A stretch of DNA of 64,000 nt, from the NCBI RefSeq assembly GCF_035934735.1, contig NZ_CP142396.1, positions 558,001-622,000 of the forward strand, written 5' to 3'. This DNA is from Sedimentibacter sp. MB31-C6 (GTDB lineage: Bacteria > Bacillota > Clostridia > Tissierellales > Sedimentibacteraceae). The notes beneath the pieces are model-generated. The model did no database searches, was not told where the DNA came from, and saw only the letters and a list, made by a program, of their open reading frames with translations. The position numbers and the translations under genes were made by a program. Below, in pieces: positions 1 to 64,000 of this stretch. Every line of letters starts with the position of its first letter. Position 1 is the stretch's first letter.

Positions 1-3000
1 TAACTTGTATTCATTCTTGACTTTTTCTACGCCAAATTGAGATATATCATCTGTTTTATAATCAACGATAACAACCTCTCCATCTTCATAAAAAAAGCAG
101 TCAATTATTCCTTGAATTAAAATTATATCTTTTTCATCTAATGAACACAATATTTCTTTGGCTTTCTTTTTAATAACAAATGGAACTTCTCTCTTTACAT
201 AATTAGAATGTAACATTCGTTTACCAATATCTGTATTGAAAAAATGTACAATCTTTTCTACTTCAACAATAGCAGCTTCTTTATCTGTAAGCATTTTTTT
301 TGCTACCATATTATTTATTTGAAATGATATTTCTTCGAAAGATAATCCCTTATTTAATAATAAATGTTGCATTACAAAATGTACAATAGTACCAATTTCA
401 GCCTTAGTAAAATCTTCTTCCTTAAATTGAGGAATATTTCTTAAGGTAGGTATTTTATAATTAATCCTATCTAACTTTTCTTCTTGTAATACTTTTATGT
501 CAGTGACTGAAAGTTTAGTTGGTACATTAATAGATTTGTTAAAAAAATACTGGAAATTTAATCGATTGTTTATTTCTTCCGTCATCTTACTATTTTTATT
601 AACTTTAAAGTCCATTATTTCTTTTAATCGCTGGTCTTTAACATTTATTGACCCATTATCTTTCTTCTTAATATTAAATAAATCAATTTTGTTTATCTTC
701 CACTTAGAAAAGTTTTCATTTTCTCCAATTTTATAATTATTGTCATCCTTAATTATTTCCTCAACATCATCTAAAGTCTTTTCCTTAAACAAACAGGTAC
801 AAATCCAATCTAAATATGAATCCTCAGAATAAATGTTGTATAGGGATGGACCTTTTTGCCATTTTTTTACCTTTGTCTCCAAATTATCAATAGTTCCTAT
901 TAAAAGAAGTTTATCTACAGCTCTTGTCATAGCAACATAAAGCACCCTCATTTCTTCAGACAAATTTTCTAATTTTATTACATTTTTTATAGCAATCCTT
1001 GAAAAAGTCTCTTTATATATACGCTCTGTAGGATTTATATACTTTGGTGCTACACCATAAATTTTATGCTTTAAAATGTTTTTAGTAGTATCTGTTTTAT
1101 TAAATCGTTTATTAAGACCACACATTATTACAACTGGAAATTCTAAGCCTTTACTCTTATGTACAGACATAAGTCTTACTACATTATCATTTTCTCCCAA
1201 TGTTTTTGCTGTACCCATATCTCCTGATGAGATATTTAATTTTTCAATATATCTAAGAAAATTAAACAATCCACTCATTGATGTCTTTTCAAATTCATAA
1301 GCTTTATCAGTAAGTAATCTTAAATTTGCCTGCCTCATATTTCCTCTTGGCAGAACTCCAACAAAATAGTAATATCCAGTTTCCATTAGAATTTCCCATA
1401 TAAAATCACTTAAATGAGCATATCTACTTCTTTTTTTCCAGCCTTCCAGTTTTGAAATAAATTTATCTAACTTTTCAGCTAAAGAATCATTTACTTTATT
1501 TTTATAATCATACACTGCATCTATATAATTATATTTAGGATTTAAAACCCTTATTTTTACAAGATCCTCAGTTGTAAAATTACCTATTGGAGACCTCATA
1601 ACGCTTAACAAAGGTATGTCCTGCCTAATATTATCGATAATTTTCAATAAATTTAGCATCACCTGAATTTCGATTGTTTCTAAATAACCTGCACCACCAT
1701 CATAGTAAAAAGGAATTCCCTCATCACTGAAAATTTCTTCGAAAATTCCAGCCCAATTTGATACAGACCTCATGAGAATCACAATATCTTTAAGTTCAAT
1801 ATCTCTAGATTCCTTTTTAATTGGATTATATGTTTTTTGTTCAAGTAGTTCTTTAACTTTTTCAACTGTAAAGTATGCTTCTAACTCAGCAGTTTTTAAA
1901 GACTTAATTTCATCGTCTATTTCTTCATCAGATTTAGAATTTTTGTCAATCAAATAAATCTCTGTACTTTTATCATCATCTTCATTAAATACTGCACCTG
2001 AATTTAAAAATACTTCCTCTGTATAATCCACCTCCCCTAATTTTCGAGACATAATATTACAAAAAATATAATTAATACTCTCTAAAATTTCCTTTCTGCT
2101 TCGAAAGTTTTGATTCAAATCTATCCTTATATTTAAACTATTATCTTCAAAATTTGGATAACTATTACTTTTTTCATTAAATATACTTGGGTCAGCAAGT
2201 CTAAATCGATATATACTTTGCTTAACATCACCAACCATGAATAAATTATTTTCTCTCTTAATTTGACTTATTAATTCTTCTTGTAAACTATTGCTGTCTT
2301 GATATTCATCTATAAAAATATATTTAAACTTCTTTTTATATCTTTCTCCTATTTCAGGGTCCCTTAAAATTTGCAAAGCATAATGCTCAACATCATTAAA
2401 ATCTGCTATTGCTTTATCTAATTTTTTATTTTTAAAAGTTTCACTTAAATCAGCAATAATATTATATAAAGCATTCATAGGTTCATACATATAATTTATA
2501 TCTTCTGCAAATTCTTTTAATTTTTTATTTGGAATATATTTTTTTATACTACCAATTATTTTTTTATAATCATCCCTTAATGATTTAACTTTCTCCTGCT
2601 TATCTGGACTTATATCTTCCTTTGTTTTTCCTCTTATTTGTTTTAATTTAGGAAACTCAACATTATGAACTGCATTAATAAAACTTTGAAAGTTAGATTC
2701 TACTAAAGATTGTAAACTATTTAAGTTTCTTATATCTTCATCTATCGCATCAACATAGGGATATGGACCATCTATATCATCACAAATATATTTTGCTGAT
2801 AGCAAAGCTTCAGTTGCTCCTCCTAAAAGCAAATTAGCATAATCTTTAACAGCTTTTAACCACAAACTTTCAGATATATCATCCTCAGATACAGTAAGCA
2901 TATTAATTGAATCTTTTAACCAAATTAATGGGTCTGGAAAACTTAATATAAATTTATAAGCATCCTTTATAATGTCATATAACTCAGAATCTCCTCTATT

Positions 3001-3483
3001 TTTGGTAAATCCTTCAACTAGCTTAATAAAATCTTCTGATTTTTCAACATAAGCCTTTTCTAAAACTTCATCTATAGACTCTTGCATCAAAATATCAACT
3101 TCATTAATATCTCCTATTCGAAAACTAGGATCTATCCCTATAACATGAAAGTTTTTCCTCACAACATCTATACAAAACGAATGTATTGTAGAAATATTGG
3201 ATTTATTCAATTGATTTATCTGATTTCTAAGATGTTCTTTTTTTCCTTCACCTTTTTGTAATGATTCAAGTAGTGATTTTTGAATTTTTTGTTTCATACC
3301 ATTGGCAGCAGCATTTGTAAATGTTACTATAAGAAACTTATCTATATCTTCTTCTTCGTTAATTACTAACTTAATAATACGTTCTACTAATACGGATGTT
3401 TTACCTGAACCAGCAGCTGCAGATACAAGTATATTTTTATTTCTTAAATCAATAATCTTTTTTTGATTAGGAGTCCATTTCAT
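1..3483 (-). CDS. addA: ATP-dependent helicase/nuclease subunit A (AddA), 3' end cut by window edge
   Basis: The frame is open from an ATG at 3483 to the left edge, giving 1161 residues of a protein usually about 1200-1250 long, so only the extreme C-terminus is missing. Near the N-terminus is a UvrD/Rep-type Walker A (AAAGSGKT), followed by the Walker B IFIDEYQDSN, the helicase motif GDVKQSIYRFR and the C-terminal motif VLYVAMTRA. The last visible residues hold the RecB-type nuclease motif (GIIDCFF followed by VIVDYKTD). With AddB it would form the recombination nuclease that resects double-strand breaks for RecA loading. Its start lies 17 bp inside the end of addB, which points to translational coupling in one operon (addB first). 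Confidence 0.96.
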   Translation of the reverse strand, partial: MKWTPNQKKIIDLRNKNILVSAAAGSGKTSVLVERIIKLVINEEEDIDKFLIVTFTNAAANGMKQKIQKSLLESLQKGEGKKEHLRNQINQLNKSNISTIHSFCIDVVRKNFHVIGIDPSFRIGDINEVDILMQESIDEVLEKAYVEKSEDFIKLVEGFTKNRGDSELYDIIKDAYKFILSFPDPLIWLKDSINMLTVSEDDISESLWLKAVKDYANLLLGGATEALLSAKYICDDIDGPYPYVDAIDEDIRNLNSLQSLVESNFQSFINAVHNVEFPKLKQIRGKTKEDISPDKQEKVKSLRDDYKKIIGSIKKYIPNKKLKEFAEDINYMYEPMNALYNIIADLSETFKNKKLDKAIADFNDVEHYALQILRDPEIGERYKKKFKYIFIDEYQDSNSLQEELISQIKRENNLFMVGDVKQSIYRFRLADPSIFNEKSNSYPNFEDNSLNIRIDLNQNFRSRKEILESINYIFCNIMSRKLGEVDYTEEVFLNSGAVFNEDDDKSTEIYLIDKNSKSDEEIDDEIKSLKTAELEAYFTVEKVKELLEQKTYNPIKKESRDIELKDIVILMRSVSNWAGIFEEIFSDEGIPFYYDGGAGYLETIEIQVMLNLLKIIDNIRQDIPLLSVMRSPIGNFTTEDLVKIRVLNPKYNYIDAVYDYKNKVNDSLAEKLDKFISKLEGWKKRSRYAHLSDFIWEILMETGYYYFVGVLPRGNMRQANLRLLTDKAYEFEKTSMSGLFNFLRYIEKLNISSGDMGTAKTLGENDNVVRLMSVHKSKGLEFPVVIMCGLNKRFNKTDTTKNILKHKIYGVAPKYINPTERIYKETFSRIAIKNVIKLENLSEEMRVLYVAMTRAVDKLLLIGTIDNLETKVKKWQKGPSLYNIYSEDSYLDWICTCLFKEKTLDDVEEIIKDDNNYKIGENENFSKWKINKIDLFNIKKKDNGSINVKDQRLKEIMDFKVNKNSKMTEEINNRLNFQYFFNKSINVPTKLSVTDIKVLQEEKLDRINYKIPTLRNIPQFKEEDFTKAEIGTIVHFVMQHLLLNKGLSFEEISFQINNMVAKKMLTDKEAAIVEVEKIVHFFNTDIGKRMLHSNYVKREVPFVIKKKAKEILCSLDEKDIILIQGIIDCFFYEDGEVVIVDYKTDDISQFGVEKVKNEYKL

Positions 3484-6400
3484 CACTTGAATCGCCACCT
3501 TCCATCATTAACTGCAACAATATGTCATCTTTAGTTTGCTTCTTAATTTTTCTATACTTATTACCATCAACTGATACATCAAACTGACATATCCCAGTAT
3601 AATTACAGTAAGAACAAGGGGTTTTATTACCTGCTTCTTTTCTATAAGGGTTTATATCAATTGCACCATCTAATATTTTACCTGAAATTTCCTTTGCAAT
3701 ATTATCTGTCTTATTTAAAATTGCTTGAAATTGATTTTTAGCCAATGTATGAGATTTTTTCGAAGTACTTCCGTCCTTATTAAATGACACAGGTATTATA
3801 TCAGAAGATTTTTTCTCAATTATTTCATTATCCATATTTGATATAACTTCTAAATCATCTACAATTATGCCTTTTAAAGAAAGTTTGCCAAATATCTCAT
3901 CTTCTGGATTTTTATCTCCAAGATTATCACCATCAATCATTGGATCATCTATGCAGAAATAGTAGGCTCCACCAATTTCAGGATGAGACATCATTAACTT
4001 ATCACCTTTTTTAAGAACTGCTGACATATATACTAGAAGTTGTAACTGAAGTCCTTCAATGGCATCAGAAAAATCTATATCTTTATAAGATGATTTATAA
4101 TCTATTATATTTATATAAGTTTTGTCCTCTTTATTATAAACGTCTACTCTATCTATTCTACCTTGTAAATAAATGCTCATTTCATCAGAAATTTTTATTT
4201 CAACAGATTCAATTGAAGTTTTACCTTTTTTACCAATGGAAAGTTCTGTGTATACAGGTCTGAAATTACCTCTCTTAAGCTGTTCTATTATTGTATACGC
4301 ACCTCTGTTTACTAATCTTTTGATTTTTTCCTTCATATATTTATTTCTTTCATTAGCATCAAGAGCAGTATAGTCTAGTTTACCTTCTTGTAGTACCTTT
4401 TCTGTGCAAGATTGAGCTAAAACATAAATACTATTCTTATCTAATTTATTAATATCAATTTTATTAACTGCTATTTCATTAGTAAATTCTTCAACTGCCT
4501 TATGATAAATGTTTCCTAAATCATAAAATTCAACTTTTTGTACAATCCTAGGCTGAGGTTTAATTATATTTTCCATAAAAAATTTAAATGGACATTCTGC
4601 AAAACTTTCCAATTTAGATACTGACATACTTACAGGAATTTCATAAATTTTTTGCAAATTTTTATTATTTATTTTTTCCGTCTTATTGTCGTATGATATT
4701 CCCTTAGATATTAATTGACACGCATTATTGTCATTAGTTTCATACCATACATATACATCCTTCCATATATCATCTATTTTTTTACCCTCTATATAATCTC
4801 TAATTTTTGATACTAAAAAATCCATAGTTCCTTTGGAATTAGATATCTTTTCAATTTCTTCTATACAACTTAAATCTGTTTCTTCGCTTAATGTAGGGAA
4901 TATTTGCTTTAACCGCTCTATATACATTGAAGGCTGTAAAGTTTTACCATCTGTCGTACCAAGAGCAAAGCTAACATATAGCTTGTCCATAGAACTAGTA
5001 AAAACTTTATATAATAAATGTTTTTCTTTATAGAAATTAAATTTTGAATTTAATAGAAGTTTCATACCACTATTAATAAGAGTATCTCTTTCATTATCTA
5101 GTAGCAATCCACCTTCCATTTTTTTAGAATCCAATTTCCCTTCATTTGCCCCCATAACAAACAACGCCCTTGATTTTATAAAGGAAATTCTATCTATGCC
5201 ACCTACAGTTACCTTATCTAAAGTTGGTGGAATAATACTTATCATGATTTCTCTAAATCCAGCCTCAATCATTTTTCTATATTCTATTGGTGTAATTAAA
5301 ATATCTCCTCCAGCTAAAATTATTTGTTCAAATATATCCATAACATAATTCCAAACTTGAGCATTTTCACTGGACTTTTCAAACATTTCATTTTTTTTAA
5401 AAACACCTACTTGTTTTTCTATCTTGTCCTGTACTTTATGATTGTTTAAAAATTCAAAAATAAATAAAGTTATATCAAGTGCACTTCTCAAATTTAAAAA
5501 ACTCTTTCTACTGTCCTTTAAATCCTTTGAAAAAACCAACCTTAATTTCTCAAAATATTCAATGTCATCTGCATTAAATTCAAATGGTTTAAACCACTTA
5601 TATCCTTCTATGCCATATTGAAGTGCAAAATTTTCTAATTGACTTACTTCATTATAATTAAGGGATGTAAATCCTGTTTTTAAATATTCAAAAACACTAT
5701 CATGTTTAAAATTAAAAATAAACATATCAAGTAGAGATAAAATAAATTTCGTAAGAGGATTATTCATTATGTCCCTTTTTACATCTAAAAAGAAAGGTAT
5801 CTCATATTGGGTAAACACTTTATTAATATTAATTCCATAACTATCCATGTCCCCTACAGCAACACAAATATCTTTCCACCTATAATTATAATCTCTTACT
5901 AAAGATATAATTTTTGTTGCAGTTTTTTCTGTTTCAGTGTAGGGATTCATTGAAGAGTAAATGTTGATATTATTTGCTTTACCTTTGAATTGATATGAAA
6001 TTATAGAAAACATATTTTTTTCAATTGCTTCAATTTCATTATTATACTTATTATATGAAGTAGGAATAATTGATAATTCATCTTTAAAATCTTGAGATAT
6101 CAAATTATATGTATCATAAGGTACTTTAAATGCTTCCCAATCATCCGTACTTTGTAAGTTCTCAAGTAAATTTGCATCAATATTTAAAGATATTGTAACT
6201 TCCTTTGCATACTTTATCAATTCTTTAATCAAATCATACCTTTGCCCATTAAAGCTGTCAAAACCATCTATCCATATTTCTGAATTTTTGATGTAATTGG
6301 ATTTTTCAATAGCACTTATAAATAAATCCATCTTATCTTCTTCATCGTAAAATTTATTCTTCGTTTTATTATTTAAATCATTATATATTTTAATAACATC

Positions 6401-6880
6401 GGTTAACTTTCTATTAAGGAGTTGATTTTCTCCATCATCTAACTTAAACTTTTTTATATTTTCCAAAAATTCAGTACTTACATGATTTTGTTTAAACTCA
6501 CTTATCAATTGATCAAATTCCCTTAAAAACCCATCTTGTTTAGATGCCTTTTTAAACACTTGAAGATTATCAAAGTTTTCTTCGAATATTTGTTTTAATA
6601 GCATTATTTTTCCATAGCTATTGATTTCTTGAATCTTAAGTCCTCCAACTTCTTCAAATACTTTATATGCAAGACGTTTAAAGCTAAGAATTTCAACATC
6701 CATAATACCAGAGTTATTAATTCTATCTATGAATTCATATTCTGATAAATAAGTCATTTGTTCAGGAACTATAAGAATTAAATTATCATTAGAATTATTT
6801 ATTATTTCATTGTTTATTTCATCATATATATATGTTGACTTTCCTGACTTTGCACGTCCTGCAACAACCTTTAATCCCAT
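3467..6880 (-). CDS. addB: ATP-dependent helicase/deoxyribonuclease subunit B (AddB)
   Basis: 1137 residues, the normal length for AddB. The N-terminus has a Walker A (GRAKSGKST, about residues 8-16). The C-terminal third carries the RecB-family nuclease motif (GRIDRVDV followed by IIDYKSS). It also has the cysteines of the AddB 4Fe-4S cluster: a single Cys in AECPFKFF and the cluster CSYCNYTGIC near the C-terminus. It is the partner of AddA in double-strand break processing. The ATG at 6880 follows GGGAGA at a good distance. The gene precedes and overlaps addA, the usual Firmicute order. Confidence 0.96.
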   Translation of the reverse strand: MGLKVVAGRAKSGKSTYIYDEINNEIINNSNDNLILIVPEQMTYLSEYEFIDRINNSGIMDVEILSFKRLAYKVFEEVGGLKIQEINSYGKIMLLKQIFEENFDNLQVFKKASKQDGFLREFDQLISEFKQNHVSTEFLENIKKFKLDDGENQLLNRKLTDVIKIYNDLNNKTKNKFYDEEDKMDLFISAIEKSNYIKNSEIWIDGFDSFNGQRYDLIKELIKYAKEVTISLNIDANLLENLQSTDDWEAFKVPYDTYNLISQDFKDELSIIPTSYNKYNNEIEAIEKNMFSIISYQFKGKANNINIYSSMNPYTETEKTATKIISLVRDYNYRWKDICVAVGDMDSYGININKVFTQYEIPFFLDVKRDIMNNPLTKFILSLLDMFIFNFKHDSVFEYLKTGFTSLNYNEVSQLENFALQYGIEGYKWFKPFEFNADDIEYFEKLRLVFSKDLKDSRKSFLNLRSALDITLFIFEFLNNHKVQDKIEKQVGVFKKNEMFEKSSENAQVWNYVMDIFEQIILAGGDILITPIEYRKMIEAGFREIMISIIPPTLDKVTVGGIDRISFIKSRALFVMGANEGKLDSKKMEGGLLLDNERDTLINSGMKLLLNSKFNFYKEKHLLYKVFTSSMDKLYVSFALGTTDGKTLQPSMYIERLKQIFPTLSEETDLSCIEEIEKISNSKGTMDFLVSKIRDYIEGKKIDDIWKDVYVWYETNDNNACQLISKGISYDNKTEKINNKNLQKIYEIPVSMSVSKLESFAECPFKFFMENIIKPQPRIVQKVEFYDLGNIYHKAVEEFTNEIAVNKIDINKLDKNSIYVLAQSCTEKVLQEGKLDYTALDANERNKYMKEKIKRLVNRGAYTIIEQLKRGNFRPVYTELSIGKKGKTSIESVEIKISDEMSIYLQGRIDRVDVYNKEDKTYINIIDYKSSYKDIDFSDAIEGLQLQLLVYMSAVLKKGDKLMMSHPEIGGAYYFCIDDPMIDGDNLGDKNPEDEIFGKLSLKGIIVDDLEVISNMDNEIIEKKSSDIIPVSFNKDGSTSKKSHTLAKNQFQAILNKTDNIAKEISGKILDGAIDINPYRKEAGNKTPCSYCNYTGICQFDVSVDGNKYRKIKKQTKDDILLQLMMEGGDSSDEMDS

Positions 6881-6925
6881 AAATATCTCCCTCTTAACAT
6901 AAAAAATTTAGTGCATTTAACTTTT

Positions 6926-7942
6926 TTAATCCTGCATTTTATAAATATTTCTATTATCTAAAAGCCAAATTCTATCAGAGAACTTTCCTGACTCTACTCC
7001 TTCTAAAGCATGTTCGAAATCAAACATTCGAGTGTCAATAATATCTAAAAAATGTAATAATTCAGCTTCAGGAGTCATAGGCTTTTTAGGACTTCCAAAT
7101 TCAGGTTCATAATGATGAGATAAAACCATATGTTGAAGAACTATACTTTTTTCTCGATTTAAGCCGATTTTTTCTCCTTCAATTTCTATTTCCTTAATAC
7201 CTTGAATAATGTGCCCTAACAGTTTACCTTCCATAGTATAATCAGATACTACACCATATTCATCAGAGTCCATTTCAAGAATTTTACATATATCATGTAG
7301 TAAAACACCTGCATATACATAATCCATATTCAAATAATCATAAACTTGACCTAATTTTTCTCCAGATTGAATCATTCGCAAAGTATGATACAACAGTCCA
7401 CCTAAATAAGAATGGTGGTTTTTCTTTGCAGCTGGATAATATAAAAGTTTGTTGTTATATTTATTCATAATATTCTCAACTAAAAGTTTTATCTGTACAT
7501 CCTTGATTTTTTTAACATATGATTTTACTGTATCCAACATTTCCGAAGTTTCTATTGGAGCAGAAGGAATAAGCTCTGAAATTTTTATATTTTCAGTTGA
7601 TAATTTAGCTCTTATTTTATTTATTTTAACTTGCTTTGAACCACTCCATTCAAGTACTTCTCCTCTAATCTTCACAATGCTATTTTCTATAACTATTTTC
7701 TCTGTTTCCTTAGAATACTCCCAAATTTTTGCGTTTACCTCTCCAGTTTTATCAACTAAATTAATATCTATATATTGCTTGCCAGCTGTAGTTTTTCTCA
7801 CTTCAAAACTTTTTATCAAATAAAAGCCTTCTGTTTTTTCTCCTGCTTTTAATTCTGCTATATTTTTATGCTCATAAACCATACTTTTAATTTGTTCTCT
7901 TTCTTTTGAATTTATTAAATCTCCGATACTTGTCTGTCCCAT
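6926..7942 (-). CDS. yhaM: YhaM-type 3'-5' exoribonuclease (OB-fold plus HD domain)
   Basis: 338 residues, close to the family's usual 310-330. The N-terminal half (about 25-110) reads as an OB-fold nucleic-acid-binding domain, with VDKTGEVNAKIW in its middle. The C-terminal half is an HD phosphohydrolase domain with the metal-binding pair in LLHDICKI and further histidines in KKNHHSYLGGLLYHT and SHHYEP. Family members trim 3' ends of RNA and DNA in the cytoplasm. An AGGAG lies 8 nt before the ATG. It sits 45 bp upstream of addB on the same strand, so the three genes may be co-transcribed. Confidence 0.88.
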   Translation of the reverse strand: MGQTSIGDLINSKEREQIKSMVYEHKNIAELKAGEKTEGFYLIKSFEVRKTTAGKQYIDINLVDKTGEVNAKIWEYSKETEKIVIENSIVKIRGEVLEWSGSKQVKINKIRAKLSTENIKISELIPSAPIETSEMLDTVKSYVKKIKDVQIKLLVENIMNKYNNKLLYYPAAKKNHHSYLGGLLYHTLRMIQSGEKLGQVYDYLNMDYVYAGVLLHDICKILEMDSDEYGVVSDYTMEGKLLGHIIQGIKEIEIEGEKIGLNREKSIVLQHMVLSHHYEPEFGSPKKPMTPEAELLHFLDIIDTRMFDFEHALEGVESGKFSDRIWLLDNRNIYKMQD

Positions 7943-8044
7943 ATTATAATTCTCCTAACATACTTAATTAAAAATGTTTTATGTTTATAGTTTATTATAT
8001 CATACTCTATATTATATATAAAATATAAAATTATTCGCTATATA

Positions 8045-8276
8045 AAAAGAGTTGCTTCGCAACGCCGCTAGGGGGACCTATGTCCCCCTTCGGCGTAAAA
8101 ATGCTTTATTAAAGCATTTTTACTGAGCACCCCCCTTAACGGCAAGGACGTTCCGTCCTTTGCAATCCTCGTTTTTTATTATATAGGAAAGGAGAACTTT
8201 CCTATATAATAAAAAAGGAAACAGTTTTATGCTGTTCCCAAACTACGGGACGCATACAATGCGTCCCCTACAATAT
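8045..8276. repeat. array of seven consecutive hairpins in the spacer 7943-8313
   Basis: The 371-bp spacer between yhaM and the anti-sigma gene has no gene; about 230 bp of it is packed with inverted repeats. In order they are: GTTGC-TTC-GCAAC; CGCCG...GGGGGAC/GTCCCCC...CGGCG (8065-8095); AAAATGCTTT/AAAGCATTTT (about 8097-8120); a GGACG/CGTCC stem (about 8144-8162); a perfect 20-bp stem with 5-nt loop (8172-8191 and 8197-8216); GGAAACAG/CTGTTCC (about 8217-8239); and GGGACGCAT/ATGCGTCCC (8247-8267). The 20-bp stem has an A-tract on one side and a T-tract on the other and could serve as a bidirectional terminator. Segment 8045-8100 recurs at 10361-10416 with one mismatch. Confidence 0.85.
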
Positions 8277-8313
8277 GAATGTTATGTGGAATAAATACAA
8301 TTGCGTCCCCTTG

Positions 8314-9528
8314 TTATAGTTTATTTTTTCTGTGTTTTTTTATTCTAAATATCACTATGATGAAAACAATTATTATTGGTATTAATATAGGTGCAAGTGA
8401 AATAATAGATATAATTAAATTTTCGCCTATTTCTATTATGATGTTAACAGTATTAATAAAACCTTCCTTTGACCTTTCCCATAAACTATCTTTATTAGCT
8501 AAAGTAAAATTAGTAGGTAAAACTTCTTCTATATCTAAATTTATTGTTGACATTGAAGCTCTATCATCAATATCTTTAAGACTAATGTTTAAACTATCTA
8601 TTTCAGTTCTTACTCTACGTAATTCATTTTCAATTAAAAGCGTTTCTTCTACTGTTTGGGCCTTATCAAAAAGTTCTCTTAAATGTTCTTCTTGAATTTC
8701 TAGGTTTTTAACTCTATTATCCTTTTCATAGTATTCCTTGGTAGCATCTGTTTCTTTAATATTCTTATTAAATACTTCACTACTTTCCTCTAAATAGTTA
8801 ACGAACTCATAGAAATGTTCTTGTGGTATACGGATTTTTAAATTTCCGTATTTCAACTCTCTATTGTCATGAACATTGTGAACACTTGTATTGTTTTCCT
8901 CTATATAACCCTCTAGAGAACTTACTTTACTAATTAAATCATTGACAAATTCGTCATAATTTTCAGTTTGAGATACAAAAGTGCCTGTTTTAATTATTTT
9001 CATTTTTCTTTTTTCAGGCATCGCTGTAGTCATAAGCATCGAATTTTCTTTTGCTTCGTCACTCATATAACCAATTGCTGTACTCTCTTTTCCCGCACTC
9101 CTGCCATCACTTTGATTATAATCTGGAGAAGGTTCCCCTGCATCCTCTTGGGGAGCTTCGGTAGCCGCCATATCATAGTTAATATTTTCTGATTTAGAAC
9201 CTCTGCCCATTCCCATATTTGATATAGCATAAACTGCAAATATAAGAACAAAGGCAGCTGCAATACTTCCGTATTTTACCCATCTCCTATTAGTTCTTTT
9301 AAGAGATTTTTCTTTTAAGAGTTTTTCATGAAGTCTGTTACAGTAACCTTCAGGTGGTTCTTCTTCAGGTAGACTTTGTAACAAGTTTTTTATATCTTTA
9401 TATTCTTCCAATTCTTTTCTGCATTTATCGCAACTTTGAATATGCTTTTCTACCATTAACTTTTCAGATTCATTTAATTCATCATCCATATATAATGAAA
9501 GCATATCTTTTATCTCGTTACAATTCAT
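8314..9528 (-). CDS. zinc-finger anti-sigma factor fused to a DUF4349 domain
   Basis: 404 residues. Residues 1-45 form a zf-HC2 anti-sigma domain with H29, C33 and C36 (HIQSCDKC). A first membrane segment lies at about 85-105 (IAAAFVLIFAVYAISNM), then a low-complexity linker. From about residue 175 to the end is a DUF4349-type region with a coiled coil (about 260-320) and a second membrane segment (about 365-393), then a basic tail. It is expected to hold the upstream ECF sigma factor at the membrane until a cell-envelope signal arrives. It lies 12 bp downstream of the sigma gene, the usual pairing. The signal and the role of DUF4349 are not known. Confidence 0.88.
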   Translation of the reverse strand: MNCNEIKDMLSLYMDDELNESEKLMVEKHIQSCDKCRKELEEYKDIKNLLQSLPEEEPPEGYCNRLHEKLLKEKSLKRTNRRWVKYGSIAAAFVLIFAVYAISNMGMGRGSKSENINYDMAATEAPQEDAGEPSPDYNQSDGRSAGKESTAIGYMSDEAKENSMLMTTAMPEKRKMKIIKTGTFVSQTENYDEFVNDLISKVSSLEGYIEENNTSVHNVHDNRELKYGNLKIRIPQEHFYEFVNYLEESSEVFNKNIKETDATKEYYEKDNRVKNLEIQEEHLRELFDKAQTVEETLLIENELRRVRTEIDSLNISLKDIDDRASMSTINLDIEEVLPTNFTLANKDSLWERSKEGFINTVNIIIEIGENLIISIISLAPILIPIIIVFIIVIFRIKKHRKNKL

Positions 9529-9540
9529 TTTCTCACCACC

Positions 9541-10122
9541 TTAGTTCTGAAATTTTAGTTCATTTTCTAGAATATCTTTTAAGCTTTTTCTCGCCCTGCT
9601 TAAGCGAGATTTGACCGTCCCCAAATTACAGGATAATATTTCAGAAATTTCTTTATAAGAAAATCCTTGGATATCTCTTAAAATTATTATTGTTTTGAAA
9701 TCTTCCTCCAGCATATTTACTGCATCGTTTACTAATTTACTGGTATAATTTTTTTCTATTATAACATCCGGGTTGTTTGAATTATCGACAATTTCTCTTT
9801 GTACTTCTTTATTTCCACCTAAATCAATATTTTCGTTTAGTGAATAGGTAACAACCTTTTTCTTGCGCTTGAAATCAAGGCATGTATTTACAACTATTCT
9901 GTACATCCAAACCTTAAAAGTAGATTGCATATTAAAATTACGAATATTTTTATACACCTTTATTAATGCTTCTTGAGAAATATCCTCTGCATCTTCTACA
10001 TTACGAAGAACCCTAAAGGCAATATTATATGCGCTTTTTTTGTAATCCTTAATTAGCTCTTCAAAAGCGTCTATACTTCCTAGCTGGCTTTGCTTTATAA
10101 GCCATTGTTCATTGTCTTTCAT
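9541..10122 (-). CDS. ECF-type RNA polymerase sigma factor
   Basis: 193 residues from the ATG at 10122. This start is preferred because GGGGAGGAAT lies directly upstream, while an earlier in-frame start at 10158 would fall within the transcription start region. Region 2 (about 15-85) contains the core-binding stretch NVEDAEDISQEALIKVYKN and the -10-recognising FKVWMYRIVVNTCLDFKR. Region 4 (about 130-190) contains the helix-turn-helix GFSYKEISEILSCNLGTVKSRLSRARKSL. Its SigW/RpoE-like form and the adjacent zf-HC2 anti-sigma gene indicate an envelope-stress type regulator. Confidence 0.93.
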   Translation of the reverse strand: MKDNEQWLIKQSQLGSIDAFEELIKDYKKSAYNIAFRVLRNVEDAEDISQEALIKVYKNIRNFNMQSTFKVWMYRIVVNTCLDFKRKKKVVTYSLNENIDLGGNKEVQREIVDNSNNPDVIIEKNYTSKLVNDAVNMLEEDFKTIIILRDIQGFSYKEISEILSCNLGTVKSRLSRARKSLKDILENELKFQN

Positions 10123-10150
10123 TATTCCTCCCCGTTCTGTTATATTATTA

Positions 10151-10175
10151 GACGACAATTATTTAAGTAAGTTCC
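10151..10175 (-). promoter_or_regulatory. ECF-sigma-type autoregulatory promoter
   Basis: On the minus strand GGAAC (10171-10175) is followed after exactly 16 nt by CGTC (10151-10154), the -35/-10 pattern of SigW-like promoters. It lies about 30 bp upstream of the sigma gene start, so the sigma factor probably transcribes its own operon. Confidence 0.72.
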
Positions 10176-10360
10176 ATTAAAATTAAGTTTATTTAATCAC
10201 AATATGATTTTATATGCTGAATAGCCGTCCTGCCCATTCTTCCCCTAATTCTTCATTAATTTATTTTATGACATTATTAATTCTTTCATTTGAAATGAAA
10301 TATATACCATTATTATATCATTATAAAAAAGGATAATCAATTGAAATGACAAAATATACT

Positions 10361-10500
10361 AAAAGAGTTGCTTCGCAACGCCGCTAGGGTGACCTATGTC
10401 CCCCTTCGGCGTAAAAAAAAAGGACGTATACAACACGTCCTGACGTATGGGACGCATTTCATGCGTCCCGCGGTATGCATGAAATGCATACCCTACAATG
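10361..10500. repeat. palindrome-rich block: 56-bp repeat plus two-hairpin dispersed element
   Basis: The 393-bp spacer 10123-10515 contains the ECF promoter and this block. 10361-10416 matches 8045-8100 with one mismatch. It is followed by AGGACGT/ACGTCCT, then a two-hairpin element at about 10444-10500: GGGACGCAT/ATGCGTCCC, GCGG, GGTATGCAT/ATGCATACC and a CCCTACAAT end. The block lies between hutH (its 3' side) and the sigma gene's upstream region. Confidence 0.85.
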
Positions 10501-10515
10501 TAAAGTCCCGAAATA

Positions 10516-12045
10516 TTAGAATAATATTTCTCCTGCTTCATTTTCACAAACTTTAACTATAGTATTATCTATTAATAAATCTTCACATTTATTTATATCT
10601 TCATACAATGGTCTGTCTTCAGTTAGCGTTGGAACACATTTTCTAATTGCATTGTATGCAGGTTTTGTTCCTTTTCCAAGGCCTTTGTTTCCTCTTAAAT
10701 CAATGCCTTGACACGCACACATTATCTCCATAGATAATACTCTTCTAACATTTTCCATTATTTCTTTTGCTTTTCTTGCAGCAATGGTACCCATAGAAAC
10801 ATGATCTTCTTGATTTGCAGAAGAAGGAATACTATCTACAGAAGCTGGGTGAGCAAGAATTTTATTTTCTGATACTAATGCAGCCGCTGAATACTGAACT
10901 ATCATAAATCCAGAATTCAATCCACCATGTTCTACCAAGAATGCTGGAAGACCACTTAAAGATGGATTAACCAATCTTTCTAATCTTCTTTCAGAAATAT
11001 TTGCAAGTTCTGATAAGGCAATACCTAAAAAGTCAAAACTTAAAGCCATAGGTTGACCATGGAAGTTACCTCCTGATATTCCTTCCTTTGTATCAGAAAA
11101 AATAATAGGATTGTCAGTTACAGAATTAATTTCAATTTCTACTCTTTCTTTTACATAATTTATAGCATCTTTACTTGCTCCATGAACTTGAGGTGTGCAC
11201 CTTAATGAATATGCATCTTGTACTCTTATATCACCTTGTTTAGTTATCATTTTACTTTCATTTAAAAGTTGTAGTAAGATTTTCGCTGTATCAATTTGAC
11301 CTTTATGAGGTCTTACATCATGAACCCTATTATCTAAAGTTGTTACAATACCATTTTGAGCTTCAAAACTTAAAGCAGCTGCAATATCTGCAGTTTTAAC
11401 TAAATTAAGTGCATCATACACTGTTAATGCTCCAACAGCTGTCATTACTTGAGTTCCATTTATTAATGCTAGTCCTTCTTTTGAAGTTAATTCAATAACA
11501 GGCACTCCTGCTTTTTTCATAGCAGATTCTCCTGATAAAACTTCGCCCTTATATTCAGCTTTGCCTAATCCAATCATTGGCAATACAACATGAGATAAAG
11601 GTGCTAAATCTCCACTTGCTCCAAGAGAGCCTTTTTGTGGTACTATTGGATGAACTCCCTTATTTAGCATATCTATCATAGTATTAATTGTTTCTAGCCT
11701 TGCTCCTGAATAACCCTTAGCCAAATTATTTATTCTCAAAAGAATAATTCCTCTGACTACCTCTGTTTCAAAAGGTTTTCCTGCTCCGACAGCGTGAGTC
11801 ACAATTAAATTTTTTTGAAGTAATTTAGACTCTTCCTTAGAAATGGAAACATCGCTAAACTTACCAAAACCAGTTGTTATACCATATACTACATCACCAT
11901 TTTCAACAAAGTTATCTACTGTTTTTCTAGATTCAATAATCCTTTCAATAGCAGATTCAGATAACTCAACCTTCTTGTATTCTCTACATACCTCAACAAC
12001 TTCTTCTAATGTTAAGGTATTCCCTGTAATTAAAACCTTTTCCAT
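10516..12045 (-). CDS. hutH: histidine ammonia-lyase
   Basis: 509 residues, full length. The MIO prosthetic group forms from Ala143-Ser144-Gly145 in GSLGASGDLAPLSHV. Other family signatures are YGITTGFGKF near residue 55 and QEDHVSMGTIAARK near the C-terminus. The enzyme deaminates L-histidine to urocanate, the first step of histidine catabolism. No other hut genes are present in the window. A strong promoter at 12154-12182 and a leader with a terminator hairpin lie upstream (see those entries). The ATG at 12045 is preceded by AAGGAGG. Confidence 0.97.
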   Translation of the reverse strand: MEKVLITGNTLTLEEVVEVCREYKKVELSESAIERIIESRKTVDNFVENGDVVYGITTGFGKFSDVSISKEESKLLQKNLIVTHAVGAGKPFETEVVRGIILLRINNLAKGYSGARLETINTMIDMLNKGVHPIVPQKGSLGASGDLAPLSHVVLPMIGLGKAEYKGEVLSGESAMKKAGVPVIELTSKEGLALINGTQVMTAVGALTVYDALNLVKTADIAAALSFEAQNGIVTTLDNRVHDVRPHKGQIDTAKILLQLLNESKMITKQGDIRVQDAYSLRCTPQVHGASKDAINYVKERVEIEINSVTDNPIIFSDTKEGISGGNFHGQPMALSFDFLGIALSELANISERRLERLVNPSLSGLPAFLVEHGGLNSGFMIVQYSAAALVSENKILAHPASVDSIPSSANQEDHVSMGTIAARKAKEIMENVRRVLSMEIMCACQGIDLRGNKGLGKGTKPAYNAIRKCVPTLTEDRPLYEDINKCEDLLIDNTIVKVCENEAGEILF

Positions 12046-12071
12046 ATTATCCTCCTTTTTTTAAAAAAATA

Positions 12072-12112
12072 AGGCGAATTTTAGCATACCTTAAGTATAC
12101 CAAAATTCGCCT
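12072..12112 (-). terminator. terminator-like hairpin in the hutH leader (candidate attenuator)
   Basis: AGGCGAATTTT pairs with AAAATTCGCCT around a loop holding a second small stem. On the minus strand the hairpin is followed by TTATTTTTTTT and then the hutH ribosome-binding site. It lies between the hutH promoter and the start codon, so it would stop transcription before hutH unless overcome. Confidence 0.75.
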
Positions 12113-12113
12113 C

Positions 12114-12137
12114 CTCATATCTATTGTCTGTAGGCTT
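12114..12137 (-). promoter_or_regulatory. NAG-triplet tract, candidate HutP-like binding site
   Basis: On the minus strand the leader reads AAG-N4-CAG-N4-TAG-N4-GAG: four NAG triplets at an exact 7-nt period, directly before the terminator hairpin. Bacillus subtilis HutP binds NAG triplets spaced by four nucleotides in the hut leader and prevents termination. The match is by pattern only; no hutP gene is in this window. Confidence 0.55.
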
Positions 12138-12153
12138 ATATTTTACTAAATTC

Positions 12154-12182
12154 AGTATACATCAAACTAATAAAAATGTCAA
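12154..12182 (-). promoter_or_regulatory. sigma-A-type promoter of hutH
   Basis: TTGACA (12177-12182) and TATACT (12154-12159) on the minus strand, separated by exactly 17 nt. It is near consensus and about 110 bp upstream of the hutH start, leaving room for the regulatory leader. Confidence 0.82.
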
Positions 12183-12217
12183 GAGTCTATAATGTAATTT
12201 GCACATTTTTACCATTT

Positions 12218-12994
12218 TTAATCTTCGTCTAGAATTATTAATTTTGCATCTACAACTGCTGGAATGTCACCACTTACATTATCAGGATATACTACAATTT
12301 CTTCTTCTGTATTAAGTGAAGAATGCGCAAAATTAGTTATAGTATCTAATCCTACAAAAATATCATACTCCTTTTTATCACCGTCTATACCATATAATCT
12401 CATCATTCCTGATGTATCTCTAGAAATTTCCTTTACTGTAACATGTATCCTTGAAGCTTCAATATAATAAGATATCATTTGATTTTCATCATTTTTTTCA
12501 ACATAATCAACTATAAACTGATCTCCACTTTTCAAATCTATATCACCTAAATTACTTAATTTTACATCTCCCATTTCAGTTAAAGCTAATAGGTAGTCAT
12601 CTGTTATTTCACCTACAGTGCCAGATATTCTTCTAATAGGTTCTCCTGAAGATGTATGTCTAGAATTATAATCATAGTACTCATCAGAGACTGCTTCATA
12701 TTTATCTCCATCAAGTTTATTTAATCCTACATATTCACCAATATAATAATTATTTATTTGTTCTTGATCAACACTGTATACATCAACCTTATCATTATTT
12801 TCTACATGCAAACCATCTTTGTCAATTTTGACAATTCTTCCTTGCGCACTGTACCTTCCAGGTGTTTCATTAATACTTTGATTATTTGTGTTTCCATCAT
12901 TTACATTATTATCTCCATTTTCGTTGGCGCATCCTATTATATTTAATAGTAATGTAAAATATAATATTAATAATAACCTCTTTTTTAAACTCAT
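12218..12994 (-). CDS. lipoprotein of unknown function
   Basis: 258 residues from the ATG at 12994, chosen because GGAGG lies six bases upstream; an earlier TTG would overlap that site. The N-terminus is a lipoprotein signal: KKR, a hydrophobic stretch and lipobox IIGC. The rest (residues 30-258) is hydrophilic and beta-rich, with an asparagine-rich linker followed by repeated short strands, and shows no motif I recognise. It should be anchored outside the membrane. It lies upstream of the hutH promoter on the same strand and is divergent from the Lrp-like gene. Confidence 0.75.
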   Translation of the reverse strand: MSLKKRLLLILYFTLLLNIIGCANENGDNNVNDGNTNNQSINETPGRYSAQGRIVKIDKDGLHVENNDKVDVYSVDQEQINNYYIGEYVGLNKLDGDKYEAVSDEYYDYNSRHTSSGEPIRRISGTVGEITDDYLLALTEMGDVKLSNLGDIDLKSGDQFIVDYVEKNDENQMISYYIEASRIHVTVKEISRDTSGMMRLYGIDGDKKEYDIFVGLDTITNFAHSSLNTEEEIVVYPDNVSGDIPAVVDAKLIILDED

Positions 12995-13196
12995 AAAGAC
13001 CTCCAATAATTATTGTCAATTTTTATGTATTTTTTCCCATAATATTTTAATTATTCCACCAACTGCAAACACCCTAAATTTATATTGTATTTTTTACAAA
13101 AGTTGTTTACAATTAATATATTATTATGGTATATTAATACTGAATGTAAAAAATATAATAAAAATAATTACGATATGAAGATAAAGGATGTATATT

Positions 13197-13631
13197 ATGG
13201 ATTCAATAGATATTAAAATTATTTACAATATAGAAAGAGAAGGTAGAATTTCTCATGAAGAATTATCCAAAAGATTAAATTTGTCTAGACCCGCTATACA
13301 TAATAGAGTTAACAAGTTAGAAGAACAAGGAATAATATCTGGTTATAGAGCAAATATTAATTGGGTAAAACTCGGTTATACAACAAACGCATTGATATCA
13401 CTTAGAGTCAGAACTACGAATTATGATAAATTATTAAAGGAATTAAAAAATCTTATAATTCCAAATTTAGTAATAGAAGAGTGCCACATCGTAACTGGAA
13501 CATGGTGTATAATGATGAAAGTCCGATGTACTAGTCCTCTTGAATTAAAAGCACTCCAAGACGAATTATATAAAATAGATTGTATAAAGGAATCTTCAAC
13601 TTCGTTAATTTTATCTTCAATTTATGAGTAA
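13197..13631 (+). CDS. Lrp/AsnC-family transcriptional regulator
   Basis: 144 residues from the ATG at 13197; an ATG nine bases earlier overlaps the AAAGGA ribosome-binding site and is less likely. Residues 1-55 form the winged helix-turn-helix (LDIKI-like start, ISHEELSKRLNLSRPAIHNRV). The remainder is the ligand-binding RAM/AsnC domain with the turn CHIVTGTWCIMMKV. Such regulators respond to amino acids. Its divergent position next to the lipoprotein and near hutH makes an amino-acid-related target plausible but unproven. Confidence 0.9.
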   Translation: MDSIDIKIIYNIEREGRISHEELSKRLNLSRPAIHNRVNKLEEQGIISGYRANINWVKLGYTTNALISLRVRTTNYDKLLKELKNLIIPNLVIEECHIVTGTWCIMMKVRCTSPLELKALQDELYKIDCIKESSTSLILSSIYE

Positions 13632-13637
13632 AATATG

Positions 13638-13668
13638 AAAACCAACAATTCTGCAATTGTTGGTTTTT
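13638..13668. terminator. bidirectional terminator between convergent genes
   Basis: AAAACCAACAATT pairs with AATTGTTGGTTTT around a short loop. An A-run and a T-run on the two sides suit both the Lrp-like gene (+) and the FMN-binding lipoprotein (-). Confidence 0.85.
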
Positions 13669-13679
13669 AATTTTTTACT

Positions 13680-14144
13680 TTATCTTTGATCTAATGCTTT
13701 ATTTACAGCTTCTTTTATAGCATTACTTGTCATAGTTGCACCAGAAACGCTATCTACATCAGTAGAATCTGCTTCAACAATTTTATCGGGTAATTCTTCT
13801 AATGCTAATGTACCAACACCTTCAGTTTCATCTTCACCAACTGCATCCACTGAAACTATGTCTTCTCCATTTACTACTACTGTAACAGTCACTTCACCGC
13901 CATAACCTTGTGCAGAGCCAGTCAATGTTTCAGAGTCTTCATTGTCAGTACCATCATCTATGATGTCATCATCCAAATTTTCTTCTATATCATCACCTAC
14001 ATCTTCAATATCGTCACCTGCTTCGTCAACAATATCACCACCATTATCTCCAACATCACCAACATCACCAGCATTATCATCCTCGGCACATGCAACCATA
14101 CTAATGCACAATAATATGCATAATAATAATGATAATTTTTTCAT
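13680..14144 (-). CDS. FMN-binding-domain lipoprotein with acidic linker
   Basis: 154 residues. The signal peptide ends in the lipobox SMVAC (Cys19). Residues 25-75 are an extreme Asp/Glu/Gly/Val-rich linker with no basic residues. The C-terminal domain (about 80-152) is a short FMN-binding domain, with DVDSVSGATMTSNAI containing the SGAT-type sequence to which ApbE attaches FMN covalently in RnfG/NqrC-like proteins. It would be an extracytoplasmic, membrane-anchored flavoprotein carrying electrons. No apbE and no other electron-transport genes are nearby. The GGAGG site before the ATG is clear. Confidence 0.85.
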   Translation of the reverse strand: MKKLSLLLCILLCISMVACAEDDNAGDVGDVGDNGGDIVDEAGDDIEDVGDDIEENLDDDIIDDGTDNEDSETLTGSAQGYGGEVTVTVVVNGEDIVSVDAVGEDETEGVGTLALEELPDKIVEADSTDVDSVSGATMTSNAIKEAVNKALDQR

Positions 14145-14222
14145 TTTTTACCTCCAATCATTTTTGAATGTTAAAACTCGTTATTTATTATAACCAATTT
14201 AAAATTTATAATTAATTAAAGC

Positions 14223-14254
14223 AAAAAAAACTGTAGGAAGTTATCCCACAGTTC
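14223..14254 (-). terminator. terminator of the AOR-MoaD operon
   Basis: On the minus strand AACTGTGGGA pairs with TCCTACAGTT, followed by TTTTTT. It lies just downstream of the MoaD-like gene. Confidence 0.82.
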
Positions 14255-14262
14255 CAATAATA

Positions 14263-14475
14263 TCACCCTCCACCAAGTATTGGCAAAATGTAAATTAGAG
14301 AATTATCTTTATTCTTTTCAGAGAGTTTTTTTGGTACACCATCTACTAACACAGCACCAACCTGACTTTTATCTATATTTAATTCAGAAATAATTTCCCC
14401 CAATGTAACATCCCTAAAGTCCATATCATACGTTTTAACTTCATTATCGTCAACAGCTATCTTTATTGTCACCAT
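14263..14475 (-). CDS. MoaD/ThiS-like sulfur-carrier protein
   Basis: 70 residues, a beta-grasp (ubiquitin-like) protein ending in Gly-Gly-Gly, which fits the MoaD/ThiS C-terminal Gly-Gly that is activated as a thiocarboxylate. AVLVDGVPKKLSEK corresponds to the usual central strand-turn. It starts 7 bp inside the 3' end of the aldehyde oxidoreductase gene, so it is translationally coupled to it. This suggests a dedicated carrier for that enzyme's tungsto/molybdopterin cofactor; that role is inferred from position. Confidence 0.85.
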   Translation of the reverse strand: MVTIKIAVDDNEVKTYDMDFRDVTLGEIISELNIDKSQVGAVLVDGVPKKLSEKNKDNSLIYILPILGGG

Positions 14476-16154
14476 GATTTCATCATCTCCATTGAATCTA
14501 AACTTTCCTTTTCAATATCGAATACAGCATTTAACTTAGGTACAGTTCTTTCTGTAAAGGATTCTGGCAATCTATAATTTTCCTTGGAAAACCCAGCTAA
14601 TTTATTAAAAGTATATTCATCTTTTATAGTATCCTTAGACATTTTCTTCAACCATTCCATATTTAGGTTCCATCCAAATCTGGCATTTACAAGATCTACT
14701 AAGATTTGTTGATTTGAAGCAATGGCATTTCTTGTAAACATACATAAACCTAAACTGTCAAGAGTAGCCATAAGTATCTGCGCTTCATTAGAAGCTTCTG
14801 TCCAATCTTTATCTGATTTAATTAGAGGTCCATAAGTATGATCAGACCCCATTGGAGATGTAGCATAAGTTACTCCCATTCCTTTTATTGTCCTAGGATC
14901 ATAAGCTGGCATTGACTGACCATTGACAGCAGGTATATTAGTAATTCCAAGAACTTTACCTGTTATCGTTGTACCGTTTCCAAGAACCTTCCCTAAGACA
15001 GTTCCTTCTTTAACTTCTCTCAATAATTCAAAGGCAGAATCAGTATCTCCAAATTTAGCTAATCCTGATTCCATTGCTACACCGATGGCACCACCTATTT
15101 CTATTGTATCAATTCCTATATCATTACAAATAGCATTCATTCTCGCAATAACATCTAAGTCGCTAATACCTAAATTCGAGCCTAACAATCCTATCGTTTC
15201 ATATTCTAAAGGAGATACTATAGTATTTCCTTCTTCATTTGGTACAACGTTAGAACATTGAATAATACATCCAGGCATACAGGCGTGAGCTGTCTTCCCT
15301 TCTCCACCTCTTAGTTTTATAAGTTCATACAGTGTTTCACCATAAATATTATCAACATTTTCTAATTGCTCTCCACTAAAATTTCTCACTGGCAATCCTG
15401 TTAATTCATGGGTTACCCTTACCGTAGAAGCTGTACCAAGGGTTTTATAATTTTGCGTACTAGGTGCCTCAGATAAAATTTTAGTATATTCCTTTAATGA
15501 CTTTGTAAAATCACCTTTATTTTCAATATGTAAAGATTCTTTATCAGTCACGACAATACCTTTAATCTTTTTAGATCCCATTACTGCCCCTAAGCCACCT
15601 CTACCACTATATCTATTTGGTTTTTTTTCTTTATCCATTGTCGCAATACCAGCAGCATTATACAATCTTTCGCCAGCAGGTCCAATACAACTAACACCAC
15701 AGTTCGGATATTTTTCAAGCATTTTTTCACAAAATTCAAATGTGCCCATACCAATATATTCATTTGCTGACTCTAAACTGCCTCCACTTTTATCTATCCT
15801 TAAATAATACCAATTATTATCATTTGGTATATCTTCAATAATAACTGCTTTTAACCCTAACCTAGCAAGCCACATAGCAATTATGCCGCCACCATTGCTT
15901 TCCTTAATACCACCTGTTAATGGACTTTTAGCTCCAATACTAATTCTACTTGCACTCGAAACATTAGTACCTGCTAAAAATCCATTTGCAAAAATCAATT
16001 TATTATTTCTTCCTAATGGTTCACATGTAGGTTTAACTTCCTGTAACATAATTTTTGCTATTAGACCTCTTCCACCAGTTTTCAAATAATTTTCTGGAAT
16101 ATCATCAAATACAACATCTTTTGTTCTCATATTCACTCTAAGAATTTTTTTCAA
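14469..16154 (-). CDS. aldehyde:ferredoxin oxidoreductase family (tungsten-pterin) enzyme
   Basis: 561 residues, slightly shorter than classical AOR (about 600). The start is TTG at 16154, with AGGTGAT upstream; no ATG fits better. N-terminal signatures are TGGRGLIAK and the pterin-binding stretch SRISIGAKSPLTGGIKESNGGG. The 4Fe-4S ligands are Cys292, Cys296 and Cys300 (CMPGCIIQC), with a fourth Cys in DSLGLCMF. The family oxidises aldehydes to acids, or the reverse, with ferredoxin in anaerobes. The substrate cannot be told from the sequence. It is followed by a coupled MoaD-like gene. Confidence 0.92.
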   Translation of the reverse strand: MKKILRVNMRTKDVVFDDIPENYLKTGGRGLIAKIMLQEVKPTCEPLGRNNKLIFANGFLAGTNVSSASRISIGAKSPLTGGIKESNGGGIIAMWLARLGLKAVIIEDIPNDNNWYYLRIDKSGGSLESANEYIGMGTFEFCEKMLEKYPNCGVSCIGPAGERLYNAAGIATMDKEKKPNRYSGRGGLGAVMGSKKIKGIVVTDKESLHIENKGDFTKSLKEYTKILSEAPSTQNYKTLGTASTVRVTHELTGLPVRNFSGEQLENVDNIYGETLYELIKLRGGEGKTAHACMPGCIIQCSNVVPNEEGNTIVSPLEYETIGLLGSNLGISDLDVIARMNAICNDIGIDTIEIGGAIGVAMESGLAKFGDTDSAFELLREVKEGTVLGKVLGNGTTITGKVLGITNIPAVNGQSMPAYDPRTIKGMGVTYATSPMGSDHTYGPLIKSDKDWTEASNEAQILMATLDSLGLCMFTRNAIASNQQILVDLVNARFGWNLNMEWLKKMSKDTIKDEYTFNKLAGFSKENYRLPESFTERTVPKLNAVFDIEKESLDSMEMMKSW

Positions 16155-16325
16155 TATATCACCTCTTATTAAATTTATATACTTAAATTAAATTTTTGCA
16201 TATTTCAACAATTATAATTAAAATTATATATTATTATTTGGTAATTTTCAATATTTAATACCACCTTACTTTATTTATTCATATTTTATATTACGTGACT
16301 TAATCACTGATGTAAATATCAAATG

Positions 16326-16334
16326 TGTTATAAT
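16326..16334 (+). promoter_or_regulatory. extended -10 promoter of the thioredoxin gene
   Basis: TGT followed by TATAAT (16329-16334), an extended -10 element, lies 37 bp before the thioredoxin ATG. No convincing -35 hexamer is seen 17 nt upstream, as is common with extended -10 promoters. Confidence 0.6.
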
Positions 16335-16370
16335 ACATACATAATAAGAAATTAAAAGGAGATATGATAT

Positions 16371-16679
16371 ATGAGTACAATAAAAATTACAAAAGAAAAT
16401 TTTGATGAAGAAGTTATAAAATCTAATAAACCAGTATTATTAGACTTTTGGGCAGAATGGTGTACACCTTGTAAAATGGTTTCACCAATAGTAGATGAAA
16501 TAGCAAAAGAAACAACTAATACAAAGGTAGGTAAGGTTAATATTGATGAACAGCCTGAACTTGCATCTGCCTTTGGTATAATGAGTATTCCAACATTAGC
16601 TGTAATGAAAAATGGAAAAATAGTAAAAACAATGGTAGGAGCTAGACCAAAATCTTCTATAGTGTCAATGCTAGCTTAA
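16371..16679 (+). CDS. trxA: thioredoxin
   Basis: 102 residues, normal length. The active site is W30-C31-T32-P33-C34, so the usual WCGPC is WCTPC here. The cis-proline lies in MSIPTLAVMKNG. It is a cytoplasmic disulfide reductant. No thioredoxin reductase is adjacent, and the gene stands alone between its own promoter and terminator. AAAGGAGA precedes the ATG. The trx symbol is general; paralogues may exist elsewhere. Confidence 0.93.
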   Translation: MSTIKITKENFDEEVIKSNKPVLLDFWAEWCTPCKMVSPIVDEIAKETTNTKVGKVNIDEQPELASAFGIMSIPTLAVMKNGKIVKTMVGARPKSSIVSMLA

Positions 16680-16729
16680 CAATTTTATTGCTTTCATAAA
16701 AAACCTATATAAAAATCAAACAACTATTA

Positions 16730-16762
16730 AAAAGGCAATGTATTAATACATTGCCCTTTTAA
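16730..16762. terminator. bidirectional terminator between thioredoxin and the propeller gene
   Basis: AAAAGGCAATGTATT pairs with AATACATTGCCCTTTT. It is flanked by A- and T-rich tracts and lies between convergent genes. Confidence 0.85.
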
Positions 16763-16776
16763 TAAAATCATATTCA

Positions 16777-18105
16777 TTATGTTCTAGATATTCGCCATAT
16801 AACTCCAGTGTTAGGTATATTAAGTTCACTCTCTGATAAAGTACCTGCAATACCATAATCTAAAATATACATAGCACCATCAGGACCAAATTCAACGTCA
16901 ACAGGTCTTTCAAAGCCACCTTCATTAGTACGAATTGCACTAATACCGCTTCTATTAATAGCAAAGGTGCTTAAACTTCCATTATTTATATTAATTCTTG
17001 CAATTCTACGGCCGACTCCTACATAAGGATACCCTCCTGTCTCAGTCGGATAAAAACTCCCTGTCTCAGCCATATATACATCACCGTAAGGCCCAAAATT
17101 TGAATTGTAATTAAAATCAAATCCAGAAGCATTACTATGTGGTGGTATAATAACTGTAGGTCTAGATGGAATCATAGGGTGACTTTCCAATAGAAATTCA
17201 GGCTGTTCACCAATATTCGGAGCAAAAATAGGATCTGTTATAGGAAATCCTCCCGAATAATCAGGAAATCCATACCAATATCCATGATTTATCTCTAAAA
17301 ATTCATCTGGGCTGTTGTTAATTGGTCTACTGCCTCTTTCATCAAATCCACGATTCACAGCATACAATCTATTAAATCGGTCAAATTTTATGCTAACTGG
17401 TGCCCTTATACCCCAAGCGTACGCTTCTAAATTCGAACCATCTAAATCAGCTCTATATATACAACTTGTTGGTCTTGGTCCTCCACTTATCAAAGCATTT
17501 CGCCTATTAGTAAATCCAAATGGCCTAAATGCTCCAGTAAATGCAAAATCTTCAATTGCATACGATAAAAAGTTAAAGGTAACAAAATTTTGACCAACTA
17601 ATCTAATATCCTCATTTGGAAAGTCATGAAAATATGGATGATTACTAACCCACAAATTATCTAATCCTACAACTCCAGAATTAGTAGCTGATCCCTGTCC
17701 AAAATATATTTTTCCATCTGGCCCAAATTCAACTCTATAATTACTATAATCTCCATAACCAGGAAGACCAGTAATTATATCTTGCATACTTCCATCTTCT
17801 TTAATAACAATTATTGCTCCTTTTAGAGAAACATATATGTCTCCATTTAAAACATTTATTCCAGTTAGTGGAGAGTTAAATCCTTCAGCTACTAATTCAT
17901 ATTGATTATCTCTCAGACGCATAACCCTTGGATTTCCATTTAGTTCTCCTGATTCTCCTATAAGTATATTCCCATTTTCATCAAAAACCATACTAATCGG
18001 AGCATTCAAACCTGCAACAATTGCTTCTATTGTATACCCTGGTACAATAAGAATATCTAAAGGGTTAATATATCTTTGTGTGCCATTAGGTTCATTAACA
18101 CTCAT
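16777..18105 (-). CDS. glucose/sorbosone dehydrogenase-like beta-propeller protein
   Basis: 442 residues built from repeated strand motifs such as MVFDENGNILIGE, VEFGPDGKIYFGQG, IKFDRFNRLYAVNRG and VEFGPDGAMYILDYG, the pattern of a six-bladed propeller of the PQQ sugar-dehydrogenase/NHL type. There is no signal peptide or membrane segment. Whether it has enzymatic activity cannot be told; bacteria of this kind generally do not make PQQ, so a binding or structural role is as likely. It lies 70 bp downstream of a small acidic protein gene on the same strand and is divergent from probable spore proteins. Confidence 0.8.
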   Translation of the reverse strand: MSVNEPNGTQRYINPLDILIVPGYTIEAIVAGLNAPISMVFDENGNILIGESGELNGNPRVMRLRDNQYELVAEGFNSPLTGINVLNGDIYVSLKGAIIVIKEDGSMQDIITGLPGYGDYSNYRVEFGPDGKIYFGQGSATNSGVVGLDNLWVSNHPYFHDFPNEDIRLVGQNFVTFNFLSYAIEDFAFTGAFRPFGFTNRRNALISGGPRPTSCIYRADLDGSNLEAYAWGIRAPVSIKFDRFNRLYAVNRGFDERGSRPINNSPDEFLEINHGYWYGFPDYSGGFPITDPIFAPNIGEQPEFLLESHPMIPSRPTVIIPPHSNASGFDFNYNSNFGPYGDVYMAETGSFYPTETGGYPYVGVGRRIARININNGSLSTFAINRSGISAIRTNEGGFERPVDVEFGPDGAMYILDYGIAGTLSESELNIPNTGVIWRISRT

Positions 18106-18175
18106 TTATAAACCTCCATAAAAGTATTTATAAATAGTGTATTCCTCAATTAATCAGTAGTTACTGATTAATAAA

Positions 18176-18478
18176 CTAATAATTTGATGAATCTGTTCCT
18201 TGTGAAAAATCAATAATTTCAGATTGAGATAAAATTTCGCCTGTTTCTGAAAATTCTACAATCTCATCATCTTCTAGCCCTTCACCTGCAGGTATTTCAT
18301 CAGCACTAGGACTCGAAGTTTCTTTATTTAAATAATTTGCGCTAAAGTTACCATCTTTATCAACGACGGGAAATCTGCTAAATGGTGCAAAAGTACCTAA
18401 TTTCAAATTATACTTTTCAACTTTTTCTTTTGAAATTGGAATTAATCCATTTTCTGTTTTTAAAAATAACTCACTCAT
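18176..18478 (-). CDS. small acidic protein of unknown function
   Basis: 100 residues. The N-terminal half is mixed (GLIPISKEKVEKYNLKLG then PFSRFPVVDKDGNF). The C-terminal half is acidic and serine-rich without hydrophobic core positions, and probably disordered. GAAAGGA lies upstream of the ATG. It is probably co-transcribed with the propeller gene. Its acidic tail (ADEIPAGEGLEDDE) resembles the acidic repeats of the divergent gene at 18677, hinting at a shared compartment or partner. No family recognised. Confidence 0.65.
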   Translation of the reverse strand: MSELFLKTENGLIPISKEKVEKYNLKLGTFAPFSRFPVVDKDGNFSANYLNKETSSPSADEIPAGEGLEDDEIVEFSETGEILSQSEIIDFSQGTDSSNY

Positions 18479-18676
18479 AATTAAATTCCTTTCATTTTGT
18501 TATTATATTAGTATTACCATCTAATCACAAATCATATTTCTTTTTTTAAATATATATATAATACTTCTTTTTAATAAGTAATACATTTTATCGAATTATA
18601 TTGTCAATACAAATTCATTTTGCATATATTGAATATTATATACACCAAATTTTAAGGAAAGGTGTGACAAATTATA

Positions 18677-19324
18677 ATGGATAAAAAAAAGCGCCAATAT
18701 TTAGATAATTCTAATTTATCAAATGGCCACAAACCTTATCGCGTAAATAACAAAATATTAAAAACTTCAAGCTCTAAAGAAAATAAAAAAAGTTCAGTAC
18801 TGTTTCAACAACTTCCATCAGAAGAAATACCTGCTGAAGAAACTCCTATAGAAGAAGCTCCATTAGATGAAATACCTACGGAAGATATTCCCATTGAAGA
18901 ATACTTGGAAACTTTTCCAGTAGAAACTGGATATGTATCAGTTAGTGTATTTACAGCATTAGGAGCATTACCTGTATCTAATGCCGTAGTTATTATTTAT
19001 ACCCTTAATGATGATAATGAAGAAGTTGTTTTATACAACCTAATAACAAATGCTAATGGTAAAGTGCCTACTATGGAATTACCGGTAGTTTACAATCCTT
19101 CAGACCCATTAGTAAGTAGTGAATATTACTTTAGCACTTATAATCTAAGAGTACAAGCGACAAACTACTATGATTTTAACGTTTTAGGTATCCGCATTTT
19201 CCCTGATATAACAACTAGTTATAAGGTAGATTTAGTTCCAGTTGCTGCAGGAGATACTAGTGAAGCAAGACCATCGCAAACATTTTTCATACCTCCTAGC
19301 CCAATAGATATATCAAATGATTAG
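18677..19324 (+). CDS. protein with acidic EEIP-type repeats and a carboxypeptidase-regulatory/CnaB-like domain
   Basis: 215 residues. Residues 1-45 are basic and asparagine/lysine-rich. Residues 48-78 contain five tandem degenerate 6-residue units (EEIPAE, EETPIE, EAPLDE, EIPTED, DIPIEE). Residues 85-195 look like a beta-sandwich of the carboxypeptidase-regulatory or CnaB type (GYVSVSVF, then TNANGKVPTMELP). There is no signal peptide. It lies 11 bp upstream of the SpoIID/SleC-like gene and is probably in the same operon, so a spore-layer role is likely but inferred. Confidence 0.72.
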   Translation: MDKKKRQYLDNSNLSNGHKPYRVNNKILKTSSSKENKKSSVLFQQLPSEEIPAEETPIEEAPLDEIPTEDIPIEEYLETFPVETGYVSVSVFTALGALPVSNAVVIIYTLNDDNEEVVLYNLITNANGKVPTMELPVVYNPSDPLVSSEYYFSTYNLRVQATNYYDFNVLGIRIFPDITTSYKVDLVPVAAGDTSEARPSQTFFIPPSPIDISND

Positions 19325-19335
19325 GCGGTGATGAT

Positions 19336-20721
19336 ATGAGTGTTTCGATTCCAGGATTAACATCAGTTATAATACCTAATGCAATTACTGTTCATTTAGG
19401 TGCTCCTCAAGAACCTGCAGAAAATGTTACAGTATCTTTTTTAGATTATATAAAAAATGTAGCATCAAGCGAATTATATCCTACTTGGCCAGAAAGTGCA
19501 CTTAGAGCAAACATATATGCTATTATTTCCATTGCATTGAATAGAGTATTCACTGAATGGTATAGATCTCGTGGATATAATTTTGATATAACAAACACAA
19601 CTCAATACGATCAGGCTTTTGTACGTAATAGAGGATTTTTCGATTCTATTTCAGCTATTGTAGACGATATTTTTAACAGTTACATTACAAGGGAAGGTCA
19701 ATTAGAACCTTTGTATGCACAATTCTGTGACGGACGTATTTCACAATGCGATGGTATGTATCAGTGGGGAACAGTAGATTTAGCAAATCAAGGTTATATT
19801 CCTTATGAAATACTCCAATATTACTATGGAGATAATATATCACTAGTAACAGATGCTCCCATAGGAGAAGCTTATGAAACATTTCCAGGTACGCCGCTTC
19901 AGTTAGGTGATAGCAATGAATACGTGTTACTTATTCAGCTTGGTTTAAATACAATATCAACAAACTATCCAGCTATTCCAAGAATTCAACAACCAGATGG
20001 AAACTTTAATTCAGCTACACAACAGTCTGTAGAAGAATTTCAAAGTATTTTCAATTTACCCGTTACTGGTATAGTAGATAAAGGAACATGGTATAGTATT
20101 AGAAATATTTATACAGCTGTTACTAACCTGGCAGAATTAACGTCAAGAGGAATACCGATAAGTGAAATACCAGAATATACACCAGTACCTGAGCCAGGAG
20201 AAGTAGTTCCTCGAGTTCAATTAGTTCAATACTTTATTAATGTTTTATCCGCTTATTACGACACAATTCCTGCTGTAGATATTAATGGAATACTTGATGC
20301 TACAACAAGAACAGCAATAATGGAATTTCAAAAAACAATTGGTTTACCTGTTAACGGTAACATAGATGAACAAACATGGAATGCAATGTATAATAGTGTA
20401 TCAGGAATTTTAGACACATTGCCTCCTTCTGCAATTGCATTACCAAACTTAATATATCCAGGTATTGTATATGAAGTTGGTTCTGAGGGACCTGGAGTTT
20501 ATATTATCCAACAATATTTATCATATATATCTTCTGTTTTAGAAGGTCTTCCTCCAGCTGACCCAGATGGAATTTATGGTCCTGTAACAGAAAATGCAGT
20601 AAGGCAATTTCAAGAATACTTTGGAATTGATGTTACTGGTGTTGTTGATGAATATACTTGGAACAGAATTGTTACTATATATAGGGGATTAAGATTTGGT
20701 AACATTAGAAATTCTATATAG
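19336..20721 (+). CDS. SpoIID-like protein with three peptidoglycan-binding domains (SleC-like)
   Basis: 461 residues. After a short N-terminal stretch (IPNAITVHLGAP), residues about 35-180 resemble a SpoIID/LytB-type domain (DYIKNVASSELYPTWPESALRANIYA, in part; ITNTTQYDQ). Three PG_binding_1 modules follow (about 188-260, 285-350, 375-450), each with a DGxF/DGIY...FQ...TGxVDxxTW pattern. There is no signal peptide, which is known for some clostridial spore cortex-lytic proteins of the SleC type. A role in cortex hydrolysis or the spore coat is likely. A clear terminator follows. Confidence 0.8.
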   Translation: MSVSIPGLTSVIIPNAITVHLGAPQEPAENVTVSFLDYIKNVASSELYPTWPESALRANIYAIISIALNRVFTEWYRSRGYNFDITNTTQYDQAFVRNRGFFDSISAIVDDIFNSYITREGQLEPLYAQFCDGRISQCDGMYQWGTVDLANQGYIPYEILQYYYGDNISLVTDAPIGEAYETFPGTPLQLGDSNEYVLLIQLGLNTISTNYPAIPRIQQPDGNFNSATQQSVEEFQSIFNLPVTGIVDKGTWYSIRNIYTAVTNLAELTSRGIPISEIPEYTPVPEPGEVVPRVQLVQYFINVLSAYYDTIPAVDINGILDATTRTAIMEFQKTIGLPVNGNIDEQTWNAMYNSVSGILDTLPPSAIALPNLIYPGIVYEVGSEGPGVYIIQQYLSYISSVLEGLPPADPDGIYGPVTENAVRQFQEYFGIDVTGVVDEYTWNRIVTIYRGLRFGNIRNSI

Positions 20722-20725
20722 CATT

Positions 20726-20757
20726 AAAAGTAGGAATGATTATTTCTTCCTACTTTT
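20726..20757 (+). terminator. terminator after the SleC-like gene
   Basis: AAAAGTAGGA pairs with TCCTACTTTT around a loop of about 12 nt, five bases after the stop codon. Confidence 0.8.
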
Positions 20758-20809
20758 AACTTTTATAACTTATTCAAATATATATTTCTTCATACAGTAT
20801 GTTTTGCGT

Positions 20810-20838
20810 TTGCCTATTTTAAAATATTATTATATAAT
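20810..20838 (+). promoter_or_regulatory. sigma-A-type promoter upstream of the symporter operon
   Basis: TTGCCT (20810-20815), a 17-nt spacer, and TATAAT (20833-20838), about 115 bp before the symporter start. Confidence 0.55.
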
Positions 20839-20951
20839 TATGTTTCAGATAAATAAAAATTCTACCCCACCTTAAGTTAAAAAGGAACCATCACTTATAG
20901 AAGTGGATATCTAATAACTTGATAAAAATTAACATGTAAAAGGAGAAAACC

Positions 20952-22403
20952 GTGAATAAGAATATATTATATTTACTTTATTTTACTGTTTATACAATAA
21001 TATTATTATTTTTTGGCAAGGGCGGTTTTAAAAAAACAAATAACACAAGAGATTTTTTTGTAGCAGGTAATTCATTAGGATTAGCTATAAGTGTATTTAC
21101 TTTTAGTGCTACATGGTTTAGCGCAGCATCGATGCAAGGAGTAACTGGTTCTGTATTTAGCTACGGTTATAATACAGTATTATATTCAATTTTACCTTGG
21201 TTTTTAGGTGCAATACTACTTATTATACTTGCTCCAAAATTAAGGTCATATGATATTTTAACCTTACCTGAGTTTTTCTATTTAAAATATAAAAGCAAGT
21301 GGTTGCAAGCAATGGGTGGAATAATGATAGTAATAACTTTCACCCTCTATATAATTATTCAAGTTAGAGGTTTTGGAATTGTTATATCAGAATTATTAAA
21401 TATTAATTATATGTTTGCAATTATTTTAGTGTATATTTTTGTTATATATACTACCTTTGGAGGTTTATTTTCCGTTGCAAAAACGGATGGATTAAATATT
21501 ATATTAATTGTTATAGGAATTTTTCTTGCAGCAATATTAATATTAAATGAAGTTAATGGTATTAGTATCATGCACGAAAGAGCAGCTTCAATAAATACAA
21601 GGCCATTTCCTAATTTCCCACATGTTACTGAAAAAGGTGGACTCTTAGATCCTTTTGCTAATGGACAAATGCCCCCAATTGTTACTTTTACCTCTCTATT
21701 TGGATGGGGTTTAGGTTTAGCATCAAATCCTCAATATGCAACACGTATTATATCTGCAAAGAGCAACAAAGTAGCTATTAAAATGATATGCTACTCTGTC
21801 GTTTTGTTAGCATTTTTATATATGGGACTAATTATTATTGGAATAGGAGGAAGAGTTTTAGAACCTACTATTGAAGCTATTACGACTGTTGATGAAGTTT
21901 TTCCATATTTAATAAATAATGTAATTTATTCTCCATTAAGTGCTTTAATACTCATAAGTATAACAGCAGCAGCAATTTCTACTGCAAACTCTCAGCTATT
22001 AATTGCAGCTAGCGGATTTACATATGACTTTTACAAGAATATAATAAATCCAAGTATAAAAGAAGAAAAATTTTTAAATTTAAATCGAGTGTTTATTTTC
22101 TTAATTGGAACTGTATCATTGATTATGGCTATAAAGCCACCAGAAAGTTTGTTAGTTTATGGTGGTTATATTTGGGGTTTTTACTCAGCTTCTTTTCTTA
22201 TCCCATTATACGGAGGAATATTCTGGAAAAAATCGACAAAAGAAGGCGCAATTGCAGCTTTTTCTGTTGGACTTATTTCCATTATTATTTTTATTATTAA
22301 AGACTTTAATACTATGATTCATCCAGCAATGCCAAGTGTTTTTGCATCTGCATTAACTTTTTATATAGTAAGTAAATATTATTATAATAAGGTAAATAAA
22401 TAA
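20952..22403 (+). CDS. sodium:solute symporter (SSS family)
   Basis: 483 residues with about 13 hydrophobic segments, the PutP/PanF-like fold. The conserved TM1-TM2 region includes DFFVAGNSLG and FSATWFSAASMQG. ISITAAAISTANSQLL is the SSS sodium-site region of TM8. The start is GTG, with AAAAGGAG upstream. The substrate is not evident. It is followed by a two-component pair that controls the oxoprolinase operon by position, so uptake of 5-oxoproline, glutamate or a related compound is a reasonable guess. Confidence 0.88.
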   Translation: MNKNILYLLYFTVYTIILLFFGKGGFKKTNNTRDFFVAGNSLGLAISVFTFSATWFSAASMQGVTGSVFSYGYNTVLYSILPWFLGAILLIILAPKLRSYDILTLPEFFYLKYKSKWLQAMGGIMIVITFTLYIIIQVRGFGIVISELLNINYMFAIILVYIFVIYTTFGGLFSVAKTDGLNIILIVIGIFLAAILILNEVNGISIMHERAASINTRPFPNFPHVTEKGGLLDPFANGQMPPIVTFTSLFGWGLGLASNPQYATRIISAKSNKVAIKMICYSVVLLAFLYMGLIIIGIGGRVLEPTIEAITTVDEVFPYLINNVIYSPLSALILISITAAAISTANSQLLIAASGFTYDFYKNIINPSIKEEKFLNLNRVFIFLIGTVSLIMAIKPPESLLVYGGYIWGFYSASFLIPLYGGIFWKKSTKEGAIAAFSVGLISIIIFIIKDFNTMIHPAMPSVFASALTFYIVSKYYYNKVNK

Positions 22404-22455
22404 CATAACACTATAAGTCTGTACTGCTAATAATATTATAAACGAGGAGAAAATT

Positions 22456-24213
22456 GTGCGAATCGACATAGAAAATAAAATACTAATTCCATATATGATT
22501 TTATTGATATTATCAATTATTATTATAGGAATAGTATCCTATTGGAATGGATATCGTTTACTGTTAGAAAACGAAATAAAACATTCATTACAAAATTTAG
22601 AAGAAATAATTTTATTTATTGAAGAATCTAATAATAATTTTATTGATGAAGATGAAGCTAAATCTTATGTTATAGATTATTATAATCAATTAGAAAAAGA
22701 TAATTTAGTAATATTTAATAATGAGGATGTTCTGATAAATAATTATAATAATGATAATGATTGGATTTTAAATATAGAAAATGAAATTTTAAATTCTAAT
22801 AAACAATCAATATATATGGAAGATTATATTTTTACTTATGAAGATTATGAATATTGGAATTGGACTATAGGATATCGTCTAAATAAGGGTATTTTTTCTA
22901 ATGAAGTTTTGGAAAGCCAAAAATATATGATTTTAATTGCAATTGTTTCTTTAGTACTTTCTATGCAAGCAGCCATATTTATTTCTTATAACATATCTAA
23001 ACCAATAAAAATATTAGCAGATGCTTGTGATAAAATAGTAGACCAAGGAAGTTTTAATGAAAAAATTAAAATAAACAGAAAGGATGAAATAGGTACACTT
23101 TCTAAAGCTTTTAACAATATGCTTTTTAGACTTCAAAACAACACTAAAAAATTGATTGAAGTAACTAAATTTAATGAAGACATATTAAAAAATATCTCTG
23201 CAGGTATAATTACGACTAATTATAATGGACAAATACTTTCAATAAATCAAGCTGCTGAAGATTTTTTTTCTCATAATATAGATAAAAATATTAAAAAAGA
23301 AATAAAGGAAAGCTTGTCTAGCCAGATAAATGAAACATTAGATAGCAACAAAAAAATAAATCGAGTTATTAAATTTAATAATATTGAAAAATCTAATGAA
23401 GTGTATTTAGATGTGACAACTTCATTATTAAAAAGAGATGAAAAAACTATAAGTGGCGCAATTTGTAATTTCTATGATATTAGTGAAAGAAAAAAAATTG
23501 AAAATAAAATGGATTCTTTAGATAGACTAACCTCAATTGGTCAATTTGCAGCTGGCATAGCCCATGAAGTGAGGAATCCACTAGCTGGTATGAAAACAAG
23601 TATTCAAGTATTAAAAAACCGGTTATGTAAAAATGATATAGCTAATAAAAAACTTTTTAATGGAGTATTATATGAAATAGATAGAATAAACAAGTTAATA
23701 TCTAGTTTGTTGGATTTTGCTAAACCAAGAATTGCTAATAAGGAAAAAACAAATTTAGTGGAAATTTTAGATAACTCTCTGGAATTGATTAAAAAAATAG
23801 CAAGTGAAAGTAATATTGATATAAAAATAATTAATAATTCAACTAATTCTACAGTTTTTGTGGATAAAGCACAAGTAGAACAAATTTTTTTAAATATTAT
23901 TAAAAATGCACTTTCTGCAATAGATAAGAACGGAAATTTAAATATAATTTTTAAAAATTATATCGAAGAAAATATATGTTTTATACAAATAGATTTTATA
24001 GATAATGGATGTGGTATACATCCAGAAAACATTGAGAAAATATTCAATCCCTTTTTTACAACTAATCCAAAAGGAACAGGATTAGGATTGTCAGTTGTAC
24101 ATGAATTAATTAAAAGTAATGACGGGGAAATAAAAATAAAAAGTATTATTAATGAAGGTACAAAAATAGAGATAAAGTTTCCTACAATTGGAGGTATTAA
24201 TGATGAAGTTTAG
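22456..24213 (+). CDS. membrane sensor histidine kinase (NtrB/AtoS type)
   Basis: 585 residues, GTG start with GAGGAG upstream. TM1 is at about 9-30, an external sensor region of about 125 residues rich in Asn, Asp and Glu follows, and TM2 is at about 157-178. HAMP lies at about 180-230 and a PAS domain at about 235-345. HisKA carries the phosphorylatable His370 (AGIAHEVRNPLAG), and the ATPase domain has DNGCGIHPENI and KGTGLGLSVVHELI. It autophosphorylates and passes phosphate to the overlapping NtrC-type regulator. The stop codon overlaps the next gene's start region. Confidence 0.93.
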   Translation: MRIDIENKILIPYMILLILSIIIIGIVSYWNGYRLLLENEIKHSLQNLEEIILFIEESNNNFIDEDEAKSYVIDYYNQLEKDNLVIFNNEDVLINNYNNDNDWILNIENEILNSNKQSIYMEDYIFTYEDYEYWNWTIGYRLNKGIFSNEVLESQKYMILIAIVSLVLSMQAAIFISYNISKPIKILADACDKIVDQGSFNEKIKINRKDEIGTLSKAFNNMLFRLQNNTKKLIEVTKFNEDILKNISAGIITTNYNGQILSINQAAEDFFSHNIDKNIKKEIKESLSSQINETLDSNKKINRVIKFNNIEKSNEVYLDVTTSLLKRDEKTISGAICNFYDISERKKIENKMDSLDRLTSIGQFAAGIAHEVRNPLAGMKTSIQVLKNRLCKNDIANKKLFNGVLYEIDRINKLISSLLDFAKPRIANKEKTNLVEILDNSLELIKKIASESNIDIKIINNSTNSTVFVDKAQVEQIFLNIIKNALSAIDKNGNLNIIFKNYIEENICFIQIDFIDNGCGIHPENIEKIFNPFFTTNPKGTGLGLSVVHELIKSNDGEIKIKSIINEGTKIEIKFPTIGGINDEV

Positions 24214-25609
24214 AGTTTTAATTGTTGATGATGAAGAAATAATAAGATTGTCGATGAATGAAGGTCTTAAAGATTTAGGATACAATGTATGCACTTCAAA
24301 AGATGGTACAGAAGCCATAGAAAAATTAAAAGATTTTAGACCTCATGTTATATTTTTAGATTTAAGACTTACTGCAGAAAACGGTTTAGAAGTACTAAAA
24401 AATATAAAAAAATTCGACAGCGAAGTAGAAGTTGTAATAATGACAGCATATGGTGATATAGAAAGTGCTGTAGAAGCTATTAAACTGGGAGCTTACGATT
24501 ATATAAATAAACCTTTTGATTTACAAGAAATAGATATTATTATAAAACGAGTTATACAGAATTTAAAATTAAAGAAAAAAGTTTATATATTAGAAAATCA
24601 ATCTGAAATAGAAAGCATTATTGGCGAAAATGATAAAATGAAAGATGTTTTTAATAAAATTAAAATACTCTCAAAGAATGATAATGTAACTGTTTTAATT
24701 AGAGGTGATTCTGGCACTGGAAAAGAGCTTGTAGCAAATGCAATTCACATGAATAGCAATAGAAAATCATCAAATATGTTGAAAATTAATTGTGGAGCTA
24801 TCCCTCAAAATCTTATTGAAAGTGAACTTTTTGGATTTGAAAAAAACTCTTTCACTGGAGCAAATAATAGTAAAAAGGGATTAATGGAAATTGCTGATGG
24901 TGGTACATTATTTTTAGATGAAATTGGTGAACTACCTTTAGAAGTACAACCTAAACTATTAAGAGTTTTAGAAGAACGAAAGTTTAAAAGAATTGGCGGT
25001 TTAAAAGATATTGAAATAGATATTAGAATTATAGCTGCAACAAATAAAAATTTAGAAGAAGCGATAAAAAACAAGGAATTTAGAGAAGATTTATACTATA
25101 GATTGAATGTTGTTCCTATACATCTTCCCCCTCTTAAAGAAAGAGGAACGGATATACTAATATTATCTAACAACTTTCTTAATGATTTTAATAGAAAATT
25201 TAATAAAAAGATTAAAGGATTTTCAAAAGAAGCAGAAAAAGCTCTTATGTCTTACCCCTGGAAAGGTAATGTAAGAGAACTTAGAAATATTATGGAAAGA
25301 ATTGTTTTATTAGCAGAAACAGAATATATTGATATAAAAAATTTACCCTATGAAATATATAAAGGCAAAACTAATATCAATGATTTTTCTAATAATCTTT
25401 TTGATACCGAAGAAATTGAAAACAAATTTATAAATAAAAATTTTTCTCTGGAAAAAAAAATAGAAAAAATAGAAATATATTATATAAAACTAGCCTTAGA
25501 TTATTGCAACAATAACTATTCTAAAGCTTCAAAAATGTTAGGTATGAGCAGGTTTGCTTTCAAAAGACGGTTAGAGAAATATTTTGAACATGATATGAGC
25601 GATTTATAA
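24200..25609 (+). CDS. NtrC-family sigma-54-dependent response regulator
   Basis: 469 residues from the ATG at 24200; a TTG at 24188 forms part of the GGAGG site and is less likely. The receiver domain has the phospho-acceptor Asp54 (IFLDLRLT). The AAA+ domain has Walker A GDSGTGKE (169-176), the sigma-54-contact loop NSFTGA (216-221, standing for GAFTGA), and Walker B GGTLFLDE. The C-terminus has a Fis-type helix-turn-helix (NNYSKASKMLGMSRFAFKRRL). It overlaps the kinase gene by 14 bp. The nearest target is the sigma-54 promoter 103 bp downstream of its stop. Confidence 0.95.
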   Translation: MMKFRVLIVDDEEIIRLSMNEGLKDLGYNVCTSKDGTEAIEKLKDFRPHVIFLDLRLTAENGLEVLKNIKKFDSEVEVVIMTAYGDIESAVEAIKLGAYDYINKPFDLQEIDIIIKRVIQNLKLKKKVYILENQSEIESIIGENDKMKDVFNKIKILSKNDNVTVLIRGDSGTGKELVANAIHMNSNRKSSNMLKINCGAIPQNLIESELFGFEKNSFTGANNSKKGLMEIADGGTLFLDEIGELPLEVQPKLLRVLEERKFKRIGGLKDIEIDIRIIAATNKNLEEAIKNKEFREDLYYRLNVVPIHLPPLKERGTDILILSNNFLNDFNRKFNKKIKGFSKEAEKALMSYPWKGNVRELRNIMERIVLLAETEYIDIKNLPYEIYKGKTNINDFSNNLFDTEEIENKFINKNFSLEKKIEKIEIYYIKLALDYCNNNYSKASKMLGMSRFAFKRRLEKYFEHDMSDL

Positions 25610-25634
25610 AAAAGTGCTAAATCGCTCATTTTTT
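25594..25634 (+). terminator. terminator overlapping the 3' end of the response regulator gene
   Basis: ATGAGCGATTTA (25594-25605) pairs with TAAATCGCTCAT (25618-25629), followed by a T-run. The last codons form one arm. It separates the regulator transcript from the sigma-54 operon. Confidence 0.85.
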
Positions 25635-25635
25635 A

Positions 25636-25651
25636 TGTGCATTATTGCTCA
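25636..25651 (+). promoter_or_regulatory. candidate upstream activator site for the NtrC-type regulator
   Basis: TGTGCA-TTAT-TGCTCA is an inverted repeat with one mismatch. It lies about 61 bp upstream of the -24 element, near -94 relative to the expected start, a usual distance for sigma-54 enhancers. Assignment is by position only. Confidence 0.4.
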
Positions 25652-25711
25652 ATTATATAAGAATTAATATTTATTTTAAGGAAATATTAAGAAATATAAG
25701 CTCTAATTTTA

Positions 25712-25728
25712 TGGCATTAAAATTGCAT
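25712..25728 (+). promoter_or_regulatory. sigma-54 (-24/-12) promoter of the oxoprolinase operon
   Basis: TGGCAT-TAAAA-TTGCAT matches TGGCAY-N5-TTGCW at every conserved position, with the invariant GG (25713-25714) and GC (25725-25726) separated by exactly 10 nt. The ribosome-binding site of pxpA follows about 25 bp later. Confidence 0.85.
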
Positions 25729-25761
25729 ATATTATAATAAAAATAAAATGGAGGTATGAAA

Positions 25762-26535
25762 ATGTATCAAGTAGATTTAAACAGTGATATAGGAGAGAGT
25801 TTTGGAAACTACAATCTTGGTCTAGATGAAGAAGTTGCAAAATATATTTCTTCTGCTAATATTGCATGTGGATTTCATGCAGGTGATCCTAATGTAATGG
25901 AAAAAACAGTTAAAACCGCCATAAGGGAAAATGTTTCCATCGGTGCCCATCCTGGATACCCTGACTTGATGGGATTTGGAAGAAGAAATATAAATGTTTC
26001 GGCTAATGAAATAAAAAATTATATAAAATATCAAATAGGAGCATTATGGGCTTTTGCTCAAAGTTCTGGGATAAAGCTCCAACATGTAAAACCACATGGT
26101 GCTATGTATAATATGGCTGCTAAAAATAAAGAATTAGCTAAAGCTATAGCTGAAGGCATTTATGAAGTGGATAGTGATTTAATTTTAGTTGGACTTGCCA
26201 ATAGTGAATTAATTAGAGCAGGATTGGAAGTTAATCTTAAAGTAGCTAATGAAGTATTTGCTGACAGAGCATACAACACAGATGGTACTTTAGTACCTAG
26301 AGGTAAAGAAGGTGCTGTAATTCATGATACAGATATAGCAATTAATAGAGTAATTAAAATGGTCAAAGAAGAAAAAGTTAAAACTATTTCAGGTGAAGAA
26401 ATCAATATTAAAGCTGACACAATATGCGTGCACGGAGATAATCCTCAAGCAGTAGATTTTGTCAATAATATTAAAAAGACTTTAGAAAATGAAGGTATTC
26501 AAATAGTATCTATGAAAAACTTTATTTTATCGTAA
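25762..26535 (+). CDS. pxpA: 5-oxoprolinase subunit A (LamB/YcsF family)
   Basis: 257 residues from the ATG at 25762; an ATG six bases earlier is only one base from GGAGG. Signatures: [13 protein letters not shown] at the N-terminus, [38 protein letters not shown] and [10 protein letters not shown]. With PxpB and PxpC it forms the ATP-dependent prokaryotic 5-oxoprolinase that opens 5-oxo-L-proline to L-glutamate in the cytoplasm. It is the first gene behind the sigma-54 promoter. Confidence 0.95.
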
Positions 26536-26619
26536 AACGCAAACAATTACTTCAAACAATTTAAATTAATAATGAAATAAGGGAACTTCATTATAAAATA
26601 AAAATCTAAAGGAGACAAT

Positions 26620-27825
26620 ATGAATAATATAGGAAAGAAATCAAATATAGGTGTTCTTTTAGGGGCAGCCTTTTTAATGGCTACTTCTGCAATTGGACCT
26701 GGTTTTTTAACACAAACAGCGGCATTTACTGAACAATATCAAGCAAGTTTTGGATTTGCAATTTTAATTTCAATTATTTTAACAATTGGTGTTCAATTAA
26801 ATATATGGAGAATTATTGGTGTATCTGGTATGAGAGGCCAAGATATTGCTAATAAAGTTTTACCTGGACTAGGGTACTTTATAGCATTTTTAGTTGCATT
26901 AGGTGGACTTGTATTTAATATGGGTAATGTTGGTGGTGCAGCATTAGGCTTAAATGTTTTATTTGGTATAGATATAAGTTATGGTGCAATAATAGGTGGA
27001 GTTATAGGAATATGCATATTCTTATCTAAAAATGCGAAATCTATCGTAGATAAACTAACTAATGTATTAGGAATCATAATGATTTTGCTAGCAGGATACG
27101 TTGCTATTGTTAGTAAACCACCTGTTACAGAAGCAGTTGTTAGAACTTTTAATCCTGTAAATTTAAAAGACTTAATTTTCCCAATAATAACATTATTAGG
27201 TGGTACTGTTGGAGGATATATCACTTTTTCTGGTGGTCACCGTTTAATTGATGCTGGTATAACTGGAGAAGAGAATTTAAGTGAAGTTAACAAAAGTGCT
27301 GGTATGGGTATAGGTGTTGCTTCTATAATGAGGGTTTTATTTTTCCTAGCAATATTAGGTGTAGTTTCAAAGGGTAATGCTTTAGATCCTGGAAATCCTG
27401 CAGCAGATGCCTTTTTACAAGCAGCTGGTCCAATTGGATATAAATTCTTTGGTATAGTTTTATTTTCAGCTGCAATTAGTTCTGTTATTGGTGCTGCATA
27501 TACTTCAGTATCATTTTTAAAGACATTAAATAAAACGATTGAAAAATATGAAAATTATTTTATAATTGGTTTTATCGCTATATCAAGTTTCATTATGGCA
27601 TTTTTAGGTCAACCAGCTAAACTATTAATATTAGCCGGCTCTGTAAATGGACTTATATTACCTATAACTTTAGCTACAGTACTTTTAGCATCACGTAAAA
27701 AAGAAGTTGTTGGTGAAAGTTACAAACATCCTACATGGTTAATTATTTTTGGAATAATTATCGTTATAGTTACTGCATATGCAGGATTTAATTCACTTAC
27801 TAACATTACAAAATTATTTATGTAA
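26620..27825 (+). CDS. Nramp-related (YcsG-like) carrier lacking the metal-binding motifs
   Basis: 401 residues, about 11 membrane segments with the LeuT/Nramp fold. The TM1 signature reads SAIGPGFLTQ, so the DPGN motif of manganese/iron Nramps is absent. The TM6 region reads FSGGHR with no MPH motif. A divalent-metal substrate is therefore unlikely. The same type (YcsG) is found in the ycsFGI-kip cluster of Bacillus. Its place between pxpA and pxpB points to uptake of 5-oxoproline or a similar amino acid derivative; this is inference. AAAGGAGA precedes the ATG. Confidence 0.88.
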   Translation: MNNIGKKSNIGVLLGAAFLMATSAIGPGFLTQTAAFTEQYQASFGFAILISIILTIGVQLNIWRIIGVSGMRGQDIANKVLPGLGYFIAFLVALGGLVFNMGNVGGAALGLNVLFGIDISYGAIIGGVIGICIFLSKNAKSIVDKLTNVLGIIMILLAGYVAIVSKPPVTEAVVRTFNPVNLKDLIFPIITLLGGTVGGYITFSGGHRLIDAGITGEENLSEVNKSAGMGIGVASIMRVLFFLAILGVVSKGNALDPGNPAADAFLQAAGPIGYKFFGIVLFSAAISSVIGAAYTSVSFLKTLNKTIEKYENYFIIGFIAISSFIMAFLGQPAKLLILAGSVNGLILPITLATVLLASRKKEVVGESYKHPTWLIIFGIIIVIVTAYAGFNSLTNITKLFM

Positions 27826-27840
27826 TTGATACATGATGAT

Positions 27841-27872
27841 GTGGGACGCATACAATGCGTCCCCTACAATAT
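27841..27872. repeat. single-hairpin copy of the dispersed palindromic element, inside the pxp operon
   Basis: GGGACGCAT-ACA-ATGCGTCCC followed by CTACAATAT. The 30 bp from 27843 to 27872 are identical to 8247-8276. It lies in the 81-bp gap between the carrier gene and pxpB. Confidence 0.85.
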
Positions 27873-27906
27873 CGAAGTATAGGTAAGAACAAATGGAGGA
27901 ATAAAT

Positions 27907-28662
27907 ATGTATGAAAAAACTAAGTATCTTTTAGCAGGAGACAAAGCACTAGATATTGAGTTTGGAAATAGCATCTCAGAAGAAATTAACAGCAAAATAA
28001 GATCCATGACAGTGGCTATTGAAACTCAAAATGTATTAGGTGTGATAGAGGCAGTACCTACCTATCGTTCCTTAATGATACATTATGATCCTTTAAAAAC
28101 AGACTTTAACAAACTTAAAGATACTTTAAAAACATTAGAAGAAAACTTAGATAACATAGACTTACCTGAACCAGAAGTTATTGAAATACCAACTTTATAC
28201 GGTGGTGACTACGGACCTGACATAGAAAATGTAGCAAAACATAATAATATGTCCGTTGATGAAGTAATAAAAATTCACACTTCAGAAGAGTATTTAATAT
28301 ATATGCTAGGATTTACACCAGGTTTCCCATATTTAGGTGGTATGGATACTAAAATTGCTACACCTAGGCTTCAATCACCAAGAACAAAAATACCTGGTGG
28401 TTCTGTTGGAATTGCAGGTGAACAAACAGGAATTTATCCAATAGATAGTCCGGGTGGATGGCAGTTAATTGGACGTACTCCACTTGATTTATTTGACCCC
28501 AAACGTGAGATTCCCATTTTGCTAAAAGCTGGAAACTATATAGCATTTAAAAGTATAAATGAAACAGAATATATAGAAATTAAAAATGCAATGAATAATG
28601 GAACTTACGAATACAAAAAATATCCTAGAAAGAATTGGGGTGATGATAATGGGACAAATTAA
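27907..28662 (+). CDS. pxpB: 5-oxoprolinase subunit B (KipI family)
   Basis: 251 residues. Family signatures are VPTYRSLMIHYDP, the central LGFTPGFPYLGGMD and PRTKIPGGSVGIAG, and the C-terminal GGWQLIGRTPLDLFDP. It acts with PxpA and PxpC. The 3' end overlaps pxpC by 14 bp. ATG 27907 is preceded by TGGAGGA. Confidence 0.95.
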   Translation: MYEKTKYLLAGDKALDIEFGNSISEEINSKIRSMTVAIETQNVLGVIEAVPTYRSLMIHYDPLKTDFNKLKDTLKTLEENLDNIDLPEPEVIEIPTLYGGDYGPDIENVAKHNNMSVDEVIKIHTSEEYLIYMLGFTPGFPYLGGMDTKIATPRLQSPRTKIPGGSVGIAGEQTGIYPIDSPGGWQLIGRTPLDLFDPKREIPILLKAGNYIAFKSINETEYIEIKNAMNNGTYEYKKYPRKNWGDDNGTN

Positions 28663-29689
28663 AATAATAAATCCTGGATTTTTAACTACAGTACAAGATT
28701 TAGGTAGATATGGCTATCAACAATATGGCGTATCTGTATCAGGTGTTATGGACCAGTTGTCAGCTAAATTGGCCAATATATTAGTAGGAAATAATGAAGG
28801 TGAAGGATTGTTAGAAGTAACAATGATGGGTCCTCAAATTGAATTTAAATCTTCTATTCTAATTGCTATAACTGGAGCTAACATGCAACCTGTGATTAAT
28901 GGAAACACTATAAACATGAATAAGTCTATCATAGTTAATCCTGGTGACAAATTATCATTTAAGGGATTGAAAAACGGATGCAGAAGTTATATTGCATTTG
29001 CCGGAGGAATTGATGTTCCTATAGTTATGGGAAGTAAATCCACTTTCCTTAGGGGGAAGTTAGGTGGATTTGAAGGAAGAGCTTTAAAAGCTGGAGATAC
29101 TTTAAATATAGGCCAACCCTCTACTTCATTATATTTACTTGAAGGAAAAGAAACAAATGAAAATTTTTATGATATGAATAATAAAACAGTTGAATTAAGA
29201 GTTGTTTTAGGTCCTCAAGATGATGCTTTCACTCAAAAGGGATTAGAAACATTTCTTTCTAATGAATATCATGTAACACCAAATTGCGATAGAATGGGAT
29301 ATACTTTAGATGGTGAGAAAATAGAGCATAAAGATAAAGCAGATATAATCTCAGATGGTATATCAATGGGAGCTATACAAGTTCCAAGTAAAGGTAATCC
29401 AATAATTATGATGGCAGACAGACAAACTACTGGTGGTTATACTAAAATTGGAAATGTAATAACCTCAGATTTGTCAAAAGTAGCCCAAGCTAAACCTGGA
29501 GATAAAATTATTTTTAAAAAATCTTCTCTTCAGGAAGCACATGCTTTAATTAAAGAAATAGAAAATAAATTTGAACAAATAAAGTTTGAATTAAGCAAAC
29601 AAGTTAAAATAGAAGTTTTAAGAACAAAAAAATTCAATGTACGAGTTAATGGTAATATATATGATGTGAAAGTAGATGAAATTAAGTAA
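28649..29689 (+). CDS. pxpC: 5-oxoprolinase subunit C (KipA family)
   Basis: 346 residues from the ATG at 28649, which follows GGGGTGAT; a longer reading from 28598 has no ribosome-binding site and lies deep in pxpB. Signatures: INPGFLTTVQDLGRYGYQ, SGVMDQLSAKLANILVGN, YIAFAGGIDVP, and MMADRQTTGGYTKIG. It is the biotin-carboxylase-carrier-like KipA subunit and forms the active 5-oxoprolinase with PxpA and PxpB. Translation is coupled to pxpB by the overlap. Confidence 0.95.
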   Translation: MGQIKIINPGFLTTVQDLGRYGYQQYGVSVSGVMDQLSAKLANILVGNNEGEGLLEVTMMGPQIEFKSSILIAITGANMQPVINGNTINMNKSIIVNPGDKLSFKGLKNGCRSYIAFAGGIDVPIVMGSKSTFLRGKLGGFEGRALKAGDTLNIGQPSTSLYLLEGKETNENFYDMNNKTVELRVVLGPQDDAFTQKGLETFLSNEYHVTPNCDRMGYTLDGEKIEHKDKADIISDGISMGAIQVPSKGNPIIMMADRQTTGGYTKIGNVITSDLSKVAQAKPGDKIIFKKSSLQEAHALIKEIENKFEQIKFELSKQVKIEVLRTKKFNVRVNGNIYDVKVDEIK

Positions 29690-29708
29690 ACTAAATAGGA
29701 GGTAAAAG

Positions 29709-30500
29709 ATGTTAGAATTAGCAAACATGAGTCCAAAAGAAGTGAGAACATTAATTAGAAAAGGTGAATTAGTACAACCTACATCTGGTATGTGCAGAGG
29801 TCATATACAAGCGAATTTAGCTATTGTACCAAAAGATTTGGCTTTTGATTTTCTTTTATTTGCACAAAGAAATCCAAAACCATGCCCCATTCTTGATGTT
29901 ACAGATATAGGTGATCCAGAACCAAAATTAATGGCAAAAGGCGGCGATTTAAGATACGATATTCCAAAGTATCGTATTTATAAAAACGGTGTTTTAACAG
30001 AAGAAGTTGATAATTTAAAAAACTACTGGAGAGACGATTTAGTTGGATTTTTAATAGGTTGCAGTTTTTCCTTTGAATCCGCCATGTTAAATGCATCTAT
30101 TCCTATAAGACATATTGAAGACAATCATAATGTACCTATGTATATTACTAATATAGAGTGTGAACCAGCAGGTAAATTTCATGGAAATATGGTTGTAAGT
30201 ATGAGACCTATACCTTATAAGTTAATAACAAGAGCCGTTCAAGCTACATCAAGATTTCCACAGGTGCATGGTGCCCCTGTTCATATAGGAGACCCAAATT
30301 TTATAGGTATAAAAGATATTAACAAACCAGATTTCGGCGATCCTTCATTAATCAAAGAAGGTGAAGTACCTGTATTTTGGGCTTGTGGTGTTACCCCTCA
30401 ATCTATAGCTATGACTAGTAAACCTGAATTAATGATAACACATTCACCAGGACATATGTTTATATGTGATCCCGTTGATGAAGATTTAGCTGTTCTATAA
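29709..30500 (+). CDS. YcsI/DUF1445 family protein, probable D-glutamate cyclase-type hydro-lyase
   Basis: 263 residues. Signatures: TSGMCRGHIQANLAIVP near the N-terminus, IGCSFSFESAMLNASIP in the middle, and PVFWACGVTPQSIAM near the C-terminus. This family is annotated as putative hydro-lyase; the homologous domain of mammalian DGLUCY converts D-glutamate to 5-oxo-D-proline. Being last in the pxp operon, it would link D-glutamate and 5-oxoproline pools. The start follows TAGGAGG, 19 bp after pxpC. Confidence 0.87.
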   Translation: MLELANMSPKEVRTLIRKGELVQPTSGMCRGHIQANLAIVPKDLAFDFLLFAQRNPKPCPILDVTDIGDPEPKLMAKGGDLRYDIPKYRIYKNGVLTEEVDNLKNYWRDDLVGFLIGCSFSFESAMLNASIPIRHIEDNHNVPMYITNIECEPAGKFHGNMVVSMRPIPYKLITRAVQATSRFPQVHGAPVHIGDPNFIGIKDINKPDFGDPSLIKEGEVPVFWACGVTPQSIAMTSKPELMITHSPGHMFICDPVDEDLAVL

Positions 30501-30632
30501 CGTAGGGTACGCATTTTATGCGTACCGCGGCACCATCATGTGACCATTTGGTGGACACGACATTATATACGTACCATGTAGGGGACGCATTTTATGCGTC
30601 CCGTGGTATGCATGCAATGCCATACCCTACAA
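30501..30632. repeat. two copies of the dispersed palindromic element
   Basis: Copy one, 30501-30530: GTAGGG, TACGCAT-TTT-ATGCGTA, CCGCGG (a truncated single hairpin). Copy two, 30577-30632: GTAGGGGACGCAT-TTT-ATGCGTCCC, GTGG, then a TATGCAT/ATGC(C)ATA hairpin and CCCTACAA. They fill the gap between convergent genes, starting directly after the previous stop codon. Confidence 0.85.
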
Positions 30633-30653
30633 CCATACAACAAAATCGTAAAA

Positions 30654-31955
30654 TTAATTATAACTAACTTTACTCTTTCCTTTTCCTCTTAACAATATTT
30701 TTTCTTGAATATGCTGAACCTTCTCTATTATATTAGGAACATCTGCCTTTAATTTTCCATCATATTTTAAAAATTCACCCTGTACCATCGTGTATTTAAT
30801 ATTATTAGAATCAGAACTATAAATTATTGATGTAAGCGGATTGTAAATAGGAGAGGTGTTAACACTGTTTAAATCCCAAATGAGCAAATCAGCATCATAA
30901 CCTTCCTTAATCTTTCCAGTATTAAATTTAAAAGCATTATGACCATTCATAAGACTCTTCCAAATTTCTAATATATCAAAATCAGAAGCATTACACTTTA
31001 AAAGTTTACCATTTAAAGCAAAATATCTAGCTTGTTCTAAAGGATTCAATGTATTAGAACTAGCTGCACCATCAGTACCAAAGGAATAATTCAATTTATT
31101 TTTAAGGTCATATATATTTCCTTCTCCCATACTCAACTTCATATAAGTTTTTGGACTAAAAGCAAATGTTGCATTATTATTAATATACTTTAAATCCTCT
31201 TTTGTTGTCCAAAGCCCATGTGCTATTATAACATCAACCTCGAATCCTCCACTTTCATAAAGAATTTCTATTGGAGTTTTTCCAGTAAGTCTTATACTTT
31301 CTTCTACCTGATTTTTAGTTTCTGATACATGTAAATGTATACCAACATCAAGCTTTTTTGCTGAATCAATAATTTCTTTTAGTATATCTCCTGGACACGT
31401 ATATGGTGCATGAGGTCCAAGTCTAACACTAATTTTTGAATTCTTTCCATTATATTTTTCTACAAATTTAACAGATTCTTTTAATTGTTTTTTATAATCA
31501 TCCGCCAAACCAAATATTGTTGGTGCTATATCTCCTCTTATACCTGTATCCTCTATTGCCTTGTATACTGATTCTTGATAAAAATAATGATCAGCAAAAG
31601 CAGTAACTCCATTGTTAATCATTTCAACAGCTGCAATAACTCCTCCCCAATATACATCCTCTGCTTCTAGTTTACTTTCATAGGGGAAAACTTTTTCATT
31701 GAACCAATTATCTATAGATATATCTTCAGCAATACCTTTCATAATATTCATAGGTGAATGTGTGTGAAGATTTACAAAACTAGGTGTAATATAGAAACCT
31801 GTACAATCAATTTCTTCATATTCTTTTATACATTCTTTATTTTCATAGTTCACTAACTTTTGGATTTTCCCATTAGTTATATATAAATTAATATTTTCTT
31901 TTAATTCTCCATTTTCATCAATTATTTTTGCATTTTTTAATAAATATTTATTCAT
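30654..31955 (-). CDS. amidohydrolase, MTA/SAH deaminase-like (ATZ/TRZ family)
   Basis: 433 residues from the ATG at 31955, preceded by AGGAGG. Metal ligands are visible: HTHSP near residue 68, HLHVSE, IAHGLW and the Asp in FGTDGAASS. The sequence [18 protein letters not shown] is close to the MtaD type, which deaminates S-adenosylhomocysteine or methylthioadenosine. Guanine deaminase and other purine-type substrates are alternatives. Its start overlaps the stop of the helicase gene by 8 bp, so the two are coupled. Confidence 0.87.
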
Positions 31956-33057
31956 GAATAATCCTCCTGTCAATTTTAAGGCCTATCTTTTTCTCTATAT
32001 CTAATAGAATATTCATATCTTTCTGTGCTACAAACAAACATGTATATCCTTCTTCTCCTGCCCTTCCAGTCCTTCCAATTCTATGTATATATGATTCAGC
32101 ATTTTCAGGTATGTCATAGTTGTATATGTGACTTACACCTCCAATATCAAGACCTCTAGCCGCTACATCAGTAGCTATTAAATACTGAATATCCCCTTTT
32201 CTAAAAGACTTCATTATTTTCTCTCGTTTAGATTGAGGTATATCACTATGTAATTTTTTACAATTATAACCTTTCATATATAAATCTTCATCTAATTTGT
32301 CTACTCTCACCTTTGTTCTGCAAAATATTATTCCCATAAAAGGTCTATCTTCATCTAAAACTTTACACAAAGCATCTTGTTTTTTTCTATCTGTTGTCTC
32401 AACAACTTGCTGTTTTATGTTATTTAATGTCATACCTTCTTTAGGTACAGTAACTATAACAGGGTTATTCATATATTTATATGCCAATTTTTTAACATCT
32501 GAATCTAATGTAGCAGAAAAACATAAAGTTTGTCGTCCCTTATTTGTTTCCTTTATTATGGCTTCCACTTCTTTTTTAAACCCCATTAAAAGCATTTGAT
32601 CCGCCTCGTCTATAACAATTGTTTTCAAGTTACTTAAATCGACAGTTTTTCTTTCAATATGATCTAAAAGCCTTCCAGGTGTTGCTATAACCATATGTAT
32701 ATTTTTCTTTAATTTTCTCACCTGACCTGCAATGTCCTTCCCACCATAAGCAGCCAGAATATTTATATCTTTAGCCTTTTTTAATTTCAGGGCTTCATTT
32801 GTTATCTGTATAGCTAATTCACGCGTTGGTGTTATTATCAAAGTTTGAATCGTGTCAGTTTTTAAAGAAATTTTCTCGAAAATTGGTATAAGAAAAGCAA
32901 GTGTTTTTCCTGTACCTGTTTGTGCTTCCCCTATAACATCTTTACCTTCTTTAATAACACTTATGCTATTTTGTTGTATTGGTGTTGGATCAGTAATTCC
33001 AGAATATTTTAATACATTTATAATACTTTCGCTAATTCCGAGTTCTATGAAATTCAT
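31948..33057 (-). CDS. DEAD-box RNA helicase
   Basis: 369 residues from the ATG at 33057, with AAAGG upstream; earlier in-frame ATGs lack a site. All core motifs are present: the Q-motif [48 protein letters not shown] and [10 protein letters not shown]. There is almost no C-terminal extension, unlike CshA or DbpA, so it is a minimal core helicase. It unwinds RNA during decay, ribosome assembly or cold adaptation. The gene overlaps the downstream amidohydrolase. Confidence 0.93.
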
Positions 33058-33131
33058 ATAGTTAATACCTTTCATTGTTATAAAATTTTTATTATTATAA
33101 CACAATATGTTAGATTTTACTAATATTCATT

Positions 33132-33178
33132 ATTCAAACTGTAGGGGCGCATTGCAATGCGCCCCCTACAGTTTGAAT
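33132..33178. repeat. perfect palindromic copy of the dispersed element
   Basis: A near-perfect inverted repeat of 47 bp: ATTCAAACTGTAGGGG, CGCATTG/CAATGCG, then CCCCTACAGTTTGAAT. The stem extends beyond the usual GTAGGG/CCCTAC ends into flanking ATTCAAACT. It lies between two minus-strand genes and can form a terminator-like hairpin. Confidence 0.85.
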
Positions 33179-33197
33179 CAAATACTATTAATTTTAA

Positions 33198-35381
33198 CTA
33201 TTTTTGTAAAACCTTATTTATAAATACATTAGTTATATTAGAATCAAATTGAGTCCCTGAGCATCTATATAATTCTGCAATTGCTTCTTTTAAACTCATT
33301 CCTTTTCTATAAGGTCTATCACTTGTCATTGCGTCAAATGCATCTGCAATTGCTATGATTCTTGATTGTAATGATATTTCTTCACCCTTAAAACCACCTG
33401 GATATCCCTTTCCATCCCACCGCTCATGATGTTTAAGAACATATTCTGCAATTTCTGAAAAATCATTTGATGAACTAAGTATTCTATATCCTATTTCAGT
33501 ATGTCGTCTCATTTCTTTCCATTCATCACTATTTAACATTTGAGACTTATTAAGTATTTTCTCATCAACTCCAATTTTTCCTATATCATGCATGAGTCCA
33601 GCTATTCTAATTTGGTTTGATTTATCTCTATCTAAACCCATACTAATTGCAATTGCCTCACTAAGTTTACTTACTCGCTTTGAATGCAACATCTCTCTAT
33701 TACTTTTTTCATATAAAGTATTCATTATTAAATCTATTGTTTTATTCCTAATACTAGCACTTTCATAAAGCTTGTTTCTATACATATTATCTTCAGCATT
33801 TTTGAATATTTCAAGCATATTATCATTTTCATTATATTTGGTTTCATATCCTAAGGATATGGAAATGTCGACAGCTCCTATTTTTTCTTCAAAAGCAAGG
33901 GCATTAATACGTTTAATAATTTGTTCTGCTTGATAAGAGTCGGTATTAGTTAATATGACTACAAACTCGTCACCGCCAAGCCTAGCAATAATATCAGAGT
34001 TTCGACATCCTTGTTTTAAAATATCTGCTACCCTTTTAAGCAACTCATCACCAAGTGTATGTCCAAATGAATCATTAATAAGTTTTAAACCATTTACATC
34101 AGCCATAATAAGAGTAATTGGCAAATTTTCCTTAATATTAAGTCTATTAACTTCTTCTTCAAAAAATCTACGATTATAAAGTCCTGTTAGTTGGTCACAG
34201 TAACTTAAGTAAAGTATTTCCTCTTGTTTTTTCTTTTTATCTGAACAATCTCTAAATACTAATACTACTCCAACAATGTCTCCATTCTCTTGAACAATAG
34301 GAGCAGCTCTATCTTCAATAGATATTTCCATACCTTTTTTTGAAATAAGAATAGTATGATTTGCAATTTCAAGTATCTTTTTTCTTTTCAATACTTTTTT
34401 TACTATATTCTCACATTTTTCTCTAGTTAATTCATTTACAGTATTAAATACTTCCTTAAAAGGTTTATTTTTTGCTTCCTCTTGTGTCCAACCTGTTAAT
34501 AGTTCTGCAACTTTGTTAATAAAAACAATTTTACCTTTATTATCAGTTGAAATAACACCATCACCTACAGATATTAATGTTGTTTTTAAAAGGTTTTTCT
34601 CATTTGCCAATTCAATTTCCAATTTTTTTCTTTCTGTTATATCAGTATGTGTTCCACTTATTATAAGAGGTTTACCATCATCTGACCAAGAAATAACCTT
34701 GCCTCTATCCTGAATCCAAACCCAACTACCATCTTTGTGTCTCATGCGATATTCATCATCATAATACTCTATTTCTCTGTTATAAAGTTTATTATCTCTA
34801 TCAAGTTCTACAACTAAATCATCTGGATGTACCATGTTTTTCCATGTATCTCTAGTTATCGGATACAATTCTTCAAGTGTATAACCTAAAATATCAGCCC
34901 AACGTTCATTACGATTAACTTCTCCTGTATCCATGTTTAGTTCCCATGTGCCTACATTTGTACCTTCTAAAATGTTTTCCATTCTCCTGCGACTGTTTTC
35001 CAACTCAATAAGCTGGTCTTTTTCCATGGTTATATCTATTAGATGAATTATCAAAAAATCCTTTTTAGGAGAATATACAATTATTTTATACCACTTCTTT
35101 AATTCCTTTAAAAATTGCTCAAATTGTTTTTTTTCAATATTTTCATTTTTTAAATCATTGCAAATCTGATTGAACACACTAATTTCTAAGTTTGGAAATA
35201 ATTTAGAAATTCTTTTGCCAACAATCCTTGAACTTTCCATTCTTGCAATTTCCTCAAAAATTTCATTGACTTCTATAAATTCGTAATCGTATGGACAACC
35301 ACTATCATTATTAATAACTTTAATAAATGCATATCCTATAGGCAATTTATCAATTAAATGTTTGTAAAAATTATCATTCAT
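33198..35381 (-). CDS. PAS-GGDEF-HD-GYP cyclic-di-GMP protein
   Basis: 727 residues. There are three PAS-type regions (about 1-120, 125-255, 260-385). The GGDEF domain (about 390-550) has the intact active site RLGGDEFVVIL and an RxxD inhibitory site (RNSD) five residues before it. The C-terminal HD-GYP domain (about 555-727) has HDIGKIG, HHERWDGKGYPGG and the rest of the metal site. It could both make and break cyclic-di-GMP, in response to the PAS signals. No membrane segments, so it is cytoplasmic. Confidence 0.92.
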   Translation of the reverse strand: MNDNFYKHLIDKLPIGYAFIKVINNDSGCPYDYEFIEVNEIFEEIARMESSRIVGKRISKLFPNLEISVFNQICNDLKNENIEKKQFEQFLKELKKWYKIIVYSPKKDFLIIHLIDITMEKDQLIELENSRRRMENILEGTNVGTWELNMDTGEVNRNERWADILGYTLEELYPITRDTWKNMVHPDDLVVELDRDNKLYNREIEYYDDEYRMRHKDGSWVWIQDRGKVISWSDDGKPLIISGTHTDITERKKLEIELANEKNLLKTTLISVGDGVISTDNKGKIVFINKVAELLTGWTQEEAKNKPFKEVFNTVNELTREKCENIVKKVLKRKKILEIANHTILISKKGMEISIEDRAAPIVQENGDIVGVVLVFRDCSDKKKKQEEILYLSYCDQLTGLYNRRFFEEEVNRLNIKENLPITLIMADVNGLKLINDSFGHTLGDELLKRVADILKQGCRNSDIIARLGGDEFVVILTNTDSYQAEQIIKRINALAFEEKIGAVDISISLGYETKYNENDNMLEIFKNAEDNMYRNKLYESASIRNKTIDLIMNTLYEKSNREMLHSKRVSKLSEAIAISMGLDRDKSNQIRIAGLMHDIGKIGVDEKILNKSQMLNSDEWKEMRRHTEIGYRILSSSNDFSEIAEYVLKHHERWDGKGYPGGFKGEEISLQSRIIAIADAFDAMTSDRPYRKGMSLKEAIAELYRCSGTQFDSNITNVFINKVLQK

Positions 35382-35534
35382 ATTATAGCCTTCCCACTTA
35401 CAAGTATACGTTTGCCTGAATAGTAGTACCTCAATACTTAAACTATTAATTCGATTCTCTCTATAATATTATATTGTAATTTGACAAAAATTTCAATAAT
35501 TAAGTTATATTTTTACATTAATTGTATATTTATA

Positions 35535-35592
35535 ATTGTAGGGTATGCATTTTATGCATACCGCGGGACGCATGCAATGCGTCCCCTACACG
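35535..35592. repeat. two-hairpin copy of the dispersed palindromic element
   Basis: ATTGTAGGG, TATGCAT-TTT-ATGCATA, CCGCGG, GACGCAT-GCA-ATGCGTC and CCCTACA. Compared with 10444-10500, the order of the two hairpins is reversed, so this copy is in the opposite orientation. Confidence 0.85.
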
Positions 35593-35611
35593 TTATCCCA
35601 TCCATATAGAA

Positions 35612-37606
35612 CTATTGTTCTTTTATAAAACCAGATCTATATGCATCCAAAAGCATTTCTAAATCTTTGATTTGATGTATTAATTTTTCTCCATCATCTG
35701 TATCACGAACTCTTTTTCTTTCTACTTCTTTTTCTAACACCATTGTAGTGGAATGAATATCCTTTTCTTCTTCAATAGCAACTTGAGTAGATTCAAATGG
35801 GTCATGAGATACTAACAAAAGTCCATAGGAATTATATATAAGTGTGTATCCAGCTATTCCTGTAGTACTTTGATATGCCCTAGAAAATCCTCCATCAATA
35901 ACTATCAGTTTGCCATTTGCTCTTATAGGACTTTCTCCTTTTTTACTTTTTACAGGAACATGACCATTTATTATATGAGATGTATCAGGATTTAACCCAA
36001 ATTCCTCAAAAATTATTTTACACATTTTTTCACTGTCTTCTAACTTAAAATAAGGATTTTTCTTTTCAACATGAGTTTCTTTATCATCAATAAAATATCT
36101 TTCAAATGTTGTCATTTTATCTTTTCCAAAAAGAGGCGAATCTGGTCCAGTCCATAAATACCATGTTAAATCCATACCATACAATTTTGCTTCTAGATTA
36201 CTTTTATGGAAATACCCTTCCCTTACTAAGATTTCAAGTCTGTCAAAATATGATTTACCACTATACGATTTCCCTGATGATCCTATCTTAACCTTTTTAA
36301 AGCTACCATCTTCATTTACAGGAATACATCCATGATACAATAAATTGGAATTAAATTTTAAATACATACTACCATTTGAAAATAGAAATCTAACATGTTT
36401 TTGAAGTTTTTCACTATTTAAAAATGAAGACTTTAATTTATCTATTAATTCCTTTTCTTCGTTATTTAATTCATAAGGATTTTGAGGATTTATAGTTGGA
36501 AAATTTTTATCAATCAATTCATAAGTCTTACCATCAAGGTTTATTGTACCATCCTCATAATTAATTTTATTCAATAAAAGTCTGTCATCCATACAAAAAT
36601 GAGGACGTCTTTTAATTATTTTTCCTTCTAATTTAAATTGTATTATAGAGATAGCTTTGTGCATTTTTGATATCAGTTTAATATCATTTTCACTACAAAT
36701 TATATCATTTTCCATTTTAGGTTTAAATGCAACGCAATCATCATTACTATAAGTTTCTAAGGCAAAGGTTGCTAAAGGAAGTATATTTATTCCATAACCA
36801 TCTTCAATTGTATCTAAATTTGCATATCTAGCGCATATTCTAATAACTGTTGCGATACATGCTTCACTGCCTGCAGCAGCACCCATCCATAAAATATCAT
36901 GATTTCCCCATTGTATATCAACAGAATGATAATTTGTAATTGTTTCCATTACAATATCTGCACCAGGTCCTCTATCAAATATATCGCCTACAATATGAAG
37001 CCTATCTATTACTAATCTTTGAATAAGTTTTGACATTGCTATTATAAATTCATCAGCTCTTTCAATTTTAATAATAGTTTTTATTATCTCACTATAATAC
37101 TCTTCTTTGTCAATTTCTTCAGGACCTCTATGCATTAGTTCTTCAATGATATATGCAAATTCCTTCGGCAAAGCCTTTCGAACCTTCATACGAGTATATT
37201 TAAACGCTGCCTTTCTACTAACTTCTATAAGTCGATATATTGTTATTCTAAACCATTCTTCAATATTTTCTTCTTGTTTATGTATAATTTCCAACTTTTG
37301 TTCTGGATAATAAATTAGTGTTGCAAGACTTTTAATTTCATTTTCACTTAATGTGTCTCCATATACTTCCTTAATCTTTCGTTTTATGTTACCGGAGCCG
37401 TTTTTTAGTACATGTTTAAAAGACTCGCACTCTCCGTGAATATCTGACAAAAAATGTTCAGTTCCTTTAGGAAGATTTAATATTGCCTGTAAATTTATTA
37501 TTTCTGTAGATGCTGAAGCTATAGTAGGAAATTGCTTAGATAATAGTTTTAAATACCTTAGTTCATCTTCAAATTCTTTAGTTGAATCATCAATAGAATA
37601 ATTCAT
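35612..37606 (-). CDS. fbp: fructose-1,6-bisphosphatase class III
   Basis: 664 residues, full length for the Firmicute-type enzyme. Metallophosphatase motifs: [38 protein letters not shown] and [15 protein letters not shown]. It dephosphorylates fructose-1,6-bisphosphate in gluconeogenesis. AAGGAGC precedes the ATG. Promoter at 37713-37741. Confidence 0.97.
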
Positions 37607-37712
37607 TATTACAGCTCCTTATTAATAAATTTATTAATGTAAAATTGAAAGTAATTCGTAAACACATCACACCGTTTCAACTAGACGTATAATATACGCC
37701 ACTTATGAATTT

Positions 37713-37741
37713 ATTATACTACGACAAATCATAATTTTCAA
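37713..37741 (-). promoter_or_regulatory. sigma-A-type promoter of fbp
   Basis: On the minus strand TTGAAA (37736-37741), 17 nt, TATAAT (37713-37718). A small palindrome, GACGTATA/TATACGCC at about 37684-37700, lies at the start of the transcript and could be an operator. The rest of the spacer 37607-37931 holds this promoter and the divergent one at 37830. Confidence 0.7.
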
Positions 37742-37829
37742 TAAATTATAAAAACACTCCATGTAATTATATAAATATTTAAGAATAAATAAATCGAAAT
37801 AAATACTTTAAATTAATTTCAAATATTCT

Positions 37830-37858
37830 TGAAATTTCAGTCAAATTAAGGTAAAATT
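37830..37858 (+). promoter_or_regulatory. sigma-A-type promoter of the molybdenum hydroxylase operon
   Basis: TTGAAA (37830-37835), 17 nt, TAAAAT (37853-37858), about 74 bp before the first gene. No recognisable riboswitch lies in the leader. Confidence 0.6.
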
Positions 37859-37931
37859 ATTAGTGGATATAATTGATATATAATAATTATTATTATTACA
37901 TATATAAAAGCTATTCGAAAGGGGTTCACTC

Positions 37932-38726
37932 ATGTTTACAATAGATAAATATATCGTGGTTGATAGTTTAAAACAAGCTTATGAGTTAAACCAAAGCAAG
38001 AGAAATACAATAATTGGTGGTATGCTTTGGCTTAAAATGGGAAGAAAAAATATTGGAACAGCAATTGATCTTACTTCCTTAAATTTAAATAAAATTGAAG
38101 AAAGTGAAGAAAGTTTTAAAATTGGATGTATGTCAACATTGAGAGATATTGAAGTCCACAATGGATTAAATAGTTATTTCAATGGTTTGTTTTCAAAGTC
38201 TGTTGAACATATAGTTGGTGTTCAAATGCGAAATATGGCAACAGTAGGTGGAAGTGTTTATTCTAAATTTGGATTCTCTGATATTTTAACATCTCTTTTG
38301 TCATTAAATTGCTATGTAGAATTATATAAAGGCGGTACAATTACCTTAAAAGAATATGTTGAAATGCCTCTAAATAATGATATCTTAGTTAGTATAATAA
38401 TTATGAAAGATAAAAGAAACGCTAGTTACTCTAGTCATAGAATAAGTTCAACTGATTTGCCAGTTCTTACATGTGCAGTTTCAAATATAGAAAAACAATG
38501 GAACATTGTATTAGGTGCTAGACCAATGAAAGCAAAACTTACTCAGTTTACTTTAAATGAAAAACCAAATGAAGAAAATATCAAATCAATGATATCTAAT
38601 ATAATAGACTCTACTTCTTTTGGGACAAACTATCGTGGAAGCGAAAAATACCGTCAAATTTTAGCGGATGTTCTTATTCGAAGAAACATCGAAGAAATAT
38701 TACATGGAGGAAAATATGCAAGTTAA
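37932..38726 (+). CDS. xanthine dehydrogenase-type FAD-binding subunit
   Basis: 264 residues, the usual size of the FAD subunit (CO dehydrogenase/xanthine dehydrogenase medium chain). FAD-contact signatures: TIIGGMLWLKMGRKN at the N-terminus and RNMATVGGSVYSKFGFSDI in the middle. It passes electrons from the 2Fe-2S subunit to its acceptor. GAAAGGGG precedes the ATG. The 3' end overlaps the next gene by 11 bp. Confidence 0.9.
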   Translation: MFTIDKYIVVDSLKQAYELNQSKRNTIIGGMLWLKMGRKNIGTAIDLTSLNLNKIEESEESFKIGCMSTLRDIEVHNGLNSYFNGLFSKSVEHIVGVQMRNMATVGGSVYSKFGFSDILTSLLSLNCYVELYKGGTITLKEYVEMPLNNDILVSIIIMKDKRNASYSSHRISSTDLPVLTCAVSNIEKQWNIVLGARPMKAKLTQFTLNEKPNEENIKSMISNIIDSTSFGTNYRGSEKYRQILADVLIRRNIEEILHGGKYAS

Positions 38727-39174
38727 ATTATGGATTAATAACAAAGAATTCAGTGATGATATTTCGCCTGATACAATACTTCTTGATTATTTAAGATCTA
38801 AAGGTTTCCTAAGTGTAAAACGCGGGTGTAACACTTCAAACTGTGGTTTATGCACTGTATTGTTGGAAGGCAAACCAATACTTTCATGTTCAACCCTGGC
38901 AGTTCGAGTAAGTGGTCTTCATATAACAACTATAGAAGGATTAGAAAAAGAAGCGGAAGAATTCGGAGGGTTTTTAGCAGATGAAGGTGCTGAACAATGT
39001 GGCTTTTGTAGCCCTGGATTTATAATGAGTGTTTTAGCTATGAAAAATGAATTGAAAAATCCAACTGAAGATGAAATAAAAAAATACCTTGAAGGTAACT
39101 TATGTCGCTGTTCTGGATACATGGGACAATTAAGGTCTATCAAGAAATATTTAGACGTTAAAAGGGAGGCTTAA
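38716..39174 (+). CDS. xanthine dehydrogenase-type 2Fe-2S subunit
   Basis: 152 residues from the ATG at 38716, preceded by GGAGG; longer readings extend into the FAD gene. Two cluster motifs are seen: CNTSNCGLC...C (plant-type 2Fe-2S) and CGFC...CRC (hydroxylase-specific 2Fe-2S). It carries electrons from the molybdenum site to FAD. It lies directly before the catalytic subunit, one base from its start. Confidence 0.94.
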   Translation: MQVKLWINNKEFSDDISPDTILLDYLRSKGFLSVKRGCNTSNCGLCTVLLEGKPILSCSTLAVRVSGLHITTIEGLEKEAEEFGGFLADEGAEQCGFCSPGFIMSVLAMKNELKNPTEDEIKKYLEGNLCRCSGYMGQLRSIKKYLDVKREA

Positions 39175-39175
39175 A

Positions 39176-41467
39176 ATGAATATAGTTAATAAAAAAGTTA
39201 GAAAAAAAGATGCTATGTCACTAGTTACTGGAAAGCCAGTATATACAGATGATATAGCTCAAGATAATTGTTTAATCGTTAAAGTGTTAAGAAGCCCCCA
39301 TGCTCACGCCTTAATTAAAGATATAGATATTGAAGTTGCAAAAAAAGTACCTAGTATAGAATGCATTTTAACGTATAAAGATGTTCCAAATTCAAGATTC
39401 ACAACAGCAGGTCAAACATATCCTGAGTTTAGCCCTTACGACAGACTTATACTAGACAAATTAATTAGATGCGTTGGAGATCCCGTTGCAATTATTGCAG
39501 GTTGGGACGAAAAGTCAGTAAATAAATCTATGAATTTAATTAAAGTTAATTATGAAGTACTTGAACCAATTTTAGACTTTAAAGAGGCTAAAGATAACCA
39601 AATTGTTGTTCACCCAGAAGAAGATTTTAAAGCTTTAGTTGATATTGGAGCTGACAACAAAAGAAATATTTGCGCTTCAGAAAGTTTTAAATATGGAAAT
39701 ATTGAAGAAGAATTAAAAAATTGTTCTCATGTAATAGAACAAACATACCATACTAAGGCTAATCACCAGACAGCAATGGAAACTTTCAGAACATATACTA
39801 GCATTGATACATACGGAAGACTTAATGTAGTTACTTCAACACAAGTACCATTTCATATAAGACGTATATTAGCAAATGCTCTTCAAATACCAAAGTCTAA
39901 AATTCGTGTAATAAAACCTAGAATAGGTGGTGGATTTGGCTCAAAACAATCAGCAGTTAGCGAAATGTTTCCAGCTATAGTAACTTTAAAAACAGGAAAA
40001 CCTGCTAAAATGATTTATTCTCGTAAAGAAAGCTTAACAAATGGTAGTCCTCGTCATGAAAGTGAAATTACAATACGTTTAGGTGCAGATGAAAATGGAA
40101 TAATAAAAGCTATAGATATGAACACCCTTTGGAATGCAGGAGCCTATGGTGATCACGGACCAACTACAGTTGGGTTAGCAGGACATAAGGCTATGACTAT
40201 TTACAATAAAGCTAAAGCTTATAAATTTGATTATGAAGTTATTTATTCAAATACTATGGGAGCAGGTGCTTTCAGAGGTTATGGTGCTACGCAAGGATTT
40301 TTCGCTCTTGAATCTGCAGTTAACGAGTTAGCTGCAAAACTTAATATAGATCCTACTATATTAAGAATGAAAAACATGTTAACACAAGACCAAGTTGAAA
40401 ATGTTATGCCAACATATTATGATGAAAAATTAAAAAGTTGTACCCTAGATAAATGTTTAATTAAAGCAAAAGAAATGATTAATTGGGATGAAAAATACCC
40501 ATGTAAGGATATAGGAAACAACAAAGTAAGATCCGTAGGAGTTGCAGTTGCAATGCAAGGATCAGGAATATCCTATGTAGATGTAGGAGCCGTTGAAGTA
40601 AGATTAAATGATGATGGTTTTTACACTTTGATGATTGGAGCAACTGATATGGGAACAGGTTGCGACACAATACTTGCACAAATGGCAGCTGACTGTCTAG
40701 ACTGTGAACTGGACGATATAATAGTTCATGGAGTAGACACAGATTTATCCCCTTATGATACAGGATCCTATGCTTCAAGTACAACATATATTACAGGTAT
40801 GGCAGTAGTAAAAACATGTGAAAAACTTAAAACAAAGATAAAAGCCGAAGGTGCAAGGCTTTTGGGATGTACTGAAAATGATGTGGAATTTAACGGCAAA
40901 GAAGTTTTTTCTTTAGAAACTAATAAAAAAATCACATTAAAAGACATTGCAAATATGAGTTTAGTTGGAGAAAACAACTACTTAACAGCAAGCGAATCTC
41001 ATTATTCGCCTACATCACCTCCCCCTTTTATGTCTGGAATTGTAGAAATTGAAGTTGATAAATTAACAGGAAAAGTTGATATTATAGATTATGTTGCAGT
41101 TGTAGACTGCGGAACAGTAATCAACCCAAATCTTGCTAGAGTTCAAACTGAAGGTGGAATCGTTCAAGGTATTGGTATGACATTATATGAAGACATTGTA
41201 TATGATGAAAATGGACGTATGATAAATGACTCATTCCTGCAATATAAGATACCTACCCGTATAGATGCTGGTAATATAAGAGTTGAATTTGAAAGCAGTT
41301 ATGAACCGACAGGTCCTTTTGGAGCAAAATCAATAGGTGAAATAGTAATAAATACACCTGCACCAGCAATAGCAAATGCTGTTTACAATGCAACTAAAGT
41401 AAACATAAGAACATTACCTATTACAAGTGAAAAAATAATTATGGGAATGATTAACACCGTTGGATAA
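39176..41467 (+). CDS. xanthine dehydrogenase-type molybdopterin catalytic subunit
   Basis: 763 residues, typical for the split three-subunit enzymes. Signatures: RIGGGFGSKQ, the cofactor-contact GAFRGYGATQ, the motif GATDMGTGCD, and the C-terminal GPFGAKSIGE with the catalytic glutamate. It hydroxylates a purine or other N-heterocycle. The nearby yqeC gene suggests the selenium-dependent subclass. The substrate (xanthine, hypoxanthine, nicotinate and so on) cannot be fixed from sequence, but the guanine-riboswitch-linked importer nearby favours purines. Confidence 0.92.
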   Translation: MNIVNKKVRKKDAMSLVTGKPVYTDDIAQDNCLIVKVLRSPHAHALIKDIDIEVAKKVPSIECILTYKDVPNSRFTTAGQTYPEFSPYDRLILDKLIRCVGDPVAIIAGWDEKSVNKSMNLIKVNYEVLEPILDFKEAKDNQIVVHPEEDFKALVDIGADNKRNICASESFKYGNIEEELKNCSHVIEQTYHTKANHQTAMETFRTYTSIDTYGRLNVVTSTQVPFHIRRILANALQIPKSKIRVIKPRIGGGFGSKQSAVSEMFPAIVTLKTGKPAKMIYSRKESLTNGSPRHESEITIRLGADENGIIKAIDMNTLWNAGAYGDHGPTTVGLAGHKAMTIYNKAKAYKFDYEVIYSNTMGAGAFRGYGATQGFFALESAVNELAAKLNIDPTILRMKNMLTQDQVENVMPTYYDEKLKSCTLDKCLIKAKEMINWDEKYPCKDIGNNKVRSVGVAVAMQGSGISYVDVGAVEVRLNDDGFYTLMIGATDMGTGCDTILAQMAADCLDCELDDIIVHGVDTDLSPYDTGSYASSTTYITGMAVVKTCEKLKTKIKAEGARLLGCTENDVEFNGKEVFSLETNKKITLKDIANMSLVGENNYLTASESHYSPTSPPPFMSGIVEIEVDKLTGKVDIIDYVAVVDCGTVINPNLARVQTEGGIVQGIGMTLYEDIVYDENGRMINDSFLQYKIPTRIDAGNIRVEFESSYEPTGPFGAKSIGEIVINTPAPAIANAVYNATKVNIRTLPITSEKIIMGMINTVG

Positions 41468-41492
41468 AGACGACGCCGTGGTACAATAACAC

Positions 41493-41549
41493 CGTAGGGG
41501 GCGCATTGCATGCGTCCCGCGGTATGCATAAAATGCATACCCTACAATT
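41493..41549. repeat. two-hairpin copy of the dispersed element, overlapping the end of yqeC
   Basis: CGTAGGGGGCGCAT-TGC-ATGCGTCCC, GCGG, TATGCAT-AAA-ATGCATA, CCCTACAAT. The right end runs into yqeC, whose last codon and stop (TTG TAG on the minus strand) are part of the element's ATTGTAGGG terminus. Confidence 0.85.
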
Positions 41550-42285
41550 CATAAAAAATAGCATTTTTTAATGAACTAATGCAAATTTTAAAATCAAAAG
41601 GATTCCCCTTAATATAATCATTTAAATAATTTGCCAAATAATGTGCATTTTTTAAATCTTCATCACTATCTGCCTTATTTATTAAAAGGTATCGCTTCCC
41701 CATTGAATTCTTAAAAATTCCAACTTTACTAGAACATATCCTTCCAATTATTTCTTTGTTAACAATATCCTCATTATTTACAAAATTCTGAAACTCTTCA
41801 TATCCATAAATATTTTCTTTGCTGATTTTTTTACCTAAAACATCTATAGGTATTATTCCTATCGTTTTATTAGTTTTAGAAAGAATTGGAGGTTCATGAT
41901 TTTTCCAACCTTTTAAAGGTAAATTTCTTGACCCGTCAGCTTCTATAACCGTTACATCAAAATCATTTATAATAGATTTTAAAATATTATCATCAATTCC
42001 AAGTAGTTTATTATTCTCATAATTATAGTCTTTAGAAACAACTGTAATGCCACTTTTATATTCCACTTTATTATTTTTATAATCATCAAATGAAGTATAA
42101 ATATAATCGTACTTGTCAACTGATGGCCTAAATATTTTTGTACTAGTAGTTATTAACACTCTATATTTATTTTTTAGGCTATTAGCAAGTTGAAACATTA
42201 AAGTTGTCTTTCCTCCACTACCGACAATCGATATAACATCGCCTTTTTCTATTGCAAATATTTTTTCTATATTTTTAATTTTCAT
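41542..42285 (-). CDS. yqeC: YqeC-type selenium-dependent hydroxylase accessory protein
   Basis: 247 residues. A P-loop, VGSGGKTTLMFQLA, lies at about 22-35, followed by ITTSTKIF and VIEADGSRNLPLKGW, the features of the YqeC family. It is a predicted GTP/ATPase found with selenium-dependent molybdenum hydroxylases. It is convergent with the hydroxylase operon. The stop codon lies within a dispersed repeat. Confidence 0.87.
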   Translation of the reverse strand: MKIKNIEKIFAIEKGDVISIVGSGGKTTLMFQLANSLKNKYRVLITTSTKIFRPSVDKYDYIYTSFDDYKNNKVEYKSGITVVSKDYNYENNKLLGIDDNILKSIINDFDVTVIEADGSRNLPLKGWKNHEPPILSKTNKTIGIIPIDVLGKKISKENIYGYEEFQNFVNNEDIVNKEIIGRICSSKVGIFKNSMGKRYLLINKADSDEDLKNAHYLANYLNDYIKGNPFDFKICISSLKNAIFYEL

Positions 42286-42309
42286 TTTCTAATTATTCTC
42301 CTTAATATA

Positions 42310-42360
42310 AATAGGACTCAGTTGTAACCAATAAATCACAGGTTTTAACTAAGTCCTATT
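42310..42360 (-). terminator. terminator of the BMP ABC-transporter operon
   Basis: AATAGGACTCAGTTGTAACC pairs with GGTTTTAACTAAGTCCTATT with a few mismatches. It lies 20 bp after the last permease gene, followed by a T-rich stretch on the minus strand. Confidence 0.75.
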
Positions 42361-42379
42361 ATATCATAATCATATTCTA

Positions 42380-43336
42380 TTATCTATCTTCTCTAAAATA
42401 ATTCACTCCACAGCTCGCTGGCTGTGAATTCTCTTTTGATTTTCGAATAGAAGTTATTACTAACACAAGTGCGGTTATAATAAATGGTAGCATATCGTAA
42501 AAAGCATTAGGTAAAGTAAATAAAGTTTTTGGAATATAATATTTTAGTATATTAAATGCTCCAAATATATAAGAACCAAAAATTGCTTTCATTGGACTCC
42601 ATGATGCAAAAATAACAAGAGCTACTGAAATCCATCCCATTCCATTAACACTGTTGCTCATCCAAACACCACCATTAATTATCATAGAACAGTAGGCTCC
42701 ACCAATACCACAAATTCCTCCACCTATTAATACATTTATATATTTTAATTTGTTAACTTTAATTCCTGCTGCATCAGCAGCTCCTGGATTTTCACCAATA
42801 GCCCTTACATTCAATCCTGTTTTTGTATGATTTAAATAAAAGCTACATAAAATTGCAATTATGATTCCTAAATATACAAAAGGATTATATTGAAACAATA
42901 AAGGTCCAATAATAGGTATACTGCTTAAGCCAGGAATATTTATATTACTTATTTGAGTTGTAATCAGTTCCGGTAATTTCAAAGAATTTGTTTCTAAATT
43001 TGTTAACATAAATTCCCCAATAAAATTCGAAATACCTGTCCCAAATATTGTAAGAGTAAGTCCAGTTACATTTTGATCTGCCTTATAAGTAATTGTTAAA
43101 ACCGCATAAATCAATGCTCCGAATAAACCAGCTACAAAAGAAGCTAATAATGCAATTATCAAATTATTACTTAAAAATCCACCCATAAATCCTGCACATG
43201 CGCCCATTGCCATCATACCTTCTACACCTAGATTTAAATGGCCTGCTTTTTCATTCATTATCTCCCCAAGTGTACCAAACAAAAGAGGTGTTCCTGCAAA
43301 TATTGCTGCAACTAAGAAGTTCAAAAATATGTTCAT
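42380..43336 (-). CDS. nucleoside ABC-importer permease (BMP-associated, YufQ/NupQ type)
   Basis: 318 residues, about nine membrane segments. Conserved family stretches are LGTLGEIMNEKAGHLNLGVEGMM near the N-terminus and VRAIGENPGAADAAGIKV in the middle. It is the second permease of the importer and overlaps the first permease gene by 4 bp. Confidence 0.9.
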   Translation of the reverse strand: MNIFLNFLVAAIFAGTPLLFGTLGEIMNEKAGHLNLGVEGMMAMGACAGFMGGFLSNNLIIALLASFVAGLFGALIYAVLTITYKADQNVTGLTLTIFGTGISNFIGEFMLTNLETNSLKLPELITTQISNINIPGLSSIPIIGPLLFQYNPFVYLGIIIAILCSFYLNHTKTGLNVRAIGENPGAADAAGIKVNKLKYINVLIGGGICGIGGAYCSMIINGGVWMSNSVNGMGWISVALVIFASWSPMKAIFGSYIFGAFNILKYYIPKTLFTLPNAFYDMLPFIITALVLVITSIRKSKENSQPASCGVNYFREDR

Positions 43337-44430
43337 GCTTGAGTACCTCCTTTATGACGAAATACAAATTTATAGCGAATAAAAAATTCACATCCTAATA
43401 TAAAAAATAAAATAATTCCTTGAAGAACGCTAGCTGAGTAAGTAGATAATCCATAAGTTGACTGCATAACACTACTTCCCTTTTCTAATACACTAAATAA
43501 AAATGATACTAACAAAATACCGAATGGATTTAGATTTGACAGCCATGCAATGGCAATAGCAGTAAACCCAACGCCTCCAGCAACAGATGATGCTAAAGTC
43601 ATATCTGAACCTGCTGACTGAATAACTCCTGTAACGCCGCAAATTCCTCCACTTATAATCATTGTACGAAGAATTACTTTTCTTACATTCATACCAGCAT
43701 ATCTAGCTGTAGCCTTACTCTCACCAACAACACTTATTTCATATCCTTGTTTTGTATATTTGATATATATAAATACTATGGCCACTAATATTAAGCCAAT
43801 TATCCATCCAAATTGCACACCAAACACTTTGTCTAATTGAGCATTTATATCGAACCTTGCAATTTTAGGGAAACCAGAAGAACCAGGATCTTGCCACGGT
43901 CCATCACGTAAAAAGGATATAACATGAAGTGCTATATAATTTAACATTAATGTAAATAACGTTTCATTTGTATTATACTTTGATTTAAAGTATGCTGGAA
44001 TTAGCCCCCACAAACTTCCTCCAACAAATCCTGCTATAAACATTGCTAGTAATAATAAAACATGAGGCCAATCGCTATGAAATAATGCGAAATAGGAAGA
44101 AAAAATTGCTCCCATTATTATTTGACCTTCTGCTCCTATATTCCAAAACTTCATTTTAAATGCTAATGTAACTCCAAGAGAGGACATAAGTAATGGAATC
44201 ATAATTTTTATAGTTGCTTGAATTGCCATTTTGCTACGAAAGGCTCCCGAAATTATGGTAGCATATACGTGAAAAGGGTCATAGCCTATCAATAAAATAA
44301 ATAATCCCCCTGCAATTAAAGAAAGGCCAAAAGCAATAATTCTTAATTTTAATATATCCATTTTTGAGCGTTCAGAATTTTTTACAGTTCTAATAAATGG
44401 TTCCTTAGCCTTTTTATTTATATTATTCAT
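43333..44430 (-). CDS. nucleoside ABC-importer permease (BMP-associated, YufP/NupP type)
   Basis: 365 residues with about nine membrane segments. Family stretches: KFWNIGAEGQIIMGA and EISVVGESKATARYAGMNV. It pairs with the following permease. It overlaps the ATPase gene by 8 bp. Confidence 0.9.
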   Translation of the reverse strand: MNNINKKAKEPFIRTVKNSERSKMDILKLRIIAFGLSLIAGGLFILLIGYDPFHVYATIISGAFRSKMAIQATIKIMIPLLMSSLGVTLAFKMKFWNIGAEGQIIMGAIFSSYFALFHSDWPHVLLLLAMFIAGFVGGSLWGLIPAYFKSKYNTNETLFTLMLNYIALHVISFLRDGPWQDPGSSGFPKIARFDINAQLDKVFGVQFGWIIGLILVAIVFIYIKYTKQGYEISVVGESKATARYAGMNVRKVILRTMIISGGICGVTGVIQSAGSDMTLASSVAGGVGFTAIAIAWLSNLNPFGILLVSFLFSVLEKGSSVMQSTYGLSTYSASVLQGIILFFILGCEFFIRYKFVFRHKGGTQA

Positions 44431-45958
44431 CTATATCAACTCCCTCCAAACTACGTCCAGCCATCATAAGTCCTATTTCTTCCTTTGTTGTATTTCGGGC
44501 ATCAACTATTCCCTTTACTTCTCCATGGCATAACACCATAATTCGATCTGAGAGTTCTAATAATACGTCTAAATCTTCTCCAATAAATAGTATTGCTACA
44601 CCTTTTTCTTTTTGTTCATTTAGTAAATCATAAATCATATATGAAGAATTAATATCAAGACCTCTAACAGGATAAGCAGTTATTAATACATTAGGATTCG
44701 ATTCAATTTCCCTACCAAGCAAAACCTTTTGTACATTACCTCCTGACATCATACGTACTGGCGTGTCAACATTAGGTGTCACAATATCTAATTTCTCTAC
44801 AAGATTTTCTGATAACTTTTTGGCAGGTTTTTTTACTGTAAAAAAACCTTTATTTTTTTTATAGGATTTTAACATCATATTTTCTACCATACCCATTGAA
44901 CTAACTAGTCCCATTCCAAGACGATCCTCAGGTACAAAACTCATACTAATTCCTAAATTTATTATTTCATCAGGTGTTTTTCCAATTATATTTTCTTTGT
45001 TGCATAATATAGCACCATTTTTGATTTTTAGAAGTCCAGCAATTGACTCACACAATTCCTTCTGTCCGCTTCCTGCTATTCCTGCTACACCTAATATTTC
45101 TCCCCTTTTAAGCTTAAAGTTAACATTCTTCAAACTTTCTGTACCATCTTCGTTAACAACTGAAAGATCTATAACTTTTAATATTGTGTGTTTTTCCTTT
45201 ACTTCAGGACGATTAATTTTTAAACTTACCGGTCTACCTACCATCAATTCAGTTAATTGATTCTCATTTGTTTTAGATGTTTCTACAGTATCTATTAATT
45301 TACCTTTACGAAGTATAGCAACACGATCACTAATATTTAAAACCTCATGAAGCTTATGTGTAATAATTATGATAGCACTTCCTTGTTCCTTCATTTTACG
45401 TAATATTTCAAATAATTTTTCAGTTTCTTGAGGTGTTAATACTGCTGTTGGCTCATCTAAAATTAATATATTAGCTCCACGATACATTACCTTCATAATT
45501 TCTACTGTTTGTTTTTCACTAACAGACATATTATATATTTTTTTCTCTGGTTCAACTTCTAATCCAAATTTATTACTTATATTTAATATTTTTTCTTTCA
45601 ATATTTTAGGCTTCATATACTTTTCTTTTGTACCTAAAACAATATTGTCCATTGCATTGAAAATTTCAACAAGTTTAAAATGTTGATGTATCATTCCTAT
45701 CCCAAATTCAATAGCCTCATTAGGTGAACTTATAGTTACATCTTTCCCACCAATGGATATAGTCCCAGCGTCTGGATAATAAATACCCGCCAACATATTC
45801 ATTAATGTTGTCTTGCCTGAACCATTTTCTCCAAGTAAAGCAAGGATTTCGCCATGCTTTATATTAAGATTTATATTGTCATTAGCAACTACACTTCCAA
45901 ACATTTTAGAAATATTTTTAAGTTCAATTGCATATCTAGTTTCACTTGAATTTGACAT
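44423..45958 (-). CDS. nucleoside ABC-importer ATPase with two ABC domains (YufO/NupO type)
   Basis: 511 residues with two ABC domains in tandem. Domain 1: Walker A LLGENGSGKTTLM, signature MSVSEKQTVEI, Walker B ILILDEPTAVLTP. Domain 2: degenerate Walker A GIAGSGQKELC, signature MSGGNVQKVLL, and a degenerate Walker B where LITAYPVRGLD replaces the usual Asp-Glu-Pro. So only the first site looks fully catalytic, as in other sugar/nucleoside importers of this class. Confidence 0.93.
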   Translation of the reverse strand: MSNSSETRYAIELKNISKMFGSVVANDNINLNIKHGEILALLGENGSGKTTLMNMLAGIYYPDAGTISIGGKDVTISSPNEAIEFGIGMIHQHFKLVEIFNAMDNIVLGTKEKYMKPKILKEKILNISNKFGLEVEPEKKIYNMSVSEKQTVEIMKVMYRGANILILDEPTAVLTPQETEKLFEILRKMKEQGSAIIIITHKLHEVLNISDRVAILRKGKLIDTVETSKTNENQLTELMVGRPVSLKINRPEVKEKHTILKVIDLSVVNEDGTESLKNVNFKLKRGEILGVAGIAGSGQKELCESIAGLLKIKNGAILCNKENIIGKTPDEIINLGISMSFVPEDRLGMGLVSSMGMVENMMLKSYKKNKGFFTVKKPAKKLSENLVEKLDIVTPNVDTPVRMMSGGNVQKVLLGREIESNPNVLITAYPVRGLDINSSYMIYDLLNEQKEKGVAILFIGEDLDVLLELSDRIMVLCHGEVKGIVDARNTTKEEIGLMMAGRSLEGVDIDE

Positions 45959-46016
45959 ACTAACTCCTATCTAAATAATTGTACAAACTCACAATCATAC
46001 TCAATTAATAATAATA

Positions 46017-46056
46017 GGTTAGCTTCACTTTTTTCTTAAATAAAGCAAAGCTAACC
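46017..46056 (-). terminator. stem-loop between the BMP gene and the ATPase gene
   Basis: GGTTAGCTT pairs with AAGCTAACC around a loop of about 22 nt. It lies within the operon and may act as a partial terminator or RNA-stabilising hairpin, giving more binding protein than transporter. Confidence 0.6.
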
Positions 46057-46075
46057 AATATTTTTTTATACTATA

Positions 46076-47215
46076 TTATTTAACTGTTACTGTTTTAAAA
46101 TACCAGTTAATTCCTCCAGTTATTGTAGCATCATCTAAAGTTTTACCTTCTTCACCAACTGTATTCCCATCATTTGTTTCAATTACTCCATCAAATACAT
46201 TGAAACTTCCATCAAGAATAGATTGACGTACTTCTTCAACTGCTTCTTGAGTACCTTCTGCAATAATAGCTTCATTTAAAGGTGAGATATCAACTAATCC
46301 TTCTTCCATACCACCATAGTAGTTTTCACCTGTCCATGTTCCATTAATAACATTTTCTACCGCCCAAGTATAATACGCTGACCAATCCCATACTGCAGAT
46401 GTTAAAGTTGCCTTAGGTGCATCCTTTGACATATCAGAATTATAACCAATACCAAACACACCTGCTTTTTCTGCTTCCAACTGTGGATTAGGAGTGTCAC
46501 AATGTTGAGCAATTACGTCACATCCTTCAGCTAATAAAGCTTTAGCTGCATTTGTTTCCTCTGCTGGTGAATACCAACTATTTGTAACTTTTACATATAC
46601 CTTTGCATCTGGATTAACAGAATTTACTCCCATTGCAAATGCATTAATACCTCCAGTTACCTCAGAATTTTCCTGACCCATAGCTGCAACATATCCAATC
46701 AAGTTAGATTCTGTTTTTAAACCAGCTACAATACCAGATAAATATCTTGCTTGATAAATTCTACCAAAATAATTGTTAAAATTTGTTTCATTACTCTTAT
46801 ATCCTGTACCATGTGAAAAGATAACTTCTGGATATTCTTCTGCTAATGCTGCCATTGTATCCATGTAACCCCAGCTTGTACCAAAAATAACATTAGCTCC
46901 TTCTTCAATACATTCTAGTATAGCAGTTTCTGTAGCTGTAGGATCAGTATCATCTACATTATTTTTACGAATAATTTGATTGTCTTCAAGACCAAGTGTT
47001 TCTTGCATTCCAACAATTCCTTGATCATGTGCATATGTATAACCAGATCCATCTGCAGGATTTCCTATATGAATTACACCTACCTTAATATCTGATGACT
47101 CCTGTGGAGCAGATTCCCCTGTTGAAGTATCATCTGTTGCATTTTGTTCAGATCCACATGCAGTTAGTGAAAATACTAATACAAGTGCTAAAAAAAGCAT
47201 AATAATTTTTTTCAT
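46076..47215 (-). CDS. BMP-family nucleoside-binding lipoprotein
   Basis: 379 residues. Signal peptide with the lipobox SLTAC (Cys20) and a Ser/Thr/Glu-rich linker. The mature part is of the BmpA/Med/PnrA type, for example KVGVIHIGNPADGSGYTYAHD in part, SVNPDAKVYVKVTNSW and DVIAQHCDTPN. It is the extracytoplasmic substrate receptor of the downstream ABC importer. Purine nucleosides are the usual ligands and the guanine riboswitch upstream supports this. Confidence 0.92.
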   Translation of the reverse strand: MKKIIMLFLALVLVFSLTACGSEQNATDDTSTGESAPQESSDIKVGVIHIGNPADGSGYTYAHDQGIVGMQETLGLEDNQIIRKNNVDDTDPTATETAILECIEEGANVIFGTSWGYMDTMAALAEEYPEVIFSHGTGYKSNETNFNNYFGRIYQARYLSGIVAGLKTESNLIGYVAAMGQENSEVTGGINAFAMGVNSVNPDAKVYVKVTNSWYSPAEETNAAKALLAEGCDVIAQHCDTPNPQLEAEKAGVFGIGYNSDMSKDAPKATLTSAVWDWSAYYTWAVENVINGTWTGENYYGGMEEGLVDISPLNEAIIAEGTQEAVEEVRQSILDGSFNVFDGVIETNDGNTVGEEGKTLDDATITGGINWYFKTVTVK

Positions 47216-47349
47216 GTTTGTCTCCTTATTTTTTATAAGTATGTTTTATATATGATAAAAAGTTAAAATATATTATATTCAGATGTCATAAAACTGAACA
47301 TGCTTTTATATTTTTCCTTTTCATACCAAGTAAAAAAGTTATAAAATAA

Positions 47350-47381
47350 GCACATTATATAAAAACATAATGTGCATCAAT
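47350..47381 (-). terminator. second candidate terminator in the riboswitch leader
   Basis: GCACATTATAT pairs with ATAATGTGC around a loop of A residues; on the minus strand it is followed by a T-rich tract. Its 5' flank again reads ATTGATGC, the same octamer that begins the first terminator. Confidence 0.6.
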
Positions 47382-47423
47382 TATTAATAGTTTCACCCTA
47401 TCAAAATAAAGATTAGTATTTAT

Positions 47424-47463
47424 TGAAATAAAAATGCGACTAGTAAAAACTACTCGCATCAAT
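47424..47463 (-). terminator. first terminator in the riboswitch leader
   Basis: On the minus strand ATGCGA-GTAGT pairs with ACTA-GTCGCAT, followed by TTTTATTTC. The 5' flank ATTGATGC can instead pair with GCATCAAT at 47550-47557, the 5' side of the aptamer's P1 helix, giving an antiterminator when no ligand is bound. Confidence 0.75.
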
Positions 47464-47484
47464 TTAACAATAAAATAATAAAAT

Positions 47485-47557
47485 ATATCAATAGTCAAAC
47501 AATTTACGGTTGTTTGGTAGAAACTCAGGACCCATATTATCCACATTATATTGATGC
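47485..47557 (-). ncRNA. guanine-class purine riboswitch aptamer
   Basis: On the minus strand, in order: P1 ATCAATA; TATAAT; L2 ATATGG; J2/3 GTTTCTACC; P3 AAACAA-CCGTAAA-TTGTTT (perfect 6-bp stem); J3/1 GACTAT; P1' TATTGAT. The segment lengths equal those of the Bacillus xpt aptamer. The specificity base in J3/1 is C (GACTAT), which selects guanine/hypoxanthine over adenine. P2 is weak, with about three canonical pairs (GGA/TCC). It would switch off the nucleoside importer when guanine is plentiful. The spacer 47216-47651 holds only this leader. Confidence 0.88.
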
Positions 47558-47651
47558 AAAAATATTCGATTTATATCGTATTATATCTTAAAAAAAAATA
47601 TTAATCAATAGGTTTTTCTAATTTATTTAAAACATTTTTATTGCTTATTCT

Positions 47652-48551
47652 TTATATTCTTATTTCACCTTGCGCTAGAATAGTGGCCATTCCTCCAACT
47701 TGAATCTTTACGCTGTTGCCAGTTTCATATAATTTACTCATAATTTTTGACGGACGATTCATAGCTTCTCCTTGAATAAATAAGTTATCTGTCCCTTCAT
47801 GTAAAAGTCCATTCTTATATAAATAATATGTTAACGCTCCATTTGAAGTACCCGTAGCTGCTTCTTCATCTATATCGTATAAAGGTGCAAAATTTCTACA
47901 ATGAACTGCTTTATCATCTGTATTAATTGTAAAAGCATGAACACCTACAACTTTATAATTTTCAGACAATTTTGAAAGCTTTTCAAAATCTGGTTTAATT
48001 GCAGCTAACTCATCTTCATTCCTTACTGGCATCATTATGTCCGGAAGTCCAGTTGAAATCATTTCAGGTATTAAAACTTCACCTTTTTTTTCTCCAGTTA
48101 GTATTTCACCTTGTCCCTCAAAAGATAATCCCATTATACAATATAGCTCTTTTAAATCTTTTGTATCATCAATTTTATTAATAGCTTCAGGTAACCCCAT
48201 ATCCATGAGAATAGAATTTTTTGATACATTAATATTCAATTTGCCCGCCTTATTATTATTAATATATGTGGAACCACTTTCTACAAGTTTTAAATCAGCT
48301 AAAGCATAAAAAGATCCAATAGTAGCGTGACCACAAAGGTCTACCTCTGAAGCTGGTGTAAAATATCTAATATTAAATTCTTTATCTCCAGTTTGTTTAA
48401 TAAATGCAGTCTCAGAATAACGAAGTTCTGCTGCAACTTTACGCATAATTTCCGGCTCTGGAAAATCTGCGTTATTATCTAATATTACAACTCCAGCTGG
48501 ATTTCCACCAAATAATGTATCTGTAAAAGCATCCACTATGTAAAATTTCAT
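47652..48551 (-). CDS. PhzF-family isomerase
   Basis: 299 residues from the ATG at 48551, preceded by GGAGGAG. Signatures: VDAFTDTLFGGNPAGVV at the N-terminus, YSETAFI with the likely catalytic glutamate, VDLCGHATIGS, and EEAATGTSNGALTYYL in the second half. Family members (PhzF, YddE) are two-domain epimerase-like isomerases; the substrate here is unknown. It stands alone. Confidence 0.9.
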   Translation of the reverse strand: MKFYIVDAFTDTLFGGNPAGVVILDNNADFPEPEIMRKVAAELRYSETAFIKQTGDKEFNIRYFTPASEVDLCGHATIGSFYALADLKLVESGSTYINNNKAGKLNINVSKNSILMDMGLPEAINKIDDTKDLKELYCIMGLSFEGQGEILTGEKKGEVLIPEMISTGLPDIMMPVRNEDELAAIKPDFEKLSKLSENYKVVGVHAFTINTDDKAVHCRNFAPLYDIDEEAATGTSNGALTYYLYKNGLLHEGTDNLFIQGEAMNRPSKIMSKLYETGNSVKIQVGGMATILAQGEIRI

Positions 48552-48679
48552 TTTCTCCTCCATCAAAACAGTTATTTCTTTTAATAAACATTATATAGTA
48601 AATTATAAAAGTATTCAATGATTTAGCTAAATTCATCTTTGTTAAAAAATTAAATCATTCACTTAAAGGACAATTACTC

Positions 48680-50173
48680 TTACTTTACATATTCTGACGT
48701 TGTATCTAATTTAATAGTATTAGAATTATCATCCCAACCTATAAAAAAGTTCAGCGCCTTACCTAAATCTCTTAACTTAAAATAATTACTATTATTGATA
48801 TTATAAGCAGTAAGCTCTAACTCTACACTATCTAAATACACCTTTGAATCAGTTTCTAAAGCATCTACATTATTACTATTTTCCATAGTAACAAGTTCTC
48901 CTCCTATTGGAGTATATTTCACATTTGATGCAAGAGAAATGGCGTTATTACTATCGTCCCAACCAACTTGAAAATTCTTTTCTGTGTCATTTAATGCCAT
49001 AGCCAAATCTCTTAACTTAAAATAGTTGTTTCCACCTATATTATAAGCCTCCATAGCTACTTGATTACCATTTATTAAAATAGTGGCAAAATTAGGTGTT
49101 GCATTTATCTTTTCTTCAACACTTCCACTAGAAGTAGATTCTATGAAACCTAAACCGTTATTAATGTCCCTACCTTCAGTTGCTATTTTCATCGGGCTAT
49201 AATAAAGAGCTGATGACCATCCTCCATCTAGACACATTGCATTAACAAGATCAAGGGACTCACAAATAGCTGCTGCTTCCTTTAATGTTGCCGCACCAAT
49301 GTTTCCCATTAAAATTTTACCTTCCGAAGTCGCTCCAATAAATGATCTGCCTGCGCTGGCTGTGTTTATCTTATCTTCAAAAAAACCTTCATTTTCTCCA
49401 TTTGCTGTAACTTGCCCATTTATAACTAAACTCGGACCTGCACCTAATCCGCAAATTACATTATCCCAATCTTCTGAATTTGTATGTTTAGTTACAATTT
49501 CAGATGTGAATTCAGCTTCCATACCAATTTGATATCTATCATACATAAATTCAACAGCACCTGGATTAAATAAAATAGCATAGCCATTAGAAGGAACTTC
49601 AAAATTATTTACTGCAAAACCAGTTATTACACCATTATCAACGAGAACTGCCTTGCCACCTGTTTCAACTGATACTGTTCCATACTCTGGTGTAAATACT
49701 GTAATAGCTTCATTTTCTGTACTTGGATGATTAATTCTCCATATATAATTAGCTAATTTTCCATCTGCATAACTTACAAATTTAAAGCTTAGATTATCAA
49801 CTAAAAACTTATTATCTGAAGTAATACCAAATTGAGCACCACCTCCTGCATGAAGTAACTTGCCATCTTTTATAATCATTCCCCAAGGTACAGGAACTCC
49901 TTCATAAGCCTCAAAATATGTTCCATTAACTGCTGCTAACACCCCTACTGATTGAGCCATATCCGATAAAGACTGAGTACTGTTAATTTGGTTATTAGCT
50001 TGTAAAATTACCGGTTTCAAATTTTCATCATTTATGTTTACTGTTACATAGTTCACTGCAGTACCATTAATACCATTAGAAGTATATGCTGTCGAAGCTC
50101 CATATGCAAATGTTACTGTTGAAGTTATTATTATTGCAATAATAATTAAACTTGTTACTTTAGTTTTTCTCAT
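48680..50173 (-). CDS. secreted phosphodiester glycosidase with two stalk-type repeats
   Basis: 497 residues with an N-terminal signal peptide (about 1-26, ending FAYGA). Residues about 60-320 form an NAGPA/phosphodiester-glycosidase domain: AAVNGTYFEAYEGVPVPWG, CGLGAGPSLVINGQV, GRSFIGATSEGKILMG and AMCLDGGWSSALYY. The C-terminus has two copper-amine-oxidase-N-like repeats (NYFKLRDLAMALN with VGWDDSNNAISL, and NYFKLRDLGKALN with IGWDDNSNTIKL). A cell-surface role in glycan processing is likely. Confidence 0.88.
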   Translation of the reverse strand: MRKTKVTSLIIIAIIITSTVTFAYGASTAYTSNGINGTAVNYVTVNINDENLKPVILQANNQINSTQSLSDMAQSVGVLAAVNGTYFEAYEGVPVPWGMIIKDGKLLHAGGGAQFGITSDNKFLVDNLSFKFVSYADGKLANYIWRINHPSTENEAITVFTPEYGTVSVETGGKAVLVDNGVITGFAVNNFEVPSNGYAILFNPGAVEFMYDRYQIGMEAEFTSEIVTKHTNSEDWDNVICGLGAGPSLVINGQVTANGENEGFFEDKINTASAGRSFIGATSEGKILMGNIGAATLKEAAAICESLDLVNAMCLDGGWSSALYYSPMKIATEGRDINNGLGFIESTSSGSVEEKINATPNFATILINGNQVAMEAYNIGGNNYFKLRDLAMALNDTEKNFQVGWDDSNNAISLASNVKYTPIGGELVTMENSNNVDALETDSKVYLDSVELELTAYNINNSNYFKLRDLGKALNFFIGWDDNSNTIKLDTTSEYVK

Positions 50174-50365
50174 ATTTTTCTCCCCTTGATGTTAGAATTT
50201 AAGTATTAAGAAAATAATATTCTAAAAAGAATATTATTTTCTTAAATATATATCGACTAATATGAGAATTTTTTTACCGCTATATTTATCTTAAATGTAA
50301 TACTCTTGGAATAAACAAAAAATTTGAGGGAAATATATAAATACTACAACACAAGGAGGTTTTTA

Positions 50366-50575
50366 ATGAGCAAGGGAAATGGCAGAAAAAATAAAAACAA
50401 CATGGGTAACGGTATGGACAAATTCCGTGGCTCATGCAACGGCATATCATCAGAAACTCAATCTCCAGATCCATTAGATTTTGATACCCTCAAACAAACT
50501 GCTGAGTCCGATATTATTTCAGGAAATATCAATCGAAGTAATAAAGGCAAAGGATATAAAAGCAAGTTGAAATAA
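50366..50575 (+). CDS. small basic protein of unknown function
   Basis: 69 residues from the ATG at 50366, chosen for the AAGGAGG site eight bases upstream. It is rich in Lys, Asn, Gly and Ser, with basic ends (KGNGRKNKNN and NKGKGYKSKLK) and an acidic middle (DPLDFDTLKQTAESD). No family recognised; a nucleic-acid or spore-associated protein is possible. A terminator follows 45 bp later. Confidence 0.55.
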   Translation: MSKGNGRKNKNNMGNGMDKFRGSCNGISSETQSPDPLDFDTLKQTAESDIISGNINRSNKGKGYKSKLK

Positions 50576-50620
50576 TCAATTCATCATATGCTTGCTACAT
50601 GGATTCTAAGCCAAAAGCAA

Positions 50621-50655
50621 AAAATACCTACTTTAATCATTTAAGTAGGTATTTT
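50621..50655. terminator. bidirectional terminator
   Basis: Perfect 13-bp arms, AAAATACCTACTT and AAGTAGGTATTTT, around a 9-nt loop. It serves the small + gene. The minus-strand Uma2 fragment runs into it and takes its stop codon from the loop. Confidence 0.88.
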
Positions 50656-50773
50656 CAATGCTTGGTCTTGACATCATAACAATTCCGTCAATCAGTTCAC
50701 AAATTGCACCATCTTGAGTCTTTGTTTTTTCAAATTCTTCAATAGTAACTGGTTTTTTCGCAAATTCCTGCAC
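50633..50773 (-). pseudogene. N-terminal fragment of an Uma2-family (DUF820) nuclease
   Basis: 46 codons from a GTG at 50773 with GGAGGG seven bases upstream. The translation (AKKPVTIEEFEKTKTQ, then CELIDGIVMMSRPS) matches the first 45 residues of Uma2-family PD-(D/E)XK proteins, which are usually about 180-190 long. The frame then ends inside a terminator hairpin, and the catalytic part is missing. It keeps a good ribosome-binding site, so a recent deletion is likely. Confidence 0.7.
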
Positions 50774-50857
50774 GTCATCACCCTCCTATAAATATTATAA
50801 CTAATTATAATATATTACAATATTTTATGCAAATTCTTTCTTTACCCTTATATTTTA

Positions 50858-51025
50858 TTAATCTGATAAATTTATTTCAAAGTCAATAAAACAATCCGAA
50901 TCCAAAACAATTTTTTCTTCTTTGTACATATTACTGATTATTTCATATGCTTCCTTTTCATCAGTAGCTTCAATGTCAACTGTTTTTTGAAGTGTTTCTA
51001 TTATTTCAAATTTATAAGTATTCAA
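50858..51025 (-). CDS. DpnD/PcfM-like small protein
   Basis: 55 residues from a TTG at 51025 with AGAAGG six bases upstream. The pattern KFEIIETLQKTVDIEA, DEKEAYEII and EEKIVLDSDCF fits the DpnD/PcfM-like family, small proteins named after the DpnI restriction locus. Function unknown. It lies just downstream of the HIT gene and 1 kb from a GATC-type restriction system. Confidence 0.6.
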   Translation of the reverse strand: MNTYKFEIIETLQKTVDIEATDEKEAYEIISNMYKEEKIVLDSDCFIDFEINLSD

Positions 51026-51045
51026 ATCAAACCTTCTTTCTAAAT

Positions 51046-51404
51046 TTAAATTATTAGAATAACTCCCCTTACACCGCCCCTTGGATTTTCAATATCACCT
51101 GTGTATCTTGGAATCAAATGTATATGTGAATGCATAACCGTTTGACCAGCAACTTCACCACAGTTGATTCCTATGTTATATCCATCCGGATTAAATTCTT
51201 TATCCACTATTTTTTTACATTCATCAACTAATTGCCATAATCCGACCTTATCTTGTTCATTAATCTCAAAATAATCCTTAATATTCTTCTTAGGAATAAT
51301 CAGCATGTGCCCTTTGTAACTGGGAATCCATCATATATGGCATATGCTGTTTCATTTTCTGTTATGATTCTATCTTTTTCCATATTACAAAATATACAGT
51401 CCAT
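51046..51404 (-). pseudogene. HIT-family hydrolase gene with a frameshift
   Basis: The start ATG at 51404 (AGGTGA upstream) gives MDCIFCNMEKDR, with the CxxC zinc pair, and continues to DGFPVTKG. There one base is missing and the frame hits a stop. The next frame (from about 51306) continues with MLIIPKKNIKDYFE through the HIT triad SHIHLIPRY. Together they form a normal HIT protein of about 120 residues, apart from a shortened C-terminus. The break lies in ACAAAGGGCAC; a sequencing error or a real mutation are both possible. Confidence 0.82.
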
Positions 51405-51425
51405 AAGTCACCTGCTTTCACAAAC

Positions 51426-51785
51426 TTATTCTTCTTCATACTTATTAATTATTTCTTCAGCTTCTTTAATTATTACATCTGGTTTTTCATAATATTCTTC
51501 AACTAATTCTCTACATAATTTACTTGAATTAGTAAAACCTATGCCTTTATAATCCTTGTCAAGATTCTTTAAAGTTCCGAATTGCATTTCTATTCCTGGT
51601 GTATTTCTAAATGTATCATCTATTTTATATCCTAGTTTCTTAGCTCGAATTCTGTAAAACTTGCTTAAATCCTCGCAAACTTGATTCTGATTACTTCCAT
51701 TATTCTTAGTCATAAAATACTTATATACTAAAACAACACATTCTTCTCGCTGAAATTTTGGTTGTCTTCTTTTAGCAGAATTCAT
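51426..51785 (-). CDS. unknown protein, possibly restriction-associated
   Basis: 119 residues, ATG at 51785 with GAGGAG upstream. It begins with a basic stretch (KRRQPKFQREECVVLVYKYF), followed by LSKFYRIRAKKLGYKIDDTFRNTPGIEMQFGTLKNLD in overlapping pieces. It resembles the small helical DNA-site-sensing domain found at the N-terminus of HNH endonucleases and in restriction loci, but without a nuclease domain. It is divergent from the methyltransferase. Assignment is tentative. Confidence 0.55.
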   Translation of the reverse strand: MNSAKRRQPKFQREECVVLVYKYFMTKNNGSNQNQVCEDLSKFYRIRAKKLGYKIDDTFRNTPGIEMQFGTLKNLDKDYKGIGFTNSSKLCRELVEEYYEKPDVIIKEAEEIINKYEEE

Positions 51786-51851
51786 GATTTTATCTCCTCA
51801 TTAGATTTTATGGAATTCTAAACAAATATCATGCAATGAAATTATATCACA

Positions 51852-51892
51852 TCGTAAGCATAATTTCTATGATATCATTTTCCTCGTAAGCA
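51852..51892. repeat. direct repeat pair upstream of the methyltransferase
   Basis: TCGTAAGCA occurs at 51852-51860 and 51884-51892, a 32-bp period (about three helical turns), in the divergent spacer between the 119-residue gene and the methyltransferase. Possible regulator sites. Confidence 0.35.
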
Positions 51893-51950
51893 ATTATCTA
51901 TATATTTGAAATTTATAAGAAAGAAATTTTTTAGAAAAATAAAAAAACTC

Positions 51951-52002
51951 TTTACAAACTCGCAACTTTAATGTATTATAAGATTAACGAGAACGATCGT
52001 TC
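51951..52002 (+). promoter_or_regulatory. methyltransferase promoter with a GATC palindrome at the start site
   Basis: TTTACA (51951-51956), 17 nt, TATTAT (51974-51979). Twelve bases further is the perfect palindrome GAACGATCGTTC (51991-52002), covering about +5 to +16, with GATC, the likely recognition site of the restriction system, at its centre. Confidence 0.65.
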
Positions 52003-52031
52003 GAATAAATGTTTGGAAAGTAGGAACCCTT

Positions 52032-53273
52032 ATGATAGATAAAACGTTATGTGAATTATTCGCAGGTGTAGGTGGTTTTCGATTAGGACTAGAAAAGGCA
52101 TCTAAAGACTGGAAAACAGTTTGGGCAAATCAATGGGAGCCTAAAAAAAAGCAACAACATGCTTTTGATTGCTATTGTGAGCATTTTGGTAAGAAAGAAA
52201 TATATATAAATGAGGATATTGCCTCAATTGACAAATCTAAAATTCCTGATCATAATTTGCTTGTCGGTGGTTTCCCTTGTCAAGATTATTCTGTTGCAAG
52301 AACAGGTGCAAAAGGAATTAACGGAGTAAAGGGAGTACTTTGGTGGGAAATACGAAATATTCTAGAAATTAAAAAGCCTAAATTCGTTTTATTAGAAAAT
52401 GTCGATAGATTACTAAAATCTCCAGCTAAACAACGTGGGCGTGATTTCGGTGTGATGCTAGCCTGTTTTAATGAATTAGGATATAATGTCGAATGGCGTG
52501 TTATTAATGCTGCAGAATATGGTTTTGCGCAAAGAAGACGTCGAATATTTATTTTTGCTTACACTAGAGAAACAAAATTTGCTTCAATGCAAAGTTCAGC
52601 AAACGCTCAATGTATAATAAATACAGCAGGGTTTTTTGCAAGAACTTTTAAAATAAATCCTATAAATAATATCCAAAATACAAATCTGATTTATAAGGAC
52701 TTAGCAGATGTTTCTGAAAATTTTAAGTATGAGTTTGGTAATTCTGGCTATATGAATAATGGGCAAATTTATACTAGTAATGTAACACCTGTATCTATAA
52801 AGCCTATACCTCTGAGTCAAATTCTAGAAAAAAATGCAGATAATAAGTATAATATAAACGAAAGTAATTTGGAAAAGTGGAATTATTTAAAAGGTAGCAA
52901 AAAAATCGAAAGAACTAGTAAAGCCGGACATAAATATATATTTTCAGAAGGTCCTATAGCTTTTCCAGACCCAATAGATAAGCCTGCTCGTACAATGTTA
53001 ACTAGTGAATCCAGCTTAAATAGAAGCACTCATGTAATTAAAGATCCTACAACCAGCAAATTAAGACTTTTAACACCTGTTGAAGCTGAACGACTTCAAG
53101 GATTTGATGAAAATTGGACAAATACTGGAATGCCAGAAAAATTCCGTTATTTCTGTATGGGAAATGCTTTAGTGGTAGGTGTAGTTGAGAAAATGGGCCA
53201 AACACTTAATAAAATATTCTCAATCGAAGAATCAGACTATGTAATTGAAAATGAGGAAAGGAAAGCTATTTAG
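52032..53273 (+). CDS. DNA (cytosine-5-) methyltransferase
   Basis: 413 residues. Motif I is LFAGVGGFRLGL (9-20), motif IV is GGFPCQDYS with catalytic Cys83, motif VI is LENVDRLL (Glu122), motif VIII is AQRRRRIFIF. Motifs IX/X (PVEAERLQGF and GNALVVGVVEKMG) close the C-terminus. It methylates cytosine at C5 in its recognition site. The convergent Sau3AI-type endonuclease suggests GATC as target. The start ATG at 52032 has only a weak GGAAAG/AGGAA upstream. Confidence 0.94.
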   Translation: MIDKTLCELFAGVGGFRLGLEKASKDWKTVWANQWEPKKKQQHAFDCYCEHFGKKEIYINEDIASIDKSKIPDHNLLVGGFPCQDYSVARTGAKGINGVKGVLWWEIRNILEIKKPKFVLLENVDRLLKSPAKQRGRDFGVMLACFNELGYNVEWRVINAAEYGFAQRRRRIFIFAYTRETKFASMQSSANAQCIINTAGFFARTFKINPINNIQNTNLIYKDLADVSENFKYEFGNSGYMNNGQIYTSNVTPVSIKPIPLSQILEKNADNKYNINESNLEKWNYLKGSKKIERTSKAGHKYIFSEGPIAFPDPIDKPARTMLTSESSLNRSTHVIKDPTTSKLRLLTPVEAERLQGFDENWTNTGMPEKFRYFCMGNALVVGVVEKMGQTLNKIFSIEESDYVIENEERKAI

Positions 53274-53285
53274 CTATCCTTTCTA

Positions 53286-53483
53286 TTATATTAAGTTAAA
53301 ATCTAATTTTTCATTTTCATAAGTATATTTAACTAACTTAACGTAATTCCAAGTACATGATTTTGGGTCTATATCCTTTGGTAAAATTTCTTACACAATG
53401 GATATTCCCATAATAACAACCCTTTCAAGAAAATCAGCAGCAATTATATATACCTCAACCATAAAATAATCTCCATTGTTTCT
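53286..53483 (-). pseudogene. remnant of a small gene between methyltransferase and endonuclease
   Basis: On the minus strand one frame reads like protein for 65 codons (NGDYFMVEVYIIAADFLERV, then ILPKDIDPKSCTWNYVKLV and KYTYENEKLDFNLI) with a single internal TAA at codon 31. No start with a ribosome-binding site is seen. It may be the decayed 3' part of another gene of the locus. Family not recognised. Confidence 0.4.
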
Positions 53484-53520
53484 TTATAACCAGACACTTA
53501 TACACCTTCCGACTATTAAT

Positions 53521-54945
53521 TTATAAAAACTTTTTATTTAATTGACTAAGTATATAATTACTATTTAACCAGAAACATTGTTTAGGATATTGTCTACCGT
53601 CGGGTAACTCATATGTATCGTTAGCATTTTGTGCGTGTGGTCTTACGTGACATACGGGATTTTCAGATGCCTTTGGAAAATTATTATAATTCCTACCATT
53701 TCTATTTATAATTTGCAATCCGTCTACTATCACTTGTTTAGTTTTTTTCCATACAGAATATACTTCTTCATTTAAATCTCTATATGGAACATTCCAAAAC
53801 TGACATCCTCTTAATCTAAGCACTTGATTTTCATCAAACTTATATACTACAAATAAAAATCTTGTTTCACGCAAATAATTACCAAAACTAGAATCCTCCC
53901 AATCCTCTTTTACCAGTTCTTTAAATTTAAACGTTGGAAATGACATACTTTCTTTAATTTTATTATTAGAATTCAATCTTATAGTTTTTATAACAATATT
54001 TGCCTTTACAAATTCTTCTGCTTGATTTCCCTTAATTCCTAAAATTCTATATATTAACATAGCTTCTAAGTTTTTCGGTTTTCTTTTGTATTTAACCTCA
54101 AATACCTTACATAATTCATCCACACTAAAATTACTAAAACTCTCAATTTTATTAACTACATAGTCTTCAAAATTAACATCCACAACATCTTTCATTATTG
54201 TTTCATATGTTGTTACATTTGGAACTATATAGTTATTTAAAACGTATGTCATGTATGAATTCTTATATGCAAAAGCTCTAGGTTTTGCTAATTCATCACT
54301 AAATGGTTGTCGTCTTCTATCTTTAGATGTTGCAGCCTTAGGAGCTGCACCTAAATAAAGCGTATCACTCTCAGATAATTCATGAGCTTTTCCAGCTTTT
54401 ATTTTATTAATAATTTTTTCATAGTCTTGCTTAATAATCCTAATGTCTTTATTAGGTGGAGAAAATAATTTTACATAATTGATTCTATAATTTAATCGAT
54501 TACTTATTTCCTTCTCATACAAGTAGTATACAAGTAAAATCAAATTACCCTTAGACCATAAATGACTTTCTTCAAATTTTTCATTTATAACAGAAAAATA
54601 ATCAATCATTGTAATTATTAGTCGTTCTTTAGCAGACAAACTTTTGTTTTTATTTATTTTATAAGGTGTAACTTTTAATTCTACTCCAGCTTTATCAAAA
54701 TCAGGCTTAGAATCATTATTACACGCATAGTGGAAGTGACACTCTTCTATGAGTTGACCTAATCCACCCTTACGCTTTTTGTTTTCATAATTATATGCAA
54801 GTTCAGTTTCCTTAAAAATTTGTGTATCTACTTCAACATAATCTTTTACAACGTCATAAAACGTTTTTCCTATTAATTTTTTAGCATGATTTTCTATACT
54901 TATAGGATTCGATTCATCATAATCATTATCATGTTTATATACCAA
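53521..54945 (-). CDS. Sau3AI/MutH-family type II restriction endonuclease
   Basis: 474 residues, close to Sau3AI (489). The MutH-like catalytic centre is at the N-terminus: GLGQLIE (Glu67), PDF (Asp82) and GVELKVTP (Glu89, Lys91), the E...D...ExK set. The C-terminal half would be the second, non-catalytic MutH-like domain of Sau3AI. It should cut GATC unless the methyltransferase has modified the cytosine. The start is a TTG at 54945 with GGAGG eight bases upstream, a weak start that would limit expression. The genes are convergent. Confidence 0.9.
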   Translation of the reverse strand: MVYKHDNDYDESNPISIENHAKKLIGKTFYDVVKDYVEVDTQIFKETELAYNYENKKRKGGLGQLIEECHFHYACNNDSKPDFDKAGVELKVTPYKINKNKSLSAKERLIITMIDYFSVINEKFEESHLWSKGNLILLVYYLYEKEISNRLNYRINYVKLFSPPNKDIRIIKQDYEKIINKIKAGKAHELSESDTLYLGAAPKAATSKDRRRQPFSDELAKPRAFAYKNSYMTYVLNNYIVPNVTTYETIMKDVVDVNFEDYVVNKIESFSNFSVDELCKVFEVKYKRKPKNLEAMLIYRILGIKGNQAEEFVKANIVIKTIRLNSNNKIKESMSFPTFKFKELVKEDWEDSSFGNYLRETRFLFVVYKFDENQVLRLRGCQFWNVPYRDLNEEVYSVWKKTKQVIVDGLQIINRNGRNYNNFPKASENPVCHVRPHAQNANDTYELPDGRQYPKQCFWLNSNYILSQLNKKFL

Positions 54946-54979
54946 AATTCAACCTCCCATCTATTGTTTTTATGTCAAT

Positions 54980-55192
54980 TTAAATAGTCTCACTCAAACT
55001 TACTACACTATATTCGTCTTCAAAATACTTATCTATTAGACATTTCACTTCTTCTTTTGCTAAACAATCCAATATTGTAACTGCACCCGTACTATCAGGA
55101 AAATCTTCGTTTTCCAATATAAACTGACAAAATTTCATTATTACTGGTATTCTGCCTAATGCGTTTTTTGCTTCCACAACCATAAATATCAT
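54980..55192 (-). CDS. short ORF of unknown function upstream of the endonuclease
   Basis: 70 codons (VVEAKNALGRIPVIMKFCQF, then an acidic C-terminal half). There is no good ribosome-binding site and no recognised motif. It may be a leader gene co-transcribed with the endonuclease or the tail of a lost gene. The spacer 55193-55402 after the ATPase gene shows nothing else. Confidence 0.35.
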   Translation of the reverse strand: MIFMVVEAKNALGRIPVIMKFCQFILENEDFPDSTGAVTILDCLAKEEVKCLIDKYFEDEYSVVSLSETI

Positions 55193-55402
55193 GTCATCAA
55201 AGTATGTTAATTACTGATTTTTATCTTAATCCATCAATTTATAGTACACTTTCCATGTAAAAAACGCACGTTATTCACAATTTCTTGATAATTAATTTTG
55301 ACTTCCATTATTTTTCTTATATATAATTAAAAGCTTGTACATTGTATAAACATAATGTGAAAATCAACGAATTAATGGCATATTAGGATTACTGAATACC
55401 TT

Positions 55403-57562
55403 TCATTTCATCATTTTTTTATAATGCTCTTCATATCCACATTCTACAAACATCAAGCGAAAGGCCTCTTTAAAATTATTATAATCGAACTCTTTTATAT
55501 CAAAAATATTCTGGCCTAGTGAATGAGATTCTCGGTTAATATATCTACGAAAAGCTTGGTATTTTGCAGCTTTAAGTTCAGGTTTTTGGAATACATTATT
55601 CAAATCTCTTTTTTCTATAAAATTAAAAAAATACTCGATAATATTTCGCATACAATTTGCAATCAATGCTGGAGGCTGCTTATCGTCTTTAATTATGAAC
55701 CAATATGAGTGATAGTCATTTTGAATTTCCTCGTATTTCATTTCATAGAATTGACTGCCTTTACAGTTTTTGGTTAAACGAATTAGTTTTTGAACCTCTT
55801 CTCTTTTGTTGTGATTCGTTAAAGTCATTTCATAAAAGAAATATAGGCTATGTGTTAATAGAAATACCTGTTCATAGCTTGGAGATTTAAAATAATCATT
55901 TTTAATCATTTGTCCAATGTTAAAAATGTAAATATGTGATAGACTTGATATAGGATCATCAATCACGACTATCTTTTTGCCGGAATGGCCAGTGACCGTC
56001 TTTTTTCCTTTACACAATTCCCTAAAGTAAAGAAAACTAATAATCATTTTTTCACCTTCACTTAAGGATTCAAATGTGTTTTCACATTTCTCGCTTCTTA
56101 CAATCTTATATAGAGTATCTGTATATTTTTCTATATGAAAGCCATCTATTCCGAGTTCAAGGAGGCCGCTATTAATGTTTGCAATTGCTTCTTCAATATT
56201 TACTGTTTTCTTCTGCTGATCAACAATTATTTGTTTTTGCATTGATATTTGATTATCAACTTTTTTAATTTCTTCACGTAGTTGTTTCAATTTTTTTTCG
56301 CTTACGGCTCTGTCAGTATGGTAAGCTGATATCGTCTGGTCGAATTCCCAACGCATATTAGCCCAAAACTGCTCTTTAATTGTATTAAGTGAGGCATCTT
56401 TATTTTGCATTTTTTCATTATGTTCATTTATGAGATTATTAATATCCTCTACAAAGTTATTGAATTCTGCAATTACCTGAGTAGAATCCTCGAGTACGAC
56501 AATTTGACTAGGTGTTTTTATTTTTTCAGAAATTTTCTCTTTGTTTCCACTCAAAAGATAAATCAAAGCATTATATAGACTATCAAAACTCGATTTTTTG
56601 TCTTTAATAAATGGATTAGCATTGTAGGTTTCTTTATTAGGTAGTGTATCGATAAATAATCCATAATCCGATAAAAGTTTTTTTATTTCGTCAAGATCAT
56701 TCTCATAAGTTTTATCGAAGTAATTTTCTATGCTTTCAACTAAAGCAACAGTAATTGTCCTTTCTTGGCAAAATGGGCATGGTTCAACTTTATTTTCTGA
56801 ATTTAACAAGATATATTTTAGGCCTTCTTTTACCCAATCGGAATTATCTAGTTTTTTAATTAATGTTGCAACAGTGCTATTTTCATTACCCACGATGGGT
56901 TTGTTGAAAATCTGGTTTTTCTCAATATCTGAAAAAACTGATTTAATAGTTGGAAGTAGCTCGTATTTTTGCGCAGTACTCCCTTTAATTGCGTCAACTT
57001 CTTTTTTTAGTTGATCAATTGTCTTTTGCGGCTGAAGTGCAGGCTTTGCAATATTATCTAAATATGTAAATAAAGTTCCTCTACTGCCTTTAAGTCTATC
57101 AAGGCAGTATTCTAAGACCCCGCCAGCAAATTTAGTTTTAATTTCCCATGTCTTGTTTTCGGCATTCTGCTTATTAGTATCAAAATCATTTATTTTATTA
57201 GTTATTTCAATATTTTTTGTTGCCTTATCTTTACCCAGTTTATCTATTTCTTTCTCAGCATTTCTAATTTTTTCCTCAGATTCTTTATTTTCCTTTGAAA
57301 GTGTAAATATGCATTTGAGATTTTCAGGCTGATAAAAGTAATCCTTTATGAAACGCTGATTATAGACAAGAATTTCGTTGTCTGATAAACCATCAATAGA
57401 ACAATTGGCAAAATTAGCACATGTCGGATTATATAAGAAATCTGATATGGTACTTTTGCCAGTTCCATTTAAACCATAAATTAAGTTGATTTTTTTATCT
57501 GTCGTAAGAGAAGCTGGGCTTTTAAAGCTATTTACACTATTCATATTGATTTTTACAATCAT
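55403..57562 (-). CDS. PrrC/RloC-like ABC ATPase (AAA_13), candidate anticodon nuclease
   Basis: 719 residues. Walker A GLNGTGKST (30-38), signature SLSEGEK (499-505), Walker B KIVVIDDPISS (530-540) and the switch His in LLTHS (571) form an ABC-type head. Between them lie coiled-coil segments (about 95-145, 180-215, 370-460) and a zinc-hook-like CPFC (Cys262, Cys265), as in RloC. The last 120 residues contain R639-x3-E643 and His680, comparable to the R-x3-E...H triad of PrrC/RloC tRNA nucleases; the spacing to His is 37 instead of 32. Other AAA_13 defence ATPases share parts of this tail, so nuclease activity is unproven. AAGG precedes the ATG. Confidence 0.8.
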   Translation of the reverse strand: MIVKINMNSVNSFKSPASLTTDKKINLIYGLNGTGKSTISDFLYNPTCANFANCSIDGLSDNEILVYNQRFIKDYFYQPENLKCIFTLSKENKESEEKIRNAEKEIDKLGKDKATKNIEITNKINDFDTNKQNAENKTWEIKTKFAGGVLEYCLDRLKGSRGTLFTYLDNIAKPALQPQKTIDQLKKEVDAIKGSTAQKYELLPTIKSVFSDIEKNQIFNKPIVGNENSTVATLIKKLDNSDWVKEGLKYILLNSENKVEPCPFCQERTITVALVESIENYFDKTYENDLDEIKKLLSDYGLFIDTLPNKETYNANPFIKDKKSSFDSLYNALIYLLSGNKEKISEKIKTPSQIVVLEDSTQVIAEFNNFVEDINNLINEHNEKMQNKDASLNTIKEQFWANMRWEFDQTISAYHTDRAVSEKKLKQLREEIKKVDNQISMQKQIIVDQQKKTVNIEEAIANINSGLLELGIDGFHIEKYTDTLYKIVRSEKCENTFESLSEGEKMIISFLYFRELCKGKKTVTGHSGKKIVVIDDPISSLSHIYIFNIGQMIKNDYFKSPSYEQVFLLTHSLYFFYEMTLTNHNKREEVQKLIRLTKNCKGSQFYEMKYEEIQNDYHSYWFIIKDDKQPPALIANCMRNIIEYFFNFIEKRDLNNVFQKPELKAAKYQAFRRYINRESHSLGQNIFDIKEFDYNNFKEAFRLMFVECGYEEHYKKMMK

Positions 57563-57572
57563 TACATTACCT

Positions 57573-57604
57573 TGTATAATGAATATATAGGAAAATTCAT
57601 TATA
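57573..57604. promoter_or_regulatory. perfect inverted repeat at the ATPase promoter
   Basis: GTATAATGAAT (57573-57583) and ATTCATTATAC (57594-57604), 11-bp perfect arms with a 10-nt centre, directly before the ribosome-binding site. The minus strand of the outer arm contains TATAAT, a possible -10 element, so the repeat may be an operator. Confidence 0.6.
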
Positions 57605-57666
57605 CTTTCCTTTCTAGATTATTTTCTATTAAAATCTTTAATTGGATTGTTTCAAATCTTTTATAA

Positions 57667-58169
57667 TCAAGGACTGAAACAACAGTTTTTTCTGTTCCTG
57701 TTACTGCCATATTTATTTTGTTTTAATATTGTAATTAAATTTTGACAATCATTTGTATCGTCTTTATTGAACAGATAAAACTCTGAGTCATGCCAATAAG
57801 ACTCAAGAGTAGCATTGAATTTACGAATCATATCTTTTGAAGTGTATTCTGAAATGATAGTATCATTTATTAAATGGAGTGGGTTAGTTCAATTATAAAC
57901 TCACCAAAATCTTCTAATTGCTGTTCGTCAATTAGAAATTCTATTATCTTGTTACATATTTCAATTTGTTTGTTTAATTTGTCTTTACCGGAAATTCTAT
58001 TTAAAGATTTGTTAATGACTGTAGACATGTATTTAGAAAGAATTGAGCTTCCTTCTTCTTTGTCTATATCTCTTTTATCTATGTAAGTATTTTTAGACTG
58101 TAGCTTTTGAATTTCATCATCTATAAGTTTGTTAATTACTGACTCGTAGAAACCATTATTAAGTGACAT
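57667..58169 (-). pseudogene. debris of a DUF3427/PLD-type superfamily II helicase
   Basis: From the ATG at 58169 (AGAGGTG upstream) about 100 codons read SLNNGFYESVINKLIDDEIQ, DKRDIDKEEGSSILSKYM and IEICNKIIEFLIDEQ, the start of DUF3427-type DEAD/PLD helicases that are normally about 900-1000 residues. The frame stops at 57870. A neighbouring frame continues from about 57884 (DTIISEYTSKDMIRKFNATL, ESYWHDSEFYLFNKDD) to 57667, probably an internal piece joined by a large deletion. The helicase core is gone. This accounts for most of the spacer 57563-58169. Confidence 0.65.
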
Positions 58170-58397
58170 TCCCCACACCTCTGTCTTTAATTATGTCTCT
58201 CTAGTTATATGTAAATCTTTCTTTTTATGAATTGAAATATAAAATTATGACTTTGTTTATACATTAACACTAATTATAACATAATATTACAAAATATACC
58301 ATATAAATGTTTTGTTTTTAATAATTTTTAATAATTTGCCAATCAAAAGCAAATGAAGTATGAATTTTTCAAGTTTTCGATATAATAAAAATAACTA

Positions 58398-58439
58398 AAG
58401 TACTTGGTACTTGCAAACCAACCCATTCTATGTTACAAT
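58398..58439 (+). promoter_or_regulatory. promoter and operator-like repeat of psuK-psuG
   Basis: TTGCAA (58411-58416), 17 nt, TACAAT (58434-58439). The inverted repeat AAGTAC-TTG-GTACTT (58398-58412) abuts and overlaps the -35 element and may be the site of the helix-turn-helix domain of PsuK or another regulator. The rest of 58179-58489 shows only AT-rich sequence. Confidence 0.6.
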
Positions 58440-58489
58440 TTTATAAACTATAGCTTATAATTTAAACAAGTGCTCATTAGGAGGAATCT

Positions 58490-59584
58490 ATGACCAACAG
58501 AGAACAGGAAATATTTGATTTAATAAAAAAAAATCCTATGATTTCTCAAAGTGAATTAGGAGAAATTCTTGGAATAACAAGATCATCTACAGCAGTCCAT
58601 ATAACAAATCTAGTAAAAAAAGGTAAAATATTAGGCAAGGGTTACATAGTTCAGGACAAACCCTATGTGACTGTAGTTGGCGGAGTTAATATGGATATAC
58701 ATGGTTTTCCGAAAAACCGATTAATTCCCGGTGATTCTAATATTGGAACAGTCAAAATGTCCCTTGGTGGAGTAGGTAGAAATATTGGTGAAAATCTTAT
58801 AAGACTTGGCATAGAAACTAAACTAATTAGTGTATTGGGGGATGATATTTATGGGACAAAACTCCTTGAAGAGTCAGCTCTTATAGGATTAGATACTAAA
58901 GACTGCCTAATATTAAAAGGCGAAAACACTTCAATTTATCTTGCTGTTTTAGATGAAACCCATGACATGTCTGTAGCCATATCCAGTATGGATATTTACG
59001 AAAGAATGACTGTCAATTTTATTAAAGAAAAAAAACATGTATTTGAACACTCGAAGCTTTGTATTTTAGATACAAATATTCCTATAGATGTAATTGAATA
59101 CCTACTAAGCAATCATAGGAACACTGATTTTTTTCTTGATACTGTTTCAACAGCAAAGGCAAAAAAAGCAAGACATATTGTAGGCAATATTCACACACTT
59201 AAATCTAATAAAATTGAAATTGAAGCCATTACAGGCATAGAAATTAAAAATGAAGATGACTTAAAAAGAAATTGTGAATATTTAATGAATAAAGGAGTTA
59301 AAAAGGTATTTATAACTCTTGGCAAGGAAGGTGTATTTTATTGTGATAATACTACAATGAACAAAATTAAAGCAAAAAATGTAAAACCTATTAATGCAAC
59401 TGGAGCAGGAGATGCGTTCATGGCAGCATTAGTTTATTGTTATGTAAACAATATTGACATTAATAAAAGTGCAAAAATAGCCATAGCTGCATCCATAGTA
59501 GCACTATCACATGAAAATACTATAAACCCAAACATGTCTATAGAAAATATTAACTTAACAATGAAGGAGTTAAAAATATGTTAG
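58490..59584 (+). CDS. psuK: pseudouridine kinase with N-terminal winged helix (PfkB family)
   Basis: 364 residues. Residues 1-55 form a winged helix-turn-helix (NREQEIFDLIKKNP, SQSELGEILGITRSSTAVHI). The rest is a PfkB kinase with VVGGVNMDIHGFP, GGVGRNIGENLIRLG, and the C-terminal NATGAGDAFMAAL with the catalytic Asp. Its 3' end overlaps psuG by 7 bp, which fixes the substrate as pseudouridine with good confidence. The fused DNA-binding domain may make it autoregulatory. AGGAGG precedes the ATG. Confidence 0.92.
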   Translation: MTNREQEIFDLIKKNPMISQSELGEILGITRSSTAVHITNLVKKGKILGKGYIVQDKPYVTVVGGVNMDIHGFPKNRLIPGDSNIGTVKMSLGGVGRNIGENLIRLGIETKLISVLGDDIYGTKLLEESALIGLDTKDCLILKGENTSIYLAVLDETHDMSVAISSMDIYERMTVNFIKEKKHVFEHSKLCILDTNIPIDVIEYLLSNHRNTDFFLDTVSTAKAKKARHIVGNIHTLKSNKIEIEAITGIEIKNEDDLKRNCEYLMNKGVKKVFITLGKEGVFYCDNTTMNKIKAKNVKPINATGAGDAFMAALVYCYVNNIDINKSAKIAIAASIVALSHENTINPNMSIENINLTMKELKIC

Positions 59585-60495
59585 AAAAATATTTAGAAAT
59601 AAACCCTGAAGTTAAAGATGCAATTGAAAACGGCAAACCTGTTGTTGCATTAGAATCAACAATAATTTCACACGGCATGCCTTATCCACGAAATGTAGAA
59701 ACAGCACTTATTGTTGAAAAAATTATAAGAGATAACAATGCAATCCCAGCAACTATTGCAATTCTAAATGGAAAACTTAAGGTTGGATTGACTAAAGAAG
59801 AAATTGAATACTTAGGTAAAACTGAAAATGTTATTAAAACATCTAGAAGAGATATTCCTTTTATTATTTCTAGAAAGTTAGATGGAGCTACAACAGTGGC
59901 TTCTACTATGATAATTTCAGCTCTTGCAGGAATTAAAGTATTTGCAACAGGTGGTATTGGTGGTGTTCATAGAGGCGCTACCGAAACTTTTGACATATCT
60001 GCAGACCTAGAAGAGCTTGCTAACACAAATGTTGCCGTTATATGTGCAGGTGCAAAATCTATTTTGGACATTGGTTTAACTCTTGAATATCTTGAAACTC
60101 ACGGAGTACCTGTCATTGGGTATCAAACTGAAGAAATGCCAGCTTTTTATACCAGAAAAAGCGGTTTTAAAGTTGATTATAAGGTTGATACTCCTCAAGA
60201 TATCGCAAGCGCATTAAAAGCTAAATGGGATTTAGGGCTTAAAGGAGGCATGGTTATTGCAAATCCTATCGAAGAACAATATCAAATGAATTATAACACT
60301 ATTACCGAAGCCATAGAAAAGGCACTTAAAGAAGCAGATGAAAAGGGTATAAAAGGAAAGGAATCTACACCGTTTCTATTAGCTAAGGTTAAGGAAATTA
60401 CTGGTGGAGACAGCCTTGAATCTAATATACAGCTTGTGTATAATAATGCAAAGCTTGGAGCAAAAATTGCTGTTGAGCTTTCAAAGATTTCTTAA
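59578..60495 (+). CDS. psuG: pseudouridine-5'-phosphate glycosidase
   Basis: 305 residues, full length. Signatures: VVALESTIISHGMPYP at the N-terminus, FATGGIGGVHRGATETFDIS in the middle, and GYQTEEMPAFYTRKSG. It splits pseudouridine 5'-phosphate into uracil and ribose 5-phosphate. With PsuK it allows use of pseudouridine from RNA turnover. Confidence 0.97.
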   Translation: MLEKYLEINPEVKDAIENGKPVVALESTIISHGMPYPRNVETALIVEKIIRDNNAIPATIAILNGKLKVGLTKEEIEYLGKTENVIKTSRRDIPFIISRKLDGATTVASTMIISALAGIKVFATGGIGGVHRGATETFDISADLEELANTNVAVICAGAKSILDIGLTLEYLETHGVPVIGYQTEEMPAFYTRKSGFKVDYKVDTPQDIASALKAKWDLGLKGGMVIANPIEEQYQMNYNTITEAIEKALKEADEKGIKGKESTPFLLAKVKEITGGDSLESNIQLVYNNAKLGAKIAVELSKIS

Positions 60496-60502
60496 ATATA
60501 GT

Positions 60503-60534
60503 AAAAAGGCGAATTCATAGGATTCGCCTTTTTT
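60503..60534 (+). terminator. terminator after psuG
   Basis: AAAAAGGCGAAT pairs with ATTCGCCTTTTT around a 7-nt loop, ending in a T-run, 8 bp after the stop codon. Confidence 0.9.
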
Positions 60535-60574
60535 CATCAATCAATTAGCTCATTACTTCCCCACCGTATTTATA

Positions 60575-61615
60575 TCAGCTCAAATTGCTCAAAACTCTAA
60601 TCAAATCACTGAATACTCCATAAGCTGTTTGTTCTATTTCGGGTTCGTGTTCTACTATGGAAACTGTTCCCATCAGGTCTGTTGTTATGCTTACTATGGA
60701 TGTTGTACCGGTTATACTTGCAAGAAGAGAGTTTTTACTTACTTCTTCTGGTCTTACTCTTGCAACTACTTTACCGTTTTCAATTCCTCCATAGCAAATA
60801 AGCTTAATAACATTTCCTCGGTTTTCTGCTTCTTTGATTTGTTCTTATGTTATGTCTCCTACTCCTTTTCTGTCAACGTCATTAGGAGTGATATTTGCTT
60901 TCATGAGGACATTTAATAGAGCAGTTGTTTTAGCTGCTGCATCCCATCCTTCTATATCCATAGAAGGGTCTTCTTCTACGAAACCTCTTTGCTTTCCTTC
61001 TTTTATAACTTCATTATAAGGCTTTCCCTTTGCAATTTCTTCTAAAACAAAATTCGTAGTGGAATTTAATATTCCTTTTACTTCTGTTACTTTACAGAAC
61101 TTTAATGTTTCATCTACAAGATTGAATATTGGTGTGCCATCCATTACAGTTGTTTCATAGTAAAATAGCACTTTGTTTTTCTCTGCTAAATCACGCAATG
61201 ATTCATAAGCCCAAGCGATTGGTCCCTTGTTTGCACTTACTGCATGTCTTTTTCTATTAAGTGCTGCTTTTATATGATTGATTGCCGGTTGACCTGAAAA
61301 TATTTGAAGAGGAGTTAATTCAAAAAGAATATCGTAGTCTATATTTCCAGCAATCTCTATTGAGCTAATTTCTTTATAATCATTTCTGCTTTCATCGAAA
61401 TGATTGAATTTCTCTACATCATTTAACGTTTCTTTTAAATCGATACCATTTTCATTAACCAGACATCCTTTTGACCTAGTTGAAATAGCTACAACATTAA
61501 CATTTAATTTAAATTTATTATATATTTCTTCTTGTTTTTCAATCAGCAACTTAGCAAATGATTTTCCTACGTTGCCGAATCCAAGTATTGCAATTTTAAT
61601 ATTACTACTAGTCAT
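60575..61615 (-). pseudogene. hom: homoserine dehydrogenase with an in-frame stop
   Basis: The locus reads as a 346-residue homoserine dehydrogenase of the short type without ACT domain. The N-terminal NAD site is IAILGFGNVGKSFAKLL; SANKGPIAWAY, NSTTNFVLEE and EEDPSMDIEGWDAAAK mark the catalytic domain. A TAA at 60845-60847 (codon 257) interrupts it. Beyond it the same frame continues for 89 residues (IKLICYGGIENGKVVARV and further) to a TGA at 60575. No frameshift is present. The enzyme would reduce aspartate semialdehyde for threonine and methionine synthesis; the truncated product is probably inactive. Confidence 0.85.
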
Positions 61616-61763
61616 TGTACACTCCTATTTTAAATTAATTTAGCGTTTTCATTATACCACAGTTTTACATTGGTTAAAAGAATGTATATAATTATAAATC
61701 ATTTCAACAGAGTAAATATTATGATATAATTGCACATAAATTATAAATTTAAAGAGGTGCGTA

Positions 61764-62607
61764 ATGATTCATGATATAGAACCAAGAATATTTAATAATA
61801 ATTTTGAAAACAAAAAAGCTGAATCAAAAGATTTGTTTCTTTCATATGATGGAGATACTGTGCTTGTCAGAGAGGATAAGGATAAACTCTGGTATCCTTC
61901 TTTTTCTGATTTTAAAAATGAATATCCACATCTCATTGATAATTCGCAGTTTCTTTTCACTATTGATGATATTAACTACTATTTAGTAGAGAAAAAAGGT
62001 CTTGATACAGTGAAAGGCTGGGGCTATATAAGTACAAACAGATTCAGGAGTGAAATTAAATACTGGCGTTCATTTGCAGGAGTTGTAGGATGGCAGCTAA
62101 ACCGTTGGTATGAAAATCATCGTTTCTGCAGTAAATGTGGTAAAGAAATGAAACGTTCAGAGAAAGAAAGAATGCTTTATTGTGAATCTTGTGGATTCCA
62201 AGTTTATCCTACTATATCTCCATGTGTAATAGTTGCTGTACATAATGGTGACCGCTTGCTTTTAACCAAGTATGCAGGACGAGCTTATACTAATTATGCT
62301 CTTATAGCCGGTTTTGCTGAAATTGGTGAAAGTTTAGAGCAAACAGTAATAAGGGAAGTTAAAGAGGAAGTTGGACTGGATGTAAAAAAATTTAAAATTT
62401 TATAAAAGCCAACCATGGCCATTTACTGATACACTACTTGCCGGATTTTATGCTGAGCTTGATGGGGATGATACTATCACTCTTCAAGAAGAAGAGCTAT
62501 CAATGGGGATTTGGCTTAACAGAGAGGACATACCTCCTGCGAAACTGAATATAAGCCTAACCAGTGAGATGATGGAAGCATTCAGAAATAATGTTGAGGA
62601 ATTGTAG
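61764..62607 (+). pseudogene. nudC: NADH pyrophosphatase (NudC-type Nudix hydrolase) with a frameshift
   Basis: The first frame (61764-62405) covers the N-terminal domain, the zinc ribbon (CSKCG...CESCG) and the Nudix box GFAEIGESLEQTVIREVKEE. It is then lost near 62390-62400 in the run AAAATTTTATAAAA. The other frame continues directly with YKSQPWPF, the NudC-specific SQPWPF motif, and the C-terminal domain to the TAG at 62605. Joined, the protein would be about 280 residues. The indel in an A/T run could be an assembly error. The enzyme hydrolyses NADH or NAD caps on RNA. Confidence 0.87.
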
Positions 62608-62615
62608 ATAATTAA

Positions 62616-62648
62616 AAAACTTGCAGATAAACCTCAACTGCAAGTTTT
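62616..62648 (+). terminator. terminator after nudC
   Basis: AAAACTTGCAG pairs with CTGCAAGTTTT around an 11-nt loop, followed by CTTC. Confidence 0.8.
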
Positions 62649-62716
62649 CTTCACACTTAATGTACATTACAGAACTGATTGGGTTCAATGTGTGAGTTGA
62701 AAACAATTTATTTGGT

Positions 62717-63091
62717 TTAAGAATTTAATAATTTTTCATAAATAGCATTAAAAATTATATTACACCTGTTTAAAGCCTCTTCTGGTGCTTTTTCTATAAA
62801 TTCATACTGTCTATCACTCAAATTCAAAACTTTAACTTGATCCATTAGTATGTCACCTTTAGTTTGGATATTGTATTTATCTAAATTTACCCTTGTGAAA
62901 AACGTACTAATTGAATTTGTTATTGGTACTACTGTTACTATACCATTCAATTCTTTTTGAGTAATTGGATCTGATATTACAACTCCAGGTCTATAGCCTT
63001 TCTGTTCGTGTCCTTTAGATGAGGAAAAATTAATTTTTATTATGTCGCCAAATCTCAAATTATTATAATTGTTCTTATCTAATTTAGTCAT
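62717..63091 (-). CDS. mazF: MazF/PemK-type endoribonuclease toxin
   Basis: 124 residues from the ATG at 63091; a GTG at 63103 overlapping the antitoxin stop is an alternative. Signatures: RFGDIIKINFSSSKGHEQKGYRPGVV in part (GHEQKGYRP) and VTVVPITNS. It would cut mRNA when not bound by MazE. It follows the antitoxin gene directly, the usual order. Confidence 0.9.
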   Translation of the reverse strand: MTKLDKNNYNNLRFGDIIKINFSSSKGHEQKGYRPGVVISDPITQKELNGIVTVVPITNSISTFFTRVNLDKYNIQTKGDILMDQVKVLNLSDRQYEFIEKAPEEALNRCNIIFNAIYEKLLNS

Positions 63092-63096
63092 AATTA

Positions 63097-63354
63097 TTAC
63101 CACTCTTCTTTTCCAGTGGGATTACCCCAGTCTATATCTACTTTTGGATTTAATTTTTCTCCATTAGACTGTTCTGCTAAAAGTTCGAATTTAGTTTTTT
63201 CTTGTTTCTTTTTTAATATCAACTTATCACCTTCTATATCCATACTAAAACTTATCTTTTCAAAATTATTACTATCTATATTTAATTCTTCTAATATGGT
63301 CTTTGGTATACGAATAGCCGCACTATTTCCCCACTTAGATAAATTAGTTTTCAT
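63097..63354 (-). CDS. mazE: MazE-type (AbrB-fold) antitoxin
   Basis: 85 residues. The N-terminal swapped-hairpin DNA-binding domain has the typical LSKWGNSAAIRIPKTILEEL. The C-terminal tail is acidic and Trp-rich (DIDWGNPTGKEEW), suited to block the MazF active site. It should repress its own promoter together with MazF. AAAGAGG precedes the ATG. Confidence 0.9.
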   Translation of the reverse strand: MKTNLSKWGNSAAIRIPKTILEELNIDSNNFEKISFSMDIEGDKLILKKKQEKTKFELLAEQSNGEKLNPKVDIDWGNPTGKEEW

Positions 63355-63393
63355 TTAAACCACCTCTTTTTAAATTAGTAATCTCTTTAGTAT

Positions 63394-63422
63394 AGTATAT
63401 ACTCGTATATACATATTGTCAA
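63394..63422 (-). promoter_or_regulatory. mazEF promoter with embedded operator
   Basis: On the minus strand TTGACA (63417-63422), 17 nt, TATACT (63394-63399), near consensus. GTATATAC-TC-GTATATAC (63395-63412) fills the spacer and -10 and is the likely MazE-binding operator. Confidence 0.8.
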
Positions 63423-63469
63423 CTTATAATATTTTTCGTTATAGATACTTATTCTTTTTTAATTACAAG

Positions 63470-63503
63470 AAGGCGGTTAAGCAATTTTTAGCTTAACCGC
63501 CTT
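63470..63503 (-). terminator. hairpin after the hydrolase gene
   Basis: AAGGCGGTTAAGC pairs perfectly with GCTTAACCGCCTT around an 8-nt loop. The T-run on the minus side is weak. Confidence 0.7.
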
Positions 63504-63521
63504 AGTTATACATGAACCTAA

Positions 63522-64000
63522 TTAAATCTCAATACATTGTATTAGTCCTTCTGTATATACTTTTGGATTTGTAAATAAACCTTCATGGTCACATTCTATC
63601 TCCACAACAGCATTTTTGCCTTGTGCTTTAAACATATTTAAAAAGGCACCTGGCTCAACAGATTTGTCTTTAGTACAATACAATAATACTTGAGGTATAT
63701 TTAATTGACTAAAATCATTTGCATTTATTTTTGTTTCCATTATTACTAGTGGTTGAGTAACAAGCTTGTCCATCAATGCTTCTATACGTTCTTCAGAAGC
63801 TTCTGTAGCTAACATTCCCTTTACAAATGTAATATCAATAGGAATAGCACCATCTCCACTTTCTTTTGCCATCATCCTCATACCTTCTTTTACTTCATCA
63901 GGAACAAAATCAAATTGAGACTTTCCATGAGGAAGTAACCATGCATTATTAAATATAATTTTTTCAACTTTTTCTTTTACCTTTGGAATAGCCATCTGTA
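63522..64000 (-). CDS. alpha/beta hydrolase, N-terminal part beyond the right edge
   Basis: The frame is open to the window edge. The visible ATG at 63995 is probably internal, since the nucleophile elbow (G-x-S-x-G) of the fold is absent from the 157 visible residues. The C-terminal half shows the late strands PQVLLYCTKDKSVEP, with the acid region, and the catalytic-His region CDHEGLFTNP. Small-molecule hydrolase; substrate unknown. Confidence 0.72.
   Translation of the reverse strand, partial: QMAIPKVKEKVEKIIFNNAWLLPHGKSQFDFVPDEVKEGMRMMAKESGDGAIPIDITFVKGMLATEASEERIEALMDKLVTQPLVIMETKINANDFSQLNIPQVLLYCTKDKSVEPGAFLNMFKAQGKNAVVEIECDHEGLFTNPKVYTEGLIQCIEI

What the first reader, a model, noticed from the sequence alone, without database searches (positions are those of the whole stretch)
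55403..57604. PrrC/RloC-like ATPase with candidate anticodon-nuclease triad beside a GATC restriction system
The protein has the ABC head, coiled coils, the zinc-hook-like CPFC, and in its last 120 residues R639-x3-E643 and His680, the residue types of the PrrC/RloC tRNA nucleases. PrrC guards a type I system; here no hsd genes exist and the neighbour is a type II Sau3AI-like pair. A guard of a type II system, or a free-standing RloC-type sensor of DNA damage, would be new. A perfect 11-bp inverted repeat over its likely promoter (57573-57604) suggests tight control.
Basis: partly seen in the sequence, partly recalled or inferred. Interest (0 to 1): 0.66.

Follow-up and report, generated by a model that had tools for sequence, protein, structure and literature searches.

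The report
RloC-type tRNA-cutting toxin gene
This gene encodes a member of RloC, a known family of bacterial proteins thought to stop protein synthesis by cutting tRNA after DNA damage or phage attack; it is intact and may well be active, but it is not a new kind of system, and its restriction-enzyme neighbour looks like loose company rather than a partner.

Summary
The 719-aa ORF at 55403-57562 (-) has an ABC/Rad50-like head, coiled coils with a CPFC hook, and R639-x3-E643-x36-H680 with Ser before His. In a 44-row alignment the triad columns are among the five best-conserved C-terminal positions and coincide with the triad of two hsd-flanked PrrC proteins; profile comparison with PrrC gives 91%, E 1e-6. 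Relatives 40% identical in Campylobacter and Helicobacter lie between hsdS and hsdR, the setting in which rloC was named. Every sequence feature of RloC that I could test is met, so it is an RloC; PADLOC lists the family as candidate 'PDC-S06'. It is not PrrC: wrong size, hook present, no HsdR in the genome. Two novelty claims fail. Free-standing RloC is the published norm. The Sau3AI neighbour is not a conserved partner: absent from five relatives' genomes, and four Sau3AI plasmid loci lack rloC. Type II systems do recur beside RloC-like genes (4 of 26 other loci). But a Lactococcus plasmid has lost its type II block, leaving the last 26 endonuclease codons, while rloC stays intact, which argues against obligate guarding. 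Verdict: new member of a known kind.

The parts
55403..57562 (-). rloC, 719 aa: ABC ATPase with zinc-hook coiled coil and C-terminal anticodon-nuclease-type domain
   Evidence: Pfam AAA_13 9e-110; PADLOC PDC-S06 2e-255 full length; alignment with hsd-embedded rloC and PrrC
57452..57475 (-). Walker A, aa 30-37 GLNGTGKS
   Evidence: sequence; conserved
56768..56779 (-). zinc-hook motif CPFC, aa 262-265, in a loop between predicted helices 243-252 and 272-281
   Evidence: both Cys in 42 of 42 non-PrrC rows, absent from both PrrC; model
56051..56065 (-). ABC signature LSEGE, aa 500-504
55952..55963 (-). Walker B IDDP, aa 534-537
55406..55735 (-). C-terminal helical domain (about aa 610-719) predicted to be the anticodon nuclease
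   Evidence: hhalign with PrrC 91.2%, E 1e-6; domain model pLDDT 76.6, pTM 0.69
55646..55648 (-). R639 of the triad
   Evidence: 43 of 44 rows
55634..55636 (-). E643 of the triad
   Evidence: 42 of 44 rows
55523..55525 (-). H680 of the triad, preceded by S679
   Evidence: 39 of 44 rows
57574..57605 (.). perfect 11-bp inverted repeat, 10-nt loop, upstream of the rloC start
   Evidence: role unknown
53521..54945 (-). Sau3AI-family (GATC) type II endonuclease, same strand, 457 bp beyond the rloC stop
   Evidence: NCBIfam NF040973 1.8e-165
52032..53273 (+). C5-cytosine methylase, tail to tail with the endonuclease
   Evidence: Pfam 4.5e-67; PADLOC MTase_II 5e-173
54980..55192 (-). 70-aa ORF between rloC and the endonuclease, function unknown
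   Evidence: weak PADLOC PDC-M33C match 2.6e-4
57654..58178 (-). decayed relic of a PLD-nuclease/DEAD-helicase/DUF3427 protein upstream of rloC
   Evidence: matches in pieces to a 1066-aa relative

Best explanation
An RloC-family anticodon nuclease. Shown here: the domain layout, the conserved ATPase and hook motifs, and a triad homologous to that of PrrC. Inferred from published RloC work: the Rad50-like ATPase head with its zinc-hook coiled coil holds the C-terminal nuclease silent, senses DNA ends (linear or broken DNA, as during phage degradation of the host chromosome or genotoxic stress), hydrolyses nucleotide, and lets the C-terminal domains cut a tRNA anticodon loop, probably removing the wobble nucleotide, so that translation stops and a phage cannot complete its cycle. 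It carries its own switch and needs no restriction partner. The Sau3AI pair is most likely a separate defence module that settled in the same variable region.
For: RloC definition met: 719 aa (range 658-897), R-x3-E-x36-H with Ser before His, CXXC in a coiled-coil insert. Triad columns are among the five best-kept C-terminal positions, in register with two PrrC proteins flanked by hsd genes. PrrC profile match 91.2%, E 1e-6. Campylobacter and Helicobacter relatives (40% identity) sit between hsdS-like and hsdR genes and fall with the window protein in a 12-row group of support 98/96. The window protein and the Campylobacter one match the same PADLOC model at 2e-255 and 2e-244. The head models as Rad50/SMC (Foldseek E 3.5e-8 to Rad50; VIA Z about 15). 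No HsdR match in the genome. The 14-15 kb around psuK in three same-genus genomes keep psuK-psuG but lack the R-M and rloC genes.
Against: No sequence of a biochemically tested RloC (G. kaustophilus, A. baylyi) could be fetched for direct comparison. Some RloC-like relatives have lost the His (L018-L020, L054), so the family label does not guarantee nuclease activity. The C-terminal domain gave no significant PDB match (best VIA Z 4.5). One recent paper calls RloC's function unknown and finds it correlated with phage susceptibility in Pseudomonas, which its authors read as possible lack of protection (passages).
Confidence: 0.85

Rival explanations
1. A guard of the type II system: the Sau3AI proteins silence the RloC nuclease, and phage inactivation of the R-M system releases it, as with PrrC and EcoprrI.
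For: The genes lie on one strand 457 bp apart. Type II systems are close to RloC-like genes in 4 of 26 other loci. In two lactobacillus plasmids the order MTase-REase-rloC with a 14-bp gap lies in a 98% identical 5.3-kb block.
Against: The genomes of the five relatives from genome contigs have no Sau3AI relative (0 of 5). Four Sau3AI plasmid loci looked at (of 22 records) hold no RloC relative within 6 kb by tblastn. Two Lactococcus plasmids are 99.1% identical over 3,964 bp around rloC, but one lacks the type II block and keeps only the last 26 endonuclease codons, so the block was lost beside an intact rloC. In Helicobacter L003 the hsdR next to an intact rloC is split into two ORFs. The nearest sequence relative (L001) showed no R-M gene among the 7 of 11 neighbouring ORFs scanned.
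Confidence: 0.07
2. Functional relay through DNA: GATC cleavage of phage DNA by Sau3AI makes the linear ends that switch RloC on, so R-M and RloC act in series without protein contact.
For: Published GkaRloC activity needs linear DNA (passage); 10 of 26 other RloC-like loci lie near type I, type ISP or type II systems, all of which cut DNA.
Against: No direct evidence; partners differ, and 14 of 26 loci showed no R-M system, so any coupling would be opportunistic.
Confidence: 0.12
3. An RloC-like ATPase whose C-terminal RNase acts on another RNA, or which is no longer active.
For: tRNA specificity cannot be read from sequence; His-less relatives exist.
Against: The window copy has the intact triad and no stop or frameshift.
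Confidence: 0.13
4. A DNA-repair or recombination ATPase of the SMC/Rad50 kind without nuclease function.
For: Head and hook resemble Rad50.
Against: A conserved extra C-terminal domain with a PrrC-type triad; patchy presence (5 of 398 phylum genomes at E 1e-20, own included).
Confidence: 0.04

Closest known systems
RloC anticodon nuclease (G. kaustophilus, A. baylyi; Campylobacter rloC)
   Same: Size, ABC motifs, CXXC hook in coiled coil, R-x3-E-x36-H triad with Ser before His; usually not linked to R-M; relatives inside hsd loci
   Different: Neighbour is a type II GATC system; the published table counts linkage to type I/III only
PrrC anticodon nuclease
   Same: Homologous ATPase and nuclease parts with the triad in register
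   Different: PrrC is 341-416 aa, has no hook and is linked to type I hsd genes; here 719 aa, hook present, no HsdR match in the genome
PADLOC candidate PDC-S06
   Same: Window protein matches PDLC04886 over its whole length, as does the hsd-embedded Campylobacter rloC
   Different: Only a label: the candidate family contains RloC
Lamassu LmuB / Rad50 / SMC
   Same: ABC head with coiled coil
   Different: These lack the C-terminal triad domain (for Rad50/SbcC stated in PMC2610378; for LmuB and SMC recalled)

Membership tests
RloC | R-x3-E-x36-52-H near the C terminus, Ser often before His | tested here: met
   R639-x3-E643-x36-H680, S679; definition from PMC2610378
RloC | Length 658-897 aa | tested here: met
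   719 aa
RloC | ABC ATPase motifs split by a coiled-coil insert with CXXC zinc hook | tested here: met
   Walker A aa 30-37, signature 500-504, Walker B 534-537, CPFC 262-265 within a predicted coiled-coil insert
RloC | C-terminal domain homologous to the PrrC nuclease domain | tested here: met
   hhalign 91.2%, E 1e-6, triads in register
RloC | tRNA anticodon cleavage with excision of the wobble nucleotide | not testable with these tools
   needs expression and RNA mapping
RloC | Activation by DNA ends, inhibition by zinc through the hook | not testable with these tools
   published for GkaRloC
PrrC | 341-416 aa, no zinc hook | tested here: not met
   719 aa with CPFC
PrrC | Linked to a type Ic hsd locus | tested here: not met
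   neighbours scanned are a type II pair and others; HsdR 0 matches in the genome
HEPN superfamily | Four-helix fold with R-x4-6-H | tested here: inconclusive
   Helical core modelled; R673-x6-H680 present but R673 not conserved; weak VIA rows AbiV (Z 4.5, rmsd 4.8, 103 aligned) and HepT (Z 3.6, rmsd 4.6, 90 aligned)
Type II R-M guard | Stable linkage of rloC with the same R-M system | tested here: not met

The most novel reading that the evidence does not exclude
RloC works in series with type II restriction: the DNA ends made by a neighbouring enzyme (Sau3AI here; BsuBI/PstI or PaeR7I types elsewhere) are the signal that turns the tRNA nuclease on. The pairing is then a two-step, sequence-specific abortive infection module joined through DNA rather than through protein silencing.
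Probability: 0.12. Interest if true: 0.6.

Novelty: new member of a known kind. Interest (0 to 1): 0.25.

Why it matters
It fixes the identity of the gene and of the PADLOC candidate family PDC-S06, which contains hsd-embedded rloC. In the 26 loci examined (a convenience sample, mostly plasmids) RloC-like genes lie beside type II systems as often as beside type I (4 and 4), a linkage not counted in the 2008 survey. That makes a simple question testable: do restriction-made DNA ends trigger RloC?

Tried and rejected
AbiR of Lactococcus pKR223, which I recalled as flanking a GATC R-M system: a lead only. The two Lactococcus loci read do not show a Sau3AI-type enzyme, and the paper search gave listings only.

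Inverted repeat as conserved operator: rejected. Of 11 relatives only L025 has an 11-bp arm, with another sequence and farther upstream; the others have 8 bp or less. The 101 nt around it fold better than shuffles as RNA (z -3.06, 2 of 200 shuffles as good), but the predicted fold is not the simple hairpin of the repeat; left open. A 12-codon leader ORF that overlaps the rloC start was read by eye and not tested.

Triad superposition: H680 lies in residues 679-684 with pLDDT below 50, and likewise in the domain model. Foldseek of the domain found nothing at E 0.001 or better. No PrrC or RloC chain is in the rows listed, which excludes nothing. phmmer against PDB sequences: 2 weak matches, E 0.17 and 0.88, neither a relative. 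A tblastn of the upstream 99-aa ORF against plasmids gave one weak record.

Scan of viral contigs with the window protein alone found no relative; other queries gave L028, L057 and a relic L029/L058.

Enrichment test: of the 60 listed records (of 145) with a BsuBI/PstI relative, 5 also appear in the RloC-like lists, in two near-identical groups. The query came from one of them and I saw only part of the RloC-like lists, so I do not rest on it. No control for the background frequency of type II systems around other defence genes was run.

Rows dropped: the alignment leaves out L010-L012 (AAA_13 proteins with R and E but no His at that column), short or weak matches L008, L009, L013-L016, L042, the partial L004, the split L026, and the relic L029/L058. 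With L010-L012 the His count would be 39 of 47. L027 is included though cut at its 5' end; near-copies (L021/L022, L053/L079, L047/L049, L018-L020) were not merged. The neighbourhood count of 26 leaves out the window, L004, L029/L058, L057, L079 (near copy of L053) and the genome-search loci with short flanks. It rests on PLSDB or GenBank annotation, which for PLSDB is incomplete, except L001, L002, L003, L005, L028 and L048, where I scanned ORFs (L001 7 of 11, L005 5 of 5, L028 2 of 3, L048 4 of 8). 'No R-M system' is therefore provisional.

Full report
Observation. The ORF at 55403-57562 on the minus strand encodes 719 aa and is intact. Pfam gives AAA_13 over almost its whole length (E 9.1e-110). 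PADLOC gives the candidate family PDC-S06 (PDLC04886, E 2.1e-255, residues 1-719) and, weakly, PrrC (E 7e-7). The inverted repeat is at 57574-57605, one base from the stated place.

Is the triad real? By itself the spacing motif is not remarkable: shuffles of the last 120 residues show R-x3-E-x36-52-H in 12.6% of cases, and in 0.46% with Ser before His. The alignment settles it. Across 44 rows (the window, 41 RloC-like proteins, two PrrC) R639 is kept in 43, E643 in 42, H680 and S679 in 39 each. These and N636 are the five best-kept positions after residue 580. Both hook cysteines are kept in 42 of 42 non-PrrC rows and are absent from both PrrC. The His is replaced in L018, L019, L020 and L054 and unaligned in L038. 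Three more distant AAA_13 proteins (L010-L012), dropped from this count, keep R and E but not His.

PrrC comparison. Their loci hold hsd-like genes next door (L045: methylase, specificity-like, PrrC, HsdR-like; L046: specificity-like, PrrC, HsdM-like; read by eye). Profile comparison with the window family gives 91.2% probability, E 9.9e-7, over residues 499-693, with R639/E643 and S679-H680 opposite the PrrC residues.

Which family? The 2008 RloC paper (passages seen, PMC2610378) defines RloC by R-x3-E-x36-52-H with Ser often before His, 658-897 aa, and a CXXC hook in a coiled-coil insert. It takes the name from inserts in Campylobacter jejuni type I loci and reports only 8 of 73 linked to type I or III systems. 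Every sequence criterion tested is met. Named relatives include Campylobacter sp. US33a (L002) and Helicobacter burdigaliensis (L003), 40% identical, in which the gene lies between an HsdS-like gene and hsdR (in L003 hsdR is split into two ORFs). In the tree the window protein pairs with a Kryptoniota MAG protein (56% identity, support 99/98) inside a 12-row group holding the Campylobacter and Helicobacter proteins (98/96). The Campylobacter protein and the window protein share the same PADLOC model, so the PADLOC candidate PDC-S06 includes RloC. A Bacillus cereus survey lists PDC-S06 among candidates that another tool names differently (passage, PMC11811056); which name was not in the passage.

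Structure. The full model (pLDDT 77.8, pTM 0.49, seven sequences) has a Rad50/SMC-like head (Foldseek top hit Rad50, E 3.5e-8; VIA Z about 15) and long coiled coils with the CPFC in a loop. The C-terminal domain alone (pLDDT 76.6, pTM 0.69) is mostly helical, but the loop with H680 is below 50. No significant PDB match was found. The second-look rows include AbiV (top, Z 4.5, rmsd 4.8, 103 aligned) and HepT (Z 3.6, rmsd 4.6, 90 aligned) among unrelated helical proteins. AbiV is listed among HEPN proteins in PMC11811056 (passage), and PrrC/RloC domains were assigned to HEPN in PMC3710099 (passages). These Z values are too low to count as a test.

Neighbourhood. On the same strand, a 70-aa ORF and a full-length Sau3AI-family endonuclease follow rloC; a C5 methylase faces the endonuclease. 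Upstream, 57654-58178 is a decayed relic of a PLD-nuclease/helicase/DUF3427 protein. Three same-genus genomes keep psuK and psuG but have other genes in place of the R-M and rloC block in the 14-15 kb read. Among 24 other same-genus genomes none showed an intact close relative with AAA_13: the best are pieces with stops in G019, a partial match in G017, and weak AAA_13-like ORFs in G003 and G023, whose proteins L012 and L011 lack the His. In the phylum, 5 of 398 genomes, own included, have a relative at E 1e-20 or better. The block therefore lies in a variable region. HsdR has no match in the genome, and Sau3AI occurs once.

Is type II linkage meaningful? I looked at 26 other RloC-like loci with useful flanks. 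Type II REase plus MTase: L022, L027, L050, L053 (4). Type I: L002, L003, L052, L077 (4). Type ISP: L005, L051 (2; L005 has an HsdM-like gene too). Methylases only: L054, L075 (2). No R-M system seen: L001, L021, L023-L026, L028, L047-L049, L055, L056, L076, L078 (14; L001, L028 and L048 scanned in part, the others by annotation that may be incomplete; L056 has a lone cytosine methylase about 6 kb away). L026 is split in two ORFs and L027 is cut at its 5' end. In lactobacilli an MTase-REase-rloC cassette with a 14-bp gap is carried on two plasmids, 98% identical over 5.3 kb.

Against a tight bond: the Sau3AI family is absent from the genomes of the five relatives from genome contigs (0 of 5). 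Four Sau3AI plasmid loci (of 22 records) hold no RloC relative within 6 kb; the one tblastn row was 33 residues at E 0.36. Lactococcus plasmids L021 and L022 share rloC at 99.1% over 3,964 bp. The type II block of L022 (about 13000-15568) is missing from L021, where the last 26 endonuclease codons remain at 100% identity; the block was evidently lost while rloC stayed intact. Only a stretch of the L021 plasmid was read, so an R-M system in trans is not excluded. Labels for R-M type are scattered over the tree and hardly more clustered than shuffles.

Mechanism. [quoted passage not shown] PMC2610378). I infer the same for this protein. Whether RloC protects against phage is open: a Pseudomonas survey calls its function unknown and finds correlation with susceptibility (passages, PMC12447246), and a Streptococcus thermophilus study listed but did not test it (passages, PMC12322248).

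Print check. Searches for RloC with type II, restriction and anticodon found 12 papers (listing; some read in passages); RloC with BsuBI and RloC with Sau3AI found none. The library holds open-licence PubMed Central papers only. The HEPN paper already says such genes are often found in R-M operons.

Verdict. A well-preserved RloC, new member of a known kind. The type II setting is a modest extension worth one experiment.

Noticed in passing
57654-58178 (-): Relic of a 1066-aa PLD-nuclease/DEAD-helicase/DUF3427 protein in pieces, one piece inverted (57851-57958); a second, 82% identical N-terminal copy lies at G000:C1:435600.
   Followed up: partly
L018, L019, L020, L054 (C-terminal part): A supported group of RloC-like proteins (100/100) that keep the Arg but have Val or Asp in place of the catalytic His; one is annotated as RloC ACNase in Streptococcus phage Javan105.
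   Followed up: partly
L021 and L022: Nearly identical Lactococcus plasmid stretches with rloC; one has lost the BsuBI/PstI type II block, with the last 26 endonuclease codons left behind.
   Followed up: yes
L003:10192-13130: In Helicobacter burdigaliensis the hsdR downstream of rloC is split into two ORFs while rloC is intact.
   Followed up: partly
L053 and L079: Three-gene cassette MTase-REase-RloC-like, REase to rloC gap 14 bp, 98% identical over 5.3 kb on two lactobacillus plasmids.
   Followed up: partly
L058 (UViG 2852055501): Stop-filled rloC relic in a viral contig.
   Followed up: no
57562-57600 (-): A 12-codon ORF behind a purine-rich stretch starts inside the inverted repeat, and its stop overlaps the rloC start (TAATG); possible leader or coupling, read by eye.
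   Followed up: no
54980-55192 (-): 70-aa ORF between rloC and the endonuclease, weakly like the C-terminal end of PADLOC PDC-M33C.
   Followed up: no
62717-63354 (-): A MazF/PemK-type toxin (Pfam 9.9e-17) with an AbrB/MazE-looking 85-aa ORF upstream (by eye), 5 kb from rloC.
   Followed up: no
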